Shown here in pieces: positions 1 to 64,000 of a stretch of DNA of 64,000 bases. Source of the DNA: Nitrososphaera sp. (lineage in GTDB: Archaea; Thermoproteota; Nitrososphaeria; Nitrososphaerales; Nitrososphaeraceae); assembly GCA_039938515.1 (NCBI GenBank), contig JBDUUL010000001.1:171760-235759 (forward strand), written 5' to 3'. The notes beneath the pieces are model-generated. The model was not told where the DNA came from. It searched no databases and was given only the letters and a program-made list of their open reading frames with translations. Position numbers and translations under genes: made by a program. Positions within the stretch are counted from its first letter, which is position 1. The number at the start of each line of letters is the position of its first letter.

Positions 1-26
1 TATTTTACATAATTCATCCGTGGGTC

Positions 27-35
27 TTTTTATAC
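27..35 (+). promoter_or_regulatory. TATA-like box, probable leaderless promoter
   Basis: An A/T-rich box (TTTTTATAC) is centred about 26 nt before the ATG at 58, the spacing expected if the transcript starts at the start codon. No Shine-Dalgarno sequence is seen. Inferred from position and composition. Confidence 0.45.
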
Positions 36-57
36 TTCCTTCGTTCCAGACCTAGCC

Positions 58-279
58 ATGGCCCAAGAGTCAGACAGTCGACCGCCAAAAGTATGCAAGC
101 GAGTTTCTGTTGTAGTAGCATCAGAAAAGGATGCGAAGGAAATCGGGAAATGTGTTCTTAAATCCGGTGCCGCAGACTTTTTCAGCACAGAACCGACTCT
201 CGTCATAGGCAAAGACAAGAAGGGAAAAGCGCTAATCAGTGAGGCAACACTAATGGCAATGAATCTCTGTGAGATCTAG
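58..279 (+). CDS. Small conserved-looking protein of unknown function
   Basis: This 73-residue protein starts at ATG and is not recognised. It has a Lys-rich middle, two separated cysteines (about residues 13 and 32) and a short hydrophobic C-terminus, but no clear domain and no membrane segment. A TATA-like box lies at leaderless distance, which supports expression. It is convergent with the zinc-ribbon gene at 306-848. If the integrated element inferred from the tRNA-Arg junction extends this far left, this gene belongs to it; the sequence here cannot settle that. Confidence 0.5.
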   Translation: MAQESDSRPPKVCKRVSVVVASEKDAKEIGKCVLKSGAADFFSTEPTLVIGKDKKGKALISEATLMAMNLCEI

Positions 280-305
280 CCTGCCTCCCGTTTGGAAGAG
301 TCGAT

Positions 306-848
306 TTATGGCGACATAATAGACTCCAGAGCCTCGGTCGTGAGCAGCTGCGCAATCGGAATTTCCTTAATGTTAAGAGCTCTTTCGAACGCATTTATTG
401 AGAGGGCGAACTGTAAAACTTTCGCACCATTCCGCCTTGACCTTGCATTGTGGTAGCCTTTCAAGACCTTTCGTAGGCCACTCCAGTTGGCAGCGACCGA
501 CATGCCATTGTACATTATTTCGTCCGCCCTGTGCCTCACGCCATCTTTATCAACATAACTTGAACCGGGGTTTGCCCTGTGAACGCTCCTAGCATTGGAC
601 TTTTGAATGGCAAGAAATTTGCTGTAACACATCCTGCATCGCTTTGTACTCCCTCTGCTAGCAACCTTGCCGCAATCTACGCAGTGGATGCGAGCCTTGA
701 GCGGACCAAATCTTATGTTTGTTTGAATCCGGGCGTTGCACCTTCGACAAAACATTGATCTCTTTAGAATCAGGGTTAGGCAAAATGGGCATGGGTGCTT
801 TCGCTTGTTGCCGAAGCTTGAGCCACTGAACAAATGATGCATGAGCAA
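306..848 (-). CDS. Zinc-ribbon protein with four CxxC pairs, unknown function
   Basis: A 180-residue basic protein. The first 80 residues hold four CxxC pairs (CPFC, CRRC, CVDC, CRMC), enough for two zinc sites of rubredoxin or zinc-ribbon type. The C-terminal 100 residues are basic and probably helical, without a motif I recognise. The start is ambiguous: TTG at 848, ATG at 842 and TTG at 833 are all in frame before the first cysteine, and an A/T box overlaps the most upstream choice. It is the last gene of the same-strand series downstream of the integrase, so it is probably element cargo. DNA or RNA binding is a guess from charge and zinc pairs. Confidence 0.6.
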   Translation of the reverse strand: MLMHHLFSGSSFGNKRKHPCPFCLTLILKRSMFCRRCNARIQTNIRFGPLKARIHCVDCGKVASRGSTKRCRMCYSKFLAIQKSNARSVHRANPGSSYVDKDGVRHRADEIMYNGMSVAANWSGLRKVLKGYHNARSRRNGAKVLQFALSINAFERALNIKEIPIAQLLTTEALESIMSP

Positions 849-1098
849 TATACTGAAGTGAACTTTAAAGTCTTTCTAGCCTTTTCAGGAATCACAAGCA
901 CCTAACCAGTTTACAAGACAAATCCGGAGCTGCCAAATCGTGACGTTTCCCGGTTTAGCAGCGAACGGCATACCGGTCTAGTACTATGCTAGCAGCTACC
1001 AAGTGTCTCAACGTACTCCGTGGCTGAACACGTATGAAAAGTGAAAGTACTTCAGAATCCGTATCAGCGGCTGAGGTTAGAAAAAGTTGGAGCTGTGT

Positions 1099-2274
1099 TC
1101 AAAACGTCATGAATTCTCTAATATCTGACTGCCCGCATGAGACATGCTTAGTGTTACCGCCGCCACTGACGCCATAGTAAAGGCTCTCAAGGCGAGGTTG
1201 ATCAAGTGCAGATAACATTTGACGGCAGAATTTCTGCAACTTTCTATCGGCGTCGTCCGCAGCTATTCCGATGGCGTCGGAGATTGGCAAGTTCCTCGCC
1301 CTCATAGTCTCTTCCACCTCGAGTCGGAATGTCTTGATATTGTAGGGCATTATCTTCCCGTAGACCTTGAAAGAGGCTCCTAAGTAACTGAACTTAGCAC
1401 CACCGGATGTCCAGCCCTTCGTCAATACCGGAAACCTGCTTTGAAGTTCAGACACCGGAGTCTTGTCGGCATCGAACATTACAAGTTCCCATTCACATAC
1501 GTCAGAAAGCACCGCAACTCGACATTGATGCCTAAATTCATAAGCAGCCACCCCACACGAAGCAAAGAAGTCGACACTGCCTTCGCCGGTGCCCATGTCA
1601 AACGGCTTCTTGGAGCATTCTATGTACACCATGCATGTACCATTGGGCGAGACTACAAACTGGACGTGCCGGAATTCGTCAAGCTCGAACCTGAATTTCT
1701 TTTGTCTGTCAGATTCGGGCCATTGGATGGATTCATACTCTCCACGTGCGAGAGTGGCTTTAATGTGCACGTTATGGAGCTTTGAGCCCTCAACCAAGAA
1801 GAATTGAAAAAGAGTGTGAAGAACAGCCAGCCGTTCCTCGTTGCTGGGTTGTGTGCTGGCGGCATTAGGTTGTGGTGTGGTTTCTGAAATAATGGCTTCT
1901 GATTGGCCTTTTGAAAGAAAGTATTGAGAGTGACGGCCGGTCTTTTTTCCCTGAGACACTAGCAGGCCCTTCGATTGGCCTTGGTAAAGCAGCTGTCTTG
2001 CAGAGGCACTCGACTTGCCCATCGCTACTACGTCCGTCGTGATAATTCCTCTTCCTTCAGAAATTTCCAGTTCTGCTGCTTTGACAGCGATGCTCCTCAG
2101 CCCGTGGCTCAATCTGATTCTCGGATTCAGGCGCTCCCAAGCCCGGACACGATCACTGGCAGCCTCAATTCTTGTTTTTGATGTTTCGACGGCTAGCCCG
2201 GATTCTCCTTCCTCATTGTCGTCGAGAAGAGTGAGGCTGGGCGAACCATCAGAGTTGCTCGACACGCTCTCCAC
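1099..2274 (-). CDS. 391-residue protein with N-terminal winged-helix-like region, unknown
   Basis: Starts at GTG. Residues 1-40 are acidic and low complexity. Residues about 50-120 read like a winged helix: a helical stretch, then TTDVVAMGKSSASARQLLYQ (a plausible recognition helix) and a wing-like turn with Gly-Lys-Lys. A Pro/Ser/Thr/Gln-rich linker follows (about 125-145). The last 240 residues form an alpha/beta domain with several Cys and aromatic residues that I cannot assign. The start overlaps the preceding small ORF by 26 nt, so the two are probably co-transcribed. In an integrative element such a protein could be a replication initiator or a regulator; this is inference from position and from the DNA-binding-like N-terminus. 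Confidence 0.6.
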   Translation of the reverse strand: MESVSSNSDGSPSLTLLDDNEEGESGLAVETSKTRIEAASDRVRAWERLNPRIRLSHGLRSIAVKAAELEISEGRGIITTDVVAMGKSSASARQLLYQGQSKGLLVSQGKKTGRHSQYFLSKGQSEAIISETTPQPNAASTQPSNEERLAVLHTLFQFFLVEGSKLHNVHIKATLARGEYESIQWPESDRQKKFRFELDEFRHVQFVVSPNGTCMVYIECSKKPFDMGTGEGSVDFFASCGVAAYEFRHQCRVAVLSDVCEWELVMFDADKTPVSELQSRFPVLTKGWTSGGAKFSYLGASFKVYGKIMPYNIKTFRLEVEETMRARNLPISDAIGIAADDADRKLQKFCRQMLSALDQPRLESLYYGVSGGGNTKHVSCGQSDIREFMTF

Positions 2275-2449
2275 CTGCTAGTTCATCGAACTGCACCTCA
2301 TCCAGCGGAAGCTCACCGCTCAAGAGGCGAATTATGCATGGGACGCAAAAGCCGGCATCTAGGCCGATTTTCATTAGCCAAAGGTGAGCGGTGACGGGGT
2401 TTAGGCAGCCGATCGATGCGCAATTGCTTGAAAAGTTGGGACTCGGCAA
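2249..2449 (-). CDS. Small protein between AbrB-like gene and winged-helix gene
   Basis: Reading from TTG at 2449, four bases past the stop of the AbrB-like gene, gives a 66-residue protein with three or four cysteines, a Trp-containing amphipathic segment and an acidic C-terminus. A longer in-frame reading from 2545 exists, but its extra N-terminus overlaps the AbrB-like gene and looks non-coding. The tight spacing upstream and the 26-nt overlap with the next gene suggest one transcript. Function unknown. Confidence 0.45.
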   Translation of the reverse strand: MPSPNFSSNCASIGCLNPVTAHLWLMKIGLDAGFCVPCIIRLLSGELPLDEVQFDELAGGERVEQL

Positions 2450-2453
2450 ATTG

Positions 2454-2672
2454 TTACTCGAGGTAGTGGTAGTCAAGATCAGGTTCCGCTCCTTGGATGG
2501 ACGTGTGCTTCCTAAGCAAGATCCCTTCAGGCTTCTGTTCCACATCGTAGATTGCCCCGTGATTGATGTTCAGAAAGTCAGCTGCGCTTTTTTCGATTTC
2601 AAGCAGACAATGCTTCCCGACTCTAATTGCCACTGCAGGAACTGATCTGTTTTTATGCGAGCTAGTGGACAT
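2454..2672 (-). CDS. AbrB/SpoVT-like small DNA-binding protein (putative)
   Basis: A 72-residue protein starting at ATG. The stretch AIRVGKHCLLEIEKSAADF, followed by a hydrophobic strand and a charged C-terminus, resembles a swapped-hairpin AbrB fold, in which a dimer of short beta units binds DNA. The similarity is at the level of pattern only. It lies between the RHH-like gene and the winged-helix gene on the same strand, so it could be a second regulator of the element. An antitoxin role is possible for AbrB proteins, but no toxin partner is recognised next to it. Confidence 0.45.
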   Translation of the reverse strand: MSTSSHKNRSVPAVAIRVGKHCLLEIEKSAADFLNINHGAIYDVEQKPEGILLRKHTSIQGAEPDLDYHYLE

Positions 2673-2728
2673 TAGGTCGAGCCTCCTGCTTCAGGCATAA
2701 GGTTCGGGGCGGCAAATGCTGTTTGCAA

Positions 2729-2884
2729 CTACACTTTGCCCCCTTTCTTTTCTAACTCGTCTATGACTTCATTTATGGCTGCGTCAACGCTGATGCGCAG
2801 AGCTGGCTTTTGGCGACTCAAAAGACGTGCCACGGTGGCCGGTGTAAGCTGCGCACGGACGAATCTTTCTGTACGTTCTTCCAT
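2729..2884 (-). CDS. 51-residue ribbon-helix-helix-like regulator (putative)
   Basis: ATG at 2884 opens a 51-residue frame ending at 2729. The N-terminus is charged (MEERTERFVRAQLTPATVAR), followed by a basic turn and RISVDAAINEVIDELEKK, which resembles the strand-helix-helix layout of small RHH or copy-control proteins. Support for a real gene comes from a TATA-like box at leaderless distance and a perfect 6+6 dyad just upstream of it, an arrangement typical of an autorepressed small regulator. It lies directly downstream of the integrase on the same strand. The fold is an inference from pattern, not from a search. Confidence 0.6.
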   Translation of the reverse strand: MEERTERFVRAQLTPATVARLLSRQKPALRISVDAAINEVIDELEKKGGKV

Positions 2885-2905
2885 CTGACGGCGACGCCCA
2901 GCTAC

Positions 2906-2917
2906 GAGTATTTAAGG
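2906..2917 (-). promoter_or_regulatory. TATA-like box for the RHH-like gene
   Basis: On the minus strand the sequence reads ACCTTAAATACT and is centred about 27 nt before the ATG at 2884. That spacing implies a leaderless transcript. Confidence 0.5.
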
Positions 2918-2923
2918 TCTAAC

Positions 2924-2937
2924 GTACAAAATTGTAC
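2924..2937. promoter_or_regulatory. Dyad operator candidate GTACAA-AA-TTGTAC
   Basis: A perfect 6-bp inverted repeat with a 2-nt spacer lies immediately upstream of the TATA box of the 51-residue RHH-like gene and downstream of the integrase stop. Its position over the BRE region would let a bound dimer block TFB/TBP. Operator function is inferred from symmetry and location. Confidence 0.45.
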
Positions 2938-3012
2938 AAAGTCGAAGACCTCAGAGACAGATCCACGAGGGAAAATCATGCAAATGTTTTCGGCCGTGGA
3001 ATTCTTATGAGT

Positions 3013-4359
3013 TCAAGTGCGGCTGGAACGACTCCTTGGATGTTTACGCTCAACTGTTTGTTCCCCCTTAGTCAGGAGAGACTGTTTAATTGCGTCAATG
3101 TCCAAGCCGCCGTCCTGAATTAGCCTGTATGTTTCAAACGCATCTTGCAGGGTTTCGAGCTTCTTGTTAAAGTCTGACTTCATGGTCTCGAGCTGCGTAT
3201 GATAATAATTACTCGCCTCTTCGGCCTTGACCAGTGCCTTCTGGTTCGCCCCGAGTTGCTCGGAAAGGTCTTGGACTTTCTGTTCAACAGCTGCCTGAAT
3301 GCGACTGTCTACCGCTTGCTCGATGTCGAGCCTGAGCTTGCTCTCGATCAATATGCTGAGGCTATCGGACACTTTGACGTAGTCACTTAGCAGTTCGCTC
3401 TCGGCTGGGCGATAGTATGAGTCGCTTATGCCGACACTATGGCCCATGAGGGTTTCGACATTAATCGGCTTCATTCCAGCTAACTCTGCCTTTGTCTTGA
3501 AGTATTTTCTGAACCCATGAACGCTGAATTCGTGTCTCCTCTCAGACCTCTCCCGCAATCCCAGTTGCTTCAGTAATCGATTGTAATACTTCCTGATGGA
3601 GCTCGGGCTCATTGCGATGACTCTATCCTTGGCGTCCTTTCTCTGGTATCTGGGCCGAACCGGGTCAAACTTGTCTCTAAACAAGGGACTTTCTGGCTTT
3701 AACTGCTCACCATTGCGCTCTCTAAATGCAAGATAAGCGTCCAATGACTCACACGCCTCTGCAGAAATAAAGGCAATGTATTGTTCCTCGTCGCCCCGAT
3801 ACACGACTAGTCTGCCCGCAACTGTAACGCCTTCCCTATTGATTTTGCTATAATCTCGGAGCTCAAAACCGTCGACGGCGCCTTCCCTCACCCCTGAGCT
3901 TACAAAGACCAGCGTAAGGGCCTTGCCTCGAATGTCGCTGTGGTTGACTATCTGTCTTACTTCCTCAGCGGTCGGGATTCTGTCGAGGGCATAGCGTCGG
4001 GCACGGGGCAAAATGCGTCTAATCTTCTTCCAGTTTAGAGATACGTCGTTCATGTCTAGTAGCAAGCGTATTGACTTGAGGGAACCACCTATGGTGGCGC
4101 CCGTGATTTCTTTGCTGTCAACCCTCTGTTTCATCGCAATGACATAGTTCATGATGGCCTTCTCTGCAAAACCTGAGTCGTTCTTGGCAGCCTCCACGAA
4201 CTGGTCTGGATTCATTTTCACAGTAGTCAGAAAAGCAACAAGTCGCCGCTCGTACGGGTCAAGTGTCCACTTTGATCTTACGGCTTGACGAAAATTCTCA
4301 TAAGCGGGGCCATAAAGAATACTGCGGTCTACCGCATTCTTTCTAGACTTTGCTTCCAC
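3013..4359 (-). CDS. Tyrosine recombinase (integrase)
   Basis: A 448-residue site-specific recombinase of the phage-integrase family. The catalytic set is visible: Arg158 in SSGVREGAV, His281-x-x-Arg284 in VHGFRKYF, His307 in MGHSVG, and the nucleophile Tyr315 or Tyr316 in SDSYYRP. Residues 20-125 form the core-binding, SAM-like domain. Residues about 340-410 are a predicted coiled coil, and the tail is basic. The gene starts 63 nt from the 3' end of tRNA-Arg on the same strand, with a TATATA box about 26 nt before the start. Integrases of this type typically recombine at tRNA 3' ends, so this is very probably the integration module of an element extending to the left. The gene is intact, not split as in SSV1-type proviruses. 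Confidence 0.92.
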   Translation of the reverse strand: MEAKSRKNAVDRSILYGPAYENFRQAVRSKWTLDPYERRLVAFLTTVKMNPDQFVEAAKNDSGFAEKAIMNYVIAMKQRVDSKEITGATIGGSLKSIRLLLDMNDVSLNWKKIRRILPRARRYALDRIPTAEEVRQIVNHSDIRGKALTLVFVSSGVREGAVDGFELRDYSKINREGVTVAGRLVVYRGDEEQYIAFISAEACESLDAYLAFRERNGEQLKPESPLFRDKFDPVRPRYQRKDAKDRVIAMSPSSIRKYYNRLLKQLGLRERSERRHEFSVHGFRKYFKTKAELAGMKPINVETLMGHSVGISDSYYRPAESELLSDYVKVSDSLSILIESKLRLDIEQAVDSRIQAAVEQKVQDLSEQLGANQKALVKAEEASNYYHTQLETMKSDFNKKLETLQDAFETYRLIQDGGLDIDAIKQSLLTKGEQTVERKHPRSRSSRT

Positions 4360-4381
4360 GGCAATCCATAGAAAGTTCCAG

Positions 4382-4412
4382 TATATAGCTTTTGAGTCCT
4401 CAAAAAGAGGAC
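4382..4412 (-). promoter_or_regulatory. Integrase promoter with dyad GTCCTC-N5-GAGGAC
   Basis: On the minus strand a TATATA-type box (4382-4389) lies about 26 nt before the integrase start at 4359. Directly upstream is a perfect 6-bp inverted repeat with a 5-nt spacer (4396-4412). The dyad falls between the tRNA 3' end and the TATA box, so it may be an operator. Its T-rich spacer could also end the tRNA transcript. Confidence 0.45.
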
Positions 4413-4422
4413 AAAATCGTAG

Positions 4423-4497
4423 CGGGCCCAGAGGGACTCGAACCCTCGACCAACTGCTTCGCAGGCAGCCATTCTATCCAAGCTGAACTATGGGCCC
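4423..4497 (-). tRNA. tRNA-Arg (anticodon GCG)
   Basis: On the minus strand a full cloverleaf is readable: acceptor GGGCCCA/TGGGCCC, D stem GTTC/GAAT, anticodon stem GCTGC/GCAGT with loop CTGCGAA (anticodon GCG, reads CGC), variable loop TGGTC, T stem GAGGG/CCCTC with loop TTCGAGT, and discriminator G. No intron and no encoded CCA. The integrase lies directly downstream, so the 3' half is a probable attachment site. No second copy of the 3' half was found in this window. Confidence 0.93.
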
Positions 4498-4572
4498 AGA
4501 TGTCAGAAAAACCAGCTGACCTCAATTAAAACCTAGGCAATTTTGTCAGCCTGCCCTTCAAAATAAGCAGCA

Positions 4573-5052
4573 CTACATCCCCGCGGCCCGCATCGCAGCA
4601 TCATAGTCGCCGCTGTAAGCATAGGATTTTGCAAAAAGGTTGACCGATAACTCGTACTCAGACTTGTCGTTGTTCAACAGAGCAAGCCTGAGATGATCAT
4701 TGCTATCCTTCTCAGTCTGGATGGCTTTAACAAGCGAGTCCAACGCGGTTTTGTATTTTTCAGGTGGCTTGATGGCGTTAGCCCTGTCTATGAGTGCCTG
4801 GTACTGGGGGTCATAATTTGCGATCACCCCTGCCATCGTAGTGTTGTCGTACTGCTTTGTTCGCCACTTGGCTTCTTCGGCCTGATAATTGTGGGTAAGC
4901 GTAATGGCATCATTCGCTACCCTGTCGATTGACTGGACCAAATCATTGTTGGCGGAAACTCCCGCCTGGTAGATAGCCATCGCAGCGATGGCAACCGCAA
5001 TGATTCCAAGTGCTCCTATAGTGATGAGACGGCTCACCGTCTTCTTCTTCAA
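4573..5052 (-). CDS. Membrane-anchored extracytoplasmic protein, unknown
   Basis: A 159-residue protein with a basic N-terminus (MKKKTVSRL), one hydrophobic segment at about residues 9-29 and a long soluble helical domain with YNTxM-like, Gln-rich and Lys-rich stretches. The layout is an N-terminal signal anchor with the rest outside the cell. No cysteine lipobox is present. The all-helical domain could be a four-helix sensor-like bundle, but no signalling domain is attached. It lies on the chromosomal side of the tRNA-Arg. Confidence 0.65.
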   Translation of the reverse strand: MKKKTVSRLITIGALGIIAVAIAAMAIYQAGVSANNDLVQSIDRVANDAITLTHNYQAEEAKWRTKQYDNTTMAGVIANYDPQYQALIDRANAIKPPEKYKTALDSLVKAIQTEKDSNDHLRLALLNNDKSEYELSVNLFAKSYAYSGDYDAAMRAAGM

Positions 5053-5306
5053 TGACCGTACTAACGGTTCGCTGCGACAAAATAAACTAAACGGATGATA
5101 CAGGGAAAACTCGGGTAGCCCAGCTAGTATTTACAAATGATGCCGCTTGTGGTGCCAACTATTACCTTCAAGGGGACTTCGGGCTGTATTTTTGCTTAGA
5201 AAATCAGCCTTTTTGCCGCCGTGTGTAATGGATTTTACCCCAGGGGAAGGACATTCGCTTGCTATGGTATTTTAGTGGCAATCGCCCCCGCTAGACGGGA
5301 TAGGGT

Positions 5307-6083
5307 TTGGCAGAGCCGGTACAGGATTCTCAGCAACTTGACACAAAAAAAAGCATATCCGAGCCGCCTCTCAACCTACTGTTTAACCCCTCCCTTCTTG
5401 TCCGGCGGAACAAGGACATATGGAGCATCGACGTAGTCGAGCTCTTGCGGCTTTTCCTGAGGCTGCTTGAGGCAAGCGGAAATAAAGACCTCCGGATTTG
5501 CGGAGTGGCGGCCCTGTCTTCCTCTATGATATACAGGCTGCAGGTCGAAAGCATCTTCGCTCTAGAAAAAATCGCCATGCAAAAGCAGGTAAATCCCGTG
5601 CAGGAAGGTGACATGCCGGTGCCACAGCTAAACGCACTTGAGGTGCCTTTCAGAATTGAGCCTTCCTACCCAGTTTCGGTTGACGAACTCCTAAAAGTTC
5701 TGGAACGGATGATCACAGAACTTGCCAGCCCCAAGCAAAGAAAGAGGCAGGTCGAGCTGGAGCCTGTCCAAACTTTTGACTTTGACAAGTACCTCGTAAA
5801 ATTCGAGCAAATAATCCAGGGCTATGAGGACATGATTTTCGACATTGTCAGTGCCGACCAGAGCGTCAGGTTCAGCGCGCTGGTTGAAAAAATGGATGCC
5901 ATAGAGCGCGCACGCTCATTTATTGCAATTTTGTACCTCGCTCTCAAGGGCAAGGTCGACTTGGTGCAGGAGGAAACTCCAGAGGACATAATGGTGATTT
6001 TTCACAAAGACTCGGTTTCTGACGCATTGCCCAGTGCTGAGGGTTCTTCAGATTCTGCCGGAGAAAATCCTCCGCGCTCCTAG
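5307..6083 (+). CDS. scpA: Segregation and condensation protein A (ScpA)
   Basis: A 258-residue kleisin-family protein starting at TTG. The N-terminal half contains the ScpA signature region (PPLNLLFNPSLLVRRNKDIW, then an amphipathic helical region and LRICGVAALSSSMIYRLQVE), which contacts the SMC neck. The C-terminal part ends in a winged-helix-like segment (RFSALVEKMDAIERARSFIAILYLALKGKV), which binds the SMC head, followed by an acidic, disordered tail. In the family ScpA bridges the SMC dimer and binds ScpB. The scpB gene follows after about 19 nt, supporting a two-gene operon. Confidence 0.85.
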   Translation: MAEPVQDSQQLDTKKSISEPPLNLLFNPSLLVRRNKDIWSIDVVELLRLFLRLLEASGNKDLRICGVAALSSSMIYRLQVESIFALEKIAMQKQVNPVQEGDMPVPQLNALEVPFRIEPSYPVSVDELLKVLERMITELASPKQRKRQVELEPVQTFDFDKYLVKFEQIIQGYEDMIFDIVSADQSVRFSALVEKMDAIERARSFIAILYLALKGKVDLVQEETPEDIMVIFHKDSVSDALPSAEGSSDSAGENPPRS

Positions 6084-6102
6084 CCTGGCGAGGTAATCCA
6101 CA

Positions 6103-6684
6103 CTGAGAGAATCACTTCCTGAGGAAGAGGTCTCGGCGCGCATAGAAGCTGCTCTTTATTCGGCCGGCAGGCCGCTGTCACTTGACGAACTCATCCGCGC
6201 TTCAGGCACAAATTCAAAGGAAAAGACTACAAGAAGCCTGGGTGAACTGATAAAGAAGGTGCGCACTTCATTCAAGGCAATAGAGCTTGCAACCCTAGAC
6301 GACGGATCGTATGTTCTTCAGCTAAAGCCCGCATACTCTCCGGTAGTGCGCAAGTTCGCCCAACATCCTCTTGTTTCGGCGGCCGCGCTCAAGACCCTTT
6401 CTTATATCGCGTACGAACAGCCCGTGACTTCGAAACGGCTGGTGCAGATACGCGGAAGCCAGGTCTATACCCACATCAAGGAGCTTGAACAGCTAATGTT
6501 CGTTCAGCACGAAAACGTGGGGAGGCTCAAGGTCTACAGTACTACCCAGAAATTTCAAGGATACTTTGGGATTACCGACATGGGCGCAATTAAGAGCCAG
6601 CTGGTTGCGGGATCCAACAAGCAACAGCCAAAGAAACCGCCCGAGACCCCGAGTCCAAACCCTACCTCTTCAGAAAAGCCTTAA
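6103..6684 (+). CDS. scpB: Segregation and condensation protein B (ScpB), probable CTG start
   Basis: The winged-helix protein partnering ScpA. The typical N-terminus (EEEVSARIEAALYSAGRPLS) is encoded from 6121, upstream of the first GTG in frame (6259). The frame is open only from 6097, and the single NTG codon there is CTG at 6103, preceded at 8 nt by AGGT. Read from CTG the protein has 193 residues: two winged-helix domains (about 8-75 and 90-150) and a Pro/Lys-rich tail. Initiation at GTG 6259 would delete most of the first domain. The CTG start is inferred from homology-like sequence and the ribosome-binding site. Confidence 0.75.
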   Translation: MRESLPEEEVSARIEAALYSAGRPLSLDELIRASGTNSKEKTTRSLGELIKKVRTSFKAIELATLDDGSYVLQLKPAYSPVVRKFAQHPLVSAAALKTLSYIAYEQPVTSKRLVQIRGSQVYTHIKELEQLMFVQHENVGRLKVYSTTQKFQGYFGITDMGAIKSQLVAGSNKQQPKKPPETPSPNPTSSEKP

Positions 6685-6688
6685 TAGA
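6679..6688 (+). promoter_or_regulatory. TATA-like box for S8e inside the scpB stop region
   Basis: CCTTAATAG overlaps the TAA stop of scpB and is centred 26 nt before the ATG of the S8e gene at 6710. This predicts a leaderless S8e transcript independent of scpAB. Confidence 0.4.
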
Positions 6689-6709
6689 GTACTGGCATTA
6701 CGATTTCAA

Positions 6710-7108
6710 ATGCGCAAGTCTATCGAGAACCTTGCCGGCCGCAAACTCACGGGCGGACGCAAAATAGCCTCAAGGGGCAGAAGAAAATTTGAGATTGACA
6801 GATACCCTAACGAGGCCGTCGTGGGTTCTACCAGTATTGTTACTCGCCGGGTAAGGGGTAGCAACGTCAAGGCCGCCTTCAAGACCGCCGAGTTTGCAAA
6901 TGTTATAGATCATGAAGCGAAAAAAGTGACCAAGGCAAAGATCCTCCGAGTCACCAAGAACCCTGCAAACAGGGACTATGAACGTCGTGGCGTGGTTAGC
7001 AAGGGTGCGATAATCGAAACTGAAAGTGGATCGGCACGTGTTGTCTCAAGGCCAGGACAGAACGGAGTGGTAAATGCCGTTCTTGTAAAACAGTCAAAGA
7101 GCACGTGA
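6710..7108 (+). CDS. rps8e: 30S ribosomal protein S8e
   Basis: A 132-residue, strongly basic protein starting at ATG 6710 (MRKSIENLAGRKLTGGRK). The sequence matches archaeal S8e across its length: Gly/Arg-rich N-terminus, KILRVTKNPANRDYERRGVV in the centre, and a C-terminus ending in a beta strand. An upstream in-frame start would overlap scpB and add a non-S8e extension, so ATG 6710 is chosen. It is a small-subunit ribosomal protein found in archaea and eukaryotes. Confidence 0.93.
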   Translation: MRKSIENLAGRKLTGGRKIASRGRRKFEIDRYPNEAVVGSTSIVTRRVRGSNVKAAFKTAEFANVIDHEAKKVTKAKILRVTKNPANRDYERRGVVSKGAIIETESGSARVVSRPGQNGVVNAVLVKQSKST

Positions 7109-7125
7109 GCTGACGAACCTCTCAA

Positions 7126-7136
7126 AATATTAATAA
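7126..7136 (+). promoter_or_regulatory. TATA-like box for SRP19 gene
   Basis: AATATTAATAA lies about 34 nt before the TTG at 7165, so a very short leader is expected. Confidence 0.4.
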
Positions 7137-7164
7137 GCGCCTTCTCAACTGATGTCGGCGCCAC

Positions 7165-7488
7165 TTGAAGGATTACGACCACGTTATTCTTTGGATAGAT
7201 TATTTCAACAAGAATCTGAAGAGGAGGCAGGGTCGCAAGGTTAAACGCGACCAGGCAGTTTTCGATCCGACGCTCCAAGAGTTAACAGAGGCTGCAAAGG
7301 CAGCCGGCTTTCAGCCCGCCGACGACGAAATAAACGACAAGGCACGCTATCCTCGCAGGTCCTTCGTAAAGTCCGGCTACGTCATGGTTGCCAAGAGAGA
7401 GGGGCTAAAGAAATCCCAGGTTATCTCACTTGTCGCCGACAAAATGCAGCAGAGAAAGGCAAAGCAGCAGAAACAATCTTCACGTTAG
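7165..7488 (+). CDS. srp19: Signal recognition particle 19 kDa protein (SRP19)
   Basis: A 107-residue basic protein starting at TTG. It begins with the family pattern of a tyrosine/tryptophan-containing strand (DHVILWIDYFNKNLKRRQGR) and then has the RNA-binding region with DEINDKARYPRRSF. SRP19 binds helices 6 and 8 of archaeal 7S RNA and helps SRP54 assemble for co-translational membrane targeting. No SRP RNA gene was seen in the window. It lies between S8e and Gar1, a typical archaeal information-processing neighbourhood. Confidence 0.92.
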   Translation: MKDYDHVILWIDYFNKNLKRRQGRKVKRDQAVFDPTLQELTEAAKAAGFQPADDEINDKARYPRRSFVKSGYVMVAKREGLKKSQVISLVADKMQQRKAKQQKQSSR

Positions 7489-7565
7489 ATTGTCTGGTCC
7501 GGCTCGGGAGCCGGGTAGTTCTGTAGAAAAGTGCTAGAACTTGTTAATCGAAATGCAAACGTTAT

Positions 7566-7892
7566 TTGACAGAAGCTAATGATAGCAAGTATCTAGCAAC
7601 TGGTGCTACTGCAGTGGGGGAGATTGGGGAGGTAATGCATCTGGCAAAAAGTGGTAGACTGATCGTAAAAATCAGCCGGGAAGCATCGCCAAGGCCGGGC
7701 GAGCTGCTCGTTGACGGAAATGGAAAAAGGGTTGGAAGAATCACTGAACTTATGGGACCGTTGAACGCACCATACGCGTCAGTGATTTCCATGACAGACA
7801 AGACGAGCAGACTCGTCGGGTCTAAGGTTTTCAGCGGCGGGTTTGCAGAAAGGCGTAAGGCTCAGGGTTCGCCAAAGCGAAGGGCAAGGTAG
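7566..7892 (+). CDS. gar1: H/ACA ribonucleoprotein Gar1
   Basis: A 108-residue protein starting at TTG. The core GEIGEVMHLAKSGRLIVKIS, then PRPGELLVDGNGKRVGRITELMGPL and PYASV, is the reductase/beta-barrel Gar1 signature; the C-terminus is basic. Gar1 works with Cbf5, Nop10 and L7Ae in RNA-guided pseudouridylation. The TFB gene begins 11 nt after the stop, so the two are probably one operon, a gene pair seen in many archaea. Confidence 0.9.
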   Translation: MTEANDSKYLATGATAVGEIGEVMHLAKSGRLIVKISREASPRPGELLVDGNGKRVGRITELMGPLNAPYASVISMTDKTSRLVGSKVFSGGFAERRKAQGSPKRRAR

Positions 7893-7903
7893 GTAGGAAC
7901 ACA

Positions 7904-8989
7904 TTGACGTCAGCGGAATATCATACTCAGTGTCCCGAGTGCAGCGAAAGCCTGGTACAGGACTACAGCAAGGGTGAATACATTTGCCAAGGCTGCGGCT
8001 ACGTAGTCATGGATCAAATAGACGACTTTGGGCGCGAATCAAATTCAACCGATTTTGAGGAAAAGTCCAAAAGCACAAGGGCAAGCGGCTCTACTAGTTT
8101 TGCACTTCATGACTTTGGACTTCGTACCGAAATTGCGTTTGGTTCAAAGGATTATGCCGGCAAGGCAATCAACTCTCAAATGGCAGAGCAGATGCACAGC
8201 ATTCGCAAGTGGCACGTGCGGAGTCGGATAATCTCGTCGAAGGAGCGGAGGCTCTCAAACGTTCTTGCAAAAATAAACGAGATTTGCTCTTTGATGTCTC
8301 TTCCCAAGTTAATTCTTGAGACGGCAGCGTTGTTGTATCGTAACTTTGAGACGAAATTCGACGCCAAGGGCAAGTCAATCTCTTGCATGGCGGCGGCAAC
8401 GATATATCTCGCATGCAAGAAATGTTCTGTCGTAAGGTCGCTTGATGAAATTGTCGGCCACGCGGGTGGCGCGGAGCCCGAGCGGGCAACGATAAAACTG
8501 GCATCCAAATACTATCGCATAATGGTTATGGAAATGGGAGTCTTTACTGTCCCATCATCTCCAGCCTTAACGAATGTCGATGGGGAGAAAGGGAATATGG
8601 CCATGATTGCTCCGCTACAAAGACAGGGTCTTGCTTCCACGTCGGTTCCTACAGGTCAGTCACAGCAGTCAATGACAAATGCAATAGATCACTACATCTC
8701 AAAACTTGCAAACATGGCAAAGATCGACACCAAGGTGATGTGGCTTGCGATTGACCTCGCGCACAAGACAAACGACCATCTTCTCGCCGATGGTAAAGCT
8801 CCAAATGGGCTGGCTGCGGCGTATATCTACATCGCCGCGACGTTTCTTGGGGTGAACATACTCCAGCGCGACGTTTCGAGCCTCTCCGGGGTCACCGAGG
8901 TTACCATCCGCAACAGGTGCAAGGACCTGCTTTCGTGCTTCAAACTAACAGTAACGGTGAAACCGCAGTCAAAGCAGGCTCACTCGTAG
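7904..8989 (+). CDS. tfb: Transcription initiation factor IIB (TFB), long inter-repeat linker
   Basis: A 361-residue protein starting at TTG with an AGGTAGG ribosome-binding site in front. The N-terminal zinc ribbon uses Cys10, Cys13, Cys28 and Cys31 (CPEC...CQGC). The B-reader/linker follows (about 45-100), then two cyclin repeats (about 115-205 and 262-355). TFB binds TBP and BRE and recruits RNA polymerase. The two repeats are separated by some 45 residues rich in Ser, Gln, Met and Gly, longer than the short linker usual in archaeal TFBs (commonly about 300 residues in total). The fold and zinc residues are otherwise intact. It follows gar1 directly. Confidence 0.93.
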   Translation: MTSAEYHTQCPECSESLVQDYSKGEYICQGCGYVVMDQIDDFGRESNSTDFEEKSKSTRASGSTSFALHDFGLRTEIAFGSKDYAGKAINSQMAEQMHSIRKWHVRSRIISSKERRLSNVLAKINEICSLMSLPKLILETAALLYRNFETKFDAKGKSISCMAAATIYLACKKCSVVRSLDEIVGHAGGAEPERATIKLASKYYRIMVMEMGVFTVPSSPALTNVDGEKGNMAMIAPLQRQGLASTSVPTGQSQQSMTNAIDHYISKLANMAKIDTKVMWLAIDLAHKTNDHLLADGKAPNGLAAAYIYIAATFLGVNILQRDVSSLSGVTEVTIRNRCKDLLSCFKLTVTVKPQSKQAHS

Positions 8990-9020
8990 GAAGCAAAGTC
9001 CAAGAGAAGGCCGCTCAAAT

Positions 9021-9043
9021 CCTGCCCTTTTTTGATGGGCAGG
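9021..9043. terminator. Hairpin CCTGCCC-N9-GGGCAGG between convergent genes
   Basis: A perfect 7-bp stem with a T6-containing loop lies 32 nt after the TFB stop and just before the end of the convergent small membrane gene. There is no T tract 3' of the stem, so it is not a classical intrinsic terminator; a 3'-end or stability role is inferred. Confidence 0.35.
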
Positions 9044-9052
9044 ACCATCCAA

Positions 9053-9259
9053 CTATTTCCCATTTTCTTCATCGCTATGCGGCGGCGCGTCACTGTCGTG
9101 CTCGTTAGCGTCTTCTCGTCTTCTCCTCAGGCGGAGGTAAATCGCCGCCCCTATAAAGGCCAGCAAGAGTATCAGCAGCAGGAAGAACGTCGACTCGTCT
9201 TTGACGGTCCCCTTCGGCAAAATGGCATCCACTCCAAAACTTGGAATGCCTCGTATCAT
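9053..9259 (-). CDS. Small single-span membrane protein, unknown
   Basis: A 68-residue protein with one hydrophobic segment (about residues 25-42, FFLLLILLLAFIGAAIYL), an Arg cluster immediately after it (RLRRRRED) and an acidic, His-containing tail. The positive-inside rule puts the C-terminus in the cytoplasm. It is convergent with TFB. No family recognised; the clean membrane topology is the main support. Confidence 0.5.
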   Translation of the reverse strand: MIRGIPSFGVDAILPKGTVKDESTFFLLLILLLAFIGAAIYLRLRRRREDANEHDSDAPPHSDEENGK

Positions 9260-9427
9260 TGACCTTGGACGCTTAGTGAACTCCCAAATATTAGGTGTCG
9301 CTATTCAACCGCGTCGCGACCCTCAAGGGGCATGCAGATTCGCCCGCTCGCAGGCATTAAAAGTTCTCAACAATTGCATTGCACTGCATTCCTGTCTGAT
9401 TTATAGGATTAGAGTCAAGACAAAAAA

Positions 9428-9688
9428 GTGCCGAGACCAATAGATAATGGCGACGAGAACAATTCGGGCTATAGGTCAAGGGATGAAATTGTCAAGGCCA
9501 TCTTGATGGCCGCTCTAAACGGCTATGAAACCAGAATGACGATTATGCATTCAGCGTTTGTGACGCATGAAGTTGCAACAAAAGCGCTTGAGGAGCTGGT
9601 TTCCAGAGGGCTGCTTTTCGTTGTACCAAGCGGTGGAAGTCGATACAAGATTACAGAGCTTGGGCGCAAAATGCTAGAATCGTCTTAG
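9428..9688 (+). CDS. Small winged-helix DNA-binding protein
   Basis: An 86-residue protein starting at GTG. Residues about 17-80 give the pattern of the small archaeal winged helix: SRDEIVKAILMAALNGYETR (helix 1), a second helix, a recognition-helix region (VTHEVATKALEELVSRGLLF), then the wing (VVPSGGSRYKITELGRKML). Such proteins are abundant in Thaumarchaeota and are presumed transcription regulators. The ligand and targets are unknown. It stands alone between the small membrane gene and apgM. Confidence 0.75.
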   Translation: MPRPIDNGDENNSGYRSRDEIVKAILMAALNGYETRMTIMHSAFVTHEVATKALEELVSRGLLFVVPSGGSRYKITELGRKMLESS

Positions 9689-9817
9689 CCGCACTTGGTA
9701 GGGAATACGCACCAGCAGCTAAATTATGACGGTGAGATAAAAAGGCTTGAGGACATCACATTTCAATCTTTGTCCTTTTCCCGCTCGATGTAACTTGTTC
9801 GTGTAAAAACGATGCCA

Positions 9818-9828
9818 AAAATTAAATT
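9818..9828 (+). promoter_or_regulatory. TATA-like box for apgM
   Basis: AAAATTAAATT is centred about 27 nt before the GTG at 9851, giving a leaderless arrangement. Confidence 0.45.
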
Positions 9829-9850
9829 GTCGCGCTATACGATTTGAAAC

Positions 9851-11143
9851 GTGAGTAATTCTTCCGTTAGGATTGTCTACGTTTTGCTAGACGGTATTGG
9901 AGATCTTCCCAACCCGAGCCTGAACGACCTGACCCCGCTCGAAGCTGCGCTGACTCCAAACCTCGACAAACTTGCGAGAAACGGCGCGACAGGCCGCGTA
10001 ATAAGCGTAGGTAAAGGAATAGCTCCTCAATCCGACATCGCAGTGTTTAACATGCTTGGCTATAACTTCAAAGACGGCAGCTACGTCGGCAGGGGAGTAA
10101 TCGAGTCGATAGGTTGCGACATTGACTTTAGGGACGGCGACCTCGCGCTGCGAGGCAATTTTGCGACAATCGATAACAATCGTAAGATTATTGACCGGCG
10201 CGCCGGGCGCGCAATCACAAAGGAAGAAGCGTCCTCCGTATGCAAGACACTTACCGAAGAGATAAAATTTCAAGACGAATCGGCCTCCGTAGAGCTGGAA
10301 CCAACGGTGTCCCATCGCGTCGTTATCCGCCTGAGGAACACCAGACTGCGACTCTCTGACAAAATCTCTAACTCCGATCCAGCATATGACAAGGTCGATG
10401 GGATGGGGATCGCAAAGGACAGTACAGGCGAAATGTATGTCCAGAAGTCCAGCCCCCAGGACAGTACAAAAGAGGCGGCAGTAGCCGCAAAGATGCTAAA
10501 TGAATTCACGGACCAGACGATAAGGATATTGAAAAAGCACCCCGTCAATTTGAAGCGGGAGGCGGCTGGGAAGAAAGCCATGAACTGCATACTGGCCCGG
10601 GACTCTGGCAACAGATTTCCTAACGTGAAGCCAATCGCCGAAATGCTTGGAATACGCATCGGGTGCATCGTGGATATGCCTGTCGAAGTCGGCATTGCAA
10701 AGGTGCTCAATATGAAAATGTTCAGGGCCGGTGACATTAACGACTACGTTGAGAAAGCCAAGGTCGCAGCAGAAATCCTCGACAGCATGGACGCCGTATA
10801 CGTCCACATCAAGGGCCCCGATGAATTCGGACATGACGGCGACGCGAAAGGCAAGAAAAAGAACATCGAGGATATCGACGAGCGGTTCTTTGGAACGCTC
10901 CTTGATTCGCTCAATGGTCGCGATACCACCATAGTTGTATGCGGGGACCATTCCACTCCCTGTGTAAAGAAGGGACACAGCGATGATCCTATACCACTCC
11001 TCGTGTCCGGTCCGAGAGTAAAGCAGGACGGCAGCGCCAGATATACCGAAAAGTATGCAGCCAAGGGCAGCCTTGGCCTACTCATGGGCGCTTCGGTCCT
11101 TCCCACAGTTATAGGAATGGTTTCAAAACAGCCTGTAAACTAA
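9851..11143 (+). CDS. apgM: 2,3-bisphosphoglycerate-independent phosphoglycerate mutase (archaeal type)
   Basis: A 430-residue enzyme interconverting 3- and 2-phosphoglycerate. Alkaline-phosphatase-superfamily metal ligands are visible: Asp14 in VYVLLDGIGD, the phosphorylated Ser61 in APQSDIAVFNMLGY, and the C-terminal DHSTP...GHSDDP motif with metal-binding Asp and His residues. The length fits the ApgM class (about 400-430). It starts at GTG after a TATA-like box. It serves glycolysis/gluconeogenesis in the cytoplasm. GalT-like and sugar-nucleotide genes follow, but with their own promoter. Confidence 0.93.
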   Translation: MSNSSVRIVYVLLDGIGDLPNPSLNDLTPLEAALTPNLDKLARNGATGRVISVGKGIAPQSDIAVFNMLGYNFKDGSYVGRGVIESIGCDIDFRDGDLALRGNFATIDNNRKIIDRRAGRAITKEEASSVCKTLTEEIKFQDESASVELEPTVSHRVVIRLRNTRLRLSDKISNSDPAYDKVDGMGIAKDSTGEMYVQKSSPQDSTKEAAVAAKMLNEFTDQTIRILKKHPVNLKREAAGKKAMNCILARDSGNRFPNVKPIAEMLGIRIGCIVDMPVEVGIAKVLNMKMFRAGDINDYVEKAKVAAEILDSMDAVYVHIKGPDEFGHDGDAKGKKKNIEDIDERFFGTLLDSLNGRDTTIVVCGDHSTPCVKKGHSDDPIPLLVSGPRVKQDGSARYTEKYAAKGSLGLLMGASVLPTVIGMVSKQPVN

Positions 11144-11186
11144 CACTATCTGAAACGGGCGAAACGGATCATTTCTGATGCAGAAT

Positions 11187-11198
11187 CTTTATCTAAAG
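11187..11198 (+). promoter_or_regulatory. TATA-like box for the GalT-like gene
   Basis: TCTTTATCTAAA lies about 32 nt before the ATG at 11225, after the apgM stop at 11143. Confidence 0.35.
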
Positions 11199-11224
11199 GC
11201 TCAAGATCCTCTCAAAGAGAGGGC

Positions 11225-12256
11225 ATGGGGGATCTCCGTAAGGATTATTTTCTAGACCGGTTTGTAGTCGTTCCGTCCGCAGAAGCCAAGACAGAAGTTG
11301 CCAATGGTGAGACCTGTCCCTTCTGCCCCGGCAACGAATCATTGACGCAACCAGCTATACTTGCCTTAGTTGTCAAAGACGGCATGCTGAAAAGACTTTC
11401 TGACAGCGATGATGCCATCGTCGACGACTGGTCGGTGCGAGTGTTTCCCAGTTCGTCCCCCGTGGTCGAGTTAAAATCTGCCACGTCATACAGCGACAAG
11501 CCACTATACAGCGAGCCTGCATATGGCTACCACCAGGTGGTAGTTGCAACTCCTGACCACGAGCTGAGCCTGGCCCAGATTTCGGTCGAGCAAATGTCGA
11601 ACGTATTGGTAGTTCTTCAGGACAGGGTCAGAAATCTCTACAACCAGAAGGGCGTGACCTACGTTTCGGTATACGTGAACAGCGGCAAGGCAGCAGGGGC
11701 TGTTTATCCGCATTCGCATCTGGACATCGTTACCTTTTCCACGATTCCGCCAATTATTGAAGCCGAGGCAGAAGGGTCTTACCGCTATTCAAACGAAAAC
11801 GGAACATGTCCAGCGTGTAACATGATAACCGTGGAATCTAGCGGGCCGCGCCAAGTTCTCGCAACGGACCACTTTATTGCGATCTGTCCATGGGCGCCGA
11901 CATTTCCCTACGAGTTTTGGATCTACCCCAAAAAGCACGTCACCTCATTTGGTAAAATCACACAAAAAGACATTAACGACCTGGCGATGATGCTCCGGGC
12001 GACTCTAGGGGGTCTGTCAAGGGCTCTCAAGAACCCTCCATACAACCTTGTATTCCACCTCTCTCCTGAAAAGAAGCACAGCAAGGAGATTCATTGGCAC
12101 ATCGAGGTATATCCCCAACTTGCCAACATTTCGGGTCTGGAAAGGGGCTTCGGGGTATTTGTAAACAGCGTCAAGCCTGAAAAAGCCGCTGACATTCTTG
12201 GTTCTGCTTCCCGCAGGGAACTAGCAGACCAAGTGCTCCCGCCCTCGAGCAGCTGA
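11225..12256 (+). CDS. galT: Galactose-1-phosphate uridylyltransferase-like nucleotidyltransferase
   Basis: A 343-residue GalT/HIT-superfamily protein with two HIT-like halves. Zinc-type cysteines are visible as CPFC (about residue 32) and CPAC (about 197). The active-site segment reads VYPHSHLDIVTF. GalT and related phosphorylases usually have His-Pro-His-x-Gln; here it is His-Ser-His-Leu-Asp, so the residue holding the phosphate, normally Gln, is Asp. The second half ends with EIHWHIEVYPQ, another metal- or nucleotide-binding His pair. The exact substrate is therefore uncertain. Neighbouring nucleotide-sugar genes support a role in sugar activation or salvage. Confidence 0.8.
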   Translation: MGDLRKDYFLDRFVVVPSAEAKTEVANGETCPFCPGNESLTQPAILALVVKDGMLKRLSDSDDAIVDDWSVRVFPSSSPVVELKSATSYSDKPLYSEPAYGYHQVVVATPDHELSLAQISVEQMSNVLVVLQDRVRNLYNQKGVTYVSVYVNSGKAAGAVYPHSHLDIVTFSTIPPIIEAEAEGSYRYSNENGTCPACNMITVESSGPRQVLATDHFIAICPWAPTFPYEFWIYPKKHVTSFGKITQKDINDLAMMLRATLGGLSRALKNPPYNLVFHLSPEKKHSKEIHWHIEVYPQLANISGLERGFGVFVNSVKPEKAADILGSASRRELADQVLPPSSS

Positions 12257-12270
12257 CATTACCGAATCAT

Positions 12271-12280
12271 ATAATATATA
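12271..12280 (+). promoter_or_regulatory. TATA-like box for the 12315-14224 gene pair
   Basis: ATAATATATA lies about 40 nt upstream of the ATG at 12315. An AGGT motif 4 nt before that ATG suggests a short leader with a ribosome-binding site. Confidence 0.45.
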
Positions 12281-12314
12281 ATCGACGCCGGCTTGAGCCT
12301 TACAGCAGGTAATT

Positions 12315-12761
12315 ATGAAGCTCGAGACATGGGCAGCTATCGCGGCGCTTGGGCTTGCGGCAATGTCCGCGGCAATCATGGTCTCCTTCTATTCCTTCTT
12401 GGTTGGACCTGACCACAAAGGTCCCAGCACGCAGGTCGATGCCGCGTCGCTAGTCGTGCAGGAAGTATCCATTTCTGCCATTCCCTGTTCAGTAATAGCC
12501 ATTTTCGTCTTTTTCATGGGAAGAGGATATGGCAATGCCGGAGCCGGCATCCTTTTAGTCGCCACGGGCGCTGTAATGGCTGCCGGAATGGCCGCTGCTA
12601 ACAGCCTTGTACCCCAGATACAGCATCAATATCTGCTTGGGGGCGTCCCGTACTTCCCGATAATATTTGTCGCAGTCGGCATAGTCATCATGGGTCTGGG
12701 CGCATACTTGATAGTGCTGTCCAAGCGTCGAAGGGCCCAGAGTCTCGAGGATCTTCGTTGA
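12315..12761 (+). CDS. Four-span membrane protein, unknown
   Basis: A 148-residue protein with four hydrophobic segments (about residues 5-28, 47-65, 73-95 and 110-132), short loops and a basic C-terminus (SKRRRAQS), which should be cytoplasmic. No family motif is recognised. The stop overlaps the start of the epimerase gene (TTGA), so the two are translationally coupled. It could serve the polysaccharide or glycoprotein pathway at the membrane; that is inference from the coupling. Confidence 0.65.
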   Translation: MKLETWAAIAALGLAAMSAAIMVSFYSFLVGPDHKGPSTQVDAASLVVQEVSISAIPCSVIAIFVFFMGRGYGNAGAGILLVATGAVMAAGMAAANSLVPQIQHQYLLGGVPYFPIIFVAVGIVIMGLGAYLIVLSKRRRAQSLEDLR

Positions 12762-14224
12762 GCAAGGCAAACATAAAGTACAGCGAGTTGCAGATATCGC
12801 ATCCGCAGCTTCCCGTACAGATCGCAGACGAACTGCTTTCCTCTGTTTTCGCCGACGCGCGGGACAAGAACAGCCCAATCTTGGCAGTGGTAACGGGAAC
12901 AAAGCCCGATTTCTACAAGCAGGCACCTCTCGTTGTCGAGGCGCAAAAGGCAGGAGTTCCCGTGTTTGTAATAAACACTGGCCAGCATTTTGATGACACG
13001 CTCGGTTTTGGCATTAAGGAGTTCAGACTCGACGATCACATTGCCTGCAATCTGCAGATAAGAGGCGATCTGATGGAGAAGGCAAGCGAGCTAATCTTAA
13101 AGTTCGGAGCTTTTGGGCGCTATTGCAGGAAACGATTTGGCACCGGTGCATTGCTGCCGGTCGTGCACGGGGACACGCTGGTTGCAGGCATAGCTCCGCT
13201 TGCGTGGGTGTTTGGCATGGGCCAGAAGGTGGGACAAAACGAGGCAGGGCTCCGCTCCATGAGTCCGCAAATAATACGCACAGGGAACCTGAAAAAAGAG
13301 CCGACTCGTGCGGCGGTTGAGAAAATTGTGACCCAGCAGCTTGAAGGGCGATGGTTTCTTGCAAGGGAGGAGCCCTTCCCCGAGCAGATCGACACGTGGA
13401 TCTGCTCTGCAGGGACCCAATTTTTCTTCGCGCCCACTATGGTAAACAGAGAAAATCTGATCCGTGAGGGCTACCCTGAAGACTTTATCCACGTTGTCGG
13501 CAACTCTGTGGTCGACGCAATCTACCAGAAGAGAAAGGAAGCACCGACAAAGAGCATCTTCGAAGTGTTTCCCCAACTTGACTCTGATGGGTGGATAAGG
13601 GTGGACATCCACCGCAGGGAGAATCTCACAAGGACTCGATTTGAGGCAATTGTAGGGGGAATCGAGGACTTTGTCCGAAAGACAGACCACAAAATAGTCC
13701 TTGTCATGTTAAATGCCATGGCATCCGCGCTTGAACAGTACGGCTTGCGCCACAGGCTTGACCTGCTCGCAGACGAGATTCCGCAGAGGTTTCTGATTAC
13801 TCCGCTGTGGAAGGAATATGCTAACGTCATAGAATTTCTTGACAGCGGCAGATGCATTGCAGAGATGACTGATTCAGGTTCGTTGCAGGAGGAGCTCCTG
13901 TATTTTGAGGGGGTAAATTCCATGACAGTCCGACTCAACACGGACCGGCCCGAGACAATTTTTCAGGCCAAAAGCAACATACTCGTGCCTCCACTCAGCA
14001 GGTCTTGGGTCTTTGAGGTTGCCAAGAGAGTAATCGACAGCGGAGATAGCCTTGGCATAAAAACAAAGAGGAAACCTCCTCTCTATGGTAAGCCGGGGTC
14101 GGTTTCGAGAAAAATCATTAGCACCGTCCAGAAGGAGTTCGAGAATGGTGATGCGAACTTTTATCCCTGGTTACACCAGAGACTTGGCCTGTGGAAGGAA
14201 CGTCAAGAACTGGACTACATGTAG
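12758..14224 (+). CDS. wecB: UDP-N-acetylglucosamine 2-epimerase-like protein
   Basis: A 488-residue GT-B fold protein starting at TTG. The N-terminal domain has PILAVVTGTKPDFYKQAPLV and a QHFDD segment; the C-terminal domain has the strongly conserved RVDIHRRENLTRTRFEAI (about residue 285) and a Glu/Ser-rich site (MTDSGSLQEELLYF) that binds UDP. These match WecB/MnaA, which makes UDP-ManNAc from UDP-GlcNAc. It is about 100 residues longer than typical WecB (about 375), with extra segments in the N-terminal half and at the C-terminus. It overlaps the membrane gene by 4 nt. Confidence 0.85.
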   Translation: MSKANIKYSELQISHPQLPVQIADELLSSVFADARDKNSPILAVVTGTKPDFYKQAPLVVEAQKAGVPVFVINTGQHFDDTLGFGIKEFRLDDHIACNLQIRGDLMEKASELILKFGAFGRYCRKRFGTGALLPVVHGDTLVAGIAPLAWVFGMGQKVGQNEAGLRSMSPQIIRTGNLKKEPTRAAVEKIVTQQLEGRWFLAREEPFPEQIDTWICSAGTQFFFAPTMVNRENLIREGYPEDFIHVVGNSVVDAIYQKRKEAPTKSIFEVFPQLDSDGWIRVDIHRRENLTRTRFEAIVGGIEDFVRKTDHKIVLVMLNAMASALEQYGLRHRLDLLADEIPQRFLITPLWKEYANVIEFLDSGRCIAEMTDSGSLQEELLYFEGVNSMTVRLNTDRPETIFQAKSNILVPPLSRSWVFEVAKRVIDSGDSLGIKTKRKPPLYGKPGSVSRKIISTVQKEFENGDANFYPWLHQRLGLWKERQELDYM

Positions 14225-14257
14225 CACCCCGTAGGTTGGGCTCGCAGGTTTGAGCGC

Positions 14258-15568
14258 CTAGGGTGACGCAAATTTTGCCTTGCGTACGCCAGCATCGCGC
14301 CGCTCCGCCGCTGTGTCTCTGAAAACCCTTGTAATCATGGCTTCATATGCCATGCTCATTGCTATGCTCCTGCGCGCCATCATTTTGCGCTGCGTTTCAA
14401 TAGCCGAATCCAGTCTCAGCTCAACATCACTGGCTCCGATGCTCTTGCCCGCAATGGTAAAGCTCGGCACGTCGCCTGAGACCAGTCCATGCAGATGCGA
14501 CGAGACGCCAATCAGTGACCCGCTGTAGATCAAGCACCCGATGGAGGTTTTTACCATGTCACCAAAGAACGAACCGAGTTTGTTCATGCCGGTGTTTGTT
14601 TTTGCACCGGCGGAGGTCATCTTGATATCGCCGTAGGTCATCTTGAGATCTGACGTCGTAGTCATCGCCCCGATGTTTGTCCAAGACCCGACGTAGGAGT
14701 GGCCGAGAAATCCCGTGTGCGCCTTGTTTGAATAGTCGCAGACAATAGAGTCCTCGACCTCGCCTGCTATCCTGCATTCCCTCCCGACATAGCACGAGGC
14801 CAGTACTGAGAACTGCTTCACCTGGGTCCCCTCGGATATAAAGGCCGGGCCGACAATCCTGGACGGTGAGATCTTTGCGCCCTTCTGTATCAAGACCGGG
14901 CCCTTTGAGCAATCAAGAACCGTGCCCTCCTCTAGCACCGCGGAACGGGACACAAGCGCGCCCCTTTCGCCCCTGACAACTATGCCCCGCGCTTTTGCCG
15001 CATCCGGACCGTTGTACCAGTCATAATTGCTTTCTGGCCTTTCTACCAATGCGCCGAGTTGTGACGAAAGCCGGTGCTCAAGGTCTTTGATTAACTCCCA
15101 CGGCCGGAGAAGAATTTTTGGGGGATTCTTGGAGCCTTCATGCGAAATCACCTTGTCCACGCGCAGGCTTTTGGGCTTGACCCTTTTCCCCGCCGAGGCC
15201 GACGCCGCGACCTTTTCTCGGTCGGATGCTGACAGCCTGGCAACAAGAACTCTGTCATCGGCAGCTATCGCAAAAGTCCCCCGCATCTCGTTCAGGTGGG
15301 AGGCTTCGATTGAAGATGGCAGGACAGCAGAATGAACAAAAATAGTATCGTCATCTATCTTGGCTGGATTAACCTCAAAGTCGGGATGGCGCTCGGCTGT
15401 GACATCTCTCAGCGAGTCTCTGACAAGGAGTGTACTCGGAGGCTCTTCGTAAGATTCGAGAATGGATCTGCATGCTGTCTTGATGTCAAATAAGGCCGCC
15501 GTGTAAGAGAGTGGGGCAAAAGCAGCCCAGAGGTCGTCTTCGAAAATTGCTATCTTGGCCGGCATCAT
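14258..15568 (-). CDS. GlmU-like protein: NTP_transf_4-type N-domain plus left-handed beta helix
   Basis: ATG at 15568 gives 436 residues and overlaps the stop of the upstream nucleotidyltransferase as ATGA; an in-frame start 198 nt further up lies inside that gene and is rejected. Residues 1-210 lack the canonical GGxGTRL nucleotide loop and fit the sugar-nucleotidyltransferase-like N-domain of GlmU-like proteins. Residues 240-410 show hexapeptide-repeat patterns (AVLEEGTVLDCSKGPVLIQ and following), i.e. a left-handed beta helix as in acyltransferases. It probably works with the neighbouring active nucleotidyltransferase on a cell-surface sugar. Whether the N-domain is catalytic is open. Confidence 0.75.
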   Translation of the reverse strand: MMPAKIAIFEDDLWAAFAPLSYTAALFDIKTACRSILESYEEPPSTLLVRDSLRDVTAERHPDFEVNPAKIDDDTIFVHSAVLPSSIEASHLNEMRGTFAIAADDRVLVARLSASDREKVAASASAGKRVKPKSLRVDKVISHEGSKNPPKILLRPWELIKDLEHRLSSQLGALVERPESNYDWYNGPDAAKARGIVVRGERGALVSRSAVLEEGTVLDCSKGPVLIQKGAKISPSRIVGPAFISEGTQVKQFSVLASCYVGRECRIAGEVEDSIVCDYSNKAHTGFLGHSYVGSWTNIGAMTTTSDLKMTYGDIKMTSAGAKTNTGMNKLGSFFGDMVKTSIGCLIYSGSLIGVSSHLHGLVSGDVPSFTIAGKSIGASDVELRLDSAIETQRKMMARRSIAMSMAYEAMITRVFRDTAAERRDAGVRKAKFASP

Positions 15569-16269
15569 ATCTTGCCTAGCCTGCTTACATACTGCTTGTA
15601 AGCATCCAGATATGATTTCTTGTCGCCGATGTCGACAAAGCCTGAATCGATTTTGAATCCCTTCACCGTCTTGTTCTGTGAAAGAGCCGCTCGTACTGCA
15701 TCGTCCATTCCAAATGCACTCGACTGGGGAATCATTGAGAGGAACTCTGGCTGCATTACGTAGCATCCGATGTTGATAAGACCTTTTATCTCCGGCTTTT
15801 CACGCCATTCGGTGACCCTGTTCTTATCGTTAACGTCTATAAAGCCGTACTTGAGCCTCGTTGAATACTCGAGGAGAGCCATGGATATGAACGCCTTGTC
15901 TGCAATGTGTTCGTCAATCATTTTCTTTAGGCTAAACTCGTAAACGGAATCGCCGTATACGCAGACAAAAGGCTCGTCAATAAGTTTAGAGGCCGTCTTC
16001 AACTGCCCCGCCGTCGCCAGCGGTCTTTCTGAGCGGGCATATTCGATTGAAACGCCATGTCTCTTGCCGTCCTCGAAATAGTCCTCGATTGTTCTGTGCA
16101 GGTAGCTGACGCAGAGCACTATTTCCTTTATCCCGCCTGACTCCTTCATCCATTCGATGATATACTCGAGAAGTGGTTTGTTGCCCAGAGGCAACATCGG
16201 CTTTGGGATAAAGAATGTGTATGGTTGAAGCCTCGTTCCTAAGCCGCCTGCCAAAATTACGCCTTTCAT
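15565..16269 (-). CDS. Sugar-nucleotide nucleotidyltransferase (RmlA/GlmU-N-like)
   Basis: A 234-residue enzyme with the complete signature GVILAGGLGTRLQPYT and FIPKPMLPLGNKPLLEYII. A later GDSVY/GDIGD-type metal site is visible (VCVYGDSVYEF near residue 108 and VDIGDKKSYLDAY near 220). The family transfers an NMP to a sugar 1-phosphate to make an NDP-sugar. The substrate cannot be read from sequence: glucose, GlcNAc and mannose are all possible. It is the first gene of a two-gene operon with the LbH protein downstream. It opens with ATG. Confidence 0.88.
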   Translation of the reverse strand: MKGVILAGGLGTRLQPYTFFIPKPMLPLGNKPLLEYIIEWMKESGGIKEIVLCVSYLHRTIEDYFEDGKRHGVSIEYARSERPLATAGQLKTASKLIDEPFVCVYGDSVYEFSLKKMIDEHIADKAFISMALLEYSTRLKYGFIDVNDKNRVTEWREKPEIKGLINIGCYVMQPEFLSMIPQSSAFGMDDAVRAALSQNKTVKGFKIDSGFVDIGDKKSYLDAYKQYVSRLGKI

Positions 16270-16319
16270 GGAATACCAGAATGCTTCTCCTATCCGGGCA
16301 TATATAACCTAGAACGGTG

Positions 16320-17660
16320 TTACACCGAATACATGGTTGATATCCTTGTTACCTTATCGACAACCTCGGCAGGGTTACTGCCAAAGACCATAGTCATGGC
16401 TTCCTTCCCAACGTCCCCCGTATGGTAAATGACGTCTGCTGCCGGAGTATCCGACAGCGCCGACCTAATCCCCCACGGGACGCTCGAGCCTTCCGCAGAC
16501 TTGACCTCTCTCGGCTCAAGCTGTCTATCGTAACTGGCAACCCTGCAAGATGCCATGCACGCGTTTAAGACCTTGGAGTCAAACTTCATGTTTATAGCAG
16601 ATCTCATCGTCGGATCGAACTTCATGTACTCGACTATCGCCGCTGCGACGTGCCTTGACTCTGCGAAATCAACGTCGGATACTGCAATGACCTCGGATCC
16701 TGCTCTGACTATCCTGCCCCTGACAGCCGCTACTTCTTGAACTTTGCTGGCCCCGGGCAACGCATATGCAAAGTTTGTCTGCGTTTCTGGAACCAGGCTC
16801 CCAAAACCCCTGATTTTTACCAGATTTCTGACTGCCGCGCGCAAGTCCCGTATCACATTGTATTTTTGAGCGTCGAGGTAAAGCGCAGCGAGGGGGTTTG
16901 TTACCGGCAGGCCGCTGCCTACGCGGGTCAAGTTCAGAAGCGCATCGTGAACGTACGAGTTCGCCGCCTTGCACGCCTTTTCGAGTGGCATTCCGCCTGC
17001 AATGAAGGCTGTAAGCGCGGCGGAAAAATTGCAGCCTGAACCGTGCGTTTCTCCTACTTCAATCCGCGGGTTTGAGAACAAGACTCGCCTGTTTTCCGAG
17101 GTTAAGAGCAGGTCAACTGCGTGGTCCTGTTCAAAATGACCACCTTTTACAATAACATTCCTTGCGCCCAGTGCCATTATTCGTTCTGCCGCCTTGACCG
17201 TGTCATCCTCACCGGAAATCCTGACACCTGACAAGTATTCTGCCTCGGCTCGGTTCGGAGTGATAGCAAACGACATTGGAATAATCGATTTTATGAAATC
17301 GCCCACCGCATCGGGACGAAGAAGTGGCGCTCCTGTTCCTGCTGACAGTATGGGGTCAACGACGAGTGGAAACCCGGCTCCAGCCAGCCCGTCAACTACC
17401 GCAGCGATTATTTCCTTGCTGTAAAGCATGCCTAATTTTGCCGCAGCCGGCGGCATATCCGTCAAGATCGAGACTAGCTGGCTCTTGACTACCTCGCCGG
17501 GAATTTCAAATATGCGCGATACCGAGACTGTGTTTTGGGAAGTTAGGGCGGTTATGACGGTGCAGCCGTGAAGTCCGAGGGCGGCGAATGTCTTCAGGTC
17601 GGCTTGAATTCCGGCTCCGGCGCCGGAGTCGCTGCCCGCTATCGATAGCGCAGTCTTCAT
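16320..17660 (-). CDS. thiDN: Bifunctional HMP(-P) kinase/thiamine-phosphate synthase (ThiD-ThiN)
   Basis: A 446-residue fusion. Residues 1-265 are ThiD, a ribokinase-like kinase: KTALSIAGSDSGAGAGIQAD at the N-terminus binds HMP, and GETHGSGCNFSAALTAFIA holds the catalytic and anion-hole region. Residues about 275-446 are ThiN, the archaeal thiamine-phosphate synthase (ending DVIYHTGDVGKEAMTMVFG). The fusion order is the usual archaeal one. A CytX-like transporter is divergent at 17989. A small Cys-rich gene lies 39 nt upstream on the same strand. No TPP riboswitch signature was seen in the intergenic region. Confidence 0.92.
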   Translation of the reverse strand: MKTALSIAGSDSGAGAGIQADLKTFAALGLHGCTVITALTSQNTVSVSRIFEIPGEVVKSQLVSILTDMPPAAAKLGMLYSKEIIAAVVDGLAGAGFPLVVDPILSAGTGAPLLRPDAVGDFIKSIIPMSFAITPNRAEAEYLSGVRISGEDDTVKAAERIMALGARNVIVKGGHFEQDHAVDLLLTSENRRVLFSNPRIEVGETHGSGCNFSAALTAFIAGGMPLEKACKAANSYVHDALLNLTRVGSGLPVTNPLAALYLDAQKYNVIRDLRAAVRNLVKIRGFGSLVPETQTNFAYALPGASKVQEVAAVRGRIVRAGSEVIAVSDVDFAESRHVAAAIVEYMKFDPTMRSAINMKFDSKVLNACMASCRVASYDRQLEPREVKSAEGSSVPWGIRSALSDTPAADVIYHTGDVGKEAMTMVFGSNPAEVVDKVTRISTMYSV

Positions 17661-17699
17661 GAGAAAAAGTGTTCACTGGATTGCATATTATCCCTTCTG

Positions 17700-17849
17700 C
17701 TAGAGCGCGCAATCGCAGAGACAGACATACTTGCCGCAGCAAAAGCATTCTATCGACTCGGCGTTGATCCTGGAACGCCGGTTGTGGGTTTCGCACATTA
17801 CCGTCCTACCTTCAAATGAGCCGTCCAGAATTTCCTGCTGATATGCCAT
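17700..17849 (-). CDS. 49-residue Cys-rich microprotein, possible zinc-binding
   Basis: ATG at 17849 opens a 49-codon frame ending at 17700. The C-terminus is dense in cysteine (ECFCCGKYVCLCDCAL, six Cys in 16 residues), with one more Cys and a His at about residues 19-22 (CETH). Such spacing suggests one or two metal sites. It lies 39 nt upstream of thiDN on the same strand and may share its transcript. Nothing further is known from sequence. Confidence 0.45.
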   Translation of the reverse strand: MAYQQEILDGSFEGRTVMCETHNRRSRINAESIECFCCGKYVCLCDCAL

Positions 17850-17988
17850 AACCCGAAAGTTCCAAACCAATCGTTAATCATGGTGGCAAGCTAATTTAGA
17901 CAATGAAGGCAAATCCAGCTAGTCTGGAGGGATTAACCTGAATTGATTTTGATGCCTCCTGGAATTCCCTATACAACGAATATTAACG

Positions 17989-19302
17989 GTGAGGCTGACC
18001 GGCGATCCAGTGACTCTGATTAATCCTCCCGAATGGGGGATAGAGCCGGTTCCTAATGAACAGAAAAAGCTCAGAGGGCGGGATTACTTTATCCTCTGGT
18101 CGAGTCTTGGCGTGGGCCTGCTGGTTCTTTCGGCGGGGTCGTTTCTGGCTGATGCATCCATCACCGATGCGATTCTTGCTATCGTCGTGGGTTCTCTCGT
18201 TGGCTCGGCACTGTTGGCCTTGGCCGGCAAAATTGGGAGCGACGGAGGAATTCCTTCGCTTATTAGCATGAGACCATCGCTTGGCCTTCGCGGCACATAC
18301 GTGCCTGCAATCCTGAATGTAATCCAGCTGGTCGGCTGGACTACTTTTGAGATCATGATAATGTCAAGGGCGGCGGACATCCTTACCGGCAAGTCCCTGC
18401 CATACTTTGCGTGGACAGCTATCTTTGGCATCATCACTGCGTTTCTGGGTATTATCGGCCCCCTTGCGGTGGCGCGCCAGTGGCTTGGCAAATTCGCGGT
18501 GTGGATCGCCTATGGGAGTTCTGCAGTCATTATCGCGAGCCTTGTCATGTCGGGGGCACCTGAACGCTTACTTGCTCACACCTCTCACAGCCTCTCGTTT
18601 TTTTCCGCTCTCGACCTCGTAATAGCGATGCCAGTGTCCTGGATGCCCTTGGCGGCAGATTACAACCGTTTTTCAAAGAGGAGCAAGGGTGCGTTTATGG
18701 GGACTATGGTCGGATTCGCAGTCACCAACATCCTGTTCTACTTTGGGGGCCTTCTCATCGGAAGCTCCGATGTGGTCGCAATAATAGTCTCAATTCAAGC
18801 AATCTTTTCCGGCTTTCTGATGCTTTTGCTGTTGGTTGACGAGGCGGACAACGCTTTTGCCGATGTCTACTCGGCAGCTTTGTCTACGCAGAATATTTTC
18901 CCAAAGGTCCTCCAAAAATATCTGGTAATCGGTTTTACCGCGTTGAGCGCAGCGTTGGCGACAATAATCACAATTGAGAATTACGAGACATTTCTTTTGC
19001 TCATAAGCGCCGTATTTGTTCCGCTCTTCGGTGTAGTCCTGAGCGACTACTACATACTAAAAAGAAAGTATACTCCTGACGCGATATACACGCAGAAGGG
19101 TGCTCCTACAAACCCGCGAGCGCTGATTGCTTGGTCGACCGGCGCGCTCCTGAGCCTCGTCTTATCTCCGCTGTCACCAATTTATGTCCCACAGCTCCCG
19201 CCGATAGGTGCTACTATTCCGAGCTTGGTGTCGGCATCGCTCATCTATGTGGTACTGATGAAAGCCTCGTTTAGAGGGCAATCAAGAATTGCCGCGCGCT
19301 GA
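17989..19302 (+). CDS. cytX: NCS1-family permease, probable hydroxymethylpyrimidine transporter (CytX-like)
   Basis: A 437-residue protein starting at GTG with about 12 hydrophobic segments. The N-terminus (PPEWGIEPVP, then a DYFILWSSLGVGLLVLSAG segment) and the mid-region (MPVSWMPLAADYNRFSKR) match the NCS1 cytosine/purine/thiamine-precursor permeases. Divergence from thiDN, which phosphorylates HMP, favours import of the thiamin pyrimidine precursor. The substrate is inferred from context; NCS1 members also carry cytosine, uracil or allantoin. Confidence 0.85.
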   Translation: MRLTGDPVTLINPPEWGIEPVPNEQKKLRGRDYFILWSSLGVGLLVLSAGSFLADASITDAILAIVVGSLVGSALLALAGKIGSDGGIPSLISMRPSLGLRGTYVPAILNVIQLVGWTTFEIMIMSRAADILTGKSLPYFAWTAIFGIITAFLGIIGPLAVARQWLGKFAVWIAYGSSAVIIASLVMSGAPERLLAHTSHSLSFFSALDLVIAMPVSWMPLAADYNRFSKRSKGAFMGTMVGFAVTNILFYFGGLLIGSSDVVAIIVSIQAIFSGFLMLLLLVDEADNAFADVYSAALSTQNIFPKVLQKYLVIGFTALSAALATIITIENYETFLLLISAVFVPLFGVVLSDYYILKRKYTPDAIYTQKGAPTNPRALIAWSTGALLSLVLSPLSPIYVPQLPPIGATIPSLVSASLIYVVLMKASFRGQSRIAAR

Positions 19303-19349
19303 GCACTACCCATTATCCGGTCCTTATTATGGATGAATTACTGATATGA

Positions 19350-19360
19350 ATTATAAATAA
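19350..19360 (+). promoter_or_regulatory. TATA-like box for sucCD
   Basis: ATTATAAATAA is centred about 36 nt before the ATG at 19391, so a short leader is expected. Confidence 0.45.
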
Positions 19361-19390
19361 CCGGGAACAGTCTTTCGATACTGAATATTT

Positions 19391-20494
19391 ATGAGACTGC
19401 TAGAGTATCAAGGGAAGGAACTCTTTAGCCAATATGGAATTAGAGTCCCCCGATCTTACCTTGCGAATTCATACGATGAGGCCAAAATAGGTGCTTCGAA
19501 ATTAGGATTTCCGCTCGTACTGAAATCACAGTTGACCGTCGGCGGCCGCGGCAAGGCAGGCGCGATAGTCAAGTGCAAGAGCGAGCCGGATATGGCGACA
19601 AAATTCCAGGAGCTCCTTCACAAGGAGGTCAAAGGTGAGCTGCCGCGAGGCATACTGCTGGAGGAGATGGCGGAAATCAAAAGGGAGCTTTACGTTTCAC
19701 TCTTTCTCAACAGGTCCAAGCGATGCTACTCGTTGATTGCGTCGGCTGAGGGAGGCGTCGAAATTGAGAGCACCGAAAACAAAGTGGTTATCGATGTCCC
19801 GATAGACGGCCTTACCCACGAAATCGCAGAAAATACCTCGTCCTCGCTGGGGCTGAAGGGACAAGAGTCAATAGCGTTCATAGACATGATAATGAAGCTC
19901 TCGAAACTGGCCACTGAAAAGGAGGCGGAACTTGCGGAAATTAACCCGGTGGCTGTCCTAGGCGACGGTTCGATGATAGCGCTAGACGCCAAGGTGATAA
20001 TCGATGACAACTCGATGTTCCGGCACCCAGAGCTGAGAAAGTACGAGCATGTCAACGCACTCGAAAAGCAGGCCGAGCTGAGCGGCTTTTCGCTCGTCGA
20101 GCTTGGCGGAAATATTGCCATTATTGGAAACGGGGCGGGGCTTGTGATGTCGACCTTGGACATGGTGGCCGACGCCGGTGGGCAGGCTGGTGCATTCCTT
20201 GACTTTGGAGGCCGTGCCACAACCGAGACCATCTATGAGGCGCTAAAAGTGATTAGTCAGATAAACCACGTTAAGGTCATACTCGTAAACCTTTTTGGTG
20301 GCATAGTAAAGACAAGTCTCGTCGCCCAGGCAATACTTGATGCTTACAAGAATAACCTTCTAAACGTGCCGGTCTTTGCACGAATATCCGGCGCGGAATC
20401 TGAAAGAGCCAAGGAGATGCTTCAGGGAAGTAGGGCCCAACTCTATAATACGGTCGACGAAGCCATAACCGCCGCGGTGGCGTCCGCAAAGTAG
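19391..20494 (+). CDS. sucC: Succinyl-CoA synthetase beta subunit (ADP-forming type)
   Basis: A 367-residue protein starting at ATG (MRLLEYQGKELFSQYGI). Residues 1-225 form the ATP-grasp domain with GGRGKAGAI and EEMAEIKRELYVS; residues 235-367 form the CoA-ligase domain with NGAGLVMSTLDMV and VNLFGGI. With the alpha subunit it converts succinyl-CoA + ADP + Pi to succinate + CoA + ATP or the reverse. In thaumarchaea it can serve the TCA cycle and succinate activation in carbon metabolism; the direction cannot be read here. The sucD gene follows after 10 nt. Confidence 0.92.
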   Translation: MRLLEYQGKELFSQYGIRVPRSYLANSYDEAKIGASKLGFPLVLKSQLTVGGRGKAGAIVKCKSEPDMATKFQELLHKEVKGELPRGILLEEMAEIKRELYVSLFLNRSKRCYSLIASAEGGVEIESTENKVVIDVPIDGLTHEIAENTSSSLGLKGQESIAFIDMIMKLSKLATEKEAELAEINPVAVLGDGSMIALDAKVIIDDNSMFRHPELRKYEHVNALEKQAELSGFSLVELGGNIAIIGNGAGLVMSTLDMVADAGGQAGAFLDFGGRATTETIYEALKVISQINHVKVILVNLFGGIVKTSLVAQAILDAYKNNLLNVPVFARISGAESERAKEMLQGSRAQLYNTVDEAITAAVASAK

Positions 20495-20504
20495 GTGAAT
20501 TGCA

Positions 20505-21434
20505 ATGACAGAAACCATGGAAAAATCATTCGATATCTTTGACATCTTGGTGGGCTCGGAGAACGACGCGGACTTTGGAAAAAAGCCGGTAATAATCCAG
20601 GGAATTACAGGAAGTTACGGGTCCACCCACACCAGGTTGATGAAAGCTTACGGGACGAACGTGGTTGCTGGGGTTACACCTGGGAAGGGCGGACAGGACT
20701 TTGAGGGCGTACCTGTCTTTAACAGCGTCGCTGACGCAGTCAAACAGTCTAGAGCTCAAATATCCGGGATATTTGTCCCCGCGCCATACTTTTTGGCAGC
20801 TGCAAAGGAGGCACTCGAAGCTGGCATTAAACTTCTAGTTGCGATTCCCGAGCACGTCCCGATCCGTGACTCGATTATCGTGCTTGAGCTGGCCCGACAA
20901 AAGGGTGCCCGCATGGTGGGACCAAATACACCCGGCGTTATCGTGCCGGGAACAATGAAAGTGGGTATCATGCCCGCCCAGCCCTTCAAGCCTGGAAGCA
21001 CTGTGGTTTTCTCCCGCAGCGGAACGCTGATGTATGAGGTTTCTTACAACCTGACAAACAACGGGTTTGGGCAGAAGCTGTGCCTTGGAATTGGCGGAGA
21101 TCCGATAAACGGCACGAACCTGATTGAAGCATTTGACCTTGTGCGCGACAGAAAGGACGTTGAGTCTGTTGTAGTAGTGGGTGAGATTGGCGGAGACGCA
21201 GAGGAGCAACTAGCCGAGTATATCGTTCGAACGGGTTTTGAAAAGCCTGTGGTGGCCTATGTCGCGGGTCGAGCCGCACCAAAAGAGAAGCGCATGGGCC
21301 ACGCTGGAGCGATCGTCTATGGAAACTATGGTTCCGCAGATTCCAAGGTGGCTAGCTATGGCAAGGCAGGCGTCCCGGTTGCAAAGAAGCCTGGCGAGGT
21401 TCCACAATTACTCCGCCAAAAGTTGCGAAAGTGA
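20505..21434 (+). CDS. sucD: Succinyl-CoA synthetase alpha subunit
   Basis: A 309-residue protein starting at ATG. The CoA-binding Rossmann region has IIQGITGSYGSTHTRLMKAYGTNVVAGVTPGKGG (spread over residues 28-63), and the phosphohistidine site is MGHAGAIVYG near residue 265. The usual PNTPGVI segment is present. It is the catalytic partner of the upstream beta subunit, 10 nt away in the same operon. The N-terminus is about 15 residues longer than common SucD; an internal start is possible. Confidence 0.92.
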   Translation: MTETMEKSFDIFDILVGSENDADFGKKPVIIQGITGSYGSTHTRLMKAYGTNVVAGVTPGKGGQDFEGVPVFNSVADAVKQSRAQISGIFVPAPYFLAAAKEALEAGIKLLVAIPEHVPIRDSIIVLELARQKGARMVGPNTPGVIVPGTMKVGIMPAQPFKPGSTVVFSRSGTLMYEVSYNLTNNGFGQKLCLGIGGDPINGTNLIEAFDLVRDRKDVESVVVVGEIGGDAEEQLAEYIVRTGFEKPVVAYVAGRAAPKEKRMGHAGAIVYGNYGSADSKVASYGKAGVPVAKKPGEVPQLLRQKLRK

Positions 21435-21515
21435 GCCGAGCGTTGCGGCACTTTCCAACCCGAGAGAAGGCAAGTAGCGTTCAGTTGTAAAAGTGAAACG
21501 CCAAGCCCCGCAAAT

Positions 21516-21524
21516 TCTTAATAC
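21516..21524 (+). promoter_or_regulatory. TATA-like box for small zinc-ribbon gene
   Basis: TCTTAATAC is centred about 27 nt before the GTG at 21548, giving a leaderless arrangement. Confidence 0.4.
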
Positions 21525-21547
21525 AGCGTCGCCGCTCTCAGGTTCAG

Positions 21548-21724
21548 GTGTCATCGACTGAAAAGAGGTTCTGTGACCGGTGCATGATGCGTACGGTACA
21601 CGTAATCAACGAGGACCCTGGTACGATATACACCTACAAACGCCGGAGACTTTACGTGTGCAAGGAATGCGGTCGGTCCAGCTACAAAAGGGGATTAAGG
21701 CCAAGCGCCGAGTCCGTATACTGA
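21548..21724 (+). CDS. 58-residue zinc-ribbon protein
   Basis: GTG at 21548 opens a 58-codon frame. Two CxxC pairs about 26 residues apart (CDRC near residue 9, CKEC near 38) and a basic centre (YKRRRLYV) give a treble-clef or zinc-ribbon pattern. A TATA-like box at leaderless distance supports it. It lies between sucD and a methyltransferase gene that starts 25 nt later on the same strand, so the two may be co-transcribed. Function unknown. Confidence 0.6.
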   Translation: MSSTEKRFCDRCMMRTVHVINEDPGTIYTYKRRRLYVCKECGRSSYKRGLRPSAESVY

Positions 21725-21748
21725 CACAGCAAAAATCGGTGCCCGGGC

Positions 21749-22594
21749 TTGGATAACTCTTGCAGCGTTGTTTCAGAATCCGTCCTTCGCGATATAGTCC
21801 TGCTCAAGCAGGACATGAACAGCAAACACGCAGTCAGGTCGCTTTTGAGAGAGGCCCTTCCCGTGCCTTCGACACAGTTCGGAGGCTTTAGCCAACAATC
21901 TCTGGATTTGATGCACACATTCCTGAAGGAGAATCCGATTTATTTTAGGCGGCATGATACTTTTCTCGCGGGCAATCATGCGACGATTTACGAAGGCGAC
22001 AGCACGAATTTTCTTTTGGACAGCAAAAGACATGACGCCAGCTACCAGCCGTTCTATTCAACCTGGATGATTTCGGCCGCCATGCTAGCCAGAACAGCAT
22101 TGGAGCTAGGCTTCGGTCAGATAGTAGATATCGGCTCGGGAGACGGCAGGCTCGCATTTGCAGGTACCCTTCTTGGCATCGAGTCTTACGGAGTGGAAAT
22201 TGACCCCGGTCTCGCAGAGTTACAGCGCACGATTATGGCCAAGACCGGCGTGAGGTTTCAATGCTTTAACGATGACGCCACGGTGTTTGACTACTCGAAA
22301 TCGAAAATGACAACACCGATGTTCTTTATTTCCGCACTGCCGGAATCCGGAGAAATGCTTGCGGACGCGATAATTCCGAGAGTGAAAGAAGAAATGCGAA
22401 ACACGAAGGCCGGAGTTTGCTTTATGGGCGCCAGTTCGATACGCGCGCTGGCAAGGGACCACTCGATGTGGGGCTGGGGAGCCATGCTGACCAAGCACGG
22501 ATTGGCATGGCTGAAAACAATTAATCTTCCCACGCAATGGACGCTCGACCAGCCGACGGGGACACCATACGTCTTTACGATGACAGCGCCTTAA
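21749..22594 (+). CDS. SAM-dependent methyltransferase-like protein
   Basis: A 281-residue protein starting at TTG. Class I methyltransferase motif I is clear (IVDIGSGDGRLAFAG near residue 123), followed by motif II with an acidic residue after the second strand (YGVEIDPG). The N-terminal 110 residues are a separate mostly helical part. The substrate is unknown. The C-terminus overlaps the convergent glycosyltransferase by 20 bp. The small zinc-ribbon gene precedes it closely. Confidence 0.7.
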   Translation: MDNSCSVVSESVLRDIVLLKQDMNSKHAVRSLLREALPVPSTQFGGFSQQSLDLMHTFLKENPIYFRRHDTFLAGNHATIYEGDSTNFLLDSKRHDASYQPFYSTWMISAAMLARTALELGFGQIVDIGSGDGRLAFAGTLLGIESYGVEIDPGLAELQRTIMAKTGVRFQCFNDDATVFDYSKSKMTTPMFFISALPESGEMLADAIIPRVKEEMRNTKAGVCFMGASSIRALARDHSMWGWGAMLTKHGLAWLKTINLPTQWTLDQPTGTPYVFTMTAP

Positions 22595-23789
22595 CGACCG
22601 TGGTCAACTCGAGGCTCGCCAGGGGTTGCCGTATTTCCTGCAGTGGCCTAACCGACGTCTCGGGTTCGATGTCGTAAATCTTGCCGATTATCCCTTTTAT
22701 CCTGCTTTCATACTTGTCGACAGAGAATCTTTCCGCCCGGATAGACAGGTTGTTACGTTCGGAAAGGGGAGCGCGTAGAGCCCTGTCGATCGCTTCGACC
22801 GCGGAACCGAAATCGTCAAACCAGTACCTCTGAGGGACAAATTCCGTGTGGCCCCCGATTTTGTGCACAACCGGAATCATGCCCGCGCTCATTGCCTCAA
22901 CGGTTGCAATCCCAAATGGTTCCCCGGGCAAAGGGTGAAGATATACACTAGTCGTCTTCATGAGATGCACCAGCCGGCTAAATTCCACGTTGCAGCATAT
23001 TTCAACAAAGTCTGCCAGATCATACTTGGAAATCAGATTTCTGATGTAATTGAAATAACCCAAGCCTGCGGCCGACAAGTTGCCAACGATCGACATACCT
23101 TCAGCTACCTTTTTCTGCTTCATGAGCGCGGCAATATGGATCGCATTTTCAAGCCTCTTTGAGGGATGGAATCTTGAAACCACCAAGACGCGGTTTAGCC
23201 TATGCGCATCAGGGTCGCTAAGGGATTGAAACGCTCTAACATCCACGGGAGGCGGAAGCACCTCTGCGTCGACCTGAAAGCGCTGCGAAAGTGCGTTCTT
23301 GCTATACTGTGAGTTGGTAATTACCTTGGAATTTTCCAGCATCTGCACGTACTCGGCCTGCAGTTTTTCCCGGTACTTTGCTTTTGCACGGGGGCTGCAT
23401 ACCATCATGTTGTTCCGCAGGAACCTGTCGTATTCCTTGTCTTCCGACGCAATCAGAGGGCCTGCTATCGGGAAATGACAGTAGGTTATTGAATTGGCCG
23501 GCGTCATACCATGCTTGAAGTACGGGATCATATCTCCGTGCGTATTGATGTAAAGGTCCTCTGGCAGTCGCGGGCCAAAGCCGGTTATTAGCCTCAGAGT
23601 CCTTTGTCTTGAAACCTTACTCGAAAGGTCAACCCCGGAGGAATCAAGAATCTTTTGAAAGTCCGGACGCTCAGCGGTTTCAAGTGTTAGGTTAAATCCC
23701 AAGGAATGGACTGCAACTATAGTTGCGAGCGCGAGCCGCTCGCTTCCGCCTCGAGCATTTAGGCTTGAATGTATGATCCTAGCCTGCAA
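22575..23789 (-). CDS. Glycosyltransferase, GT4-like (ALG11-like)
   Basis: A 404-residue GT-B glycosyltransferase. The N-domain starts RIIHSSLNARGGSERLALAT, a donor/acceptor glycine loop; the C-domain has NRVLVVSRFHPSKRLENAI (strand plus K/R for the phosphate) and the E-x7-E motif (GEPFGIATVEAMSAG) that binds the nucleotide sugar. The architecture resembles eukaryotic ALG11 and archaeal mannosyltransferases of lipid-linked glycans. The acceptor is unknown. It has no predicted membrane span. Confidence 0.82.
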   Translation of the reverse strand: MQARIIHSSLNARGGSERLALATIVAVHSLGFNLTLETAERPDFQKILDSSGVDLSSKVSRQRTLRLITGFGPRLPEDLYINTHGDMIPYFKHGMTPANSITYCHFPIAGPLIASEDKEYDRFLRNNMMVCSPRAKAKYREKLQAEYVQMLENSKVITNSQYSKNALSQRFQVDAEVLPPPVDVRAFQSLSDPDAHRLNRVLVVSRFHPSKRLENAIHIAALMKQKKVAEGMSIVGNLSAAGLGYFNYIRNLISKYDLADFVEICCNVEFSRLVHLMKTTSVYLHPLPGEPFGIATVEAMSAGMIPVVHKIGGHTEFVPQRYWFDDFGSAVEAIDRALRAPLSERNNLSIRAERFSVDKYESRIKGIIGKIYDIEPETSVRPLQEIRQPLASLELTTVVKALSS

Positions 23790-23892
23790 AACGATATTGG
23801 TGAGGCACTATGATAATTAAAGCAAACATAACAACCTGCAATTAATTCAATGAGGTAGATTCGTGTTGAAGATTAGTCTCAACCACAGGCAG

Positions 23893-23900
23893 TTTATATT
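23893..23900 (+). promoter_or_regulatory. TATA-like box for the CaCA exchanger
   Basis: TTTATATT lies about 31 nt before the TTG at 23928. Confidence 0.4.
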
Positions 23901-23927
23901 GAGCGGCGGTAAAGTTGGGTAGTCTAG

Positions 23928-24977
23928 TTGACTAGCAGCAATCTGCTCACCATGATTGCATGGCTTGTCGAGCTCGTTATTGCGAGTTACTTCCTTTCGT
24001 CTGGCGCGGAGGTCCTGTCCAAAAGATACGGAGCTCGGTTTATCGGGCGCACCCTTTTGAGCGTCGCAACCACGCTCCCTGAAATTGCGATAGTAATCTA
24101 CGCGTCCTCACAGGGTTCTTATGGAACCGCCATCGGTGCGGGACTCGGCAGCAACCTGCTAATGATGACGCTAGGTCTGTCCCTTATGCTGTTTGTGGCC
24201 ACAACGCGACTTTCAAAGGCTCCACTAAAGGCCATAGACGTTTCAGCTTTTAGGCTTGACAAGATATTTCTTGTGATTACAGCGGTTGCGAGCGCGGCGC
24301 TTTTCTACGACGGTTATCGTTTGGTCGACGGGATAATATTTGCCGGACTGTTTGCAGCCTACGTCATACTTGCATTTAGGGAGCAGAAAATCGAGAACAG
24401 GAAGCGCCTTGTCGCAAGCACTTCCTCCCACAATGCGTCCCATGCAAGCAGCTCATCAATTCATTCCAGTGCAGTTGATACTTCCCACCTGGTCAAAGGC
24501 TTGATCGCTTTTGTTGGAGGTACAATTGGGGTCTTTATCGGAGCCGGGCCGTTTATCCACTCTCTTCAGGGCTATGCAGTAGACATTGGTATATCTGCAG
24601 TTATCTTGTCTGTGATTATCAGCCCTATCGCCGGCGAAATGCCTGAAAAGATTTCAATGATCCTGCTTGCAAGAAAGGGCGCCGCGGGAGCCTCCATCGC
24701 AGTCGCAAATGTTCTCGGATCTAAAATCATGAACAATACTCTCCTGCTAGCCGTCGCTGTGTTCGGGGCTGTTTTGCACAGCGGGCTTTCAGGACACATT
24801 CCGAACACGCCGACACTGACATATCAAATCGCCCTGGTGACTGCGGTTACACTGATCGCGGTCGTCCCATTACTGAAGAAGGAAATTGGAATCAGGGTCG
24901 CTATTTTCCTGGCAGCCCTTTACGCGGTCAGTATAGGAATTGAATTTGCCTTGCCGCAGGACCCGAACATTCGTTAG
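23928..24977 (+). CDS. Sodium/calcium exchanger family (CaCA) protein
   Basis: A 349-residue protein with about ten membrane segments in two inverted halves. Alpha-repeat motifs are present: LPEIAIVIYASSQ with GLGSNLLMMTLGLS in the first half, and IAGEMPEKISM with ANVLGSKIMNNTLLLA in the second. The acidic residues on these helices bind cations in the family. It should act at the cytoplasmic membrane, exchanging Na+ or H+ for Ca2+ or a similar cation; which one cannot be read. A Ser/His-rich cytoplasmic loop joins the halves (about residues 160-185). Starts at TTG. Confidence 0.85.
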   Translation: MTSSNLLTMIAWLVELVIASYFLSSGAEVLSKRYGARFIGRTLLSVATTLPEIAIVIYASSQGSYGTAIGAGLGSNLLMMTLGLSLMLFVATTRLSKAPLKAIDVSAFRLDKIFLVITAVASAALFYDGYRLVDGIIFAGLFAAYVILAFREQKIENRKRLVASTSSHNASHASSSSIHSSAVDTSHLVKGLIAFVGGTIGVFIGAGPFIHSLQGYAVDIGISAVILSVIISPIAGEMPEKISMILLARKGAAGASIAVANVLGSKIMNNTLLLAVAVFGAVLHSGLSGHIPNTPTLTYQIALVTAVTLIAVVPLLKKEIGIRVAIFLAALYAVSIGIEFALPQDPNIR

Positions 24978-25071
24978 GATATTGCGACAAAGCCGCTCTT
25001 TTTCATAAAGGGCTTGTTTGGGCGATTATGCTCTATCAGCGAGTTGAACCCTGCCACTAAAATTTCCTATC

Positions 25072-25266
25072 CTAATTGGTGTCGGCTTGCTCGCGCCATT
25101 CTGAGATTACCGATTTTTCGTTATCATATTTCCTTCTCGTGACGTTGCCAAGCTCAACGGCCAGCTCTGCTTTCCCGCGGTTGTGTTCCGGCGAATCTGA
25201 ATGCGCCTTTGCTTGGATGTCCTCAACAGAATGGCCGCAAATGTTGCATCTCAGTACTTCGGGCAA
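25072..25266 (-). CDS. 64-residue C2H2-like zinc-finger protein
   Basis: A small protein with CNICGHSVEDIQAKAHSDSPEH near its N-terminus: CxxC followed 13 and 19 residues later by His, a C2H2-type finger. The rest is charged and helical. It lies alone between the convergent CaCA gene and the divergent UPF0147 gene. Nucleic-acid binding is the usual role but is not shown. Confidence 0.6.
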   Translation of the reverse strand: MPEVLRCNICGHSVEDIQAKAHSDSPEHNRGKAELAVELGNVTRRKYDNEKSVISEWREQADTN

Positions 25267-25504
25267 TGAAGCACTGTAAAGCCGTCGCGATTTAAAAAAC
25301 CTGCCGGCCTACAGCCCGGAAATGAGTGTCCTGTCGGGGAATCGATTCAAAAGTAGCATCTTCTCACCGGCCTTAAGCATTACCTGGACTTTGGGAAGCG
25401 TTCAGTTGAGAACCATCAGCCGAACGACACAAGATCTACAAAAACATTCAAAAGCGACTGGTTTGCTAACCAACGCTCATCTTCTGGAAGGATAGATTCG
25501 GGCC

Positions 25505-25795
25505 ATGACATCTTCAAAAAAGGAACTAAAGGAAAAGGAGAACCAGGAAAGGTTATCAAGAGCAATCGAAACTCTGGACTCGATTACAAAAAATAACGAC
25601 GTGCAGAAAAGCATCAGAAACATGATGAAAGAAGTCTTGACCGCGCTACGGGACGAGAAGGGGGGGACAGTCTCAGTACGAGCTGCAAACGCCATCAGCC
25701 TTCTGGACAGTGCCACGCAAAGCCCTCAGATGCAATCGCATATCCGGACAATGCTTTGGCAGGTCGTCTCGACCTTGGAGAGCATTCGCGAGTAA
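25505..25795 (+). CDS. UPF0147 family protein
   Basis: A 96-residue all-helical protein starting at ATG. The core DSITKNNDVQKSIRNMMKEV, then a turn with VRAANAISLLDSATQSPQMQSHIRTMLW, is the UPF0147 pattern, two related helical hairpins. The family is widespread in archaea and uncharacterised. The gene is followed 70 nt later by a hairpin with a T6 tract. Confidence 0.85.
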   Translation: MTSSKKELKEKENQERLSRAIETLDSITKNNDVQKSIRNMMKEVLTALRDEKGGTVSVRAANAISLLDSATQSPQMQSHIRTMLWQVVSTLESIRE

Positions 25796-25864
25796 CGTTC
25801 CGCTAGCAGAGGACGTAAGAAAAGGGAGTAGTATGCGCTAAAGTCACTTAATGCTCGTATTTTT

Positions 25865-25893
25865 CACCGGCTTGACCGGTGGAGGCATTTTTT
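25865..25893 (+). terminator. Hairpin CACCGG-N5-CCGGTG with T6 tract
   Basis: A perfect 6-bp GC-rich stem is followed after 6 nt by six T residues. It lies 70 nt downstream of UPF0147 and fits a 3'-end signal for that gene. Confidence 0.5.
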
Positions 25894-25975
25894 CGAGTTT
25901 GTGGCTGGGATTAGCGAGATAATGACGAGAGGCTCCTTCTCCACTCAGTACTACGTTACAATTGATACACCTATA

Positions 25976-26004
25976 ACGTATTGCCATCTAGTATGGTAAT
26001 ACGT
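25976..26004. repeat. 12-bp inverted repeat between convergent UPF0147 and FttA genes
   Basis: ACGTATTGCCAT and ATGGTAATACGT are separated by 5 nt and pair along all 12 positions with a single G-T. It lies 39 nt past the end of the aCPSF1/FttA gene. It could be a transcript 3' hairpin or a protein-binding dyad. Confidence 0.5.
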
Positions 26005-26042
26005 AAGCAGGACAAGGCTAAAAATGCTGTGGAACGAATGGA

Positions 26043-28109
26043 TTATCTTAGCTTCATTATTTCGCGGTTGTCCGGCACACTCGACCTTATGTTCAGTCTT
26101 GAATAAATGGCGCTTGCCACGTTCTCAGACTTCGTACGTTCGCCGTGGTTTACAAGGACGCGCTTTGGCTTGATGCGCTGGACAAAGCCTAGGATCTGGT
26201 TAAAATCACTATGCCCCGAAAAGCCGTCTATTTTTTGCGTTTGGCACCGCACTGGGACCACTTTGAGTTTTCCAGTCTTGTCCATCATGCTGACCTCGGA
26301 CATTGCGCCGTCAAGCACGCGCCGGCCAAGGGTGCCGTTTATCTGGTAGGATACGAACATTATCTTGTTTTTCGGGCTCTGGGCCATCTCCTTAAAATAT
26401 TCAACGGAAGGCCCGCCTTCAAGCATACCGGAGGTGGCCATTACAATAGAGGGGTTCTCGTCGTTCAGGACATCGTCCCGTTTGCCGTACCCGTTTACCA
26501 CTGTAAAATATTCTGACTGGAACGGATTTATGCCCTGCGCAACCGACTTGCGGACGTCAGCGCCGAGGTAGTGAGCGTAGGACATGTGAATGGCGCTTGC
26601 CTCTGATATCATGCCCTCGATATAGATTGGCGATTCTATCAGGCGTCCTTCCTTCATCTCTTTGGCCATGACTAGCATGATCTCTTGAGCTCTGCCGACC
26701 GCAGGAACTGGAATCAGAACCTTGCCACCTTCCTTCAGGGTATTGTTGATGGAATCGGAAAAGTTTCGATAGACTTGCGATTGCTCCGGCATGACATCAC
26801 CGCTGTTTCCGTAAGTACTTTCTGTAATCAGCGTCTCCACCCTAGGATAAGTCGAAACAGCAGAGTCTAAAAGCTGGGTTTTGGCAAACTTGTAATCCCC
26901 GGAATAGAGGATATTGTGAGCCCCGGAAATATTCAGATGAACTGTAGCACTTCCCATTATGTGACCTGCATTGCTGAGCGTTATTGTGATGTCGGGCGAA
27001 ATGTCAGTCGGTTTTCCGTAGGGAACTGTGATACAGTGCTTTATCACTTCGCTCACGTCGCGTGACTCGTACGGGAGGTACGTGCCGTTGCTGTTCGCAA
27101 TCTTGACCGAGTCCATTTGAAGGAGCGTCATCAGCGGAAGCGTAGGCTCGGTGCAATATACAGGCCCTCTGTACCCGTACTTGAAAAGCGCGGGAAGAAA
27201 GCCCTGATGGTCGATGTGTGCGTGCCCGATTACGATGGCATCCAGATCGTCAAGGTCAAAATCCAGCCAATCAATCCTTGGGTAGGCATTCAGTCCGCTC
27301 ATCTCACCCGGGTTGATGCCGCAGTCAAGCATTACCTTGCTTTCCGGAGTAACTACAACAAAGCACGACCTGCCGACCTGTTTTACGCCACCTAGACAGA
27401 AGAGCATTACCTCCTCGCGGTTAGGTGCCCACTGTCTTCCGTCTCTTGCAGTTTCAAGGACCGATGCCTGGCTAAAAGCCACAGCAGAACCCCCGTCGTA
27501 CCTCTGAACATCGCCAGCACCGTTGCCCACAACAAGCGATCCCCGAAAAACTCGTTTGCCAAGCTTCTGCAGGAACTCCGACCGCTCCTTGGCCGAGGAC
27601 TTTAGGGTCGAGTGGATGATGTCGATGCTGCTGGACTTGATGTGTGGAGAACGCCGGGTATGCGCTATCCAGCCCGTCGTGTCCGCTATCTTTACAATGA
27701 TGTCTGCCTGGATAGCCTCGGTCTTGTCGACCTCCAGGACGACTTCACCCGTTGCGTCGTCGCAAAAAACCGCCGAAACCTGAACGTCCTTTGGCAATAG
27801 CTTGACTATTGACTGGCGAGTCTGATCCTCTCCTAATCGGACCGTGGGGTCGGTCCTGACAATGAATCTCTTTTTCAGACTTTTTGACAGTGACGAAAGA
27901 AAATACGTAAGGTCGGTGAGGGCGAATTTCGGGTTCTTCGTGTAAAGGGCGATGTTTGGACCTTCGAATCTGACGTTTGAAATCTTTGCCTCGGGAGGAA
28001 TTCCCCGCATAATGAACTGCGCGACATCTTCTTCCTTCTCGGTGGTCACTCGCCCAAACTTGTCCTCGCTCCTAGAGGTCTTGTCTGATGATTCTTTTCT
28101 ATTCTGCAA
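26043..28109 (-). CDS. fttA: aCPSF1/FttA: KH-MBL-beta-CASP ribonuclease and transcription termination factor
   Basis: A 688-residue protein. Residues about 1-190 contain two KH-like domains; the metallo-beta-lactamase part follows from about 230, with the metal motif HAHIDHQG near residue 296 and an LSNAGHIMGSATVHL strand-helix. The beta-CASP domain carries TESTYGNSGD, then conserved ATSGMLEGGPS and the C-terminal SGHSDFNQI and NHGERTK motifs. Homologues cut nascent RNA behind RNA polymerase and cause factor-dependent termination in archaea. It starts at TTG, with a possible TATA box about 50 nt upstream. Confidence 0.92.
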   Translation of the reverse strand: MQNRKESSDKTSRSEDKFGRVTTEKEEDVAQFIMRGIPPEAKISNVRFEGPNIALYTKNPKFALTDLTYFLSSLSKSLKKRFIVRTDPTVRLGEDQTRQSIVKLLPKDVQVSAVFCDDATGEVVLEVDKTEAIQADIIVKIADTTGWIAHTRRSPHIKSSSIDIIHSTLKSSAKERSEFLQKLGKRVFRGSLVVGNGAGDVQRYDGGSAVAFSQASVLETARDGRQWAPNREEVMLFCLGGVKQVGRSCFVVVTPESKVMLDCGINPGEMSGLNAYPRIDWLDFDLDDLDAIVIGHAHIDHQGFLPALFKYGYRGPVYCTEPTLPLMTLLQMDSVKIANSNGTYLPYESRDVSEVIKHCITVPYGKPTDISPDITITLSNAGHIMGSATVHLNISGAHNILYSGDYKFAKTQLLDSAVSTYPRVETLITESTYGNSGDVMPEQSQVYRNFSDSINNTLKEGGKVLIPVPAVGRAQEIMLVMAKEMKEGRLIESPIYIEGMISEASAIHMSYAHYLGADVRKSVAQGINPFQSEYFTVVNGYGKRDDVLNDENPSIVMATSGMLEGGPSVEYFKEMAQSPKNKIMFVSYQINGTLGRRVLDGAMSEVSMMDKTGKLKVVPVRCQTQKIDGFSGHSDFNQILGFVQRIKPKRVLVNHGERTKSENVASAIYSRLNIRSSVPDNREIMKLR

Positions 28110-28271
28110 CTTTCATTAACCAGTCAGCCATGGCACATATTTTGAGGCTGGAGATAGAATATAACAATAACCATCCGCCCCAGCAGTGCGCAGAAGCCAT
28201 CAATTTATTCGCTTTTCGTCTATAAGAGCTTATCTCTCGATCCGGGCCCGCTCGATGTGGAGCAATTGCCC

Positions 28272-29498
28272 TCAGCGCAGAAGATAGGGTACGGCAAATG
28301 ATGCAGCCAATATGCCAAGTATCGCGTATCCTACAAGCGACTTGACTGTATTGGCCATAGCTTCGGAACGCGCTCTGCTCTCTATGAAAAAGCCATAGAG
28401 CTGCCCGCCATCGAGCGGACCTATTGGTAGAGCGTTGAATATCCCGACGTTGAAGTTGATAAACCACATCCAGAAAAACAGGTTTGACAGAGGAACAAAT
28501 GCTGCACCTAAGGTGGGCGAAGTGAACTTGGACGCTAGTTCAGGCGAGAACGGGGCAATCCCTTGGTTCATAGTCGGAGGAACAAGCAATCTCAAAGGGT
28601 TAGTTGTAAACAGTGACTTGTAATCATCGAGAACTTTCTGAGGAAGTTGCGACACCATGACTCCGAGTATTCCTTTGCTTGGATCCGACTCGGCCGGCAG
28701 TTGTGCATTCTTGGTGTGCTGGATACCGTTGCCGTCTACCCACTGGATCTGCACCGTCCTCCCTAGATTTTGGTGGAGGGAATCGCTGAGGTCCTGGAAG
28801 GATTGTACTTTCTGGTTGCCTACCTGCTGGATGACGGAACTGTTTGTCATCCCAAGGTTATACGCAAGTTGGTCCTTGTTAACTTGAATCACGACCACGC
28901 CATAGGTCGGTGATGCAGAATTCAGTGGTACGGGAATGAGGGTGGATGTCACGAGATACAGCCCTATAAGTGAAATGCCCGCCAGGATCATGTTATTCAT
29001 AGGGCCGGCGGTGAGCACCGCGCTTTTTTGCGAAAGCTTCACCCTCTTGAGCTCCTCTCTATCGATATTCACGAAGGCGCCTACCGGAATCCCCAGGAAC
29101 AGGACAATTCCTGTCGAGTCAACCCTGATATTGTAGACGCGAGCAACAATCCCGTGCCCAGCTTCGTGAATTAGCATTGTTACAACCAGGGCAATCCATC
29201 CTTCAACGAGAGGAATGTAGGGATTCAGAACAGGAATCAGAAGGTTTGCCTGCGGACCTATCGTCCTGACATCCTGCCTTACTAATGAACTTGAAAAGAT
29301 TACTGCCACTGATCCGACAATAAGAAAAATTGCCATTACGGTTATCAGAGGCATCGTGTAAATGTTGAACTTGGCATACGCGTGAGCTATAGGCGACTTT
29401 GCAACCCTGTCAAAGAACTTGAGGCCATATGGGGTGTGAACCAAGAAGATTATGTTCTTGATCGACTGAACCCTGACCTGTCCTTTTTGTGGCAGCAA
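28272..29498 (-). CDS. Site-2 protease-like M50 metallopeptidase with PDZ-like domain
   Basis: A 408-residue membrane protein. Zinc ligands are His111 and His115 with Glu112 in LIHEAGHGIVA; a third ligand is the Asp of NALPIGPLDGGQL near residue 360. A hydrophobic helix lies in front at about residues 48-70, and a PDZ-like region between the two motifs (about 195-290) has QVNKDQLAYNLGMTNSS. The family cleaves membrane-spanning regulators or signal peptides inside the bilayer. It is upstream of fttA on the same strand, 162 nt apart, but a shared transcript is uncertain. Confidence 0.88.
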   Translation of the reverse strand: MLPQKGQVRVQSIKNIIFLVHTPYGLKFFDRVAKSPIAHAYAKFNIYTMPLITVMAIFLIVGSVAVIFSSSLVRQDVRTIGPQANLLIPVLNPYIPLVEGWIALVVTMLIHEAGHGIVARVYNIRVDSTGIVLFLGIPVGAFVNIDREELKRVKLSQKSAVLTAGPMNNMILAGISLIGLYLVTSTLIPVPLNSASPTYGVVVIQVNKDQLAYNLGMTNSSVIQQVGNQKVQSFQDLSDSLHQNLGRTVQIQWVDGNGIQHTKNAQLPAESDPSKGILGVMVSQLPQKVLDDYKSLFTTNPLRLLVPPTMNQGIAPFSPELASKFTSPTLGAAFVPLSNLFFWMWFINFNVGIFNALPIGPLDGGQLYGFFIESRARSEAMANTVKSLVGYAILGILAASFAVPYLLR

Positions 29499-29551
29499 TT
29501 TCCCCTTAATACTCCTCTTTCTTTGTTTTAAATCATTCTGCGATAACTGTT

Positions 29552-29872
29552 CTAAATTCCAGTGCCTTCAACTTTCTGGATCTCGATTGAGACTTTGTCA
29601 CCGACTTTTATCCCCATGTCTTGGTACTCTCTCATGCTCAGTTTTATCGTTGGCGAGTCGGTCATACCGCCGCCAAATCCCGGAATAGTGGCCATGATTT
29701 TTGGAAAATTCTTGGTGAGGTCCTCAAGGGAATTGAAGCCCGCGACGCCTGAGCCGAAGGGATTAACGGGTCTGTCTGGCTTGTACTCCTTGGGATCGTT
29801 AAATGTCACGTAAACATACGGCGATTGATCTGGAGATGCCTCTATCCGTGAAACAATGAACTCTCTTCTCAT
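29552..29872 (-). CDS. Conserved-looking 106-residue protein, unknown
   Basis: A 106-residue protein starting at ATG. It has strands around YVYVTFNDPKEYKP, a Gly/Phe-rich centre (PGFGGGMTDSP) and a final beta segment IKVGDKVSIEIQKVEG that resembles a small beta-barrel edge. There is no cysteine or membrane segment. It ends 54 nt before the M50 gene on the same strand and may be co-transcribed with it. The family is not recognised. Confidence 0.55.
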   Translation of the reverse strand: MRREFIVSRIEASPDQSPYVYVTFNDPKEYKPDRPVNPFGSGVAGFNSLEDLTKNFPKIMATIPGFGGGMTDSPTIKLSMREYQDMGIKVGDKVSIEIQKVEGTGI

Positions 29873-29992
29873 CTGTGCATTAAATCAGTCGCAAGGGGCT
29901 TATTTGTATATCGTCGAGGTCTACTGATGTTTCGACGGGCGGTCCGGCTAGCCTCGCAGGAATAATTCCAAGCCAGCCTCCAAACAGTCTAA

Positions 29993-30943
29993 TTGGAGAT
30001 TTGCAACTTTCAGTCCGTGGTCTGGGCCATAAATGCTGAAGCGGTCTCCAAACTTTACGGGGCCGGGGGAAAGCCTGCCCTTGACGGCGTCTCGCTCAAG
30101 GTTGAGCGCGGCAAGGTTTTCACGCTGCTCGGCCGAAATGGCGCAGGCAAGACCACGTTTGTGAGGATATGTGCGACGCAGCTGATGCCTACAAAAGGGA
30201 CAGTAGATGTTCTGGGCTACGACGTTGTCAAGGAGGCGAAAAAGGTGCGTGAGCTTGTATCAATAGTTCCCCAGGAAGGCAGACCCTTGCGAGCACTTAC
30301 ACCTTGGGATCACGTCTACAACTGGCTCAAAATCAGGGGGATGGGGTCAGCGGAGGCACGCGAAAGAGCCGAATCAATCCTGAAGAGGTTGGAGCTTTAC
30401 GAATCAAAAGACAAGCCGGCAATGAACCTCTCAGGCGGCATGAAGCAAAAGATACTGGTGTCGATGGCAATGGCCGTTGACGCCCAGATTCTCTTCCTTG
30501 ACGAGCCAACTATAGGTCTCGATCCTGTCTCCCGCAGGCAGGTATGGGCGGCGATTAACAACTGGAAGAAAGAAGGGGGCTCCGTATTTCTTACGACTCA
30601 CTACATGGACGAAGCAGAAATGCTTTCTGACCACATTGCGATAGTTGACAGGGGGCGGGTTGTCGCAAACGGCACCCTTGCAGATCTCCGAAAGACCATC
30701 CCACACAACACGCGCATCGATATTTCCAAAGACGGGATCAGCCAAGAGGCGCTGAAGGAGTACGGCTCGGTTGTCGATGTCGGCACGGGTGTCCTTAGGA
30801 TCTTTGCTTTCGAGTCTGCGGCCAGGGAGATATCTGAACTGGCTATCAAGAGGAATCTGCGAATCAACATTTCGCCCGTTACGCTTGACGACGTCTTTGT
30901 TTCCCTTGTGGGATCGATGGAGGATCAAAACGGCAATGATTGA
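29993..30943 (+). CDS. ABC transporter ATP-binding protein (DrrA-like exporter class)
   Basis: A 316-residue ATPase with all core motifs: Walker A GRNGAGKTT, Q-loop VPQEGRPLR, signature LSGGMKQK, Walker B ILFLDEPTIGLDP, H-loop TTHYMDEAE. A C-terminal DUF4162-like part follows, as in drug or lipid exporters. The start is uncertain: TTG at 29993 or an internal GTG (about residue 9) just before the first strand (AINAEAVSKLYG). The permease starts inside its last codons (8-nt overlap), so the pair is translationally coupled. Confidence 0.88.
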   Translation: MEICNFQSVVWAINAEAVSKLYGAGGKPALDGVSLKVERGKVFTLLGRNGAGKTTFVRICATQLMPTKGTVDVLGYDVVKEAKKVRELVSIVPQEGRPLRALTPWDHVYNWLKIRGMGSAEARERAESILKRLELYESKDKPAMNLSGGMKQKILVSMAMAVDAQILFLDEPTIGLDPVSRRQVWAAINNWKKEGGSVFLTTHYMDEAEMLSDHIAIVDRGRVVANGTLADLRKTIPHNTRIDISKDGISQEALKEYGSVVDVGTGVLRIFAFESAAREISELAIKRNLRINISPVTLDDVFVSLVGSMEDQNGND

Positions 30944-31694
30944 ACGACCTCACTCGGCAATCCTTCCAATAAAACAGGCGCTGATTATCGCGCACATGAC
31001 CGGCGTGCTATGGCTTCAGCGAAATCCAGTATCGCTCTTTTTCACGGCAATTAGCCCTTTCTCTCTTCTGTTCGTGCTGTTTGTTGTAAGCAACGGCCAA
31101 TTTGTGCATTATGCGGTCGGAGGAAGCTTGGTAATGGCACTCGTAGGCTATGGCTTGTCGCTAGGTCAGGATATTTCTTTTTACAAGACAGAATACAAAA
31201 TTCAAGACATCTTTGTCGCGTCCGAAGTCTCTCCACTGACCTACATGCTTGGACTTGCGCTCTCTGAGCTGCTGTTCGGCTTGCCTGCCCTTCTGGTACT
31301 TGCAGGGCTGGTTGTCTACTTCAGCGCTTCAATTGCCGGCATACCTCTGCTGATCGCGACCATCTTGTTAGTTTGGGGCTCGATGTCTGCGATGGGATTC
31401 TTTCTGTCTTCCCATATGCTTCACATGCGGAACGCAACGCAGGTCATCTCATTTGTCAATGTCGTTGTTGCCGTACTTCCTCCTGTATTTTATTCGATCA
31501 ACTCAGTGCCCGAAATATTGAGGCCCCTTGCGTATGCAGTCCCTACTACACATGCTTCACTCATAATTCAGATGATCATGGGTCGCCCCGTTCCTTCAGA
31601 GTGGTCACCGTTATGGGGCATTGCAGTCCAGCTTGCGTATCTGATTGGATTCGTAGCCTTGGCCAAGACAAAAGCAATCTGGAGAGAGATGTAA
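30936..31694 (+). CDS. ABC-2 type transporter permease
   Basis: ATG at 30936 gives 252 residues; a longer in-frame reading from 30771 runs inside the ATPase gene and is rejected. Six membrane segments are seen from about residue 20 to 245, with the ABC-2 pattern of an amphipathic start, paired helices and a PLAYAVPTTHASLII segment near the C-terminus. It pairs with the upstream ATPase, presumably as a homodimeric exporter. The substrate is unknown. The stop codon lies directly next to the 3' end of the convergent tRNA-Thr. Confidence 0.82.
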   Translation: MIERPHSAILPIKQALIIAHMTGVLWLQRNPVSLFFTAISPFSLLFVLFVVSNGQFVHYAVGGSLVMALVGYGLSLGQDISFYKTEYKIQDIFVASEVSPLTYMLGLALSELLFGLPALLVLAGLVVYFSASIAGIPLLIATILLVWGSMSAMGFFLSSHMLHMRNATQVISFVNVVVAVLPPVFYSINSVPEILRPLAYAVPTTHASLIIQMIMGRPVPSEWSPLWGIAVQLAYLIGFVALAKTKAIWREM

Positions 31695-31785
31695 AGGTCA
31701 TGGTGGGATTCGGACCCACGACCTGCTGATTTCCTGATTAAGGTTATACAAGTCAGCCGCTCTGACCAGGCTGAGCTACATGACC
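31695..31785 (-). tRNA. tRNA-Thr (anticodon TGT) with 16-nt intron
   Basis: On the minus strand: acceptor GGTCATG/CATGACC, D stem GCTC/GAGC, anticodon stem GCTGA/TCAGC, T stem GTGGG/CCCAC with loop TCCGAAT, discriminator T. The anticodon loop region is 23 nt, not 7. Removing 16 nt (31731-31746) at the usual 37/38 site leaves loop CTTGTAA, anticodon TGT (reads ACA). Other splits of the loop that keep T33 give the same anticodon. No CCA is encoded. It is convergent with, and contiguous to, the ABC permease. Confidence 0.85.
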
Positions 31786-31932
31786 TCGAGCAGAATCTTT
31801 CCGGCAGCATAATTAATCCTTTTGGGAAGACGGCAACTAGGGATTCTGATCCGGGAAGACCGCCAGTCATCCGGCCCCCTGAAAGTCAGGCCTCTCTGAA
31901 CGTTTTTATCCAGCACAGGTCGCCGGTTCGGC

Positions 31933-32208
31933 ATGGCTCGACCAAGCTTTCGGGTTCAGGTCGTAATTCAGAATAAACCATACCTAAGCGATCCCGAAGG
32001 TGAGACAATTCACAAGAACCTGATAATAAAGGGCGGATACACTTCTGTCAAGTCGGTCAGGAGTGCGAAGTTACTAGAGCTTGTGATCAGTTCGTCTTCA
32101 GAGAGCGAAGCAAAGGAGAAGGTCTCTGAGCTTTGTGAAGAACTGCGGATTTTCAACCCAGTTGTCAGCACCTGCAAGGTCACAGTGACAGGCAAGGTCA
32201 AGAACTAA
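31933..32208 (+). CDS. purS: Phosphoribosylformylglycinamidine synthase subunit PurS
   Basis: A 91-residue protein starting at ATG, with the PurS pattern: a first strand (FRVQVVIQNKPYLSDPEGETI), the KSVRSAKLLELVI segment and a C-terminal strand with NPVVSTCKVTV. PurS holds PurQ and PurL together in the four-component FGAM synthase of archaea. The purQ and purL genes lie downstream, but a CBS gene on the opposite strand separates purS from them, so purS needs its own promoter. Confidence 0.88.
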   Translation: MARPSFRVQVVIQNKPYLSDPEGETIHKNLIIKGGYTSVKSVRSAKLLELVISSSSESEAKEKVSELCEELRIFNPVVSTCKVTVTGKVKN

Positions 32209-32241
32209 GCTTGCCTGGCACCGATGAGGACCTGCGGGAAT

Positions 32242-32697
32242 CTACTTGTCGTGGCTCATAGCCGCAACTACGCTGTCAAAGCCTTCTGAATCATGAATCG
32301 CACCCTCCAGAAGCAACGTAGTGCGAAGGTGCTTTGCCAGGTCGGTTACCGTAATAATGCCCACAATTTTGCCAGCTTCGATTATCGGGAGCCTTCTGAT
32401 TTTGTGGTTTATCATTCGCTGGACGGCAACTTCGATGGGCGTTTCGGGGTCTGCAGTGGTGAGGACCGACGACATTATTTCTGAAACCTTTACTTTGGTC
32501 ACGTCTTGCTCCTGAGCGCAAATTTTCTTTACAAAGTCACGCTCTGTGACTATACCAATGGGAGTGTCATCTTTTGCTACAAAGAGAGAACTAATTCCCT
32601 TTTCGGCCATGACTCGAGCGGCGTCAAACGCAGTCTTGGACTCGTCAATTGTGACTATCTCCTTGGTCATAATGTCGCGAACGACACCTGCAGCCAT
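32242..32697 (-). CDS. CBS-domain protein
   Basis: A 151-residue protein of two CBS motifs in tandem (about residues 6-60 and 70-130). Each has the KEIVTIDES/VLTTADPET start and a GIVTERDFVKK or GIITVTDLAKHL end, the usual adenosine-nucleotide site. No catalytic domain is attached, so it is a sensor or regulatory subunit binding AMP, ATP or SAM. It sits inside the purine cluster on the opposite strand, and a role in purine metabolism is a guess from place. Start at ATG. Confidence 0.82.
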   Translation of the reverse strand: MAAGVVRDIMTKEIVTIDESKTAFDAARVMAEKGISSLFVAKDDTPIGIVTERDFVKKICAQEQDVTKVKVSEIMSSVLTTADPETPIEVAVQRMINHKIRRLPIIEAGKIVGIITVTDLAKHLRTTLLLEGAIHDSEGFDSVVAAMSHDK

Positions 32698-32800
32698 CGG
32701 TACCCCATGCCAGAATTAAGATAAAAACTTTGTAACGACGTCGGTTTCATGTAATATGCAGTTTCACTTCTAGGCCGGGCGCTTTGCCCCTGCGAACAAG

Positions 32801-32810
32801 ATATTAATAA
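32801..32810 (+). promoter_or_regulatory. TATA-like box for purQL
   Basis: ATATTAATAA lies about 32 nt before the ATG of purQ at 32838. A TTG in frame at 32814 is too close to be the start. Confidence 0.4.
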
Positions 32811-32837
32811 GACTTGGGAGGACTTTGGCTTGAACCG

Positions 32838-33527
32838 ATGAAAATTGGCATCGCGGTATTTCCGGGAAGTAACTGCGACCGCGACGTCCATCACGTGCTA
32901 AATAAGGTAGTCGGGGTAAATGCCGAATTTGTTTGGCACACGCAGGAATCGCTTGCAGGATATGACGCTTTTATCATTCCGGGCGGATTTGCATACGGCG
33001 ACCGGCTTCGTGCAGGCGTAATAGCTGCACACAGCCCCATCATGACTTCAATTAAGAAACTCGCCAAAGACGGGGTTCCTGTGCTTGGAATCTGCAATGG
33101 ATTTCAAATTCTGGTTGAAGCCGGGCTGCTCCCCGGCGCGCTTATGATGAATTCTAATTTGCGGTTTGTTTGTGGCTGGACCAAGGTTCAGGTCGAAAAC
33201 ACGAAAACTCCTTTCACGTCTGCATTTGCGCCCAGACAGCAGTTTCCAATTCCCATCGCTCATGGAGAAGGCAGGTACGTTGTCGATACGTCGACTCTTC
33301 AACGGCTCAAACGCAAAAATCAGGTGGTACTCAGGTACGTAAACGCTGATCCGAATGGCTCGACAGATCTCATCGCTGCTGTCTGTAATGAAGAAACTAA
33401 TGTAGTAGGCATGATGCCGCACCCCGAGCGTTCAAGCGAGTCTATTCTCTCGCCTAGCAAGTCCACCGATCCAGCGCTCATCTTCCGATCACTCTGTTCT
33501 AACCTATTGCCTGAGGTGCAGGGGTAG
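32838..33527 (+). CDS. purQ: Phosphoribosylformylglycinamidine synthase subunit PurQ (glutaminase)
   Basis: A 229-residue class I amidotransferase starting at ATG (MKIGIAVFPGSNCDRDV). The nucleophile elbow is GICNGFQIL (Cys about residue 88) and the His/Glu pair is in MMPHPERSSE. It releases ammonia from glutamine for PurL. The purL gene begins 2 nt after the stop, so the two are tightly coupled. A start 24 nt upstream would add eight residues lacking in the family. Confidence 0.92.
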   Translation: MKIGIAVFPGSNCDRDVHHVLNKVVGVNAEFVWHTQESLAGYDAFIIPGGFAYGDRLRAGVIAAHSPIMTSIKKLAKDGVPVLGICNGFQILVEAGLLPGALMMNSNLRFVCGWTKVQVENTKTPFTSAFAPRQQFPIPIAHGEGRYVVDTSTLQRLKRKNQVVLRYVNADPNGSTDLIAAVCNEETNVVGMMPHPERSSESILSPSKSTDPALIFRSLCSNLLPEVQG

Positions 33528-33529
33528 CC

Positions 33530-35698
33530 GTGACGCTGACGCACGCGGAGATGCAGGCTTTAGAGGAAAGATTGGGCAGGCCGGCAAACAATGTCGAACT
33601 TGAAATAGTCGGAGCGGAATGGTCGGAGCACTGCTCATACAAATCGTCAAAAAAGCAGCTGCGGCGACTTCCAACATCGGGCAGCAACGTCCTCATCGGT
33701 CCCGGGTACGACGCAGGCGTCCTTGACGTTGGAAACGGCTACGTGATAACGGTCCATATAGAGAGCCATAATCACCCTTCGGCAATCGAGCCCTTCGGGG
33801 GAGCCGCTACCGGAGTAGGCGGAGTCCTTCGGGACATCATGTCAATGGGCACCCGGCCCATAGCACTGCTAAACGCGCTGCGCTTCGGCCAGATTACTGA
33901 CGACGTTGCCGACAATCGTTCCAAGGCCAAATGGCTTTTCCGTAATGTGGTCAGGGGCATTGCCGACTATGGGAATTGTATGGGCATACCGACTGTGGGA
34001 GGCGAAGTGGAATTCGACATATCGTTTTCGGACTATTGCCTGGTAGATGTCGCAGCCATCGGTTTTGGAAAAAAGGAAGAACTGATTCGTAACGGAGCGG
34101 CTGAGGGTGACCTGTTGATTCTGGCTGGGGGATCAACGGGAAGAGATGGGATACACGGGGCGTCCTTTGCGTCAAAGAATCTGGAAGAGGAAAACCGCTC
34201 GGCAGTCCAGATTCCTGACCCTTTTCTTGAAAAACTCGTATTGGAAGCCACTATGGAGGCAGTCTCTCTTGGTATTATCAAAACCTGCAAAGACCTTGGC
34301 GGCGGCGGCCTTGCATGCTGCCTCTCTGAGACCTCGGACTCTGTTGGTCTGGGCTTTGAGGTGGATTTGGAAAACGTCCACACGAGGGAAGCAGGAATGT
34401 CGCCCGCAGAGCTCATGATCTCAGAATCACAGGAGAGGATGTTGTTTATCATTGCCCCCAAATCCCTGGAGTCTCTGAAGAGGATTTTTCGAAAGTATGA
34501 ACTAAAGCACTCCGTTATCGGCGCGGTGGCAAGCCATAAAGATCTAGTGGTGAGGTACAATGGAATCATTGTCGCAAGGATGCCATCGTCTGTAGTGGCG
34601 CACGCCCCCCTGCTTGACAGGCCATCAAGTGTTCCTGCCAAGTTTGTAAATTCATCTCGCGGTGTGCCGGGCCAGCCATCGGACTTGTCAAAACCGCTCT
34701 TATCACTCTTGGGCTCACTCTCAATTTCCAGCAAAAAATGGGTTTACAATCAGTTCGACAACGAGGTGGGTCTCAGAACGGTCCTCAAACCTGGCCAGTC
34801 CGATGCATCGGTACTGAGGCTTGATAATGGCAAACTCCTCGCGGTGAAGCTGGACGGAAACTCGAAGCATTGCTTCCTTGATCCTTACATTGGGACTATG
34901 GGCTGCCTTTCTGAGGGTTGCAGGAACGTAATTTGCACCGGCGCCGAACCTATAGGCGTCGTGGATCATCTCCAATTTGCGAATCCGGAAGACTCGGAAA
35001 TTTTCTGGTCATTTACCCGAGCAGTCGACGCAATTGTCGAGTTCTGCAATTTTACCAAGATTCCCGTGGTTGGGGGGAAGGTGAGCCTGTACAATGAAAC
35101 TCACTCGGGCCCTATCAAGCCGTCACCGGTCATAGGAACGCTGGGTCTAATCTCCGATCCGAGTTTTGTCACCAGCTCCGGCCTAAAGTCAGGGGATGTG
35201 GTCTTTTTGATAGGCGAAACTCTACCGGAGATGGGGGGTTCGGAATATTACGAGTCATATCACAAGTTTACGGGAGGAAATGTACCGGCAGTTGACCTCT
35301 ACAAGGACCGCCGGAATGGAGCCGCGGTCAAATCGCTCATAGAGGGGCGCCTTATCAACTCCGCTCATGACTGTTCCAAAGGGGGTCTGGCAGTCGCCCT
35401 TTGCGAAATGGCGATCCAAGGATGCACAGGGATCAGCGCAGAGCTGGATACCGTGGCCGTCCACACTGAGAAACCTGATGAGTTGTTTTTTTCCGAGTCA
35501 AATTCTCGCTATCTGGTAGGAACGTCCGAGCCGCAAGAGGTAAGGAGGATTCTTGAAGATTCGGGACTGGCGTTTGCAGAGCTGGGAACGGCCTCCGGCA
35601 AGCACATCCGGCTTCAGCTCAGAGGCAATGAGATAACTAGTATTTCATTGTCAAGGGCTCAGAAGGCTTATGACTCGCTAGAAAAACTTGTTTCTTGA
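33530..35698 (+). CDS. purL: Phosphoribosylformylglycinamidine synthase subunit PurL
   Basis: A 722-residue small-type PurL starting at GTG. The N-terminal EWSEHCSYKSSK contains the conserved His34; the glycine-rich PFGGAATGVGG and GKVSLYNET segments are in place, and two AIRS-like halves are visible (about residues 40-330 and 390-690). It catalyses ATP-dependent conversion of FGAR to FGAM with ammonia from PurQ. Length fits the archaeal small form (about 700-750). Gap to purQ 2 nt. Confidence 0.93.
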   Translation: MTLTHAEMQALEERLGRPANNVELEIVGAEWSEHCSYKSSKKQLRRLPTSGSNVLIGPGYDAGVLDVGNGYVITVHIESHNHPSAIEPFGGAATGVGGVLRDIMSMGTRPIALLNALRFGQITDDVADNRSKAKWLFRNVVRGIADYGNCMGIPTVGGEVEFDISFSDYCLVDVAAIGFGKKEELIRNGAAEGDLLILAGGSTGRDGIHGASFASKNLEEENRSAVQIPDPFLEKLVLEATMEAVSLGIIKTCKDLGGGGLACCLSETSDSVGLGFEVDLENVHTREAGMSPAELMISESQERMLFIIAPKSLESLKRIFRKYELKHSVIGAVASHKDLVVRYNGIIVARMPSSVVAHAPLLDRPSSVPAKFVNSSRGVPGQPSDLSKPLLSLLGSLSISSKKWVYNQFDNEVGLRTVLKPGQSDASVLRLDNGKLLAVKLDGNSKHCFLDPYIGTMGCLSEGCRNVICTGAEPIGVVDHLQFANPEDSEIFWSFTRAVDAIVEFCNFTKIPVVGGKVSLYNETHSGPIKPSPVIGTLGLISDPSFVTSSGLKSGDVVFLIGETLPEMGGSEYYESYHKFTGGNVPAVDLYKDRRNGAAVKSLIEGRLINSAHDCSKGGLAVALCEMAIQGCTGISAELDTVAVHTEKPDELFFSESNSRYLVGTSEPQEVRRILEDSGLAFAELGTASGKHIRLQLRGNEITSISLSRAQKAYDSLEKLVS

Positions 35699-35851
35699 GC
35701 TGGAGGATATGTTTTTTATGTCATCCGTCTACTTAGCTTTGGAGAAGCGCGAATAATGAGTCCGTATATTTTTCTCCGCATGCTAAAATTCTCAAACCTG
35801 TTCAATGCATTCTGCTCAAACCCCTCTCTGCACTTCGGGAGAAGATGATTC

Positions 35852-37288
35852 TTGGTTCATGAAAATTGCGGCGTGGTGGGAGCGTTTTCCCGAACGGGGC
35901 AGAATGTTGTCCCGCTAGTCATTGACATGCTCCGGGCCTTGCAGCACAGGGGGCAGGAGGCCTGGGGCTTTGCCGTGCCGGGCAAGCAGCCATTCAAAAA
36001 GTTGGGACTTGTTTCTCAGCATGCGAGCGAGTTTCCAAGCATCGTTAAGCGATTTAGGTCCCATGCCGCGATAGGCCATGTTCGCTACTCGACTTTCGGG
36101 AGAAGTTCAATTGACAATGCCCAACCCCTAAAAGTAAAGGATCTGTGCATTGCGCACAACGGAACCATCGCAAATGTCGAGGAGCTGTCAGGCATGGTGG
36201 GCGGTTGCACCTTTACACCGCAGACCATGAGCGACACGCTTGTTGCGGCGCAGAGACTGGTGATGCATCTTACGGCAAAGCCAGACATGGCTGAGGCGAT
36301 CAACATCCTGAAAGGCGAAATGATCGGCTCATTTTGTTTTACCTTTTTGACTGATGAAGCATCAGTTTATGCGGCCCGAGACACAAGAGGCTTCAGACCG
36401 CTGGTGCTTGGATACCATAAAGAAACAGATTCGTTTATGGTTGCTTCCGAATCTTGCGCGTTTGCGGCTATCGGCGCCCAGTTACAGCGTGATGTCGAGC
36501 CCGGGGAATTGTTGAAGCTAAACGACAACGGTGTCGAGAGCCGAAAATTCGCCATCGAGAAACAGCACGCCCACTGTGCTTTTGAATATACCTACTTCGC
36601 GCATCCCTCCAGCATAATGGAAGGCATAAGCATTTACGCTGCAAGGAAAAGAATGGGCCAGTTTCTAGCGAACAAGTTTCCCATCATGGACGCAGATGTC
36701 GTTGTTCCTGTCCCTGACTCGGCGCGTCCTGCAGCATTTGGATATGCTCAGGAACTAGGGCTTGTATTTGAAGAGGGTCTGTTGAAGAACAGATACAGCA
36801 AGAGAGGCTCCATGAGGAGTTTTATCGAACCGTACCAGGATACTAGGATCGAAATTAACCGCGAGATAATACCGATAAAACAGGTAATCGAAGGCAAACA
36901 CGTCGTGGTAGTTGACGATAGCATCGTCCGAGGGACTAGTTCAGCCTCAATAATCAGAACTCTCAGGGCCGTGGGAGCGAAAAAAATCAGCCTAGTCGTG
37001 ACCTATCCGCCCGTAAGGTATCCTTGCTACGCGGGAATCGACTTTCCATCCCAGGAGGAACTAATAGCGTTCCACCCTCAAAATGAATCAGAATCCAATA
37101 CAGTGCTTGCCTCAAGGGTGGCGGCGGCGATCAGCGCTGATTATGTCGCATACAACGATACCAGCAACCTGGCAAGAGCGATAGGGCTGCCCGAAGACGA
37201 GCTGTGTTTTACATGCTCTACAGGCAATTACACAACACTTGGGGTCAAGCCCTCGTTCAAGTCGAGGGTAGAGATGAAGGGCGAATGA
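35852..37288 (+). CDS. purF: Amidophosphoribosyltransferase PurF
   Basis: A 478-residue enzyme starting at TTG: Met-Val-His-Glu-Asn-Cys6-Gly. Cys6 is the glutaminase nucleophile after removal of a five-residue propeptide. The PRPP motif VVVVDDSIVRGTSSASI lies near residue 350. C-terminal cysteines in YPCYAG and LCFTCSTGNY fit the Fe-S-containing PurF type. It makes 5-phosphoribosylamine, the first committed step of purine synthesis. About 150 nt separates it from purL; the intergenic stretch shows no clear terminator. Confidence 0.92.
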   Translation: MVHENCGVVGAFSRTGQNVVPLVIDMLRALQHRGQEAWGFAVPGKQPFKKLGLVSQHASEFPSIVKRFRSHAAIGHVRYSTFGRSSIDNAQPLKVKDLCIAHNGTIANVEELSGMVGGCTFTPQTMSDTLVAAQRLVMHLTAKPDMAEAINILKGEMIGSFCFTFLTDEASVYAARDTRGFRPLVLGYHKETDSFMVASESCAFAAIGAQLQRDVEPGELLKLNDNGVESRKFAIEKQHAHCAFEYTYFAHPSSIMEGISIYAARKRMGQFLANKFPIMDADVVVPVPDSARPAAFGYAQELGLVFEEGLLKNRYSKRGSMRSFIEPYQDTRIEINREIIPIKQVIEGKHVVVVDDSIVRGTSSASIIRTLRAVGAKKISLVVTYPPVRYPCYAGIDFPSQEELIAFHPQNESESNTVLASRVAAAISADYVAYNDTSNLARAIGLPEDELCFTCSTGNYTTLGVKPSFKSRVEMKGE

Positions 37289-37312
37289 CGCCTTCTACGT
37301 AAGCTTTCAACC

Positions 37313-37320
37313 TTAAATAA
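37313..37320 (+). promoter_or_regulatory. TATA-like box for the 37342 gene
   Basis: TTAAATAA is centred 26 nt before GTG 37342. The TTG at 37333 would lie too close, so this box helps to decide the start. Confidence 0.45.
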
Positions 37321-37341
37321 TCTCAGACCTTATTGATACAC

Positions 37342-37713
37342 GTGCGGACGACTTATATCGCGATTATCGCCGGGGGCATTGTGGCCACTGCGATATTGCT
37401 GATGGTATTATCGAACGCTCCAACCAAAGATTATTCGATAAGCGTTGATGCGCTCAAGGACAAGCAGAGTCTTTTCACCAACGCCCGGGTTCTGGTCACG
37501 AACACTGGCAGACTCCCACTGACAAATATCCTGGTCAACTATGGGAACAAGACCGAGCCTGCGGTTTCAGTGTTAAATCCGGGCGAGCAGCGGACATTCT
37601 CGCCTCCCGACGGCGTGCCTCTGGAATCCGTTACTGTCACAGCTGACCCCGGGATAAAGATCGTTCAACCTTACAGAGAACCCATAAAGCTGCCCGGCAT
37701 GATAGGGTCCTGA
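37342..37713 (+). CDS. Membrane-anchored beta-rich protein, unknown
   Basis: A 123-residue protein. GTG 37342 is preferred over TTG 37333 because the TATA-like box then sits at leaderless distance. One hydrophobic segment (about residues 4-26) is followed by an extracytoplasmic beta-sandwich-like part with VLVTNTGRLPLTNILVNYGN, the pattern of a CARDB-like or Ig-like fold with a Thr/Asn-rich surface. No signal peptidase site is evident. It is followed by a CoA-binding gene with its own promoter. Confidence 0.65.
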   Translation: MRTTYIAIIAGGIVATAILLMVLSNAPTKDYSISVDALKDKQSLFTNARVLVTNTGRLPLTNILVNYGNKTEPAVSVLNPGEQRTFSPPDGVPLESVTVTADPGIKIVQPYREPIKLPGMIGS

Positions 37714-37825
37714 TGGGATTCAGGTCCTTTGGTACTCTATTGGCGCAGCGACTGCGCGACCAAGGACGAAGCAAATCCATTCATTGGTCAATTCAGCCGA
37801 TTCGAAGAATTGCGAACACTCGAAC

Positions 37826-37833
37826 TTTAATAC
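37826..37833 (+). promoter_or_regulatory. TATA-like box for the CoA-binding protein gene
   Basis: TTTAATAC is centred about 32 nt before the ATG at 37862. Confidence 0.35.
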
Positions 37834-37861
37834 GTGAGAAGACCAATTTCCGACTGGAGCA

Positions 37862-38290
37862 ATGAGAACTGATTCACACTCGGATGAACAACTGAAGAAC
37901 ATCTACAAATCATACAATCGCATAGCCGTGGTTGGAATGTCAAAGAACGAGGAAAAGGCTGCTGGTTATGTCCCCCGATACCTCATGGCACAGGGCTACG
38001 CAGTTACTCCCGTGAATCCGACCGCCGACCAGATAATGGGCCACAAGTCCTTTCAAAAGGTTAGCCAGATACAGGATCGGGTAGATATTGTGGACATCTT
38101 TAGACCTTCAGACGATGTTCTTGAGGTGGTAAAGGATGCCGTGACGAAGCCCGGGATCAAACTCATCTGGATGCAAGAAGGCATCTACAACGAAGAGGCG
38201 GAAAAACTCGCCAAAAGCCACTCGATAGATGTTATTTACAACAGGTGCATGATGGCAGAGCACAAGAGGTTGTTTGCCGACCACGCTTGA
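37862..38290 (+). CDS. CoA-binding-domain protein (YccU-like)
   Basis: A 142-residue Rossmann-like protein. NRIAVVGMSKNEEKAAGYVPRYL is the glycine-containing CoA/nucleotide loop; VTPVNPT, the VDIVDIFRPSDDV strand and KLIWMQEGI follow, as in the CoA_binding_2 family. It lacks the ligase domains found in acyl-CoA synthetases. The ligand may be CoA, but the role is not known. Start at ATG. Confidence 0.8.
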   Translation: MRTDSHSDEQLKNIYKSYNRIAVVGMSKNEEKAAGYVPRYLMAQGYAVTPVNPTADQIMGHKSFQKVSQIQDRVDIVDIFRPSDDVLEVVKDAVTKPGIKLIWMQEGIYNEEAEKLAKSHSIDVIYNRCMMAEHKRLFADHA

Positions 38291-38300
38291 CTGAGATTTG

Positions 38301-38314
38301 ATTATTAAGTTAAA
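38301..38314 (+). promoter_or_regulatory. TATA-like box deciding ATG 38330
   Basis: ATTATTAAGTTAAA is centred about 26 nt before the ATG at 38330. The in-frame GTG at 38318 is too close to it. Confidence 0.4.
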
Positions 38315-38329
38315 TCTGTGCCTAACGCA

Positions 38330-38689
38330 ATGACCGCCGGTTTGGAAAAATCACCTCGCGACATATTCGGAGCTGCCAGGGAAGTCCTTTCGAAATCTGC
38401 AATTTCAGAAAACATGAAAATCAGATACGATGAGGAGAAAAAGGTTATCCGTATCTACGCTGAGGGCTCATCGGCGCTGGACCGTGCCTCCTCGGGGCTC
38501 TCCGAGGTGCTAGAGTTGTCTTATACGACCGCAGAGCACCACCCTTACTGGGCAGTCCTGTACCACTCCGCCGAGATCTGCAAGAGTATCCTGGACTCAT
38601 GGGACGTCGAGCTTTCAAAGAGCAATATCGAGGAGATGGAATGGAGGATAGAAGAAATCAAGATGGCACTCGAAAGGGCTAAGCACTAG
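38330..38689 (+). CDS. Helical protein of unknown function
   Basis: A 119-residue protein starting at ATG 38330 (GTG 38318 would add four residues). It is mostly helical, with an amphipathic start, LDRASSGLSEVLELSY, an aromatic stretch (AEHHPYWAVLYHSAEICKSI) and a final acidic/basic coiled segment (EEMEWRIEEIKMALERAK). No domain is recognised. It has its own TATA box, and the YchF-type gene that follows also has its own. Confidence 0.55.
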   Translation: MTAGLEKSPRDIFGAAREVLSKSAISENMKIRYDEEKKVIRIYAEGSSALDRASSGLSEVLELSYTTAEHHPYWAVLYHSAEICKSILDSWDVELSKSNIEEMEWRIEEIKMALERAKH

Positions 38690-38778
38690 TGCTTATAGAG
38701 AATCAGTCAGCAAGTCGCCGTCGCGCCTGCTGATCCTGGACAGTGCTGTGACCTTGCCCCTCCAAAGCAGAGCAGAGT

Positions 38779-38787
38779 CTATAAATA
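38779..38787 (+). promoter_or_regulatory. TATA-like box for the YchF-like gene
   Basis: CTATAAATA is centred about 27 nt before the ATG at 38810: leaderless arrangement. Confidence 0.5.
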
Positions 38788-38809
38788 ACAAAAAGGACTC
38801 AGGGCATTC

Positions 38810-40021
38810 ATGATAAAGATAGGACTGATAGGAAAGACAAATACCGGCAAGACTACTTTCTTTAATTCAGCGACCCTATCTTCAGCAGAAATTTCAAATT
38901 ATCCGTTTACGACAAAGCAGCCAAACATTGGCAATGCTAACGCGATCTCGTTGTGCGTTCACAAAGAATTTAACGTCCAAGACCAGCCGAGAAACTCGCG
39001 ATGCATTGACGGCTGGCGGTTTATTCCAATAGAACTTGTAGACCTCCCAGGACTGATAAAGGGCGCATGGGAGGGTAAGGGGCTCGGCAACCAATTCCTT
39101 TCGATTGCATCACAGTCTGATGCCCTGCTTCACATAGTAGATGCCTCTGGAAGCATCGATGCATCTGGCAAAATCGCAGAACCGGGCTCTGGTGATCCGG
39201 TTGCGGACGTCGGGGACATCGAGGAGGAGTTGGTGATGTGGTACGTGAAGCTCTTCGAGGCAAATCGTGACAAGATTTCACGAGCAATCGGGTCGGGCTC
39301 AGAGCTTGACTTGGCCATCACGGAAGTCTTTAGAGGTATAGGAGTAAAAGAATGGCATGTTCGACAAGCGTTGTCGGAAAACAAGCTCGAAGACAAGAAA
39401 TTCGACGAATTTGATCAGGATCAGACAAAGAACTTTTGCTGGAGCCTGCGAGACATCTCAAAACCGACCTTGATAGTGGCAAACAAGGTGGACCTGCCCA
39501 CCGCTACTGAAAATTTCAAGCGGTTGCAGGAGGAGTACCGTGACATGATAATAGTTCCCTCTAGTGCCGACGCAGAGCTCACGTTGAGGAGGGCGGAAAG
39601 CAAGGGCATAATACGTTATGTGCCAGGCGACGAAAGGTTCGAAATCAATGATACAACTGGCTTGAACGACAAGCAGAAATGGGCTCTTAACTTTATTCGA
39701 AAGGATATACTGGGCGAATACCTCAGAACTGGCGTGCAATTTGCAATCAACGTCGCGGTGTTTAAATTGCTAAAAATGAATGTTGTATATCCCGTCGCTG
39801 ACTTGCAAAAGCTATCTGATAAGCACGGAAACGTTCTGCCTGACGTGTACCTGATGCGCTCAGGCTCAACCGTGGAGGACCTTGCTCGGGAGATCCATAC
39901 TGACCTTGCAAAAGGCCTGCTGTATGCGCTTGACGGGCGTGACGGTCTCCGCCTTCCAGCAAGCTATCACCTAAAGGACAGAGACGTGCTGTCCATAGTG
40001 TCCGCGAGGAAGAAGAAATAA
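38810..40021 (+). CDS. Obg/YchF-like P-loop NTPase with TGS domain
   Basis: A 403-residue GTPase-superfamily protein. G1 is GKTNTGKTTFFN, G3 VDLPGLIKGAWEGKG, G4 NKVD near residue 225. The C-terminal 80 residues form a TGS domain (NVVYPVADLQKLSDKHGNVL...). In archaea this class is the YchF/OLA1-type, often ATP-specific and linked to ribosomes or stress. An extra helical part between G3 and G4 is usual. Substrate not tested here. Confidence 0.88.
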   Translation: MIKIGLIGKTNTGKTTFFNSATLSSAEISNYPFTTKQPNIGNANAISLCVHKEFNVQDQPRNSRCIDGWRFIPIELVDLPGLIKGAWEGKGLGNQFLSIASQSDALLHIVDASGSIDASGKIAEPGSGDPVADVGDIEEELVMWYVKLFEANRDKISRAIGSGSELDLAITEVFRGIGVKEWHVRQALSENKLEDKKFDEFDQDQTKNFCWSLRDISKPTLIVANKVDLPTATENFKRLQEEYRDMIIVPSSADAELTLRRAESKGIIRYVPGDERFEINDTTGLNDKQKWALNFIRKDILGEYLRTGVQFAINVAVFKLLKMNVVYPVADLQKLSDKHGNVLPDVYLMRSGSTVEDLAREIHTDLAKGLLYALDGRDGLRLPASYHLKDRDVLSIVSARKKK

Positions 40022-40073
40022 TGGGGACAGGGGAAGGGGAGAATCGGGAATAAGTCGGGCGAACGCCGAACTT

Positions 40074-40286
40074 TTGTCGAAAATCCACGATATCTTGAGA
40101 AAAGAGCCTGGACGGATGTACTCAAAGGAAGAGATTCTAAATCTGCTAGCAGGACTAAACCGGGATTCGGACATCGAATCTATACTCGGCGAGCTTGAAG
40201 TAGCCAGCTCTACCAATGAAGCGCAAGCAGCTGTTTATTCAAAATGCCGGGGCGGGACAGTATATTACAAGTGGAACAAAGTCTGA
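40074..40286 (+). CDS. 70-residue winged-helix-like protein
   Basis: A small protein starting at TTG. MYSKEEILNLLAGLNRDSDI, then ESILGELEVASS, is a compact HTH, and it ends with a short wing (RGGTVYYKWNKV). The final strand resembles that of the 44429-44770 protein (NGTIYYRCV). Probably a small DNA-binding regulator, with no ligand domain. It ends just before the convergent winged-helix gene at 40294. Confidence 0.5.
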   Translation: MSKIHDILRKEPGRMYSKEEILNLLAGLNRDSDIESILGELEVASSTNEAQAAVYSKCRGGTVYYKWNKV

Positions 40287-40293
40287 GGCTACG

Positions 40294-40638
40294 CTATTCC
40301 CTTGAAAAAACAGCAATACTTCGAAGTGACATGTATACGGCAAGGTATTTCATACCTTTTTCCGTGGTCCGGTAAGCGATGTGCCGGTGCGACTCGTCGG
40401 AAAGCTCAGTCAGCAGCTTTTTCGACGATAAAAGCTGGATATACTGGCGCAGCTGACCAGTCGTCAGGTTTGCCTTTGTGAGCAGGCGCGTTTTTGTAAT
40501 CCCGCCGTTGGCAGATTCTAGAATCGTTGCGATAATGTCCGATCTGCTGCGGTTCTTCACGGGCTCTAATCGTCGCCTGAGGTATAAATGACGTTCGAAG
40601 TGTCGGAATAGACGAGATGGTGGATCAATATTGATCAT
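40294..40638 (-). CDS. Winged-helix DNA-binding protein
   Basis: A 114-residue protein. SRSDIIATILESANGGITKTRLLTKANLTTGQLRQYIQLL is spread over residues 31-70 and is a clear helix-turn-helix with a QLRQYI recognition helix; the wing is AYRTTEKGMKYLAVY. This is the small archaeal winged-helix type common in Thaumarchaeota. It lies between two convergent/divergent genes with no evident partner. Targets unknown. Starts at ATG 40638; a start further in is possible. Confidence 0.75.
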   Translation of the reverse strand: MINIDPPSRLFRHFERHLYLRRRLEPVKNRSRSDIIATILESANGGITKTRLLTKANLTTGQLRQYIQLLSSKKLLTELSDESHRHIAYRTTEKGMKYLAVYMSLRSIAVFSRE

Positions 40639-40700
40639 ACTCGACTGCGCTACAATTACAAGAAGTTATTTACCGTTGCAAGCGTAAATGGTTTTAGCCG

Positions 40701-41714
40701 TTGGACAAGGCCTATGACCATTACGCGAAACTTGCCAAGGTACTCTCGGAAAACCGAGGTAAGTTTGTAACTTCAGAATTGATTTCCTCAAAAACGGGGA
40801 TAGCCCGAGAGCAGCTTGCGAAGGAAATCAGCTTCCTTAGACGATATGGATACAAGATAGGCTACAGGTCCGACAATGGTTACAAACTACAAGCGGCTAC
40901 TGATGAGCCTGTGCCGTGGGAGCTCGACAAGCTGCTGCGCACTCACCAGTTTGGCCGGAGCCTGCTAATTTACAAACAGGCGACGGGTTCAACCCAATCA
41001 GTCGCCAAACATCTTGCCGAGAGCAAGAACGCCCCCCACGGAACCGTGGTAATTGCAAAGCGGCAGACTTTGTCAGTGGGCAGGATGGGAAGAACTTGGT
41101 TTTCGCCAGAAGGCGGTCTTTGGCTTTCAATTGTCGTTAGACCAAAATTCAACGTTCCGGATAGCACGTTTTTGTCGCTTATGGCACCGGTTTCGATTTG
41201 CGCGGCACTTCGACAGGCCACTCTTCTGGATGTGACGCTCAAGTGGCCCAACGATCTGCTGATAGGGGGAAGAAAAGTCGCGGGAATTCTTATTGATATC
41301 AATCTGATGGGCGACGAAATCTCTTACGCCATCATAGGAATTGGGATAAACCTCAACTTTGCCTCGTCGGAGTTGATAAAAAGAATTGACCTTTCAGACT
41401 CAACCCAACCTACAACAATCCTAGACGAATCACACAAGGATACCAGTTTGCTGACCCTTGCAGCATCAGTCTTGAACCAAATGGAGAATGACTATCTGGA
41501 GCTTGAGCGCGACCTTGCATCCGAAACCAAGCCCGCCGTCTTGGAAAAATGGAAGAGTTTTGACCATACTCTCGGCAGGCGCGTCGAAGTTTCATACGGC
41601 AACAAAAAGACAAAGGGACTGGCTTTCGAAATTTCAGAGCATGGGTCCTTGATAGTAAAGCTGGGTGACGGATCCCTTCGAGAATTCAATTCAGGCACCT
41701 TGCGATTCGTGTGA
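40701..41714 (+). CDS. birA: Biotin-[acetyl-CoA carboxylase] ligase with N-terminal HTH (BirA)
   Basis: A 337-residue protein starting at TTG. Residues 1-65 form a winged helix (FVTSELISSKTGIAREQLAKE), as in bifunctional BirA repressor-ligases. The catalytic part has the biotin/AMP loop (SVGRMGRTWFSPEGGLWLS; usual form GRGRxxRxW, here with Met) and KWPNDLLIGGRKVAGILID, and a C-terminal SH3-like part. It biotinylates the acyl-CoA carboxylase carrier and could repress transcription. The 3' end overlaps the convergent glycerate kinase gene by 29 nt. Confidence 0.92.
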   Translation: MDKAYDHYAKLAKVLSENRGKFVTSELISSKTGIAREQLAKEISFLRRYGYKIGYRSDNGYKLQAATDEPVPWELDKLLRTHQFGRSLLIYKQATGSTQSVAKHLAESKNAPHGTVVIAKRQTLSVGRMGRTWFSPEGGLWLSIVVRPKFNVPDSTFLSLMAPVSICAALRQATLLDVTLKWPNDLLIGGRKVAGILIDINLMGDEISYAIIGIGINLNFASSELIKRIDLSDSTQPTTILDESHKDTSLLTLAASVLNQMENDYLELERDLASETKPAVLEKWKSFDHTLGRRVEVSYGNKKTKGLAFEISEHGSLIVKLGDGSLREFNSGTLRFV

Positions 41715-43158
41715 TCTTATTGGATTTCAAGTCAACCCTGCCGCGGGAGGGGCGGCTTGGCAACAAAATGACAGCTATATCATTGACGTTTGTCCCAGTC
41801 AGACCGGCTAACACCGTCGAACTAGTCTGTGACAACGCATCGTAGCTCCTGTGCGATTCGAGCATTCCCTGAAGGTCTACAGAATTTTTTTCCGCCGCTT
41901 GGAGGGTTTTGGCAGAAACAACGGCCCCCGCAGCGGGAGAATTACCGTCCTTTCCATCGGTGCCTACAAAGGCGCTGATTCCTGTAAAAGAGGGCCCGGC
42001 GCGGATGCAAAAAGCCAAGGCCGCCTCCTGGTTTCTGCCCCCTTTAGCCGCCCCAAAGTTGGAATGCAGCGTCACCGTGGTTTCGCCGCCTCCTACCATA
42101 GCGGCAGCCCGTCTCTGACCTGAAGCGATTGTCTGAGCTTTAAAGGCAAGCGATCTGCCAAGCTCGGCGGCTTCTCCGGTAATCCGAAACCTGTGAACCT
42201 TCTTGATTCCCGACACCTTCAAGAAGTTAATCGCTGATTCCACAGCAATTTCGTTCGAGCCGATTATGATGTTCGTGACCCTGGAAAATGCTTTGTCACC
42301 GGGCTTGGGCGTCTCGGGTATTTTTTTGTCGAGTCCAAGCTGGATGTGCCTGTTAACCGCATGCAGCCTGATGTTGTATTTTCTCAAGATTTTGCTGGCA
42401 TCCAGAAAAGTGGACGGGTCCGGTTCGGTGGGTCCTGAAGCAATGTCTTGAAGCCGGTTTCCGACCACGTCTGAAATAATCAATGAGATAATTGGAACAT
42501 TCTGTCTGATGTAAGAAACGAGCTGTCCCCCTTTGATTGCGGATAGATGCTTTCGTACAACGTTCATTTCCCTTATGGTCGCTCCGCTTGACAGGAGAAG
42601 TTTTGTCACTTGCTGCTTGACGGCAAGCGAAATGCCGGTTGCCGGGAGAGGCATCAATGCCGAAGCGCCACCGGATATCAAGACGATAATAAGGTCGCCC
42701 GCATCGGCCTTACGCAGAGTATCTGTTATTCTTCGGGTCCCCTGGATCCCGGCCCTGTTTGGTACTGGATGGCTAGCGTAAGTAACTTGAATCGGCCCGA
42801 TGTACTTGCCCGTTGACCCCTTGGGTACCGTTATAGAGGCCTCTTCAATCCTCGTACCTAGCACATCGTACGCGCCCCGGTACATTTCGGCGGCAGCCTT
42901 GCCAGCGCCAACTATGTAGACGCGGCGGGGAAGCGGAAAAATGCGCACACAACCTCGGAGGTCGGTTATTGCTATTGATTTAGCTGTCACCCTGAGCGCA
43001 GATTTGACAAGTATTGCAGGTCTGACAGCCATGATTGCCTGCGAGACGCACCGGAGCACGATATCGGCGTCTTCTCCGTGGAAATCGTTCAATTCCGCGA
43101 GGTTCTTTATGAGTGCCCCTAGTTGGAGAGACCTACCTCCAGAGCCCACAGGCGCCAT
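41686..43158 (-). CDS. Glycerate 2-kinase (MOFRL-type)
   Basis: A 490-residue protein. The N-terminal domain has YIVGAGKAAAEM and LISGGASALMPLPATG, both from the glycerate/glycerol kinase-like GckA fold; the C-terminal MOFRL domain begins at about residue 360 (MVGGGETTVTL, then NQEAALAF and FVGTDGKDG). The family phosphorylates glycerate to 2-phosphoglycerate. Start at ATG 43158 is in keeping with upstream extension; the first 30 residues are variable. Confidence 0.88.
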   Translation of the reverse strand: MAPVGSGGRSLQLGALIKNLAELNDFHGEDADIVLRCVSQAIMAVRPAILVKSALRVTAKSIAITDLRGCVRIFPLPRRVYIVGAGKAAAEMYRGAYDVLGTRIEEASITVPKGSTGKYIGPIQVTYASHPVPNRAGIQGTRRITDTLRKADAGDLIIVLISGGASALMPLPATGISLAVKQQVTKLLLSSGATIREMNVVRKHLSAIKGGQLVSYIRQNVPIISLIISDVVGNRLQDIASGPTEPDPSTFLDASKILRKYNIRLHAVNRHIQLGLDKKIPETPKPGDKAFSRVTNIIIGSNEIAVESAINFLKVSGIKKVHRFRITGEAAELGRSLAFKAQTIASGQRRAAAMVGGGETTVTLHSNFGAAKGGRNQEAALAFCIRAGPSFTGISAFVGTDGKDGNSPAAGAVVSAKTLQAAEKNSVDLQGMLESHRSYDALSQTSSTVLAGLTGTNVNDIAVILLPSRPSRGRVDLKSNKITRIARCLN

Positions 43159-43449
43159 GCCCGGGGGTAAAGTCGAATGCTTGAAAAGGTTTCTGTGACA
43201 ATTGGGTGAAGTGCCGAATTTTATGTTCCTGCAGCCCCGTCTGCTCTGTCACGTACACGAGGACCTAAATACTCCATGCAAACGGCAGTTGTCGAGTAAT
43301 AAGCTACTTGCAGGTCGGATTAATGCCCTGAGGATTACCCGATCATTTGTGGTAAATTAGAGCCGTCATCCGCGGAGTTTTAAATTATCCGGAAACGGCA
43401 GCCCGCACTCCTTGCAGATCTTTCATTTTCAGGGAATATCAAACCGATT

Positions 43450-43857
43450 TTGGGAGCAAGAAGCTTAATGTTGGCAATTGGAACTAACAAACCCGATCGC
43501 TTCATGGTGAGGGATCTAAGGCTTCGTGGGAAATCCGGAACAAACGGGCTGATGTTTGTACCATATTATGGCCGCGCTCCGCGCGTATTCATTGCGAATT
43601 ACAAGTCCTGGCGAGAATACCATAATGAGGGCAGGATAGCGGAAGTCGCCAGCTCGCTACTTAGCCACGAGACCCTCCACCTAACTTTGAACAAGTTCTC
43701 GCTGACGGCGTCTGAAAGGCTCGATAATTTGTTCGGTAGGTCAAATAACTGGGAGGCTTATTTCCACGGGCTGGGGGATCTGGATGAACGTTATCCCCGG
43801 TCACCGTTTCGGTCAAAGGGCAAGAATGCACGTCGTTCGTCCGCCCGCCGCCGGTGA
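43450..43857 (+). CDS. Minimal HExxH protein, unknown
   Basis: A 135-residue protein. His73-Glu74-Thr-Leu-His77 in LLSHETLHLTLNKF is a zincin-type HExxH, preceded by a beta strand with PYYGRAPRVFIANYKSW. There is no signal peptide and no membrane span. The C-terminus is strongly basic (KGKNARRSSARRR). Zinc binding and peptidase activity are unproven and rest on one motif. The first 18 residues may not be translated; ATG at 43468 is an alternative to TTG 43450. Confidence 0.5.
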   Translation: MGARSLMLAIGTNKPDRFMVRDLRLRGKSGTNGLMFVPYYGRAPRVFIANYKSWREYHNEGRIAEVASSLLSHETLHLTLNKFSLTASERLDNLFGRSNNWEAYFHGLGDLDERYPRSPFRSKGKNARRSSARRR

Positions 43858-43981
43858 CGCAGCTGTAAGATCCATGTACAAATCTATCCGTCCTTTGTGT
43901 CCAGATATTTGCCATAGTAAACCGGGCTTTTTCAGTAAAGAGATAAATTATCTGGAAATTCTCCCGAGGTTCCGGTGACTA

Positions 43982-44398
43982 ATGTTCGCCTTGTATACTC
44001 CTGAGAGTGCGAACAAGGCACTGCCTGATGTCAGGCGCATATTTAACAGAATAGTTGACGAGAACAAGCGGGTTATCCTGCTCCATAATGAGCTCCAGTC
44101 CATAATCGAATCGGGTAGCAAATTTGATCTGTTTCTTAAAAAGAAGGCAGAAATTAACAGCTCTATGAAGGCCCTCTACTCTGCCATCGAGGAGTTAGAA
44201 GGAAAAGGGGTGCTGATAAAGAGCATAGAGCAGGGTCTTGTCGACTTTCCATCTGTAAGGTTTGGTGAGGAAGTATGGCTATGCTGGAAATCAGGGGAAG
44301 AGTCAGTAAAATTCTGGCACGGCAAGGATGAGGGCTTTATGGGACGCAAGCCGCTTGGGAACAGCGGTTACTCTGACGACTTGGAAAAACTGCGGTAG
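43982..44398 (+). CDS. DUF2203 family protein
   Basis: A 138-residue protein. The DUF2203 pattern is clear: N-terminal helix FALYTPESANKALPDVRRIF, central helical hairpin, then GVLIKSIEQGLVDFPSV, VWLCWKSGEESVKFWH and GFMGRKPL. The family is uncharacterised. Start at ATG. It is followed after 30 nt by a winged-helix gene on the same strand, so both may form one operon. Confidence 0.85.
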   Translation: MFALYTPESANKALPDVRRIFNRIVDENKRVILLHNELQSIIESGSKFDLFLKKKAEINSSMKALYSAIEELEGKGVLIKSIEQGLVDFPSVRFGEEVWLCWKSGEESVKFWHGKDEGFMGRKPLGNSGYSDDLEKLR

Positions 44399-44428
44399 CA
44401 TAACATGCGTAGTACTTCAAACTGAACT

Positions 44429-44770
44429 TTGGTCGGGCCGAGCGGATATTCTATCGCTTCATATACCCGCCGCTACTATAGCTCGCATAATTTGGCTCCG
44501 CCCGTTGATGCCGCGGAATTTGACGCTCACAAGGAACCTACAGAAATCATTGTCCAGTTCCTTTGCAAGAACAGTGACAAGGGCTACTCTGCACAGGAAA
44601 TTGCAGACGTCCTCGGTCTCGCCGAATCCGATGTTAGCAACTGCATGGTAAAGCTGGGTTTCAGCGACCTCGTCTCCAAAGTGACCGGGAGAAAGTTAGG
44701 CGCAAGAATTCAGGATGCGACGATCAACGGAACGATCTACTATAGATGCGTGACGACGAGCAAGAAATAA
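44429..44770 (+). CDS. Winged-helix-like DNA-binding protein
   Basis: A 113-residue protein starting at TTG. EIIVQFLCKNSDKGYSAQEI and ADVLGLAESDVSNCMVKLGF give HTH geometry with the turn at LAES; the end (INGTIYYRCVTTSKK) is a wing or strand also seen in the 40074-40286 protein. The first 35 residues are probably disordered, and a start at a later codon is possible. Regulator with unknown targets. Confidence 0.6.
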   Translation: MVGPSGYSIASYTRRYYSSHNLAPPVDAAEFDAHKEPTEIIVQFLCKNSDKGYSAQEIADVLGLAESDVSNCMVKLGFSDLVSKVTGRKLGARIQDATINGTIYYRCVTTSKK

Positions 44771-44921
44771 CTCCTCGCCTTTTTGTACCGCAGATGCCCG
44801 ACACGCCCCATCACAAATATGGGTTTCTGTTTTTGCTCCAAGACGCAATGATGGACCTTCCGCCAACTGGCGGATTAGACCGCAAAAGAAATACAAAGCA
44901 TGAACAATATCGCGTAAGGAA

Positions 44922-45803
44922 TTGCTGTCAAGCTGGCTCAGGGCAATACGGGTGCGGTTCCTTCTCGCCTCCATCATTGCCGTGGGCAACGGAATAGCGA
45001 TCAGCTACTGGAAGACCGGTCACGTTGACCCTCTAAATGCAGCTCTTACGTTCGGTGGAGTAATGTGCCTTCACGCCAGCGTAGACCTGTTAAACGACTA
45101 CTGGGACTATCGGCGGGGTATCGATCAGTTAACGACAAGAACCAAGTTTAGCGGAGGAACAGGGGTCCTGCCAGAAAAAATCCTGAGTCCCCGTTCAGTT
45201 TACTTGGCCGGCGTAGCCTTTCTGGTGCTTGGAGTCTTGGTAGGTGCATACTTTGTAATAATTAGAGGGCCTCTCGTAGCGATAATTCTGGCCTTTGCGG
45301 TTGTCTCTATCTACTTTTATTCCTCTAGCATCGTCAATGCTGGACTTGGTGAACTGTTTGTAGGGATAAAGGGCGCTCTAATCGTTATTGGAAGTTATTT
45401 TGTCCAGACTGGACACGTTGAGCCTGTATCAGTATTTGTTGGCGCGATTATCGGGCTGTTATCTTCCACGGTCCTGTTCATGAACTCTATACCCGATGCC
45501 AGTGCAGACAAAGCGAAGGGCCGACGCACATTGGTAATACTCGTGGGAACACAGAGGGCCACCTTATCGCTCCCCCTGTTCTTCATTCTGGTATATGTCC
45601 TCATAACGGCCGGCGTCCTGCTGGGGATTATGAAACCCTCTTCCGTAGTGGCGCTCGCATCATCCCCGATTGCCATTCTGGCCATCAAGAGACTGCGGCA
45701 GGCACGCATTGGAGACGCGGCGACTCTTGAGCCTGCAATGGCCTCGACTATCGCCTTTTCTCGTCTTACAGGGGTCCTACTGGCTGCCTCCTTTTTGATT
45801 TAA
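44922..45803 (+). CDS. UbiA-family prenyltransferase (MenA-like)
   Basis: A 293-residue membrane protein with about eight spans, starting at TTG. The first Asp-rich motif is LLNDYWDYRRGID (near residue 62), the second PDASADKAKGRRT (near 190), as in UbiA/MenA. Such enzymes join a polyprenyl chain to a ring acceptor. MenA-type quinone synthesis is the leading option, as the NDYWDY motif is close to that of MenA, but other UbiA members (for example archaeal geranylgeranylglyceryl types) cannot be excluded from sequence alone. Confidence 0.82.
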   Translation: MLSSWLRAIRVRFLLASIIAVGNGIAISYWKTGHVDPLNAALTFGGVMCLHASVDLLNDYWDYRRGIDQLTTRTKFSGGTGVLPEKILSPRSVYLAGVAFLVLGVLVGAYFVIIRGPLVAIILAFAVVSIYFYSSSIVNAGLGELFVGIKGALIVIGSYFVQTGHVEPVSVFVGAIIGLLSSTVLFMNSIPDASADKAKGRRTLVILVGTQRATLSLPLFFILVYVLITAGVLLGIMKPSSVVALASSPIAILAIKRLRQARIGDAATLEPAMASTIAFSRLTGVLLAASFLI

Positions 45804-45916
45804 CACGCTCGGACGCGACAGGCAATTCTTGAAAAGTTTATAGTCAGACGGCCGATATTTGCAACCACCAATCAAGCTTGCTTGATCGGAATAGTAACTG
45901 AGCTCTGGAAAATGAA

Positions 45917-47068
45917 ATGACCAACTTTGTTTTGTTGAAAGGCGCGGCGTCTCCAACCGCCACCGTCCGGTTCGCGCGTGATGCGACGCAGAAAGGGATA
46001 GAGCCATCGCATTTCAGGCTGTTCGAAGGACTAACCCTGTCTTCCACCGGCGTCGGGACTTACCTTGGGGGAATGAGCAGTAGCGTCGACGAGCAGATGG
46101 AAAATGCCATCTTTGATTCTGTAAAGAGTGGCGCCTTCAATGTCATCGACACGGCAATAAATTATCGGGCAATGAAGTCAGAGAAGAGTATTGGCCGTGC
46201 GCTCGTTCGTCTAGCGGAGGCGGGAATAAGCCGAGACCAATTATTCATCTCAACAAAAAATGGCTACATCACAAATGACGCAGATTACGCATCAATCGGC
46301 CTGGACGAATATATCCGCAAGATGTACGTCGATAGCGAAGTCATTCACGAGGAAGACATAAGCCCGAGCTATCATGTAATGAAGCCGGAGTATATCGCAA
46401 GGTGCATCGACAAATCCTTGGCCAACCTTCACCTCGAATCGCTAGACCTTGTTTACATTCATAATTCGTTTGAGAGTTGGTCTGGCCATGTAGACAAGGA
46501 GACTTACTTTGACATGTTGACCGAGGTGTTTGAGTTACACGAGAAATATCGAGACGCGGGCAGGATAAGGTACTACGGCATGGCAACCTGGACATGCTTC
46601 AGGGTGCCTCGGTCATCGCAACAGTTCATTTCGATGGAAGAAGTAGTCCATGCTGCTCGCTCTGCTGGGGGCGAAAATCATGGTTTCAGATGCATCCAGC
46701 TGCCTTACAATCTCCTCTATAACGAAGCAGCGACTCTGCAGAACCAACCAGTGACCGGTGAAAACGAACTGCTCACGCCGCTGGATGCCGCAAAAAAACT
46801 TGGAATCGGATTGTTTGCCAGCGTACCTCTGATGCAGGGCAAGCTGCTTGAAGTCCCGCTCCCTGCCGACCCCCGGATGTTTCCTGCTTCTCCTGCCAGC
46901 GCGAAACTCGTACAGTTTGTACGCTCCAGCCCGGGTATAGTGTCCGCGCTCATTGGTCAAAAGAGCCCACAGCACGTTCAGGACAATTCTCAGATTGCGC
47001 GGCTCGCCCCGCTAGACGCGGGCGAATTTGCCAGGGCGCTCAAAATCGTTGGGGACAGCCGGGGATAG
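45917..47068 (+). CDS. Aldo/keto reductase
   Basis: A 383-residue NAD(P)H-dependent TIM-barrel oxidoreductase. LSSTGVGTYLGG is the AKR N-terminal strand; FNVIDTAINYRAMKSEKSIG carries the catalytic Asp and Tyr, and a Lys is in FISTKNGY. NADP-binding residues near the C-terminus (SALIGQKSPQHVQDN) are visible. The N-terminal 45 residues extend beyond the core barrel, with HFRLFEGLTLS, as in a subgroup of AKRs. The substrate is unknown. Start at ATG. Confidence 0.88.
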   Translation: MTNFVLLKGAASPTATVRFARDATQKGIEPSHFRLFEGLTLSSTGVGTYLGGMSSSVDEQMENAIFDSVKSGAFNVIDTAINYRAMKSEKSIGRALVRLAEAGISRDQLFISTKNGYITNDADYASIGLDEYIRKMYVDSEVIHEEDISPSYHVMKPEYIARCIDKSLANLHLESLDLVYIHNSFESWSGHVDKETYFDMLTEVFELHEKYRDAGRIRYYGMATWTCFRVPRSSQQFISMEEVVHAARSAGGENHGFRCIQLPYNLLYNEAATLQNQPVTGENELLTPLDAAKKLGIGLFASVPLMQGKLLEVPLPADPRMFPASPASAKLVQFVRSSPGIVSALIGQKSPQHVQDNSQIARLAPLDAGEFARALKIVGDSRG

Positions 47069-47074
47069 CCTTGA

Positions 47075-48001
47075 CTATAATTGAGCGATGCTTGAGGTTA
47101 CGGCAGCGGCGTCCCTGGCGTTGGGCAAATACTCCAGATACAACAACAGGTCTTTCTTCGCACCTTGGGCCTCACCCAACTCGATTTCACAGATGGCTCT
47201 GTTCTTGTATATCGGCGCGTATCGAGCAGGATTTATCGCGATTGCCTTTGAGTAGCTCTCCTCAGCCTTTCGATACTGTTTGTTCTTTAGGAAATAGTTG
47301 CCAAGCGCTCTGTAAGCCAGATAGTATCTAGGATTCATCTGGACTGCAGATTCGAAACAACTCACGGCTTCACTTGATCCATTTTGACTGTGAATAGAGC
47401 CTAGCAGGTACCAAATCAGCGGGTGGTCTTCGGTGCGCCCCTTTTCCAGCTTGGCCTTGGCCTCTTCTATGCTACCCCTCTGTAACATACTATCACATTC
47501 AAAGTAGAGGCTGCAGGAACCCGCGTATGGCAAATCGTCGCGCTCTACGATATTTCGGAGCTCATCCGGGATAATGATTATTGCTATATGGTTTTCCTGG
47601 GCCCACATATCCTCAAACTTTGACTCGGGAATTGCTCCATAGGTGTCGGGCTCCGGCACATACGTTAGTATCCTGCGGTCTGCGCTACTAAAACCCGAAA
47701 TAACGTTGGCATGCTGGGCAGTATCCTGTATCCCTGGAAGGATAGCGATGGGAGGGATGCGCTGGTCTATCCGCTTTTTAAGGTTGGTCATGGAGCTCTC
47801 ATAGATGTACCACCTCAGTCCGAGCGACTTGAGGTATTTCAGTCCAGAAAAAATATCATTCCTCTGCTCAGCCGCGGCCGCTTCGCCTATCTGCAAATCA
47901 TAGCCCCAGTAGCTCGCCAACACCGTCAACACCAATGGCATCGGATCGCTTTCACTGGAGCTCACGATTGGTAACGAAAGAGTTTCACTTTGATGCGGCA
48001 A
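47075..48001 (-). CDS. Pseudo-C39 peptidase-like domain fused to TPR repeats
   Basis: A 308-residue protein. Residues about 12-145 resemble the papain-like C39 domain: DPMPLVLTVLASYWG stands where the family has Asp-Cys-Gly-Pro, so the catalytic Cys is missing, while the His part (AQHANVISGFSSADRRILTY) is kept. Residues about 165-305 contain three or four TPRs (EEAKAKLEKG, SEAVSCFESAVQMNPRYYLAY, RKAEESYSKAIAINPARYAP). It may bind peptides or partners rather than cleave. It is on the same strand as, and 145 nt downstream of, the amidotransferase/UPF0182 pair. Confidence 0.65.
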   Translation of the reverse strand: MPHQSETLSLPIVSSSESDPMPLVLTVLASYWGYDLQIGEAAAAEQRNDIFSGLKYLKSLGLRWYIYESSMTNLKKRIDQRIPPIAILPGIQDTAQHANVISGFSSADRRILTYVPEPDTYGAIPESKFEDMWAQENHIAIIIIPDELRNIVERDDLPYAGSCSLYFECDSMLQRGSIEEAKAKLEKGRTEDHPLIWYLLGSIHSQNGSSEAVSCFESAVQMNPRYYLAYRALGNYFLKNKQYRKAEESYSKAIAINPARYAPIYKNRAICEIELGEAQGAKKDLLLYLEYLPNARDAAAVTSSIAQL

Positions 48002-48146
48002 TCCATGGGAAGAAATTCAACATCAAAATAAAATGCTTGTCATGCTGAGCCGCATTTCAGGCGATGAAAAGTCACTTACTTTTTCAAAAAATGGTTCGAA
48101 TGCGGTCTGTGCCGCGAAGATCAGTCTCCAAGTGGGCACGGCCACT

Positions 48147-48722
48147 TTAGCCTGGCGCGTCAAGGGCTAGAAAATTCCGCATAAGTGCTTCGCCAACTAC
48201 ACCACTTTTTTCGGGATGAAACTGTGTGCCCCACATTGCCATGCGCTCGTCACAGAATATTTCGTATGGTGTCTGGTTTGAATTGGCAACTTGCATGAAC
48301 CCCTGAGGCAGACGGGCCACACGAAATGCGTGGCTCTGGTATACACTGATGCTTTTTTCCATTCCGCGGGTTATAGGCGTGTCTGACGCGATGTTTATCT
48401 GCTCCAGCCCTCGAGACGGAGCGGGCATTCTAGTTACTGTCCCGCCCAAAGAGAGAGCAATAATTTCAGCACCGTAGCAGATTCCAAGGAGGCATTTCCG
48501 TCCCTCCTTGCACTGGCGGATGAAGCGGGAGTTGTGGGCATTAGTTTGAGCCGAACCAGACCTTCTCCCGGACAGGATAACTCGTTCGGCATACTCTATA
48601 TGATTTGCTTGTACAAGATCGTACCGCATGCAATCTGCTTTTGCGCCAAGCTGATTCAGGAGCGACAATATATTCGGCGTAAAGGGAGAAAGATTGTCGA
48701 CCACAAGGACGCCGCTACTCAC
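48147..48722 (-). CDS. Orphan class I glutamine amidotransferase
   Basis: A 191-residue protein with the full triad region: oxyanion strand VLVVDNLSPFT, nucleophile Cys in LLGICYGAEI, and His/Glu in GTQFHPEKSG. It has no synthase domain, and no ammonia acceptor enzyme is adjacent. The first four bases of its ATG overlap the UPF0182 stop (ATGA at 48719-48722), so the two are translationally coupled. It may supply ammonia, or process a gamma-glutamyl-type compound, in connection with the membrane protein. Function inferred at family level only. Confidence 0.8.
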   Translation of the reverse strand: MSSGVLVVDNLSPFTPNILSLLNQLGAKADCMRYDLVQANHIEYAERVILSGRRSGSAQTNAHNSRFIRQCKEGRKCLLGICYGAEIIALSLGGTVTRMPAPSRGLEQINIASDTPITRGMEKSISVYQSHAFRVARLPQGFMQVANSNQTPYEIFCDERMAMWGTQFHPEKSGVVGEALMRNFLALDAPG

Positions 48723-51652
48723 CTGGCCAGAATCACCGTTACGTAATGGATTTCAGAAACGCCCTGGATCTCGGTTATCACTCCAAAATTTACGACCGTA
48801 TCGCTGGTTTTCCACTCGTACACCCGTTTGGAGCCGAACTCTGATATGAAACTTGAGACCGTTGAGTTCAAATGTTCGAGTTCCTGCGTCGACCCGACAT
48901 CAAGAGTGACGCGTGCCTCCTGGAACTGCGCAGGCGAAACGATTGCCGTAGGCTTGACCAACGTGACATTATCAGCCGCAAACAAATGTTCAACCAGCAG
49001 CAGCCGCGCTTGAACGGCCGACTCGTTGTTTGATGCGGGGATCGGCATGGAAGGCGTGGCGGCTGAACTGGGCGCTGACTTGTTCAAGAAATTCCGGAGC
49101 GCGTCGTCCAGAGTTTGGCCGATACCAACAATATTGGCAAACTGGGAAGTTGGAGCGCTTACAATGGCAACGCCTGCCAGCTGCTCTGCAGCCCCGGCTT
49201 GGCTGTCGCTTGTATATATGGGAAGGACATATGCGTAGAGGTTTTCCGACTTATACAGGGTGGCGTCGCCTACTTTTGGAGAGCCGGGAAGCTGGGACTT
49301 GAAGAGCTGGAAGTCCTTATCCTTGCCGAGCATCTGGCGTGCAGAATCCGGACTTATCAACGTCGAGTTGGATAAAGACGTGCTATTTGAATCGGAATAG
49401 AAGGTGAGGGTACCGAGACTGCTCAAATCACTAGAAACAGTGGCATATCCAACCACTCCCGAAGTGGGGGCGCTGCGTGATTGAACTAATTGTACCCCGA
49501 CATATTTCGTTGAGTTTTGGCCGCCTGACAAGTCCATATAGTAATAAGAAGGCTGTTCGATACCGCCTGTTTCTTTCGGAATATCGTAGAATTGCTTTGA
49601 ATCGACAAAGTCCTGTGGGTTGGTAACATGGAAAGTGTCGAACTTGCCCATTCGCCAGATAAACATCTCGGGAGGATACCGCAATTGCTTAGAAAGCCAG
49701 GCCGGCATTGATTGCTCGACGATTCCCGTGTCCTTATAGGTCTCGTAGAAAACATTAGAGTATTCGTCATTACCGGTTACGTATATCTTGATGCTGCCGC
49801 TATAAGCGTCGATTACTCCATATCCTATCAGACGGAGAGCAAAGCTTGATGCCCACGGGACGCGCGAGGTGTCGATGGGCATTATTAACGGCACAAGCCA
49901 ATAGCTTTTAGAACCGTCTGTTACCGGGGTTACATCGATTTTCCTGAACTGGCTGCTGAGCGTGTCACCTATCTGGAACTCATAGATAAAGTAAGGAAAC
50001 AATGTATCCATTCGTTGAAAGATATCCTTGTACCGAGTTATGTGGACGGTCTGTCCGGGGTAAGATAGAAGGAAATTGGGATCAAAGATCCATGTGAGGG
50101 GAGGAGACAGGTCTACCCCGCCGTTTGGATTGTACTGCACGCTGTCAGCTGCTGGTCCAGCGGACTGCGCAATCGGATATGCGGACCATGCTCTGCTAAA
50201 GATTCCGGAGTCCCCGCTCGGACCAAAGTAGACTTCCTTCTGCGGTGAAAGCTGCTCGGGACTTTCAGATCCTGTTCCGTTTGCCAAAGTGGCGCTGATT
50301 ATGGGGATGCCTGCGTCGGAATGAGTGAGAGCTATATGATCGCTATACCACTTGTTTGGAAGATTGCTTTCCGAGGGTCTGACAGGCGTCGTGACCCCTG
50401 CCCAGAAGAGCGAGTTATTATTCCTTATAAGTTCGGAATCAATTACGGCTAGGTCTGCTCTCTGGCTCAGCGGTTCCTTCAATCGAGATAACGCCGCTTC
50501 CTTGTCCCAGAGAATTACCTTGCCCACTGTTGAAGCGAGGCTTCCGTTTGCTGCGGTTAGCATCGGATATGATGGCTGCGTGACGTTAGGATGAATTGAC
50601 ACCTGGTTAACGCCGTCCAGCTCTGCAAGGTACCTGTTAACGGAGATTTGTTGTGCTGCGTAAGGAACCCGTAGTGTTGAACTGTTTGCCCCCAGAAAAG
50701 AATCATTGACCACGACAATTATTCCCGCAACTGCAGTAATCGCTACCGCCGTTACAAATCTGGCGTACAGTTGGCGCCTGTCCGGATAAATAATTACGCG
50801 TGACCTTCTGGTGTCCAAAAGTCCAAAGGAGATAAATGCAATGCCTAACGCCAAGAATGCTGTAATGACGAAACGGGAGCTGGCGTCGAGATTGGTAGAG
50901 AATACAAGATTGAACATAATCCATAGAAAGGTAACTCCCGCAATCAGTTCTATTTTGGAGATATAGCCCAGGTACCTCGGCTTTCCCTGCGATGAGTCCA
51001 CCAGGTATCGAGTGAACAAGTCAAGCGCCCCTCCGAGGCCCAGGTAGATCAACAGTCGAACTCCGAGTGCCGAGAAGACCAGCGGCAGGATCATGGTCAG
51101 CGGAAGCATCGCAGGGACGACCAGTGATCTACCAAGGTCAGATCCGTCCTGCACATCTGCAAATGGAAGGGAAAAAATCGGAACAAGGGCGTCTAGGTGT
51201 AACTCAGCTCCCTGAGAGGCGGCCTGGATAACCATTCCAAAGGCCGCATTTGCAAAGAGCGGTGCGAGCAGAATTATCTTTGTGACCTGCCACACCGCAA
51301 AACCCATTGGAGACATGGTGTACTCCGAGTACGTTCCCCTCCTCGTCTTTTCGAAATCGTTCCTCTTTAGGAAAGAAACTGCTACAAACAGGACGTACCA
51401 TGTTATGGAGCGTCGATTACGCACGTCTAGCCGTACCAGCGCAATGGCCGCAAGGATGAGGCCGGAAATCAGCAAGAAGAAGAGGGGTTTTAGAAATAGA
51501 GCCCCAAATTCCTGAATATTCATGGCGAGATTTAGTGCTTGGGCGCTGACTGTGGCAAATATCAGAGAGCATATAGCAAGAATAGCAGCTATTCTGATTA
51601 GTCTGCCAAAACCGATCCGGTGTGACCGGTCCTCGCTATAGTTATCCCACAA
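48719..51652 (-). CDS. UPF0182 family large membrane protein
   Basis: A 977-residue protein starting at TTG. About seven hydrophobic segments lie in the first 320 residues (starting near residue 15), then a long extracytoplasmic part of about 650 residues with VPYAAQQISVNRYLAELDGVNQVS and a W/Y/Pro-rich middle, as in the UPF0182 family (usually 850-1000 residues). The family is of unknown function and occurs in bacteria and archaea. It is coupled by a 4-nt overlap to the amidotransferase gene. An upstream ATG in another frame is not used. Confidence 0.85.
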   Translation of the reverse strand: MWDNYSEDRSHRIGFGRLIRIAAILAICSLIFATVSAQALNLAMNIQEFGALFLKPLFFLLISGLILAAIALVRLDVRNRRSITWYVLFVAVSFLKRNDFEKTRRGTYSEYTMSPMGFAVWQVTKIILLAPLFANAAFGMVIQAASQGAELHLDALVPIFSLPFADVQDGSDLGRSLVVPAMLPLTMILPLVFSALGVRLLIYLGLGGALDLFTRYLVDSSQGKPRYLGYISKIELIAGVTFLWIMFNLVFSTNLDASSRFVITAFLALGIAFISFGLLDTRRSRVIIYPDRRQLYARFVTAVAITAVAGIIVVVNDSFLGANSSTLRVPYAAQQISVNRYLAELDGVNQVSIHPNVTQPSYPMLTAANGSLASTVGKVILWDKEAALSRLKEPLSQRADLAVIDSELIRNNNSLFWAGVTTPVRPSESNLPNKWYSDHIALTHSDAGIPIISATLANGTGSESPEQLSPQKEVYFGPSGDSGIFSRAWSAYPIAQSAGPAADSVQYNPNGGVDLSPPLTWIFDPNFLLSYPGQTVHITRYKDIFQRMDTLFPYFIYEFQIGDTLSSQFRKIDVTPVTDGSKSYWLVPLIMPIDTSRVPWASSFALRLIGYGVIDAYSGSIKIYVTGNDEYSNVFYETYKDTGIVEQSMPAWLSKQLRYPPEMFIWRMGKFDTFHVTNPQDFVDSKQFYDIPKETGGIEQPSYYYMDLSGGQNSTKYVGVQLVQSRSAPTSGVVGYATVSSDLSSLGTLTFYSDSNSTSLSNSTLISPDSARQMLGKDKDFQLFKSQLPGSPKVGDATLYKSENLYAYVLPIYTSDSQAGAAEQLAGVAIVSAPTSQFANIVGIGQTLDDALRNFLNKSAPSSAATPSMPIPASNNESAVQARLLLVEHLFAADNVTLVKPTAIVSPAQFQEARVTLDVGSTQELEHLNSTVSSFISEFGSKRVYEWKTSDTVVNFGVITEIQGVSEIHYVTVILAR

Positions 51653-51729
51653 ATAATTGTCATGATCTTAAACTCCCTTTATTTCTTTCAGATGTCATCA
51701 GTGCCGGGCACATGAGCGCCTTGTTGAAG

Positions 51730-51755
51730 GAAAAAAAGTAGGCGCCTTCGCCTAC
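51730..51755 (-). terminator. Intrinsic-type terminator GTAGGCG-AAGG-CGCCTAC plus T tract
   Basis: On the minus strand a perfect 7-bp stem with a 4-nt loop is followed by seven T residues. It lies 190 nt past the PriS stop at 51945 and contains the stop codon of the short Lys-rich frame. The clearest hairpin-T-run of the window. Confidence 0.6.
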
Positions 51756-51850
51756 TTCTTTACGGATTTCTTCTTTTTTGACGCGGCCATTTCTTCAAAG
51801 ACTTCTACACCGTGGGGAAAACAAATACGAATATCACAAATGATTGACAA
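51752..51850 (-). CDS. Possible 32-residue Lys-rich small protein
   Basis: TTG at 51850 opens 32 codons ending in the stem of the terminator at 51755. The sequence ends EEMAASKKKKSVKK, a lysine-rich tail. The first 20 residues are hydrophobic, with two cysteines. An inner ATG at 51790 gives only 12 residues. No promoter is obvious. Listed because the tail looks composed and the stop lies exactly within the terminator; it could also be chance in the PriS 3' region. Confidence 0.3.
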   Translation of the reverse strand: MSIICDIRICFPHGVEVFEEMAASKKKKSVKK

Positions 51851-51944
51851 GGTGGTGGAATTTTGCATAGGAAAGCGAAGTTGAATAATCGTTGACTGGT
51901 ACTAACATTGTGATTTATCATGTGCTGTTGCACAGTTTTACTTT

Positions 51945-53120
51945 CTAGGCTTCCAGCGTTGCAAGACCCTTGCAAATCAGGTAACATGCAGCGAACGCCG
52001 GGACCTCGGCCTTTTCTTTGCCGAGCTTGAAAGACATCCCCTTCAGCTTGAGTTTTACCGGTGCCCTTACCTGGATCCCTATTTTCGCGTCGCCTATTAC
52101 GCAGGCCTTGGTGAAGGGATCAAAATCGGATAAATTGTCGCATCGAACCTTCGCTAGGCTGCTTTTGCTGTTAATGGATCCTGGCAGGCGAAAGATCCTA
52201 TGAATGTCGGATGTCACTTGAGGGTCAATAATGGCTCTCTGTTTGTTGGCAGCTTCCTCAACACGGGTCTTCAGTCCTTCGTAACCCCCAAGATCCGTTA
52301 TCCTGTGGGTGGTCTCCTTTGAGGATGCTTTGACGACTTTGAGCAACGCGTTAATACGCGCGGCCCAGCCGTATTGCATTTCGGGGGCAGATTGCCTGAC
52401 TATGAAGCCTCTCTCGTCCCTCTTGGACTTTCTGACGCCCAGCACTTCGGGCATTAATCCGGTAGCCGAGATGTAGCCTGCAATTTCCATCCTTGCACGT
52501 GAGTCCAGGGTTTCAAAGTCCTGGCCTCCAGAAAGATGAACGTGGAAGCCATTGTTTCCTGAAAAGTAAACTGCAATATCATCTTCCGAGAAGCCAAATT
52601 CGCCGGTTAGAAAGTCTGTCAGTCTCCTAACGTGCGCTAGTGAGCCTCCGATGCATTTCGAGCAGGGAATCGACACTTTTTCTATACGACCCCCCGAACA
52701 GCTGACGCATGCTTGATCTGCTTTTTCCCCCGAAGGCGTCTCTTGAAATGTATCGCAGGCGGTGCAGTGGGTATAGGTATGGCTTTCCACACAGGGAAGA
52801 TTCAGGTCTTTTCCGTCAATATCGAAAATTAGCGATGCCGAAATCCAGCCCTTTTGATCCATCGGTTGAGTCGGATGCAGGTAGCAAGAGTTAGAACAAT
52901 AGATGTCCGAAGGAACCTCTCTTACAAGATACGCCTGCAGCTCACCCGCACTCCCAAAGGAAAGATGCCGCTTCATGCCGGGGCTTCCAAAGCCCGTAAA
53001 ACCGAATTCCCTCTGTTGGAGCATTGACGGCAGTTCAAACTTACTAAATCCGCGGAAATAATACTCTCGGAATGCCGACCTGAGGAACTGCAAAATGTCC
53101 CGCGACTTATCTTGAGTCAT
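51945..53120 (-). CDS. priS: DNA primase small (catalytic) subunit PriS
   Basis: ATG at 53120 gives 391 residues and overlaps the PriL stop as ATGA; a start 63 nt further upstream lies within priL and is rejected. The catalytic Asp pair is in SLIFDIDGKDL (about residue 87). A Cys/His cluster (CVESHTYTHCTAC, then CVSC and CSKC) follows, the zinc region of archaeal primase. FSGNNGFHVHLSGG carries a further conserved metal- or nucleotide-binding site. It works with PriL for RNA primer synthesis at the fork. Confidence 0.92.
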   Translation of the reverse strand: MTQDKSRDILQFLRSAFREYYFRGFSKFELPSMLQQREFGFTGFGSPGMKRHLSFGSAGELQAYLVREVPSDIYCSNSCYLHPTQPMDQKGWISASLIFDIDGKDLNLPCVESHTYTHCTACDTFQETPSGEKADQACVSCSGGRIEKVSIPCSKCIGGSLAHVRRLTDFLTGEFGFSEDDIAVYFSGNNGFHVHLSGGQDFETLDSRARMEIAGYISATGLMPEVLGVRKSKRDERGFIVRQSAPEMQYGWAARINALLKVVKASSKETTHRITDLGGYEGLKTRVEEAANKQRAIIDPQVTSDIHRIFRLPGSINSKSSLAKVRCDNLSDFDPFTKACVIGDAKIGIQVRAPVKLKLKGMSFKLGKEKAEVPAFAACYLICKGLATLEA

Positions 53121-54136
53121 GATTTTCTCCGTCCAAATTGGACCGGATTGATTATGCCGTCGCATGCAGGAATCGCAAAACACAGTGCTTCAATACGCAG
53201 CTTGTCGCACGACGGCACCGAGTACTTGGTACCGCTCCCCCTGGCTCCCGCAAGATGCTCGACCTGATAGCGGGTAATCTTTTCGTTGAAATCAGGAGCG
53301 TTTTGAAAAAGCTGCACTATCTCGTCCGTACCTCTTCCAATTGCCAGCATGTACGTGGCAAGCATCACTCGGGCCGCGTGCGATAGGTTTTCGCCTCTTC
53401 CCAGCGTCTCTACCGCGTGTTTTATGCAGGGAGGATAATCTACGACGGGGGATAACTTGTACTCGAAGCGAGGGGCAAAACGCTGGCGAAGCTCCGATGC
53501 CACTTGGCGAACATGGTCTGAGACTCCGCTGACATCCATTGCCCTTATGCGGTCGGCAATCAGCCCTATGAGCTCGGTTCGAATTATTCTGACAGCATCC
53601 TCGGCATCCAAAAGGACCATTCCCTTGGAGACGGGCCTGTTCACCAGTTTCCATTCGGGTTCGTGAAAGTGCGATGCGCGGCCAAGGTATGCGGGGATGG
53701 AAACAGCAAACAACTTCAGAGACGGCTCGAATGAAATTTTCAGATGAAACAAGTCTTCGAAAATCTTTGAAAGCAATGCCAACCTCAGGTCTTTATCGCT
53801 TTTCTTGATATCGGATACAAGAAATTCTTCGGCACGCCTTGCCTCTGCCAGCGCATACTTTTTCATCAGCGAGTCAATGCCTATCGCTCTGACAAGTATC
53901 AGCGAAATAAGAAACGAGGTAATTTCGACTTCATGCCTGTCCAGCTCTCTGAAAACTTCGCCGTCAGCCGCAGCCTCTATCCTTTTAACAGCTCTTGGCA
54001 AGATCTGTGAAATTTCAGGCCTATCGAGTTCTTCCCAGTTGAAGCCCGACTCCCGAATATAGGATCCTGCCTCGTCAATAAATGGGTATTTTGCAAGGTC
54101 TCCTGTACCCAGGCGCAACTGCGGCCGGCGTGACAT
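53117..54136 (-). CDS. priL: DNA primase large subunit PriL
   Basis: A 339-residue protein; ATG 54136 is preferred to ATG 54163, which would overlap the endonuclease IV promoter. The N-terminal part is helical. The C-terminal domain holds four cysteines of the [4Fe-4S] cluster: in YPPCIKHA, PSCDKLRIEALCF and IPACDG. PriL binds PriS and regulates primer start and length. It is upstream of priS with a 4-nt overlap, so the two form one translational unit. Confidence 0.9.
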   Translation of the reverse strand: MSRRPQLRLGTGDLAKYPFIDEAGSYIRESGFNWEELDRPEISQILPRAVKRIEAAADGEVFRELDRHEVEITSFLISLILVRAIGIDSLMKKYALAEARRAEEFLVSDIKKSDKDLRLALLSKIFEDLFHLKISFEPSLKLFAVSIPAYLGRASHFHEPEWKLVNRPVSKGMVLLDAEDAVRIIRTELIGLIADRIRAMDVSGVSDHVRQVASELRQRFAPRFEYKLSPVVDYPPCIKHAVETLGRGENLSHAARVMLATYMLAIGRGTDEIVQLFQNAPDFNEKITRYQVEHLAGARGSGTKYSVPSCDKLRIEALCFAIPACDGIINPVQFGRRKS

Positions 54137-54182
54137 GCCCAATTCTGACGCGCACGACTGCAATAAAACGCAATCGAAAGGA

Positions 54183-54191
54183 TTTAAGAAT
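54183..54191 (+). promoter_or_regulatory. TATA-like box for endonuclease IV
   Basis: ATTTAAGAA is centred about 27 nt before the TTG at 54213 and lies in the 76-nt gap between the divergent priL and endonuclease IV genes. Confidence 0.4.
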
Positions 54192-54212
54192 TGCCCGAAT
54201 AAGGCATCTCGA

Positions 54213-55079
54213 TTGGGGAACCTGACAAAACTGGGCGTTCATGTCTCGGCCGCAGGTGGAATTTACAATTCGGTGGAAAAAGCAAAATCCTTAGGTTGTA
54301 CTGCTTTTCAAATATTTACTAGAAGTCCGCGCGGCTGGCAGGCAAAAGACCTGGCACGCGCCGATATCGACCAGTTCAAATCGAGCCTCTCTGCCAGCGG
54401 GATCAGACGAGATGCGGTGGTCATACACATGCCGTATCTTCCGAACCTCTCGGCCCCCAGGGGGGACATTTATGAGAAGTCGGCATTGTCTCTGAAGCAG
54501 GAAGCGCAGCGGGCAAGCGAACTGGGGATTCCAAATCTAGTCATACATCTTGGCAGCCACATGGGCGCTGGAGAAAAGCAGGGAGTGAGCCAGTTGGTCG
54601 ATGCCCTAAAGTCCGCAGCTGATTTTGTCTCTTCTAGGAGCGACCTTATATTCGTTTTAGAAAACGGTGCCGGACAGAAGAACAGGTTAGGATCGAGTTT
54701 TGAGGAACTGCGGTCGCTTCTGGACGCCCTTGGCGAACCGGGAAGGTTTGGCGTTTGCCTTGATACGTGCCATGCTTTCGCGGCCGGCTATGACCTCCGA
54801 ACCCAAGAATCCGTCGAAAGAGTGATGGAGGAGTTCGACAGGACGGTTGGTCTTGACGCGATAAGGGTAATCCATCTTAACGACTCCAAGGGTGGCCTGG
54901 GTTCAAAACTCGATCGCCACGAGGATATCGGAAAAGGCAATATTGGATCCGAGGGGCTGGCAGCCTTTCTCGGCCACAAGGTCTGCGGATCCATACCAGT
55001 CATACTCGAGACTCCAAAACAAAATGAAGCAGATGATCGCCGAAATCTTACTGCAGTACTGAGACTAGCCGAATCATAG
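54213..55079 (+). CDS. nfo: Endonuclease IV (apurinic/apyrimidinic endonuclease)
   Basis: TTG 54213 gives 288 residues; GVHVSAAGGIYNSVEKAKSLG follows directly, the family N-terminus. A longer reading from 54135 runs into the priL start region. The three-zinc TIM barrel residues are visible in VIHMPYLPNL, LVIHLGSHMGAG, ENGAGQ, GVCLDTCHAFAAGYD, HLNDSK, DRHEDIGKGNIG and ILETPKQ. It cleaves the phosphodiester 5' of abasic sites in base excision repair. Divergent from the primase operon. Confidence 0.93.
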   Translation: MGNLTKLGVHVSAAGGIYNSVEKAKSLGCTAFQIFTRSPRGWQAKDLARADIDQFKSSLSASGIRRDAVVIHMPYLPNLSAPRGDIYEKSALSLKQEAQRASELGIPNLVIHLGSHMGAGEKQGVSQLVDALKSAADFVSSRSDLIFVLENGAGQKNRLGSSFEELRSLLDALGEPGRFGVCLDTCHAFAAGYDLRTQESVERVMEEFDRTVGLDAIRVIHLNDSKGGLGSKLDRHEDIGKGNIGSEGLAAFLGHKVCGSIPVILETPKQNEADDRRNLTAVLRLAES

Positions 55080-55110
55080 ACCAAAATACGATTAGCAGAT
55101 CTGCCGCCCC

Positions 55111-55428
55111 TTACTTTGGCGCAAGTTTATGCGAAATTATTGCCGCTGATGAGGGGTTGTATGTTATTGTGACGTTATCGCCCACGGAATACGTGCAGCC
55201 CTGAATCTGTCGTGGCCGCTCGTCCGACGGGGTTACGAGACATGTCTGGTCCGACTTCGAGGAAACTACGACTACTTCGCTCTTGGCCGACTGGAACAAG
55301 TCCTTGATTGGAAAGCCTTGGATAAATTGGATAAAGAAAATTGCTGCTGCAAACATCAGGCCAAACATGATCGCTAGTTTTCTCGTCGATATGCGCTCAA
55401 AACCGGACGAATCCGCGTCGTATGACAT
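55111..55428 (-). CDS. Membrane-anchored small protein, unknown
   Basis: A 105-residue protein with one hydrophobic segment (about residues 18-38, LAIMFGLMFAAAIFFIQFIQ) and an extracytoplasmic C-terminal beta-type domain with a disulfide-capable Cys pair (about 20 residues apart, near TCLVTP and GCTYSV). The N-terminus is acidic and cytoplasmic. No family recognised. It lies between endonuclease IV (convergent) and the zinc-binding gene at 55562 (divergent). Confidence 0.6.
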   Translation of the reverse strand: MSYDADSSGFERISTRKLAIMFGLMFAAAIFFIQFIQGFPIKDLFQSAKSEVVVVSSKSDQTCLVTPSDERPRQIQGCTYSVGDNVTITYNPSSAAIISHKLAPK

Positions 55429-55561
55429 ACGCCGGACAATCTAGGCTCTTCAGACTTGTAAAAACCTATTCACCGCTTTTCCTGCGATCGATTACAATGA
55501 ACAATGCTATTCAACTGAGTGAATTTATAAGGTGATTGATTCTGCTAGTCTACGGGTAGCT

Positions 55562-55777
55562 ATGGACCAGCAAGACGACAAACTTGTTCGTATCCAATCC
55601 TTGGTATTGGAGCAGCAACAGAATTCTTGCTCCAATTGCGGGATCGATTTTTCTAGCGACGATGTACCCCGGTTCCGCTACGTTCTCCCTCCTGACCAAG
55701 GTGGCGAAGTATCGGAGGACAACGTGGAAGCAGTCTGCTCAACTTGTTTTGAGGAGTCCGCAAGCGAACCACTGTAA
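55562..55777 (+). CDS. Small zinc-binding protein with two CxxC pairs
   Basis: ATG 55562 gives 71 residues; an in-frame GTG-type start 30 nt upstream is also possible. Two pairs, CSNC near residue 23 and CSTC near 59, are separated by about 33 residues with acidic loops. The layout is an HNH-like or treble-clef ribbon without the His-Asn-His residues. Function unknown. The aroA' gene starts 125 nt downstream with its own A/T box. Confidence 0.5.
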   Translation: MDQQDDKLVRIQSLVLEQQQNSCSNCGIDFSSDDVPRFRYVLPPDQGGEVSEDNVEAVCSTCFEESASEPL

Positions 55778-55862
55778 CGTGCCATCAGGATTTAACATTG
55801 GTTTTCAGAGCTATCTCCCGCCGGGCAATGCGAGCAGGGCTCTTCCCAAAATTGAAGAAAAC

Positions 55863-55872
55863 AAGTTATAAG
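55863..55872 (+). promoter_or_regulatory. TATA-like box for aroA'-aroB'
   Basis: AAGTTATAAG is centred about 34 nt before the ATG at 55902. Confidence 0.4.
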
Positions 55873-55901
55873 TAGGTGGAAGAAAAGTCCCCTTACACTT
55901 T

Positions 55902-56684
55902 ATGGTTTTTGGAAGAGACGTTCGGCTCAGCAGGATTACTAGAAATGGCAAGATGTTATGCATTCCGATGGATCATGGCATAAGCAACGGCCCAATACGT
56001 GGAATCGAGGATGTTCATTCCATGATCGAACAATGTGTTCCTGCTGGCCTTACATCGATCCTCGTCAACAAGGGGATACTGAAGTCAATGCCAAGAGTTC
56101 CAGAAACCGGGCTCATTGTCCATTTCTCTGGGAGCACCTCATTGGGACCCGCGCCGAACAGGAAAGTTCTGATGGGCTCAGTCGAAGAGGCGATCAGGCT
56201 TGGCGCAGACGCCGTTTCGCTTCACATCAACATCGGTGCTAAGGAAGAGCCTGAAATGCTACAAAAGCTCGGCATGGTAGCTGACAAGTGTGATGAGTGG
56301 AGCGTACCGCTGGTTGCGATGATGTATCCTCGCGGTGAGAACATCAAGAACCCTCATGATCCAGAGATCGTAGCCCACACCGCCCGAATTGGGGCAGAAT
56401 CCGGTGCAGATATCGTGAAGACCGTGTATACCGGCGACATAGAGTCATTTAAGAAGGTCATAAAGGGATGCCCTGTGCCTATCGTCATTGCGGGCGGTCC
56501 AAAAGCATCCACGGACAAGGAAATTCTGGAAATGTGCTTTGGAGCAATGTCGGCAGGGGCAAAGGGAGTTACTTTTGGCCGGAACATATTCCAGCATAAA
56601 AGACCACCCGCTATGGTCCGGGCGCTGTACCGAGTGATAATTGAGGGCAAGTCGGTAAGAGAAGGTATGAAGGAACTTGACTGA
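55902..56684 (+). CDS. aroA': 2-amino-3,7-dideoxy-D-threo-hept-6-ulosonate synthase (AroA', ADH synthase)
   Basis: A 260-residue class I aldolase-like TIM barrel. LCIPMDHGISNGPI near residue 25 and the Schiff-base Lys in DIVKTVYTGD (near 178) are visible, with GGPK and GVTFGRNIFQ near the phosphate site. It is the family that makes ADH from 6-deoxy-5-ketofructose-1-phosphate and aspartate semialdehyde, the archaeal entry to the shikimate pathway; the sequence cannot exclude an FBP-aldolase. It overlaps aroB' by 8 nt, which supports the pathway assignment. Confidence 0.88.
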   Translation: MVFGRDVRLSRITRNGKMLCIPMDHGISNGPIRGIEDVHSMIEQCVPAGLTSILVNKGILKSMPRVPETGLIVHFSGSTSLGPAPNRKVLMGSVEEAIRLGADAVSLHINIGAKEEPEMLQKLGMVADKCDEWSVPLVAMMYPRGENIKNPHDPEIVAHTARIGAESGADIVKTVYTGDIESFKKVIKGCPVPIVIAGGPKASTDKEILEMCFGAMSAGAKGVTFGRNIFQHKRPPAMVRALYRVIIEGKSVREGMKELD

Positions 56685-57744
56685 TATCAGAAATCGTGAG
56701 CTAATCATACGACCAACGGTCTCAAAAGCAAGCCTGCCAAAATTTCTGGAAAGCATCAAGGCAAGGGGCATTGAGACTGTTCAGGCGGAGCCGAAGGTAG
56801 CATCCGCTGCAGGCCTCAAGAGCGTTTATGAGTCAAACGATGCGGACCTCATAATATGCAAGTCTGTCGACCAGGTCAAGCAGGCTCGGACACAGACAAA
56901 GATTCTGGGATACCTCAAAAAGGTGCTCAGCAACTCCGATATTGACGAGATTGACATGGCCGCATCGGCGGGGGCCCAGTTTATCATTGTTGACGCATCA
57001 GATTGGAAGATAATCCCGCTCGAAAACATTATCGCAAAACTTCACCGCTCCAAGACCAAAGTCTACACAACTGCCAGGAGTGCTACCGAAGTGGCAACAA
57101 TGTTTGCCGTCCTTGAACTGGGCGTGGACGGCGTAATACTTGCGACCGATAGCGAAGACGAAATCGAGCGCGCACAGCAACAGATGACCAATGTCATCTT
57201 TCCTATCAAGCCTGCCAAGATAGTAGAGATCAAGGATGTTGGAACCGGCGAACGAGTCTGTGTTGACACTGCGTCCATGATGTCGATGGGCGAAGGTATG
57301 CTTGTCGGCAGCAAATCGAATTTCATGCTCCTTGTTCATAATGAGTCGGTAGGTTCTTCTTTTACTTCCCCTCGTCCTTTTCGTGTCAACGCCGGAGCGG
57401 TATACTGCTACACTATCACACCCGACGGCAAGACTCATTATCTTTCCGAGATCGAGTCTGGAAGCGAGGTGTGGATCGTAAATGCAGCTGGAGTTAGCCG
57501 AAAAGCAGTAGTAGGCAGGTCGAAAATAGAAACACGGCCATTGCGCCTTATAAGGGCGGAGATTGACGGCCAGTCAGGCACCGTGATTCTTCAGAATGCA
57601 GAGACTATCAGGCTCATGACAAAGGATGGCAAATTGCTCTCCGTCACGGAGCTAAAAGTGGGCGACACCGTGCTTGGCTATTCAAAGCCGGCTACCGGAA
57701 GGCACTTTGGCATGGAAGTCGACGAGTACATCGTCGAGAAATGA
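56677..57744 (+). CDS. aroB': 3-dehydroquinate synthase II (AroB')
   Basis: A 355-residue protein starting at TTG. GVDGVILATDSEDEIE, VGTGERVCVDTASMMSMGEG and the terminal beta-rich part (ETRPLRLIRAEIDGQSGTVI) match the NAD-dependent archaeal DHQ synthase II that converts ADH to 3-dehydroquinate. Its start overlaps aroA' by 8 nt. The following steps (aroD, aroE) are about 3.7 kb further on. Confidence 0.88.
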   Translation: MTDIRNRELIIRPTVSKASLPKFLESIKARGIETVQAEPKVASAAGLKSVYESNDADLIICKSVDQVKQARTQTKILGYLKKVLSNSDIDEIDMAASAGAQFIIVDASDWKIIPLENIIAKLHRSKTKVYTTARSATEVATMFAVLELGVDGVILATDSEDEIERAQQQMTNVIFPIKPAKIVEIKDVGTGERVCVDTASMMSMGEGMLVGSKSNFMLLVHNESVGSSFTSPRPFRVNAGAVYCYTITPDGKTHYLSEIESGSEVWIVNAAGVSRKAVVGRSKIETRPLRLIRAEIDGQSGTVILQNAETIRLMTKDGKLLSVTELKVGDTVLGYSKPATGRHFGMEVDEYIVEK

Positions 57745-57783
57745 GTGTTCCACTCTACTCCGACGACCGGATTTGCATTCTCG

Positions 57784-58077
57784 CTAGTAGCCTCCTCTGG
57801 CAATGTTGGCATTTCTTATCTTGCGGTAATTGATTTTGCCGAGGAATAATTCAGAGAACCCAGAAGAAGGATCCTTTGGGATCGTGCTGTCGGCCTCGTA
57901 TATCTCGAGCCTGATTTTCGCCCCTGACTCTCGGCACTTGTAGCATAATGTAAACTCCTCCGAGTCTGCATCAAGGGCGCTTCCACAAAGAGGGCATCTC
58001 CTCTGCGCTACCATCTCAACTTCACTTCCGTCTGAGCGAACCAGCTTAAAACAAGCGGCATGTAATATTAGCGTCAT
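57784..58077 (-). CDS. Small zinc-ribbon protein
   Basis: An in-frame ATG at 58014 gives 76 residues starting MVAQRRCPLCGSALD; a longer reading from 58077 has less typical sequence. Two CxxC pairs (CPLC, CYKC) 19 residues apart form a zinc ribbon. The C-terminus is basic with a Tyr/Arg motif. Function unknown. It is convergent with aroB'. Confidence 0.5.
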   Translation of the reverse strand: MTLILHAACFKLVRSDGSEVEMVAQRRCPLCGSALDADSEEFTLCYKCRESGAKIRLEIYEADSTIPKDPSSGFSELFLGKINYRKIRNANIARGGY

Positions 58078-58503
58078 ACGCGCTGTACTTTGAGGCTGTC
58101 ACATAGCGCTTTTTTGCAGCGCAGCAGCTTATGCTAAGAGACGAGTTTAGCTGGTTCCTGACCCAGGAATGTAGTCCTCCTGAGGGTAACTTTCTCTTGG
58201 CAAAACCGCCGCTGCCAAAAGAAAAACACCCCCGGAGAAAGTATATGATTGTCCAGGGGGCTGCAACGTTTTTGCGACTATTAGGCAACTTAGGCTGCAT
58301 ATCGAAGAGGTCCATGAGCAGGATTCTTCGAAGGATGCTTCTGCTTGAAAAAAGCGGCCACTGCGCCCTCAACTGACTGCGAGACACCAGTCATTCTGGC
58401 AGGGGTTCGAAATGGAGTTCTGTCGAGAACGTGGGGTTTACCACCAAGGGCACTCTGCAGGTTAGAAGTCGCCAAGCTCTTGCGTGTAACAGCGCGACCA
58501 TGT
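58078..58503. other. Gap without a convincing gene; possible decayed fragment
   Basis: About 425 nt with overlapping frames on both strands, none with a domain I recognise. A minus-strand frame at 58290-58500 ends in a helical piece (SQSVEGAVAAFFKQKHPSKN) that faintly resembles the C-terminus of enoyl-CoA hydratases, so a gene remnant is possible. No tRNA or clear promoter seen. Confidence 0.3.
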
Positions 58504-59058
58504 TCACTTGCGGCGGTAATGAAGAATGACTGACCCTGTGTCCAGCGGCAGCGCCTGTATGAGCTCGAGCTCGGTTCTGGCGACTCCAGCGCCAAACAGC
58601 CGTTTTCCATTGCCAAGCAGGTTAGACGTCACCATCAGATAATACTCATCAACCAAACCTTGGCGCATGAAACTTTTAGCCAGGCCCGCACCGCCGAAAC
58701 TGTAAATCTCACCCTGTGTGACCGACTGCTTGAGCCCGCCTACAACTGCAGCAAGGTCGCCAGTGGCGACCTTGGCGTTCCATCCCAGGTCACCGGACAT
58801 TGACCGGGAAACCACCGTCTTTGGCAGCCGATTCATTGCCTCAGTCTCTGGCCGGCCTGCTGCCGCCGATGATGTCCAATATGCCTTGTTAAACTCGAAG
58901 TTTATCCTGCCGTAGATCAGGTGACCAGCGTTCTTCAGATTATGGTCGATCCAAGCCCTAACCACCTCCGCCGACAACGGCGGCGGCACGAACTCGCCGT
59001 TCGGGCCCGTGGTATAACCATCGAGACTGATGAACATCGCCAAAACAAGTTTAGCCAT
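58504..59058 (-). CDS. Dihydrofolate reductase-family protein (RibD C-terminal-like)
   Basis: A 184-residue protein starting at ATG. KLVLAMFISLDGYTTGPNGE is the N-terminal strand; a DHNLKNAGHLIYGRINFE helix, the GGAGLAKSFMRQGLVDEYYL segment and a TGSVILHYRRK end follow, as in the RibD/DHFR-like reductases of bacteria. The natural substrate is unknown; many such proteins are not involved in folate. It lies in the accessory stretch between aroB' and aroD and may be of bacterial origin (inference from family spread). Confidence 0.8.
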   Translation of the reverse strand: MAKLVLAMFISLDGYTTGPNGEFVPPPLSAEVVRAWIDHNLKNAGHLIYGRINFEFNKAYWTSSAAAGRPETEAMNRLPKTVVSRSMSGDLGWNAKVATGDLAAVVGGLKQSVTQGEIYSFGGAGLAKSFMRQGLVDEYYLMVTSNLLGNGKRLFGAGVARTELELIQALPLDTGSVILHYRRK

Positions 59059-59506
59059 GATGTATTCTCATTGCCAAATTGATTGTATAGCGCAACCAAT
59101 TGCTGCTCGTGACTGCATTATTTAAGAGTACATTTCCCGCCTTGATTCCAATAGAATAACCGAATACAAGAATTTCATGCGAAGCCTTGCGAATGCACCG
59201 CACAGAACGAAATTACGCTCGGAATCACCAGTGTCCTGTGAACTGGTAACTCCCGAATGCAGCGCCCGAACACCCTAATGTATCCATTGCATTTCACCCG
59301 GTTTTTCTGCGGTGTAACAGAACTTAACGTTTGTTTGACAAGCAGCTTTGCTCTATATCGGCCGTCATTTCGGCTCCGATGGGGCCTCATGCTGGAACCA
59401 AAGGCGCGTCGCAACCAATATTTGCTAAAATCTATTTCCATGGGTTGTATATTACTTTAGAGTCACCAGAATATGGAGACGACCTACGACCATTCGCAAG
59501 AATACC
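59059..59506. other. Intergenic region of about 450 nt without a recognised gene
   Basis: It lies between the divergent DHFR-like and methyltransferase genes. On the minus strand a TATA-like CTATACAAT (59082-59091) lies about 27 nt before the DHFR-like ATG. A second A/T box (ATTATTTAAG, about 59116-59126, plus strand) has no gene directly after it. Short frames are present but none is convincing. Confidence 0.4.
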
Positions 59507-60382
59507 ATGCTAGCGCGGGAACAGGCAGTGAACCAATTGATTGTCGGAAATTGCAATGAAGTGCTGGGCCAACTTGAAGAAAACTCGGTTCAGCTCACAA
59601 TTACCTCGCCTCCTTACCGGAACGCGATTGATTACCAATTGCATGCTTCCGGAAGCGGCGGATATTATCGGGGCAAATTGAAACTTGAGACCAATGATTA
59701 TCTGGAAAATATGACAGAAATTTTTGGGGATTCGATTTACCGTGTCACGAAGCCAGGAGGCTACTGCTGCATAGTTATCGCCAATGAGGTTGTCAATGGG
59801 ACCATCTTGCCCTTGCCTCACATGCTGCTATCCCGGCTGGTAGAGCCTTTCGGTAAATGGCAGCTCCATGAGGAGATTATTTGGCACAAGGTGACCGGCG
59901 GAACGAACAGGTATGGATCTTTTGTCATAAACCCATACCCAAAATATTACCGCGCAAACATTATGCATGAATTCATTTTAATCCTCAGAAAAGGGGAGGC
60001 GAGCACAGGGCGAACCCTTAGACAGGACGCACTTCCCGCTACCCATGAAGAGTGGACAAAAGAGATTGCCAATTCCGTGTGGCATATCGCGCCAGTCCCG
60101 CCGGGTTTCATCAAGCACCCCTGTCCCTTCCCTGAGGAAATACCCTACCGCCTAATGACACTCTACTCCTATGAAGGGGACGTTGTCCTCGATCCGTTCA
60201 ACGGCAGTGGGCAAACGACAAAGGTGGCCCACCACATGGGCAGGAATTACCTGGGTATTGATGTTGTTCCCGAGTATGTAGAGTTGGCAAGGTCAAGGAC
60301 CATGACGGAGCCGCTTCATATCCGAGGCGAGGCGCTGATTGCAAACTGGAAGAAGATTCGCTCACACTTTCACAACGGCTAG
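59507..60382 (+). CDS. Orphan DNA methyltransferase, N4/N6 type, beta-group order
   Basis: A 291-residue enzyme starting at ATG. Motif IV TSPPY (residues 33-37) comes before motif I DPFNGSGQT (about 228), the beta order typical of N4-cytosine and some N6-adenine methyltransferases. The final helix has GRNYLGIDVVPEYVELA, the SAM site. No endonuclease gene is adjacent, so it is an orphan; the target sequence is unknown. The neighbouring genes are small Cys-rich proteins and the DHFR-like gene. Confidence 0.87.
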   Translation: MLAREQAVNQLIVGNCNEVLGQLEENSVQLTITSPPYRNAIDYQLHASGSGGYYRGKLKLETNDYLENMTEIFGDSIYRVTKPGGYCCIVIANEVVNGTILPLPHMLLSRLVEPFGKWQLHEEIIWHKVTGGTNRYGSFVINPYPKYYRANIMHEFILILRKGEASTGRTLRQDALPATHEEWTKEIANSVWHIAPVPPGFIKHPCPFPEEIPYRLMTLYSYEGDVVLDPFNGSGQTTKVAHHMGRNYLGIDVVPEYVELARSRTMTEPLHIRGEALIANWKKIRSHFHNG

Positions 60383-60482
60383 TCAATATGGTGGACACTC
60401 CTCGTAAAGTCAAAGGCTCTTATGAACACGTACCTCGTAAGTCAGGAGGACCGGGCAGGACAGTCTATGAACGGGCGGGTAT

Positions 60483-60827
60483 TCATGTGGGTCGAGTATT
60501 GCGCTCACGGAGCAGCCTCCCAAGAGCCTTCTGCCTGAGGGCTGCCTCGATATAGATTGAATCGCAAGAATCGCAGACAGAATAAATGGCTGCGCTGTCC
60601 ATGCTCGGAGTGGTTACCTCATGCCATCGGAGCTTCGACGAGCTCTTTGAGCATATTATGCATGCCGCCTTTCCTTCTAGCAGGCTTCCTGCAGGGCCGG
60701 TGTACATGCCGTACACCTCATAACCATCGCCCTCAAATCTCTTCCAGCTTTTGTCAAACTCGGATATTAAATTCGGACCGAACCCAAGTGAACTGAGACG
60801 GGCAACATGGTCATTTAGAGAGTCCAA
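60483..60827 (-). CDS. Cys-pair protein of unknown function
   Basis: A 114-residue protein. Two CxxC pairs (CIIC near residue 56, CDSC near 86) suggest a zinc ribbon in the centre; the N-terminus is helical with a WKRFEGDGYEVYGMY strand, and the C-terminus is basic. It begins at ATG or at a close start. Convergent with the methyltransferase, 100 nt apart. Not recognised. Confidence 0.5.
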   Translation of the reverse strand: MDSLNDHVARLSSLGFGPNLISEFDKSWKRFEGDGYEVYGMYTGPAGSLLEGKAACIICSKSSSKLRWHEVTTPSMDSAAIYSVCDSCDSIYIEAALRQKALGRLLRERNTRPT

Positions 60828-60935
60828 CCACGATCGGCTCTCATAAGGGCACTAATAACGATTCTGCAGGCAAGAAAACCATGCTACATACGTTTCCTTA
60901 AATTTCGGAATCGCAAATCAAGCAATGCCGTTGGA

Positions 60936-61184
60936 ATGAAGCGGACCTACATGATCGCGCTAATAACGGTGGCAATCCTCGGTTCGACATTGATTATCCC
61001 CACCTTTGTAATCCCCGTGTCCTTGAAATTAGAAAAACTCGGGGCATGTTCGGGTTTTGGCTGTGCAGAAGATTCTTTTAAAAAGTGCGAGGATACCTGG
61101 TCAAAGAATTCCACGACGGCCTTTGATTTTGTGTCAAACGGACTTGGGGGACTGACGTGCATGTGGGGTCAATCCCGTCAATAG
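60936..61184 (+). CDS. Small secreted or anchored Cys-containing protein
   Basis: An 82-residue protein starting at ATG. MKRTYMIALITVAILGSTLI is a signal-like hydrophobic stretch; the mature part contains CSGFGC, a Cys and Trp in KKCEDTW, and a final Cys near residue 75: four cysteines, consistent with two disulfides outside the cell. No family recognised. Confidence 0.5.
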   Translation: MKRTYMIALITVAILGSTLIIPTFVIPVSLKLEKLGACSGFGCAEDSFKKCEDTWSKNSTTAFDFVSNGLGGLTCMWGQSRQ

Positions 61185-61241
61185 TGAGCGGCAAGAAGAC
61201 TTGTCACATTTAATTATCCCGCATACAGCACGGTAGAGTAA

Positions 61242-61388
61242 ATGTCTGCAGCAAGCAGCGGGTCGAAATCGCCACGCCAGTTTAAGTGCAGCACCTGTGG
61301 TAGAGTATTTAATTCTGCAGAGCAGCTCGAGTCCCACAAAAGGATGGACCATGGCTCCGCGAGTTCGCCGCCAGCGGGCGTCGGTTAG
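61242..61388 (+). CDS. 48-residue single C2H2 zinc-finger protein
   Basis: ATG at 61242 opens 48 codons. Residues 14-37 form a near-canonical C2H2 finger: Cys16-x2-Cys19-x12-His32-x4-His37 with Phe23 and Leu29 in the usual hydrophobic positions (FKCSTCGRVFNSAEQLESH). Ser/Gly/Pro-rich tails flank it. Classical C2H2 fingers are rare but known in archaea. It is followed 47 nt later by aroD on the same strand. Confidence 0.65.
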   Translation: MSAASSGSKSPRQFKCSTCGRVFNSAEQLESHKRMDHGSASSPPAGVG

Positions 61389-61435
61389 GATGAACTTGGC
61401 CTTCGTTGTGAATTGTATTTTGGTGCCATCGTAGC

Positions 61436-62137
61436 TTGTTTAAATTTGGAATCTGCGCTTCACTCGCTCCACAAACAATTGAGCAGCTCGAACGAGACAG
61501 TGCTCTGGCGCTTAGAACAGGTGCTGATTTTATTGAGATTCGGTTTGATTATCTGGACAGGGCGGAATTTGAGGCCTCCTTGAAACTGACGGAGTCATTC
61601 AAGTCAAGGTCTGTTTTTACCTTGAGGTCAAAAGCGCAGGGCGGGAGGTTCGAAGGGGACGAGGAAGAGCGCATTTCAATGCTTCAGGCAATGGCAGGCG
61701 TAAAGCCAATGCTGCTTGACATCGAACTTGATGCCCTGGAATCAAGCGATATTCTTGCTGACCTGGCGGAAAAATCTAACACCAGGATACTGGTTTCGTG
61801 GCATGATTTTGAAAAAACTCCAGCGGCCGAATCGCTCTTTAACGTGCTGACGAGGATGCGCGTCTTTGGCAACCATGTAAAGATAGTGACGATGGCGCAG
61901 AGCACCGAAGACTCGCTAAGTCTGCTTAGGCTGTATGACGTCGCTTCCGGACTATACCCAATATTCTTTGCCATGGGAGTACACGGCGTTTTGTCAAGAG
62001 TCCTGTGCACAATCATAGGATATGCGCCCTTCACCTATGCAAGCCTTGGTGATGCTGTTGCCCCCGGCCAGCTAACCGTGAAGCAAATGCGCGAGATTTA
62101 CCTGAAAATAGAGAATGGAATGGCTAGACTTACGTAG
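61436..62137 (+). CDS. aroD: 3-dehydroquinate dehydratase, type I (AroD)
   Basis: A 233-residue TIM barrel starting at TTG. The catalytic set is visible: FIEIRFDYLDR, the catalytic His in LVSWHDFEKTP, and the Schiff-base Lys in HVKIVTMAQS near residue 147. It converts 3-dehydroquinate to 3-dehydroshikimate. The aroE gene begins 10 nt after the stop; it resumes the shikimate operon interrupted since aroB' at 57744. Confidence 0.92.
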   Translation: MFKFGICASLAPQTIEQLERDSALALRTGADFIEIRFDYLDRAEFEASLKLTESFKSRSVFTLRSKAQGGRFEGDEEERISMLQAMAGVKPMLLDIELDALESSDILADLAEKSNTRILVSWHDFEKTPAAESLFNVLTRMRVFGNHVKIVTMAQSTEDSLSLLRLYDVASGLYPIFFAMGVHGVLSRVLCTIIGYAPFTYASLGDAVAPGQLTVKQMREIYLKIENGMARLT

Positions 62138-62147
62138 ATAAATTATA

Positions 62148-63041
62148 TTGGCGGTATTCCGTGTCCCAACAGGCGGAGACAGCACGACATCAAAGTCAAC
62201 TACTATCGCCAAGACATACTGCATTATTGGTGATCCAATAGATCACTCTCTGTCGCCAGGAATGCAAAACGCTGCATTTGCAGCACTTAACCTCAACTGC
62301 GTTTATATCGCATTTCGAGTCCCTGCGACAGAGCTAGCAGAATCTGTAGCGTCACTGCGTGCCTCCGGCATTGCGGGATTCAATATTACAATACCTCACA
62401 AGGTCGCGGTGGTAAAGTATCTCGATGCGCTTGACGACAGCGCGAAAAGCGCGGGCGCTGTTAATACTGTCAAGAGCAATTCAGGAGCATTTACCGGATA
62501 CAATACTGACATTGACGGGTTTATCAAACCACTGCATGCCCGCCAGGTTGACTTTTCGGGCATGCGGATACTTCTTCTCGGGGCAGGGGGCGCAGCTAGG
62601 GCTGTAGTGGCTTCGTTGTCAAGGGAACAAAAAATAGCAGAACTCGCCATCGCGAACAGAGATCCGGACAAGGCTGAAAAGCTTGCCGAGTTTGGATCAA
62701 ATTCTGGATTGCGCACGACAACATTGTCACTGCAGCAGGCCGGCCTGATGGCGCGAAATTCTGACCTCATAGTAAATGCAACAAGTATCGGCCTGAAAAA
62801 CGAAAAAAGTTTGATAGAAGCACAGGATATCAGGAAGGGCTCAATAGTTTACGATATCGTTTATCGACCTGTTACCACGTCGCTGCTAGAAAACGCAAAA
62901 AAGGCGCAGGCCATAGTGGTGTATGGCTACGAGATGCTTATAGAGCAGGGTGCTCTGGCGTTTGAAATCTGGACGGGTCTTACCGCGCCAAGAAGCGTAA
63001 TGAAGAAGAACCTGCTAGGCATTTTTGGGGAACCTGCATGA
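62148..63041 (+). CDS. aroE: Shikimate dehydrogenase (AroE)
   Basis: A 297-residue enzyme starting at TTG. The substrate site has CIIGDPIDHSLSPGMQNAAF and NITIPHKVAVVKY (Lys), and the NADP domain has LLLGAGGAARAVVASL. The N-terminal 22 residues are extra and may not be in the mature protein. It reduces 3-dehydroshikimate with NADPH. Its stop overlaps the shikimate kinase start by 4 nt. Confidence 0.93.
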   Translation: MAVFRVPTGGDSTTSKSTTIAKTYCIIGDPIDHSLSPGMQNAAFAALNLNCVYIAFRVPATELAESVASLRASGIAGFNITIPHKVAVVKYLDALDDSAKSAGAVNTVKSNSGAFTGYNTDIDGFIKPLHARQVDFSGMRILLLGAGGAARAVVASLSREQKIAELAIANRDPDKAEKLAEFGSNSGLRTTTLSLQQAGLMARNSDLIVNATSIGLKNEKSLIEAQDIRKGSIVYDIVYRPVTTSLLENAKKAQAIVVYGYEMLIEQGALAFEIWTGLTAPRSVMKKNLLGIFGEPA

Positions 63042-63907
63042 ACAGAATCTCGGCGCAGGCGACGATGCACGGCGCCGTTTCCATCGTAAATGCCATTGGG
63101 GCAGGAAAAGGTTCGGCTCTTGGGATTTCTCTGCAAACTGTTGCAGAGGTCGCGGTGGAATTCGGAAAGGGACACTCGATTCGATTCCTTTCCGGAAAAA
63201 CTAGCGATTTGCTCATAAATGCAATTGTGCGAAAGATCCTGCCACCTAGGCTGTTGAACGAAGGGGCAGTCACGGTGAGGGTGACATCTGAGATCCCAAT
63301 AGGTTTTGGTCTCAAAAGTTCAAGCGCTGTGTCCAATGCGGTTGCACTTGCCTGTAGCAGACTTGCAAGCGATCAAACTGACGATTCTGCCGTTCTTGAC
63401 GCAGCTGTGAGTGCCTCGCTTGAGGCCAAAGTCTCGATTACGGGCGCATACGATGACGCCTGTGCATGCTATTATGGAGGCATTGTCACGACCGATAATA
63501 GCAAGAGGGAGCTAATTCACCATTCTGACGGCCCGGACGATCTGTATGCGGTTATCCTGCTGCCCCGCAAAGCCAGCCGGGGCGAAGTTGCTAAACTGAA
63601 GGTTTTTTCAGATTTGTTTGAAGTTGCATCCGATCTTGCCATTGGAGGGGAATACTGGAAGGCGATGAGGCTGAACGGTACCCTCGTATCCGCAGCTCTG
63701 TCTACGGACTATTCTCCGACACTCAGGGCCCTTGAAGCGGGCGCACTTTCGGCCTCCGTCTCGGGCAACGGGCCCTCAACCGCGGCTATCGTCGATGCAC
63801 AGACTCTGCCCGCGGTTAAGGCCGCCCTCTCGGAATTTGACGGCAGGGTTATCACCTCCAAAGTTAATAACCAGAAGGCGTCGGTTGAGCTGGTAGACAA
63901 TGGTTAG
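63038..63907 (+). CDS. aroK: Shikimate kinase, GHMP family (archaeal)
   Basis: A 289-residue protein starting at ATG. The GHMP ATP motif is IPIGFGLKSSSAVSNAVALA (about residue 88), and GAYDDACACYYGG and SVSGNGPST are the other motifs. The archaeal GHMP enzyme is unrelated to bacterial AroK. It phosphorylates shikimate at O3. It overlaps aroE by 4 nt and the next gene by 8 nt. Confidence 0.92.
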   Translation: MNRISAQATMHGAVSIVNAIGAGKGSALGISLQTVAEVAVEFGKGHSIRFLSGKTSDLLINAIVRKILPPRLLNEGAVTVRVTSEIPIGFGLKSSSAVSNAVALACSRLASDQTDDSAVLDAAVSASLEAKVSITGAYDDACACYYGGIVTTDNSKRELIHHSDGPDDLYAVILLPRKASRGEVAKLKVFSDLFEVASDLAIGGEYWKAMRLNGTLVSAALSTDYSPTLRALEAGALSASVSGNGPSTAAIVDAQTLPAVKAALSEFDGRVITSKVNNQKASVELVDNG

Positions 63908-64000
63908 CGTCCAGGTCTCGAGATCAAGCCTGAAAGGAAGCGTCAGGTGCCCTTCCAGCAAAAGCTACAGCCACAGGGCGATCGCCGTTGCCTCGCTTTG
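63900..64000 (+). CDS. aroA: 5-enolpyruvylshikimate-3-phosphate synthase (AroA), 5' part
   Basis: ATG 63900 opens a frame that continues past the window. The first 33 residues (starting MVSVQVSRSSLKGSVRCPSS, then KSYSHRAIAVASL) match the AroA N-terminus, with SKSYSHRA as the PEP/S3P-binding Lys-Ser region. It would make EPSP from shikimate 3-phosphate and PEP. The start overlaps the kinase stop by 8 nt. Truncated by the window end. Confidence 0.85.
   Translation, partial: MVSVQVSRSSLKGSVRCPSSKSYSHRAIAVASL

Follow-up and report, generated by a model that had tools for sequence, protein, structure and literature searches.

A very probable 27.8-kb cryptic integrated element in the 3' end of a tRNA-Arg(GCG) gene of a Nitrososphaera-family archaeon

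A gene for a tyrosine recombinase lies next to a tRNA-Arg(GCG) gene near the left edge of a 64,000-nucleotide stretch of archaeal DNA (the window; bases 171760-235759 of the 436,782-base contig 1, in a genome of 2.56 Mb), and this raises the question of whether the tRNA gene marks one end of an integrated element and, if so, where the other end lies. We take the host to be an ammonia-oxidising archaeon of the genus Nitrososphaera (soil-type). The 171.8 kb of contig 1 to the left of the window were examined for further copies of the tRNA-Arg 3' end, and the locus was compared with that of relatives cited by G-number (the window's genome being G000). Among the closest relatives are three single-contig genomes (2,833,868, 2,527,938 and 2,954,373 bases), and the genus-level comparison included G013, G010, G014 and G015.

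The integrase, the att repeats and the limits of the element

The integrase gene is on the tRNA's own strand and has its start codon 63 nt away from the tRNA-Arg(GCG) 3' end; the open reading frame is whole and lies entirely within the element delimited below. The product exceeds the gathering score of Phage_integrase (PF00589), matches the PHROG 'integrase' family at 5.7e-11, and has the complete catalytic set (R158, H281, R284, H307 and Y315) when checked in an alignment with nine relatives, all of which confirms an initial annotation of an intact tyrosine recombinase at this distance and on this strand. Like the SSV-type (suicidal) integrases (PMC8371274), it is an archaeal tyrosine recombinase using a tRNA gene, but integration has not split its gene, and because the gene is whole after integration the enzyme is of the classical rather than the SSV type.

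The same contig carries the tRNA 3' end a second time (attL, Table 1). This copy is identical to the tRNA over 15/15 positions at offset 0, its first base being the tRNA 3' terminal base, and in a whole-genome search with an 18-mer and up to 2 mismatches it is the sole other copy of the tRNA-Arg(GCG) 3' end. Its orientation is the one that integration predicts, reading host, core, element, and core with the remainder of the tRNA. At 15 bp the repeat is short; a repeat of this length within 100 kb was seen in 0 of 200 Markov sequences and for 12 of 1500 random 45-mers from the contig, counts in which the exact offset has yet to be included. The initial annotation had taken the tRNA-Arg 3' end as one att site, with the rest of the element to the left, and had proposed looking there for a second copy; the search returned this unique direct repeat 27.8 kb away, and we found neither a gene order kept in all relatives nor a lack of tRNA duplicates within 100 kb. 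Since the repeat is unique, correctly oriented and at the tRNA 3' end, we place the element at contig 1 148395-176195, with direct-repeat att sequences at both ends, one of them inside the tRNA 3' end. It is very probable that these 27.8 kb are a cryptic element integrated into the tRNA-Arg(GCG) 3' end, given the uniqueness, position and orientation of the repeat, the intact catalytic residues, a matching architecture at other tRNAs with related integrases, and a locus whose left side varies among relatives. The repeat would thereby set exact ends for a mobile element of this size in an ammonia-oxidising archaeon.

A plausible course of events is that a circular form of the element, bearing a copy of the terminal 15 bp of the tRNA, was joined to the chromosomal tRNA by the tyrosine recombinase, which would have restored the tRNA gene at the integrase end and left the 15-bp duplicate at the far end. 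Excision by the reverse reaction would be possible in principle, although the element may be immobile now, as it has no recognisable replication or transfer gene.

The segment separating the tRNA 3' end from the integrase start (window 4380-4421) contains a short hairpin, GTCCTC-AAAAA-GAGGAC, and upstream of the integrase the minus strand has a TATA-like CTATATAC; these are possible terminator, promoter or arm-type sites.

Table 1. Features of the probable element, of related integrase loci and of segments bounded by copies of the tRNA-Arg 3' end
Feature	Location	Strand	Remarks
tRNA-Arg(GCG)	window 4422-4497	-	ARAGORN; 3' end is the putative integration target and stays intact
attR core, GCGGGCCCAGAGGGA	window 4422-4436		direct repeat shared with attL
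attL, second GCGGGCCCAGAGGGA copy	contig 1 148395-148409, outside window	same strand	27,786 bp left of attR
Probable element, right 4.4 kb	window 1-4436		remainder extends left to contig 1 148395; 27.8 kb in total
Tyrosine recombinase (integrase), 448 aa	window 3013-4359	-	PF00589; PHROG integrase; alignment with nine relatives
Small ORF, 51 aa	window 2729-2884	-	initially RHH-like
Small ORF, 72 aa	window 2454-2672	-	initially AbrB-like
Small ORF, 98 aa	window 2249-2545	-	overlaps neighbours
391-aa protein	window 1099-2274	-	winged-helix N-terminus, beta-rich C-terminal domain; only member of the small-gene series with family-level support
180-aa zinc-ribbon-like protein	window 306-848	-	weak DZR match, E 2.4e-4, under gathering score
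73-aa ORF	window 58-279	+	open frame only
Cargo 1 (leftmost), 1450 aa			HELGHNLGLNH metzincin motif; Reprolysin_3 just under cut-off
Cargo 2, 382 aa			NHL/propeller protein
Cargo 3	contig 1 154598-154924 (L010 14598-14924)		DDE transposase fragment (PF01609)
Cargo 4, 1234 aa			repeat protein
Cargo 5, 502 aa			CAP protein
Cargo 6			Mrr-type endonuclease
Cargo 7, 271 aa			no family given
Cargo 8, 459 aa			second CAP protein
Cargo 9			UDG-superfamily protein
Cargo 10-11 (rightmost), 663 and 1478 aa			two cupredoxin + Ig-like proteins
G020 tRNA-end repeat, 20 bp	at 14.6 kb		closest integrase, 48% identical
G028 tRNA-end repeat, 23 bp	at 16.5 kb
G039 tRNA-end repeat, 16 bp	at 9.1 kb
G029 tRNA-end repeat, 15 bp	at 13.9 kb		also tRNA-Arg(GCG)
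G036 repeat, 17 bp	at 11.1 kb		integrase-like ORF of another kind, beside the winged-helix protein
G013 segment, 0.58 kb	L076 (G013 C28) 17641-18224		hicA + hicB only (HicA_toxin 7.9e-19; HicB-like 1.7e-5, just under cut-off); bounded by tRNA-Arg 3' end and 18-bp copy
G007 segment, 0.58 kb	L080 (G007 C83) 9100-9680		as for G013
G010 segment, 2.85 kb			cupredoxin
G014 segment, 3.7 kb			methyltransferase + PNPOx protein
G015 segment, 2.6 kb			no integrase

Gene content and composition

The ORFs behind the integrase are much as first described, except that the leftmost of what had been given as a same-strand series, the 73-aa frame, lies on the opposite strand. Pfam offers no support for calling the 51-aa and 72-aa products RHH-like and AbrB-like, and the zinc-ribbon label of the 180-aa protein corresponds to a double-zinc-ribbon match that is weak. 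No housekeeping gene occurs as far as position 1, as had been stated, and likewise none in the 23 kb beyond. The winged-helix label of the 391-aa protein is borne out at its N-terminus, the profile of the protein matching the MarR-type structure 4mnu at 9e-4. Homologues are present in 16 of the 70 genomes of the family, and those in G029, G019, contig 20 of the window's genome, G036 and G067 are no more than a few kb from integrases, with the adjoining integrase-like ORFs of G036 and G067 belonging to other families. The contig 20 instance (G000 contig 20 40178-42623; L112 10179-12624) is a second integrase and winged-helix pair of the same families, whose neighbour is an enolase gene rather than a tRNA. 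In a predicted model of the 391-aa protein (pLDDT 70) the C-terminal domain is beta-rich, and we did not adopt a fold assignment for it, as the near-full-length Foldseek alignments had low TM scores only (0.21-0.24 for the best E-value match). The protein is a candidate regulator or replication initiator. A survey of thaumarchaeal elements (Krupovic et al. 2019, PMC6563490) reports an integrase and a wHTH protein in its smallest element and suggests replication initiation as one possibility.

The element carries about 23 kb of AT-richer cargo encoding mostly secreted proteins, which probably modifies the host cell surface or secretome. CAP homologues are common in the genus and occur elsewhere on the chromosome of the window's genome and its relatives, and the large metalloprotease (1450 aa) has a patchy distribution. 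The Mrr-like protein was not taken for a defence system, PADLOC giving just a weak nuclease-domain match. Pfam scans of the element proteins and PHROG searches of a subset, in which some short ORFs were matchless, gave no match to a capsid, terminase, conjugation ATPase or Cas1, and the Pfam scans revealed none of the conjugation machinery by which an integrative-conjugative element is recognised. Viral contigs gave no match to the integrase searched singly, and four distant integrases when searched with the integrase alignment.

GC content is 46.5% for the element, the outer flanks having 50.9% and 50.6% and the interval from tRNA-Pro to attL 48.5%; within the element, the cargo is at 46.0% versus 49.0% for the integrase module (window 1-4436). 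Tetranucleotide deviation about doubles, from ~130-180 outside to 240-315 between the 148-152 kb bin and ~172 kb, and a 5-mer log-odds model gives a best segment of 149053-171674, whose left limit is within ~0.7 kb of attL. A k-mer or GC shift had been anticipated at 4.4 kb of the window; the shift exists, but runs from ~149.0 to 171.7 kb, because the 4.4 kb next to the tRNA resemble the host in composition. The secreted cargo proteins have a biased amino-acid make-up, which affects k-mers and could account for part of the shift, and we therefore treat composition as supporting evidence only.

With these properties the element fits the thaumarchaeal cryptic integrated elements, a kind already known, with a tRNA site that is reused within the genus. 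As described in the part of the survey considered here (PMC6563490), those elements share with it a tyrosine integrase, a target that is mostly a tRNA 3' end, short direct repeats (median 17 bp, here 15 bp), a lack of virus, conjugation or casposon genes, and listed cargo that includes winged-helix, S-layer/Ig-like, plastocyanin and nuclease proteins. It differs in its length, 27.8 kb against a survey median of 17 kb, and in the dominance of large secreted proteins among its cargo, and neither this host genome nor this element is named in that part of the survey. The Islander tRNA-targeted genomic islands (PMC4383910) similarly have an integrase inside, a regenerated tRNA at one end and a displaced tRNA fragment at the other, although here the element is archaeal and the displaced fragment only 15 bp.

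The tRNA locus in relatives and alternative explanations

In other genomes, relatives of the integrase share the strand of a tRNA and begin 44-60 nt after its 3' end, the tRNAs being tRNA-Ile, Lys, Arg(GCG), Arg(TCT), Met and Ala. In four of them (G020, G028, G039 and G029) direct copies of the tRNA 3' end start no more than 2 nt from the tRNA end, and for the integrases of G036 (tRNA-Lys), G049 (tRNA-Arg(TCT)), G030 and G041 no convincing repeat was found within the stretch covered. From this a search rule for the whole family can be proposed: the integrase is expected ~45-65 nt beyond the tRNA 3' end and, at a distance of 9-28 kb, a copy of 15-23 bp of the same end.

Across the genus, the right flank of tRNA-Arg (a ScpA-like gene and its neighbour) is conserved, and the 3' part of the tRNA gene is identical in sequence in most members. 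The DNA to the left differs in every genus genome compared, with two low-quality relatives sharing a small segment, in keeping with the initial expectation that gene order would vary among relatives. The four genomes compared in looking for an empty site (G013, G010, G014 and G015) all differ left of the tRNA, and no clean empty site is available because the DNA left of attL is likewise not conserved and has no positional counterpart in them. The interval from tRNA-Pro to tRNA-Arg measures 7.9 kb in G013, 22.6 kb in G015, 27 kb in G010, 30.5 kb in G014 and 35.4 kb in the window's genome. These five intervals contain nine matches to the 16-bp tRNA-Arg end (at least 13/16) on the expected strand and one on the opposite strand, compared with a mean of 0.6 and a maximum of 3 for shuffled cores. 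G014 and G015 are collinear from tRNA-Pro to ~13.7 kb, and an att-like copy lies in G014 ~20 bp past that point. The strand-biased copies and the variable left side together indicate repeated use of the site, in support of the integrated-element reading. In G003 a distant integrase in the opposite orientation adjoins tRNA-Arg(GCG) (L078, G003 C2, 2186-3403), and thus unrelated elements use the site.

Could less than the full 27.8 kb be an element? One might suppose that only the 4.4-kb integrase module (window 1-4436) is an element remnant, the leftward cargo being a host genomic island and the 15-bp repeat coincidental, as the module is host-like in composition relative to the cargo and the CAP proteins have homologues elsewhere on the chromosome. 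This is highly unlikely, however, as there is no nearer tRNA 3' copy around 171.7 kb, whereas the copy at 148.4 kb is unique genome-wide, begins exactly at the tRNA end and has a composition boundary within ~0.7 kb of it, and sister elements obey the same tRNA-end repeat rule. It is barely credible that the locus is an ordinary, vertically inherited variable region with an integrase beside the tRNA by accident: the tRNA-Pro to tRNA-Arg interval does vary throughout the genus, but related integrases in other genera keep the same spacing from different tRNA 3' ends, and the enrichment of tRNA 3' copies is confined to one strand (nine versus one).

A composite origin is a variant of the integrated-element reading with the same outer ends, in which elements accreted at tRNA-Arg over time, the cargo being older and the integrase module newer, with loss of the inner att copies. 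We consider it unlikely, as no intermediate att-like copy (at least 13/16) was found between 148.4 and 176.2 kb, although relatives do have tRNA 3' copies in ladder fashion (three in G014, two each in G010 and G013), module and cargo differ in composition, and a transposase remnant lies within the cargo.

Integrase-free segments at the tRNA-Arg 3' end

In G013, G007, G010, G014 and G015 the copies nearest tRNA-Arg bound short segments without an integrase (Table 1). These may be elements in decay or, alternatively, cassettes mobilised in trans. In Nitrososphaera, foreign genes, small integrase-free segments among them, have come in repeatedly at one tRNA gene, and such segments would escape an integrase-based survey. 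A tentative and rather doubtful extension is that small integrase-free cassettes of one to a few genes, such as the 0.58-kb hicA-hicB segment, accrete at the tRNA-Arg(GCG) 3' end and are mobilised in trans by integrases that larger elements, like the one in the window, encode, to give a tRNA-based, integron-like archaeal cassette array. The hicA homologues in G020, G014 and G005 have no flanking tRNA-Arg 3' copies, and movement of the hicAB cassette is thus unsupported by them. Beyond the far copy of the hicAB segment lies an inverted repeat, GACTCGgACCC..GGGTTCGgGTC.

Several further arrangements of tRNA-Arg 3' copies were observed. In G014 (C1 572552-590000; L074, L181) three copies form a ladder at 3.7, 12.4 and 16.9 kb from the tRNA, and it is the outermost that lies just past the end of collinearity with G015. 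Copies remote from any tRNA are present at G015 C1 2156099 and 2166852 (L180) and at G014 C1 901862 (L177). At G015 2156099, the sequence on the element side gives an 84% match over 70 bp to the end of the G014 cassette, and nearby there is an 86% match to a further 223-bp stretch from the same tRNA-Arg region in G014; these similarities suggest movement of related DNA. A small contig of G004 has two perfect 18-bp copies 2 kb apart (L178, G004 C96, 1940-1957 and 3996-4013), each followed by ~45 similar bases and together bounding a segment with alcohol-dehydrogenase-like and carbonic-anhydrase-like ORFs, an arrangement that, from its sequence, looks like a tandem array.
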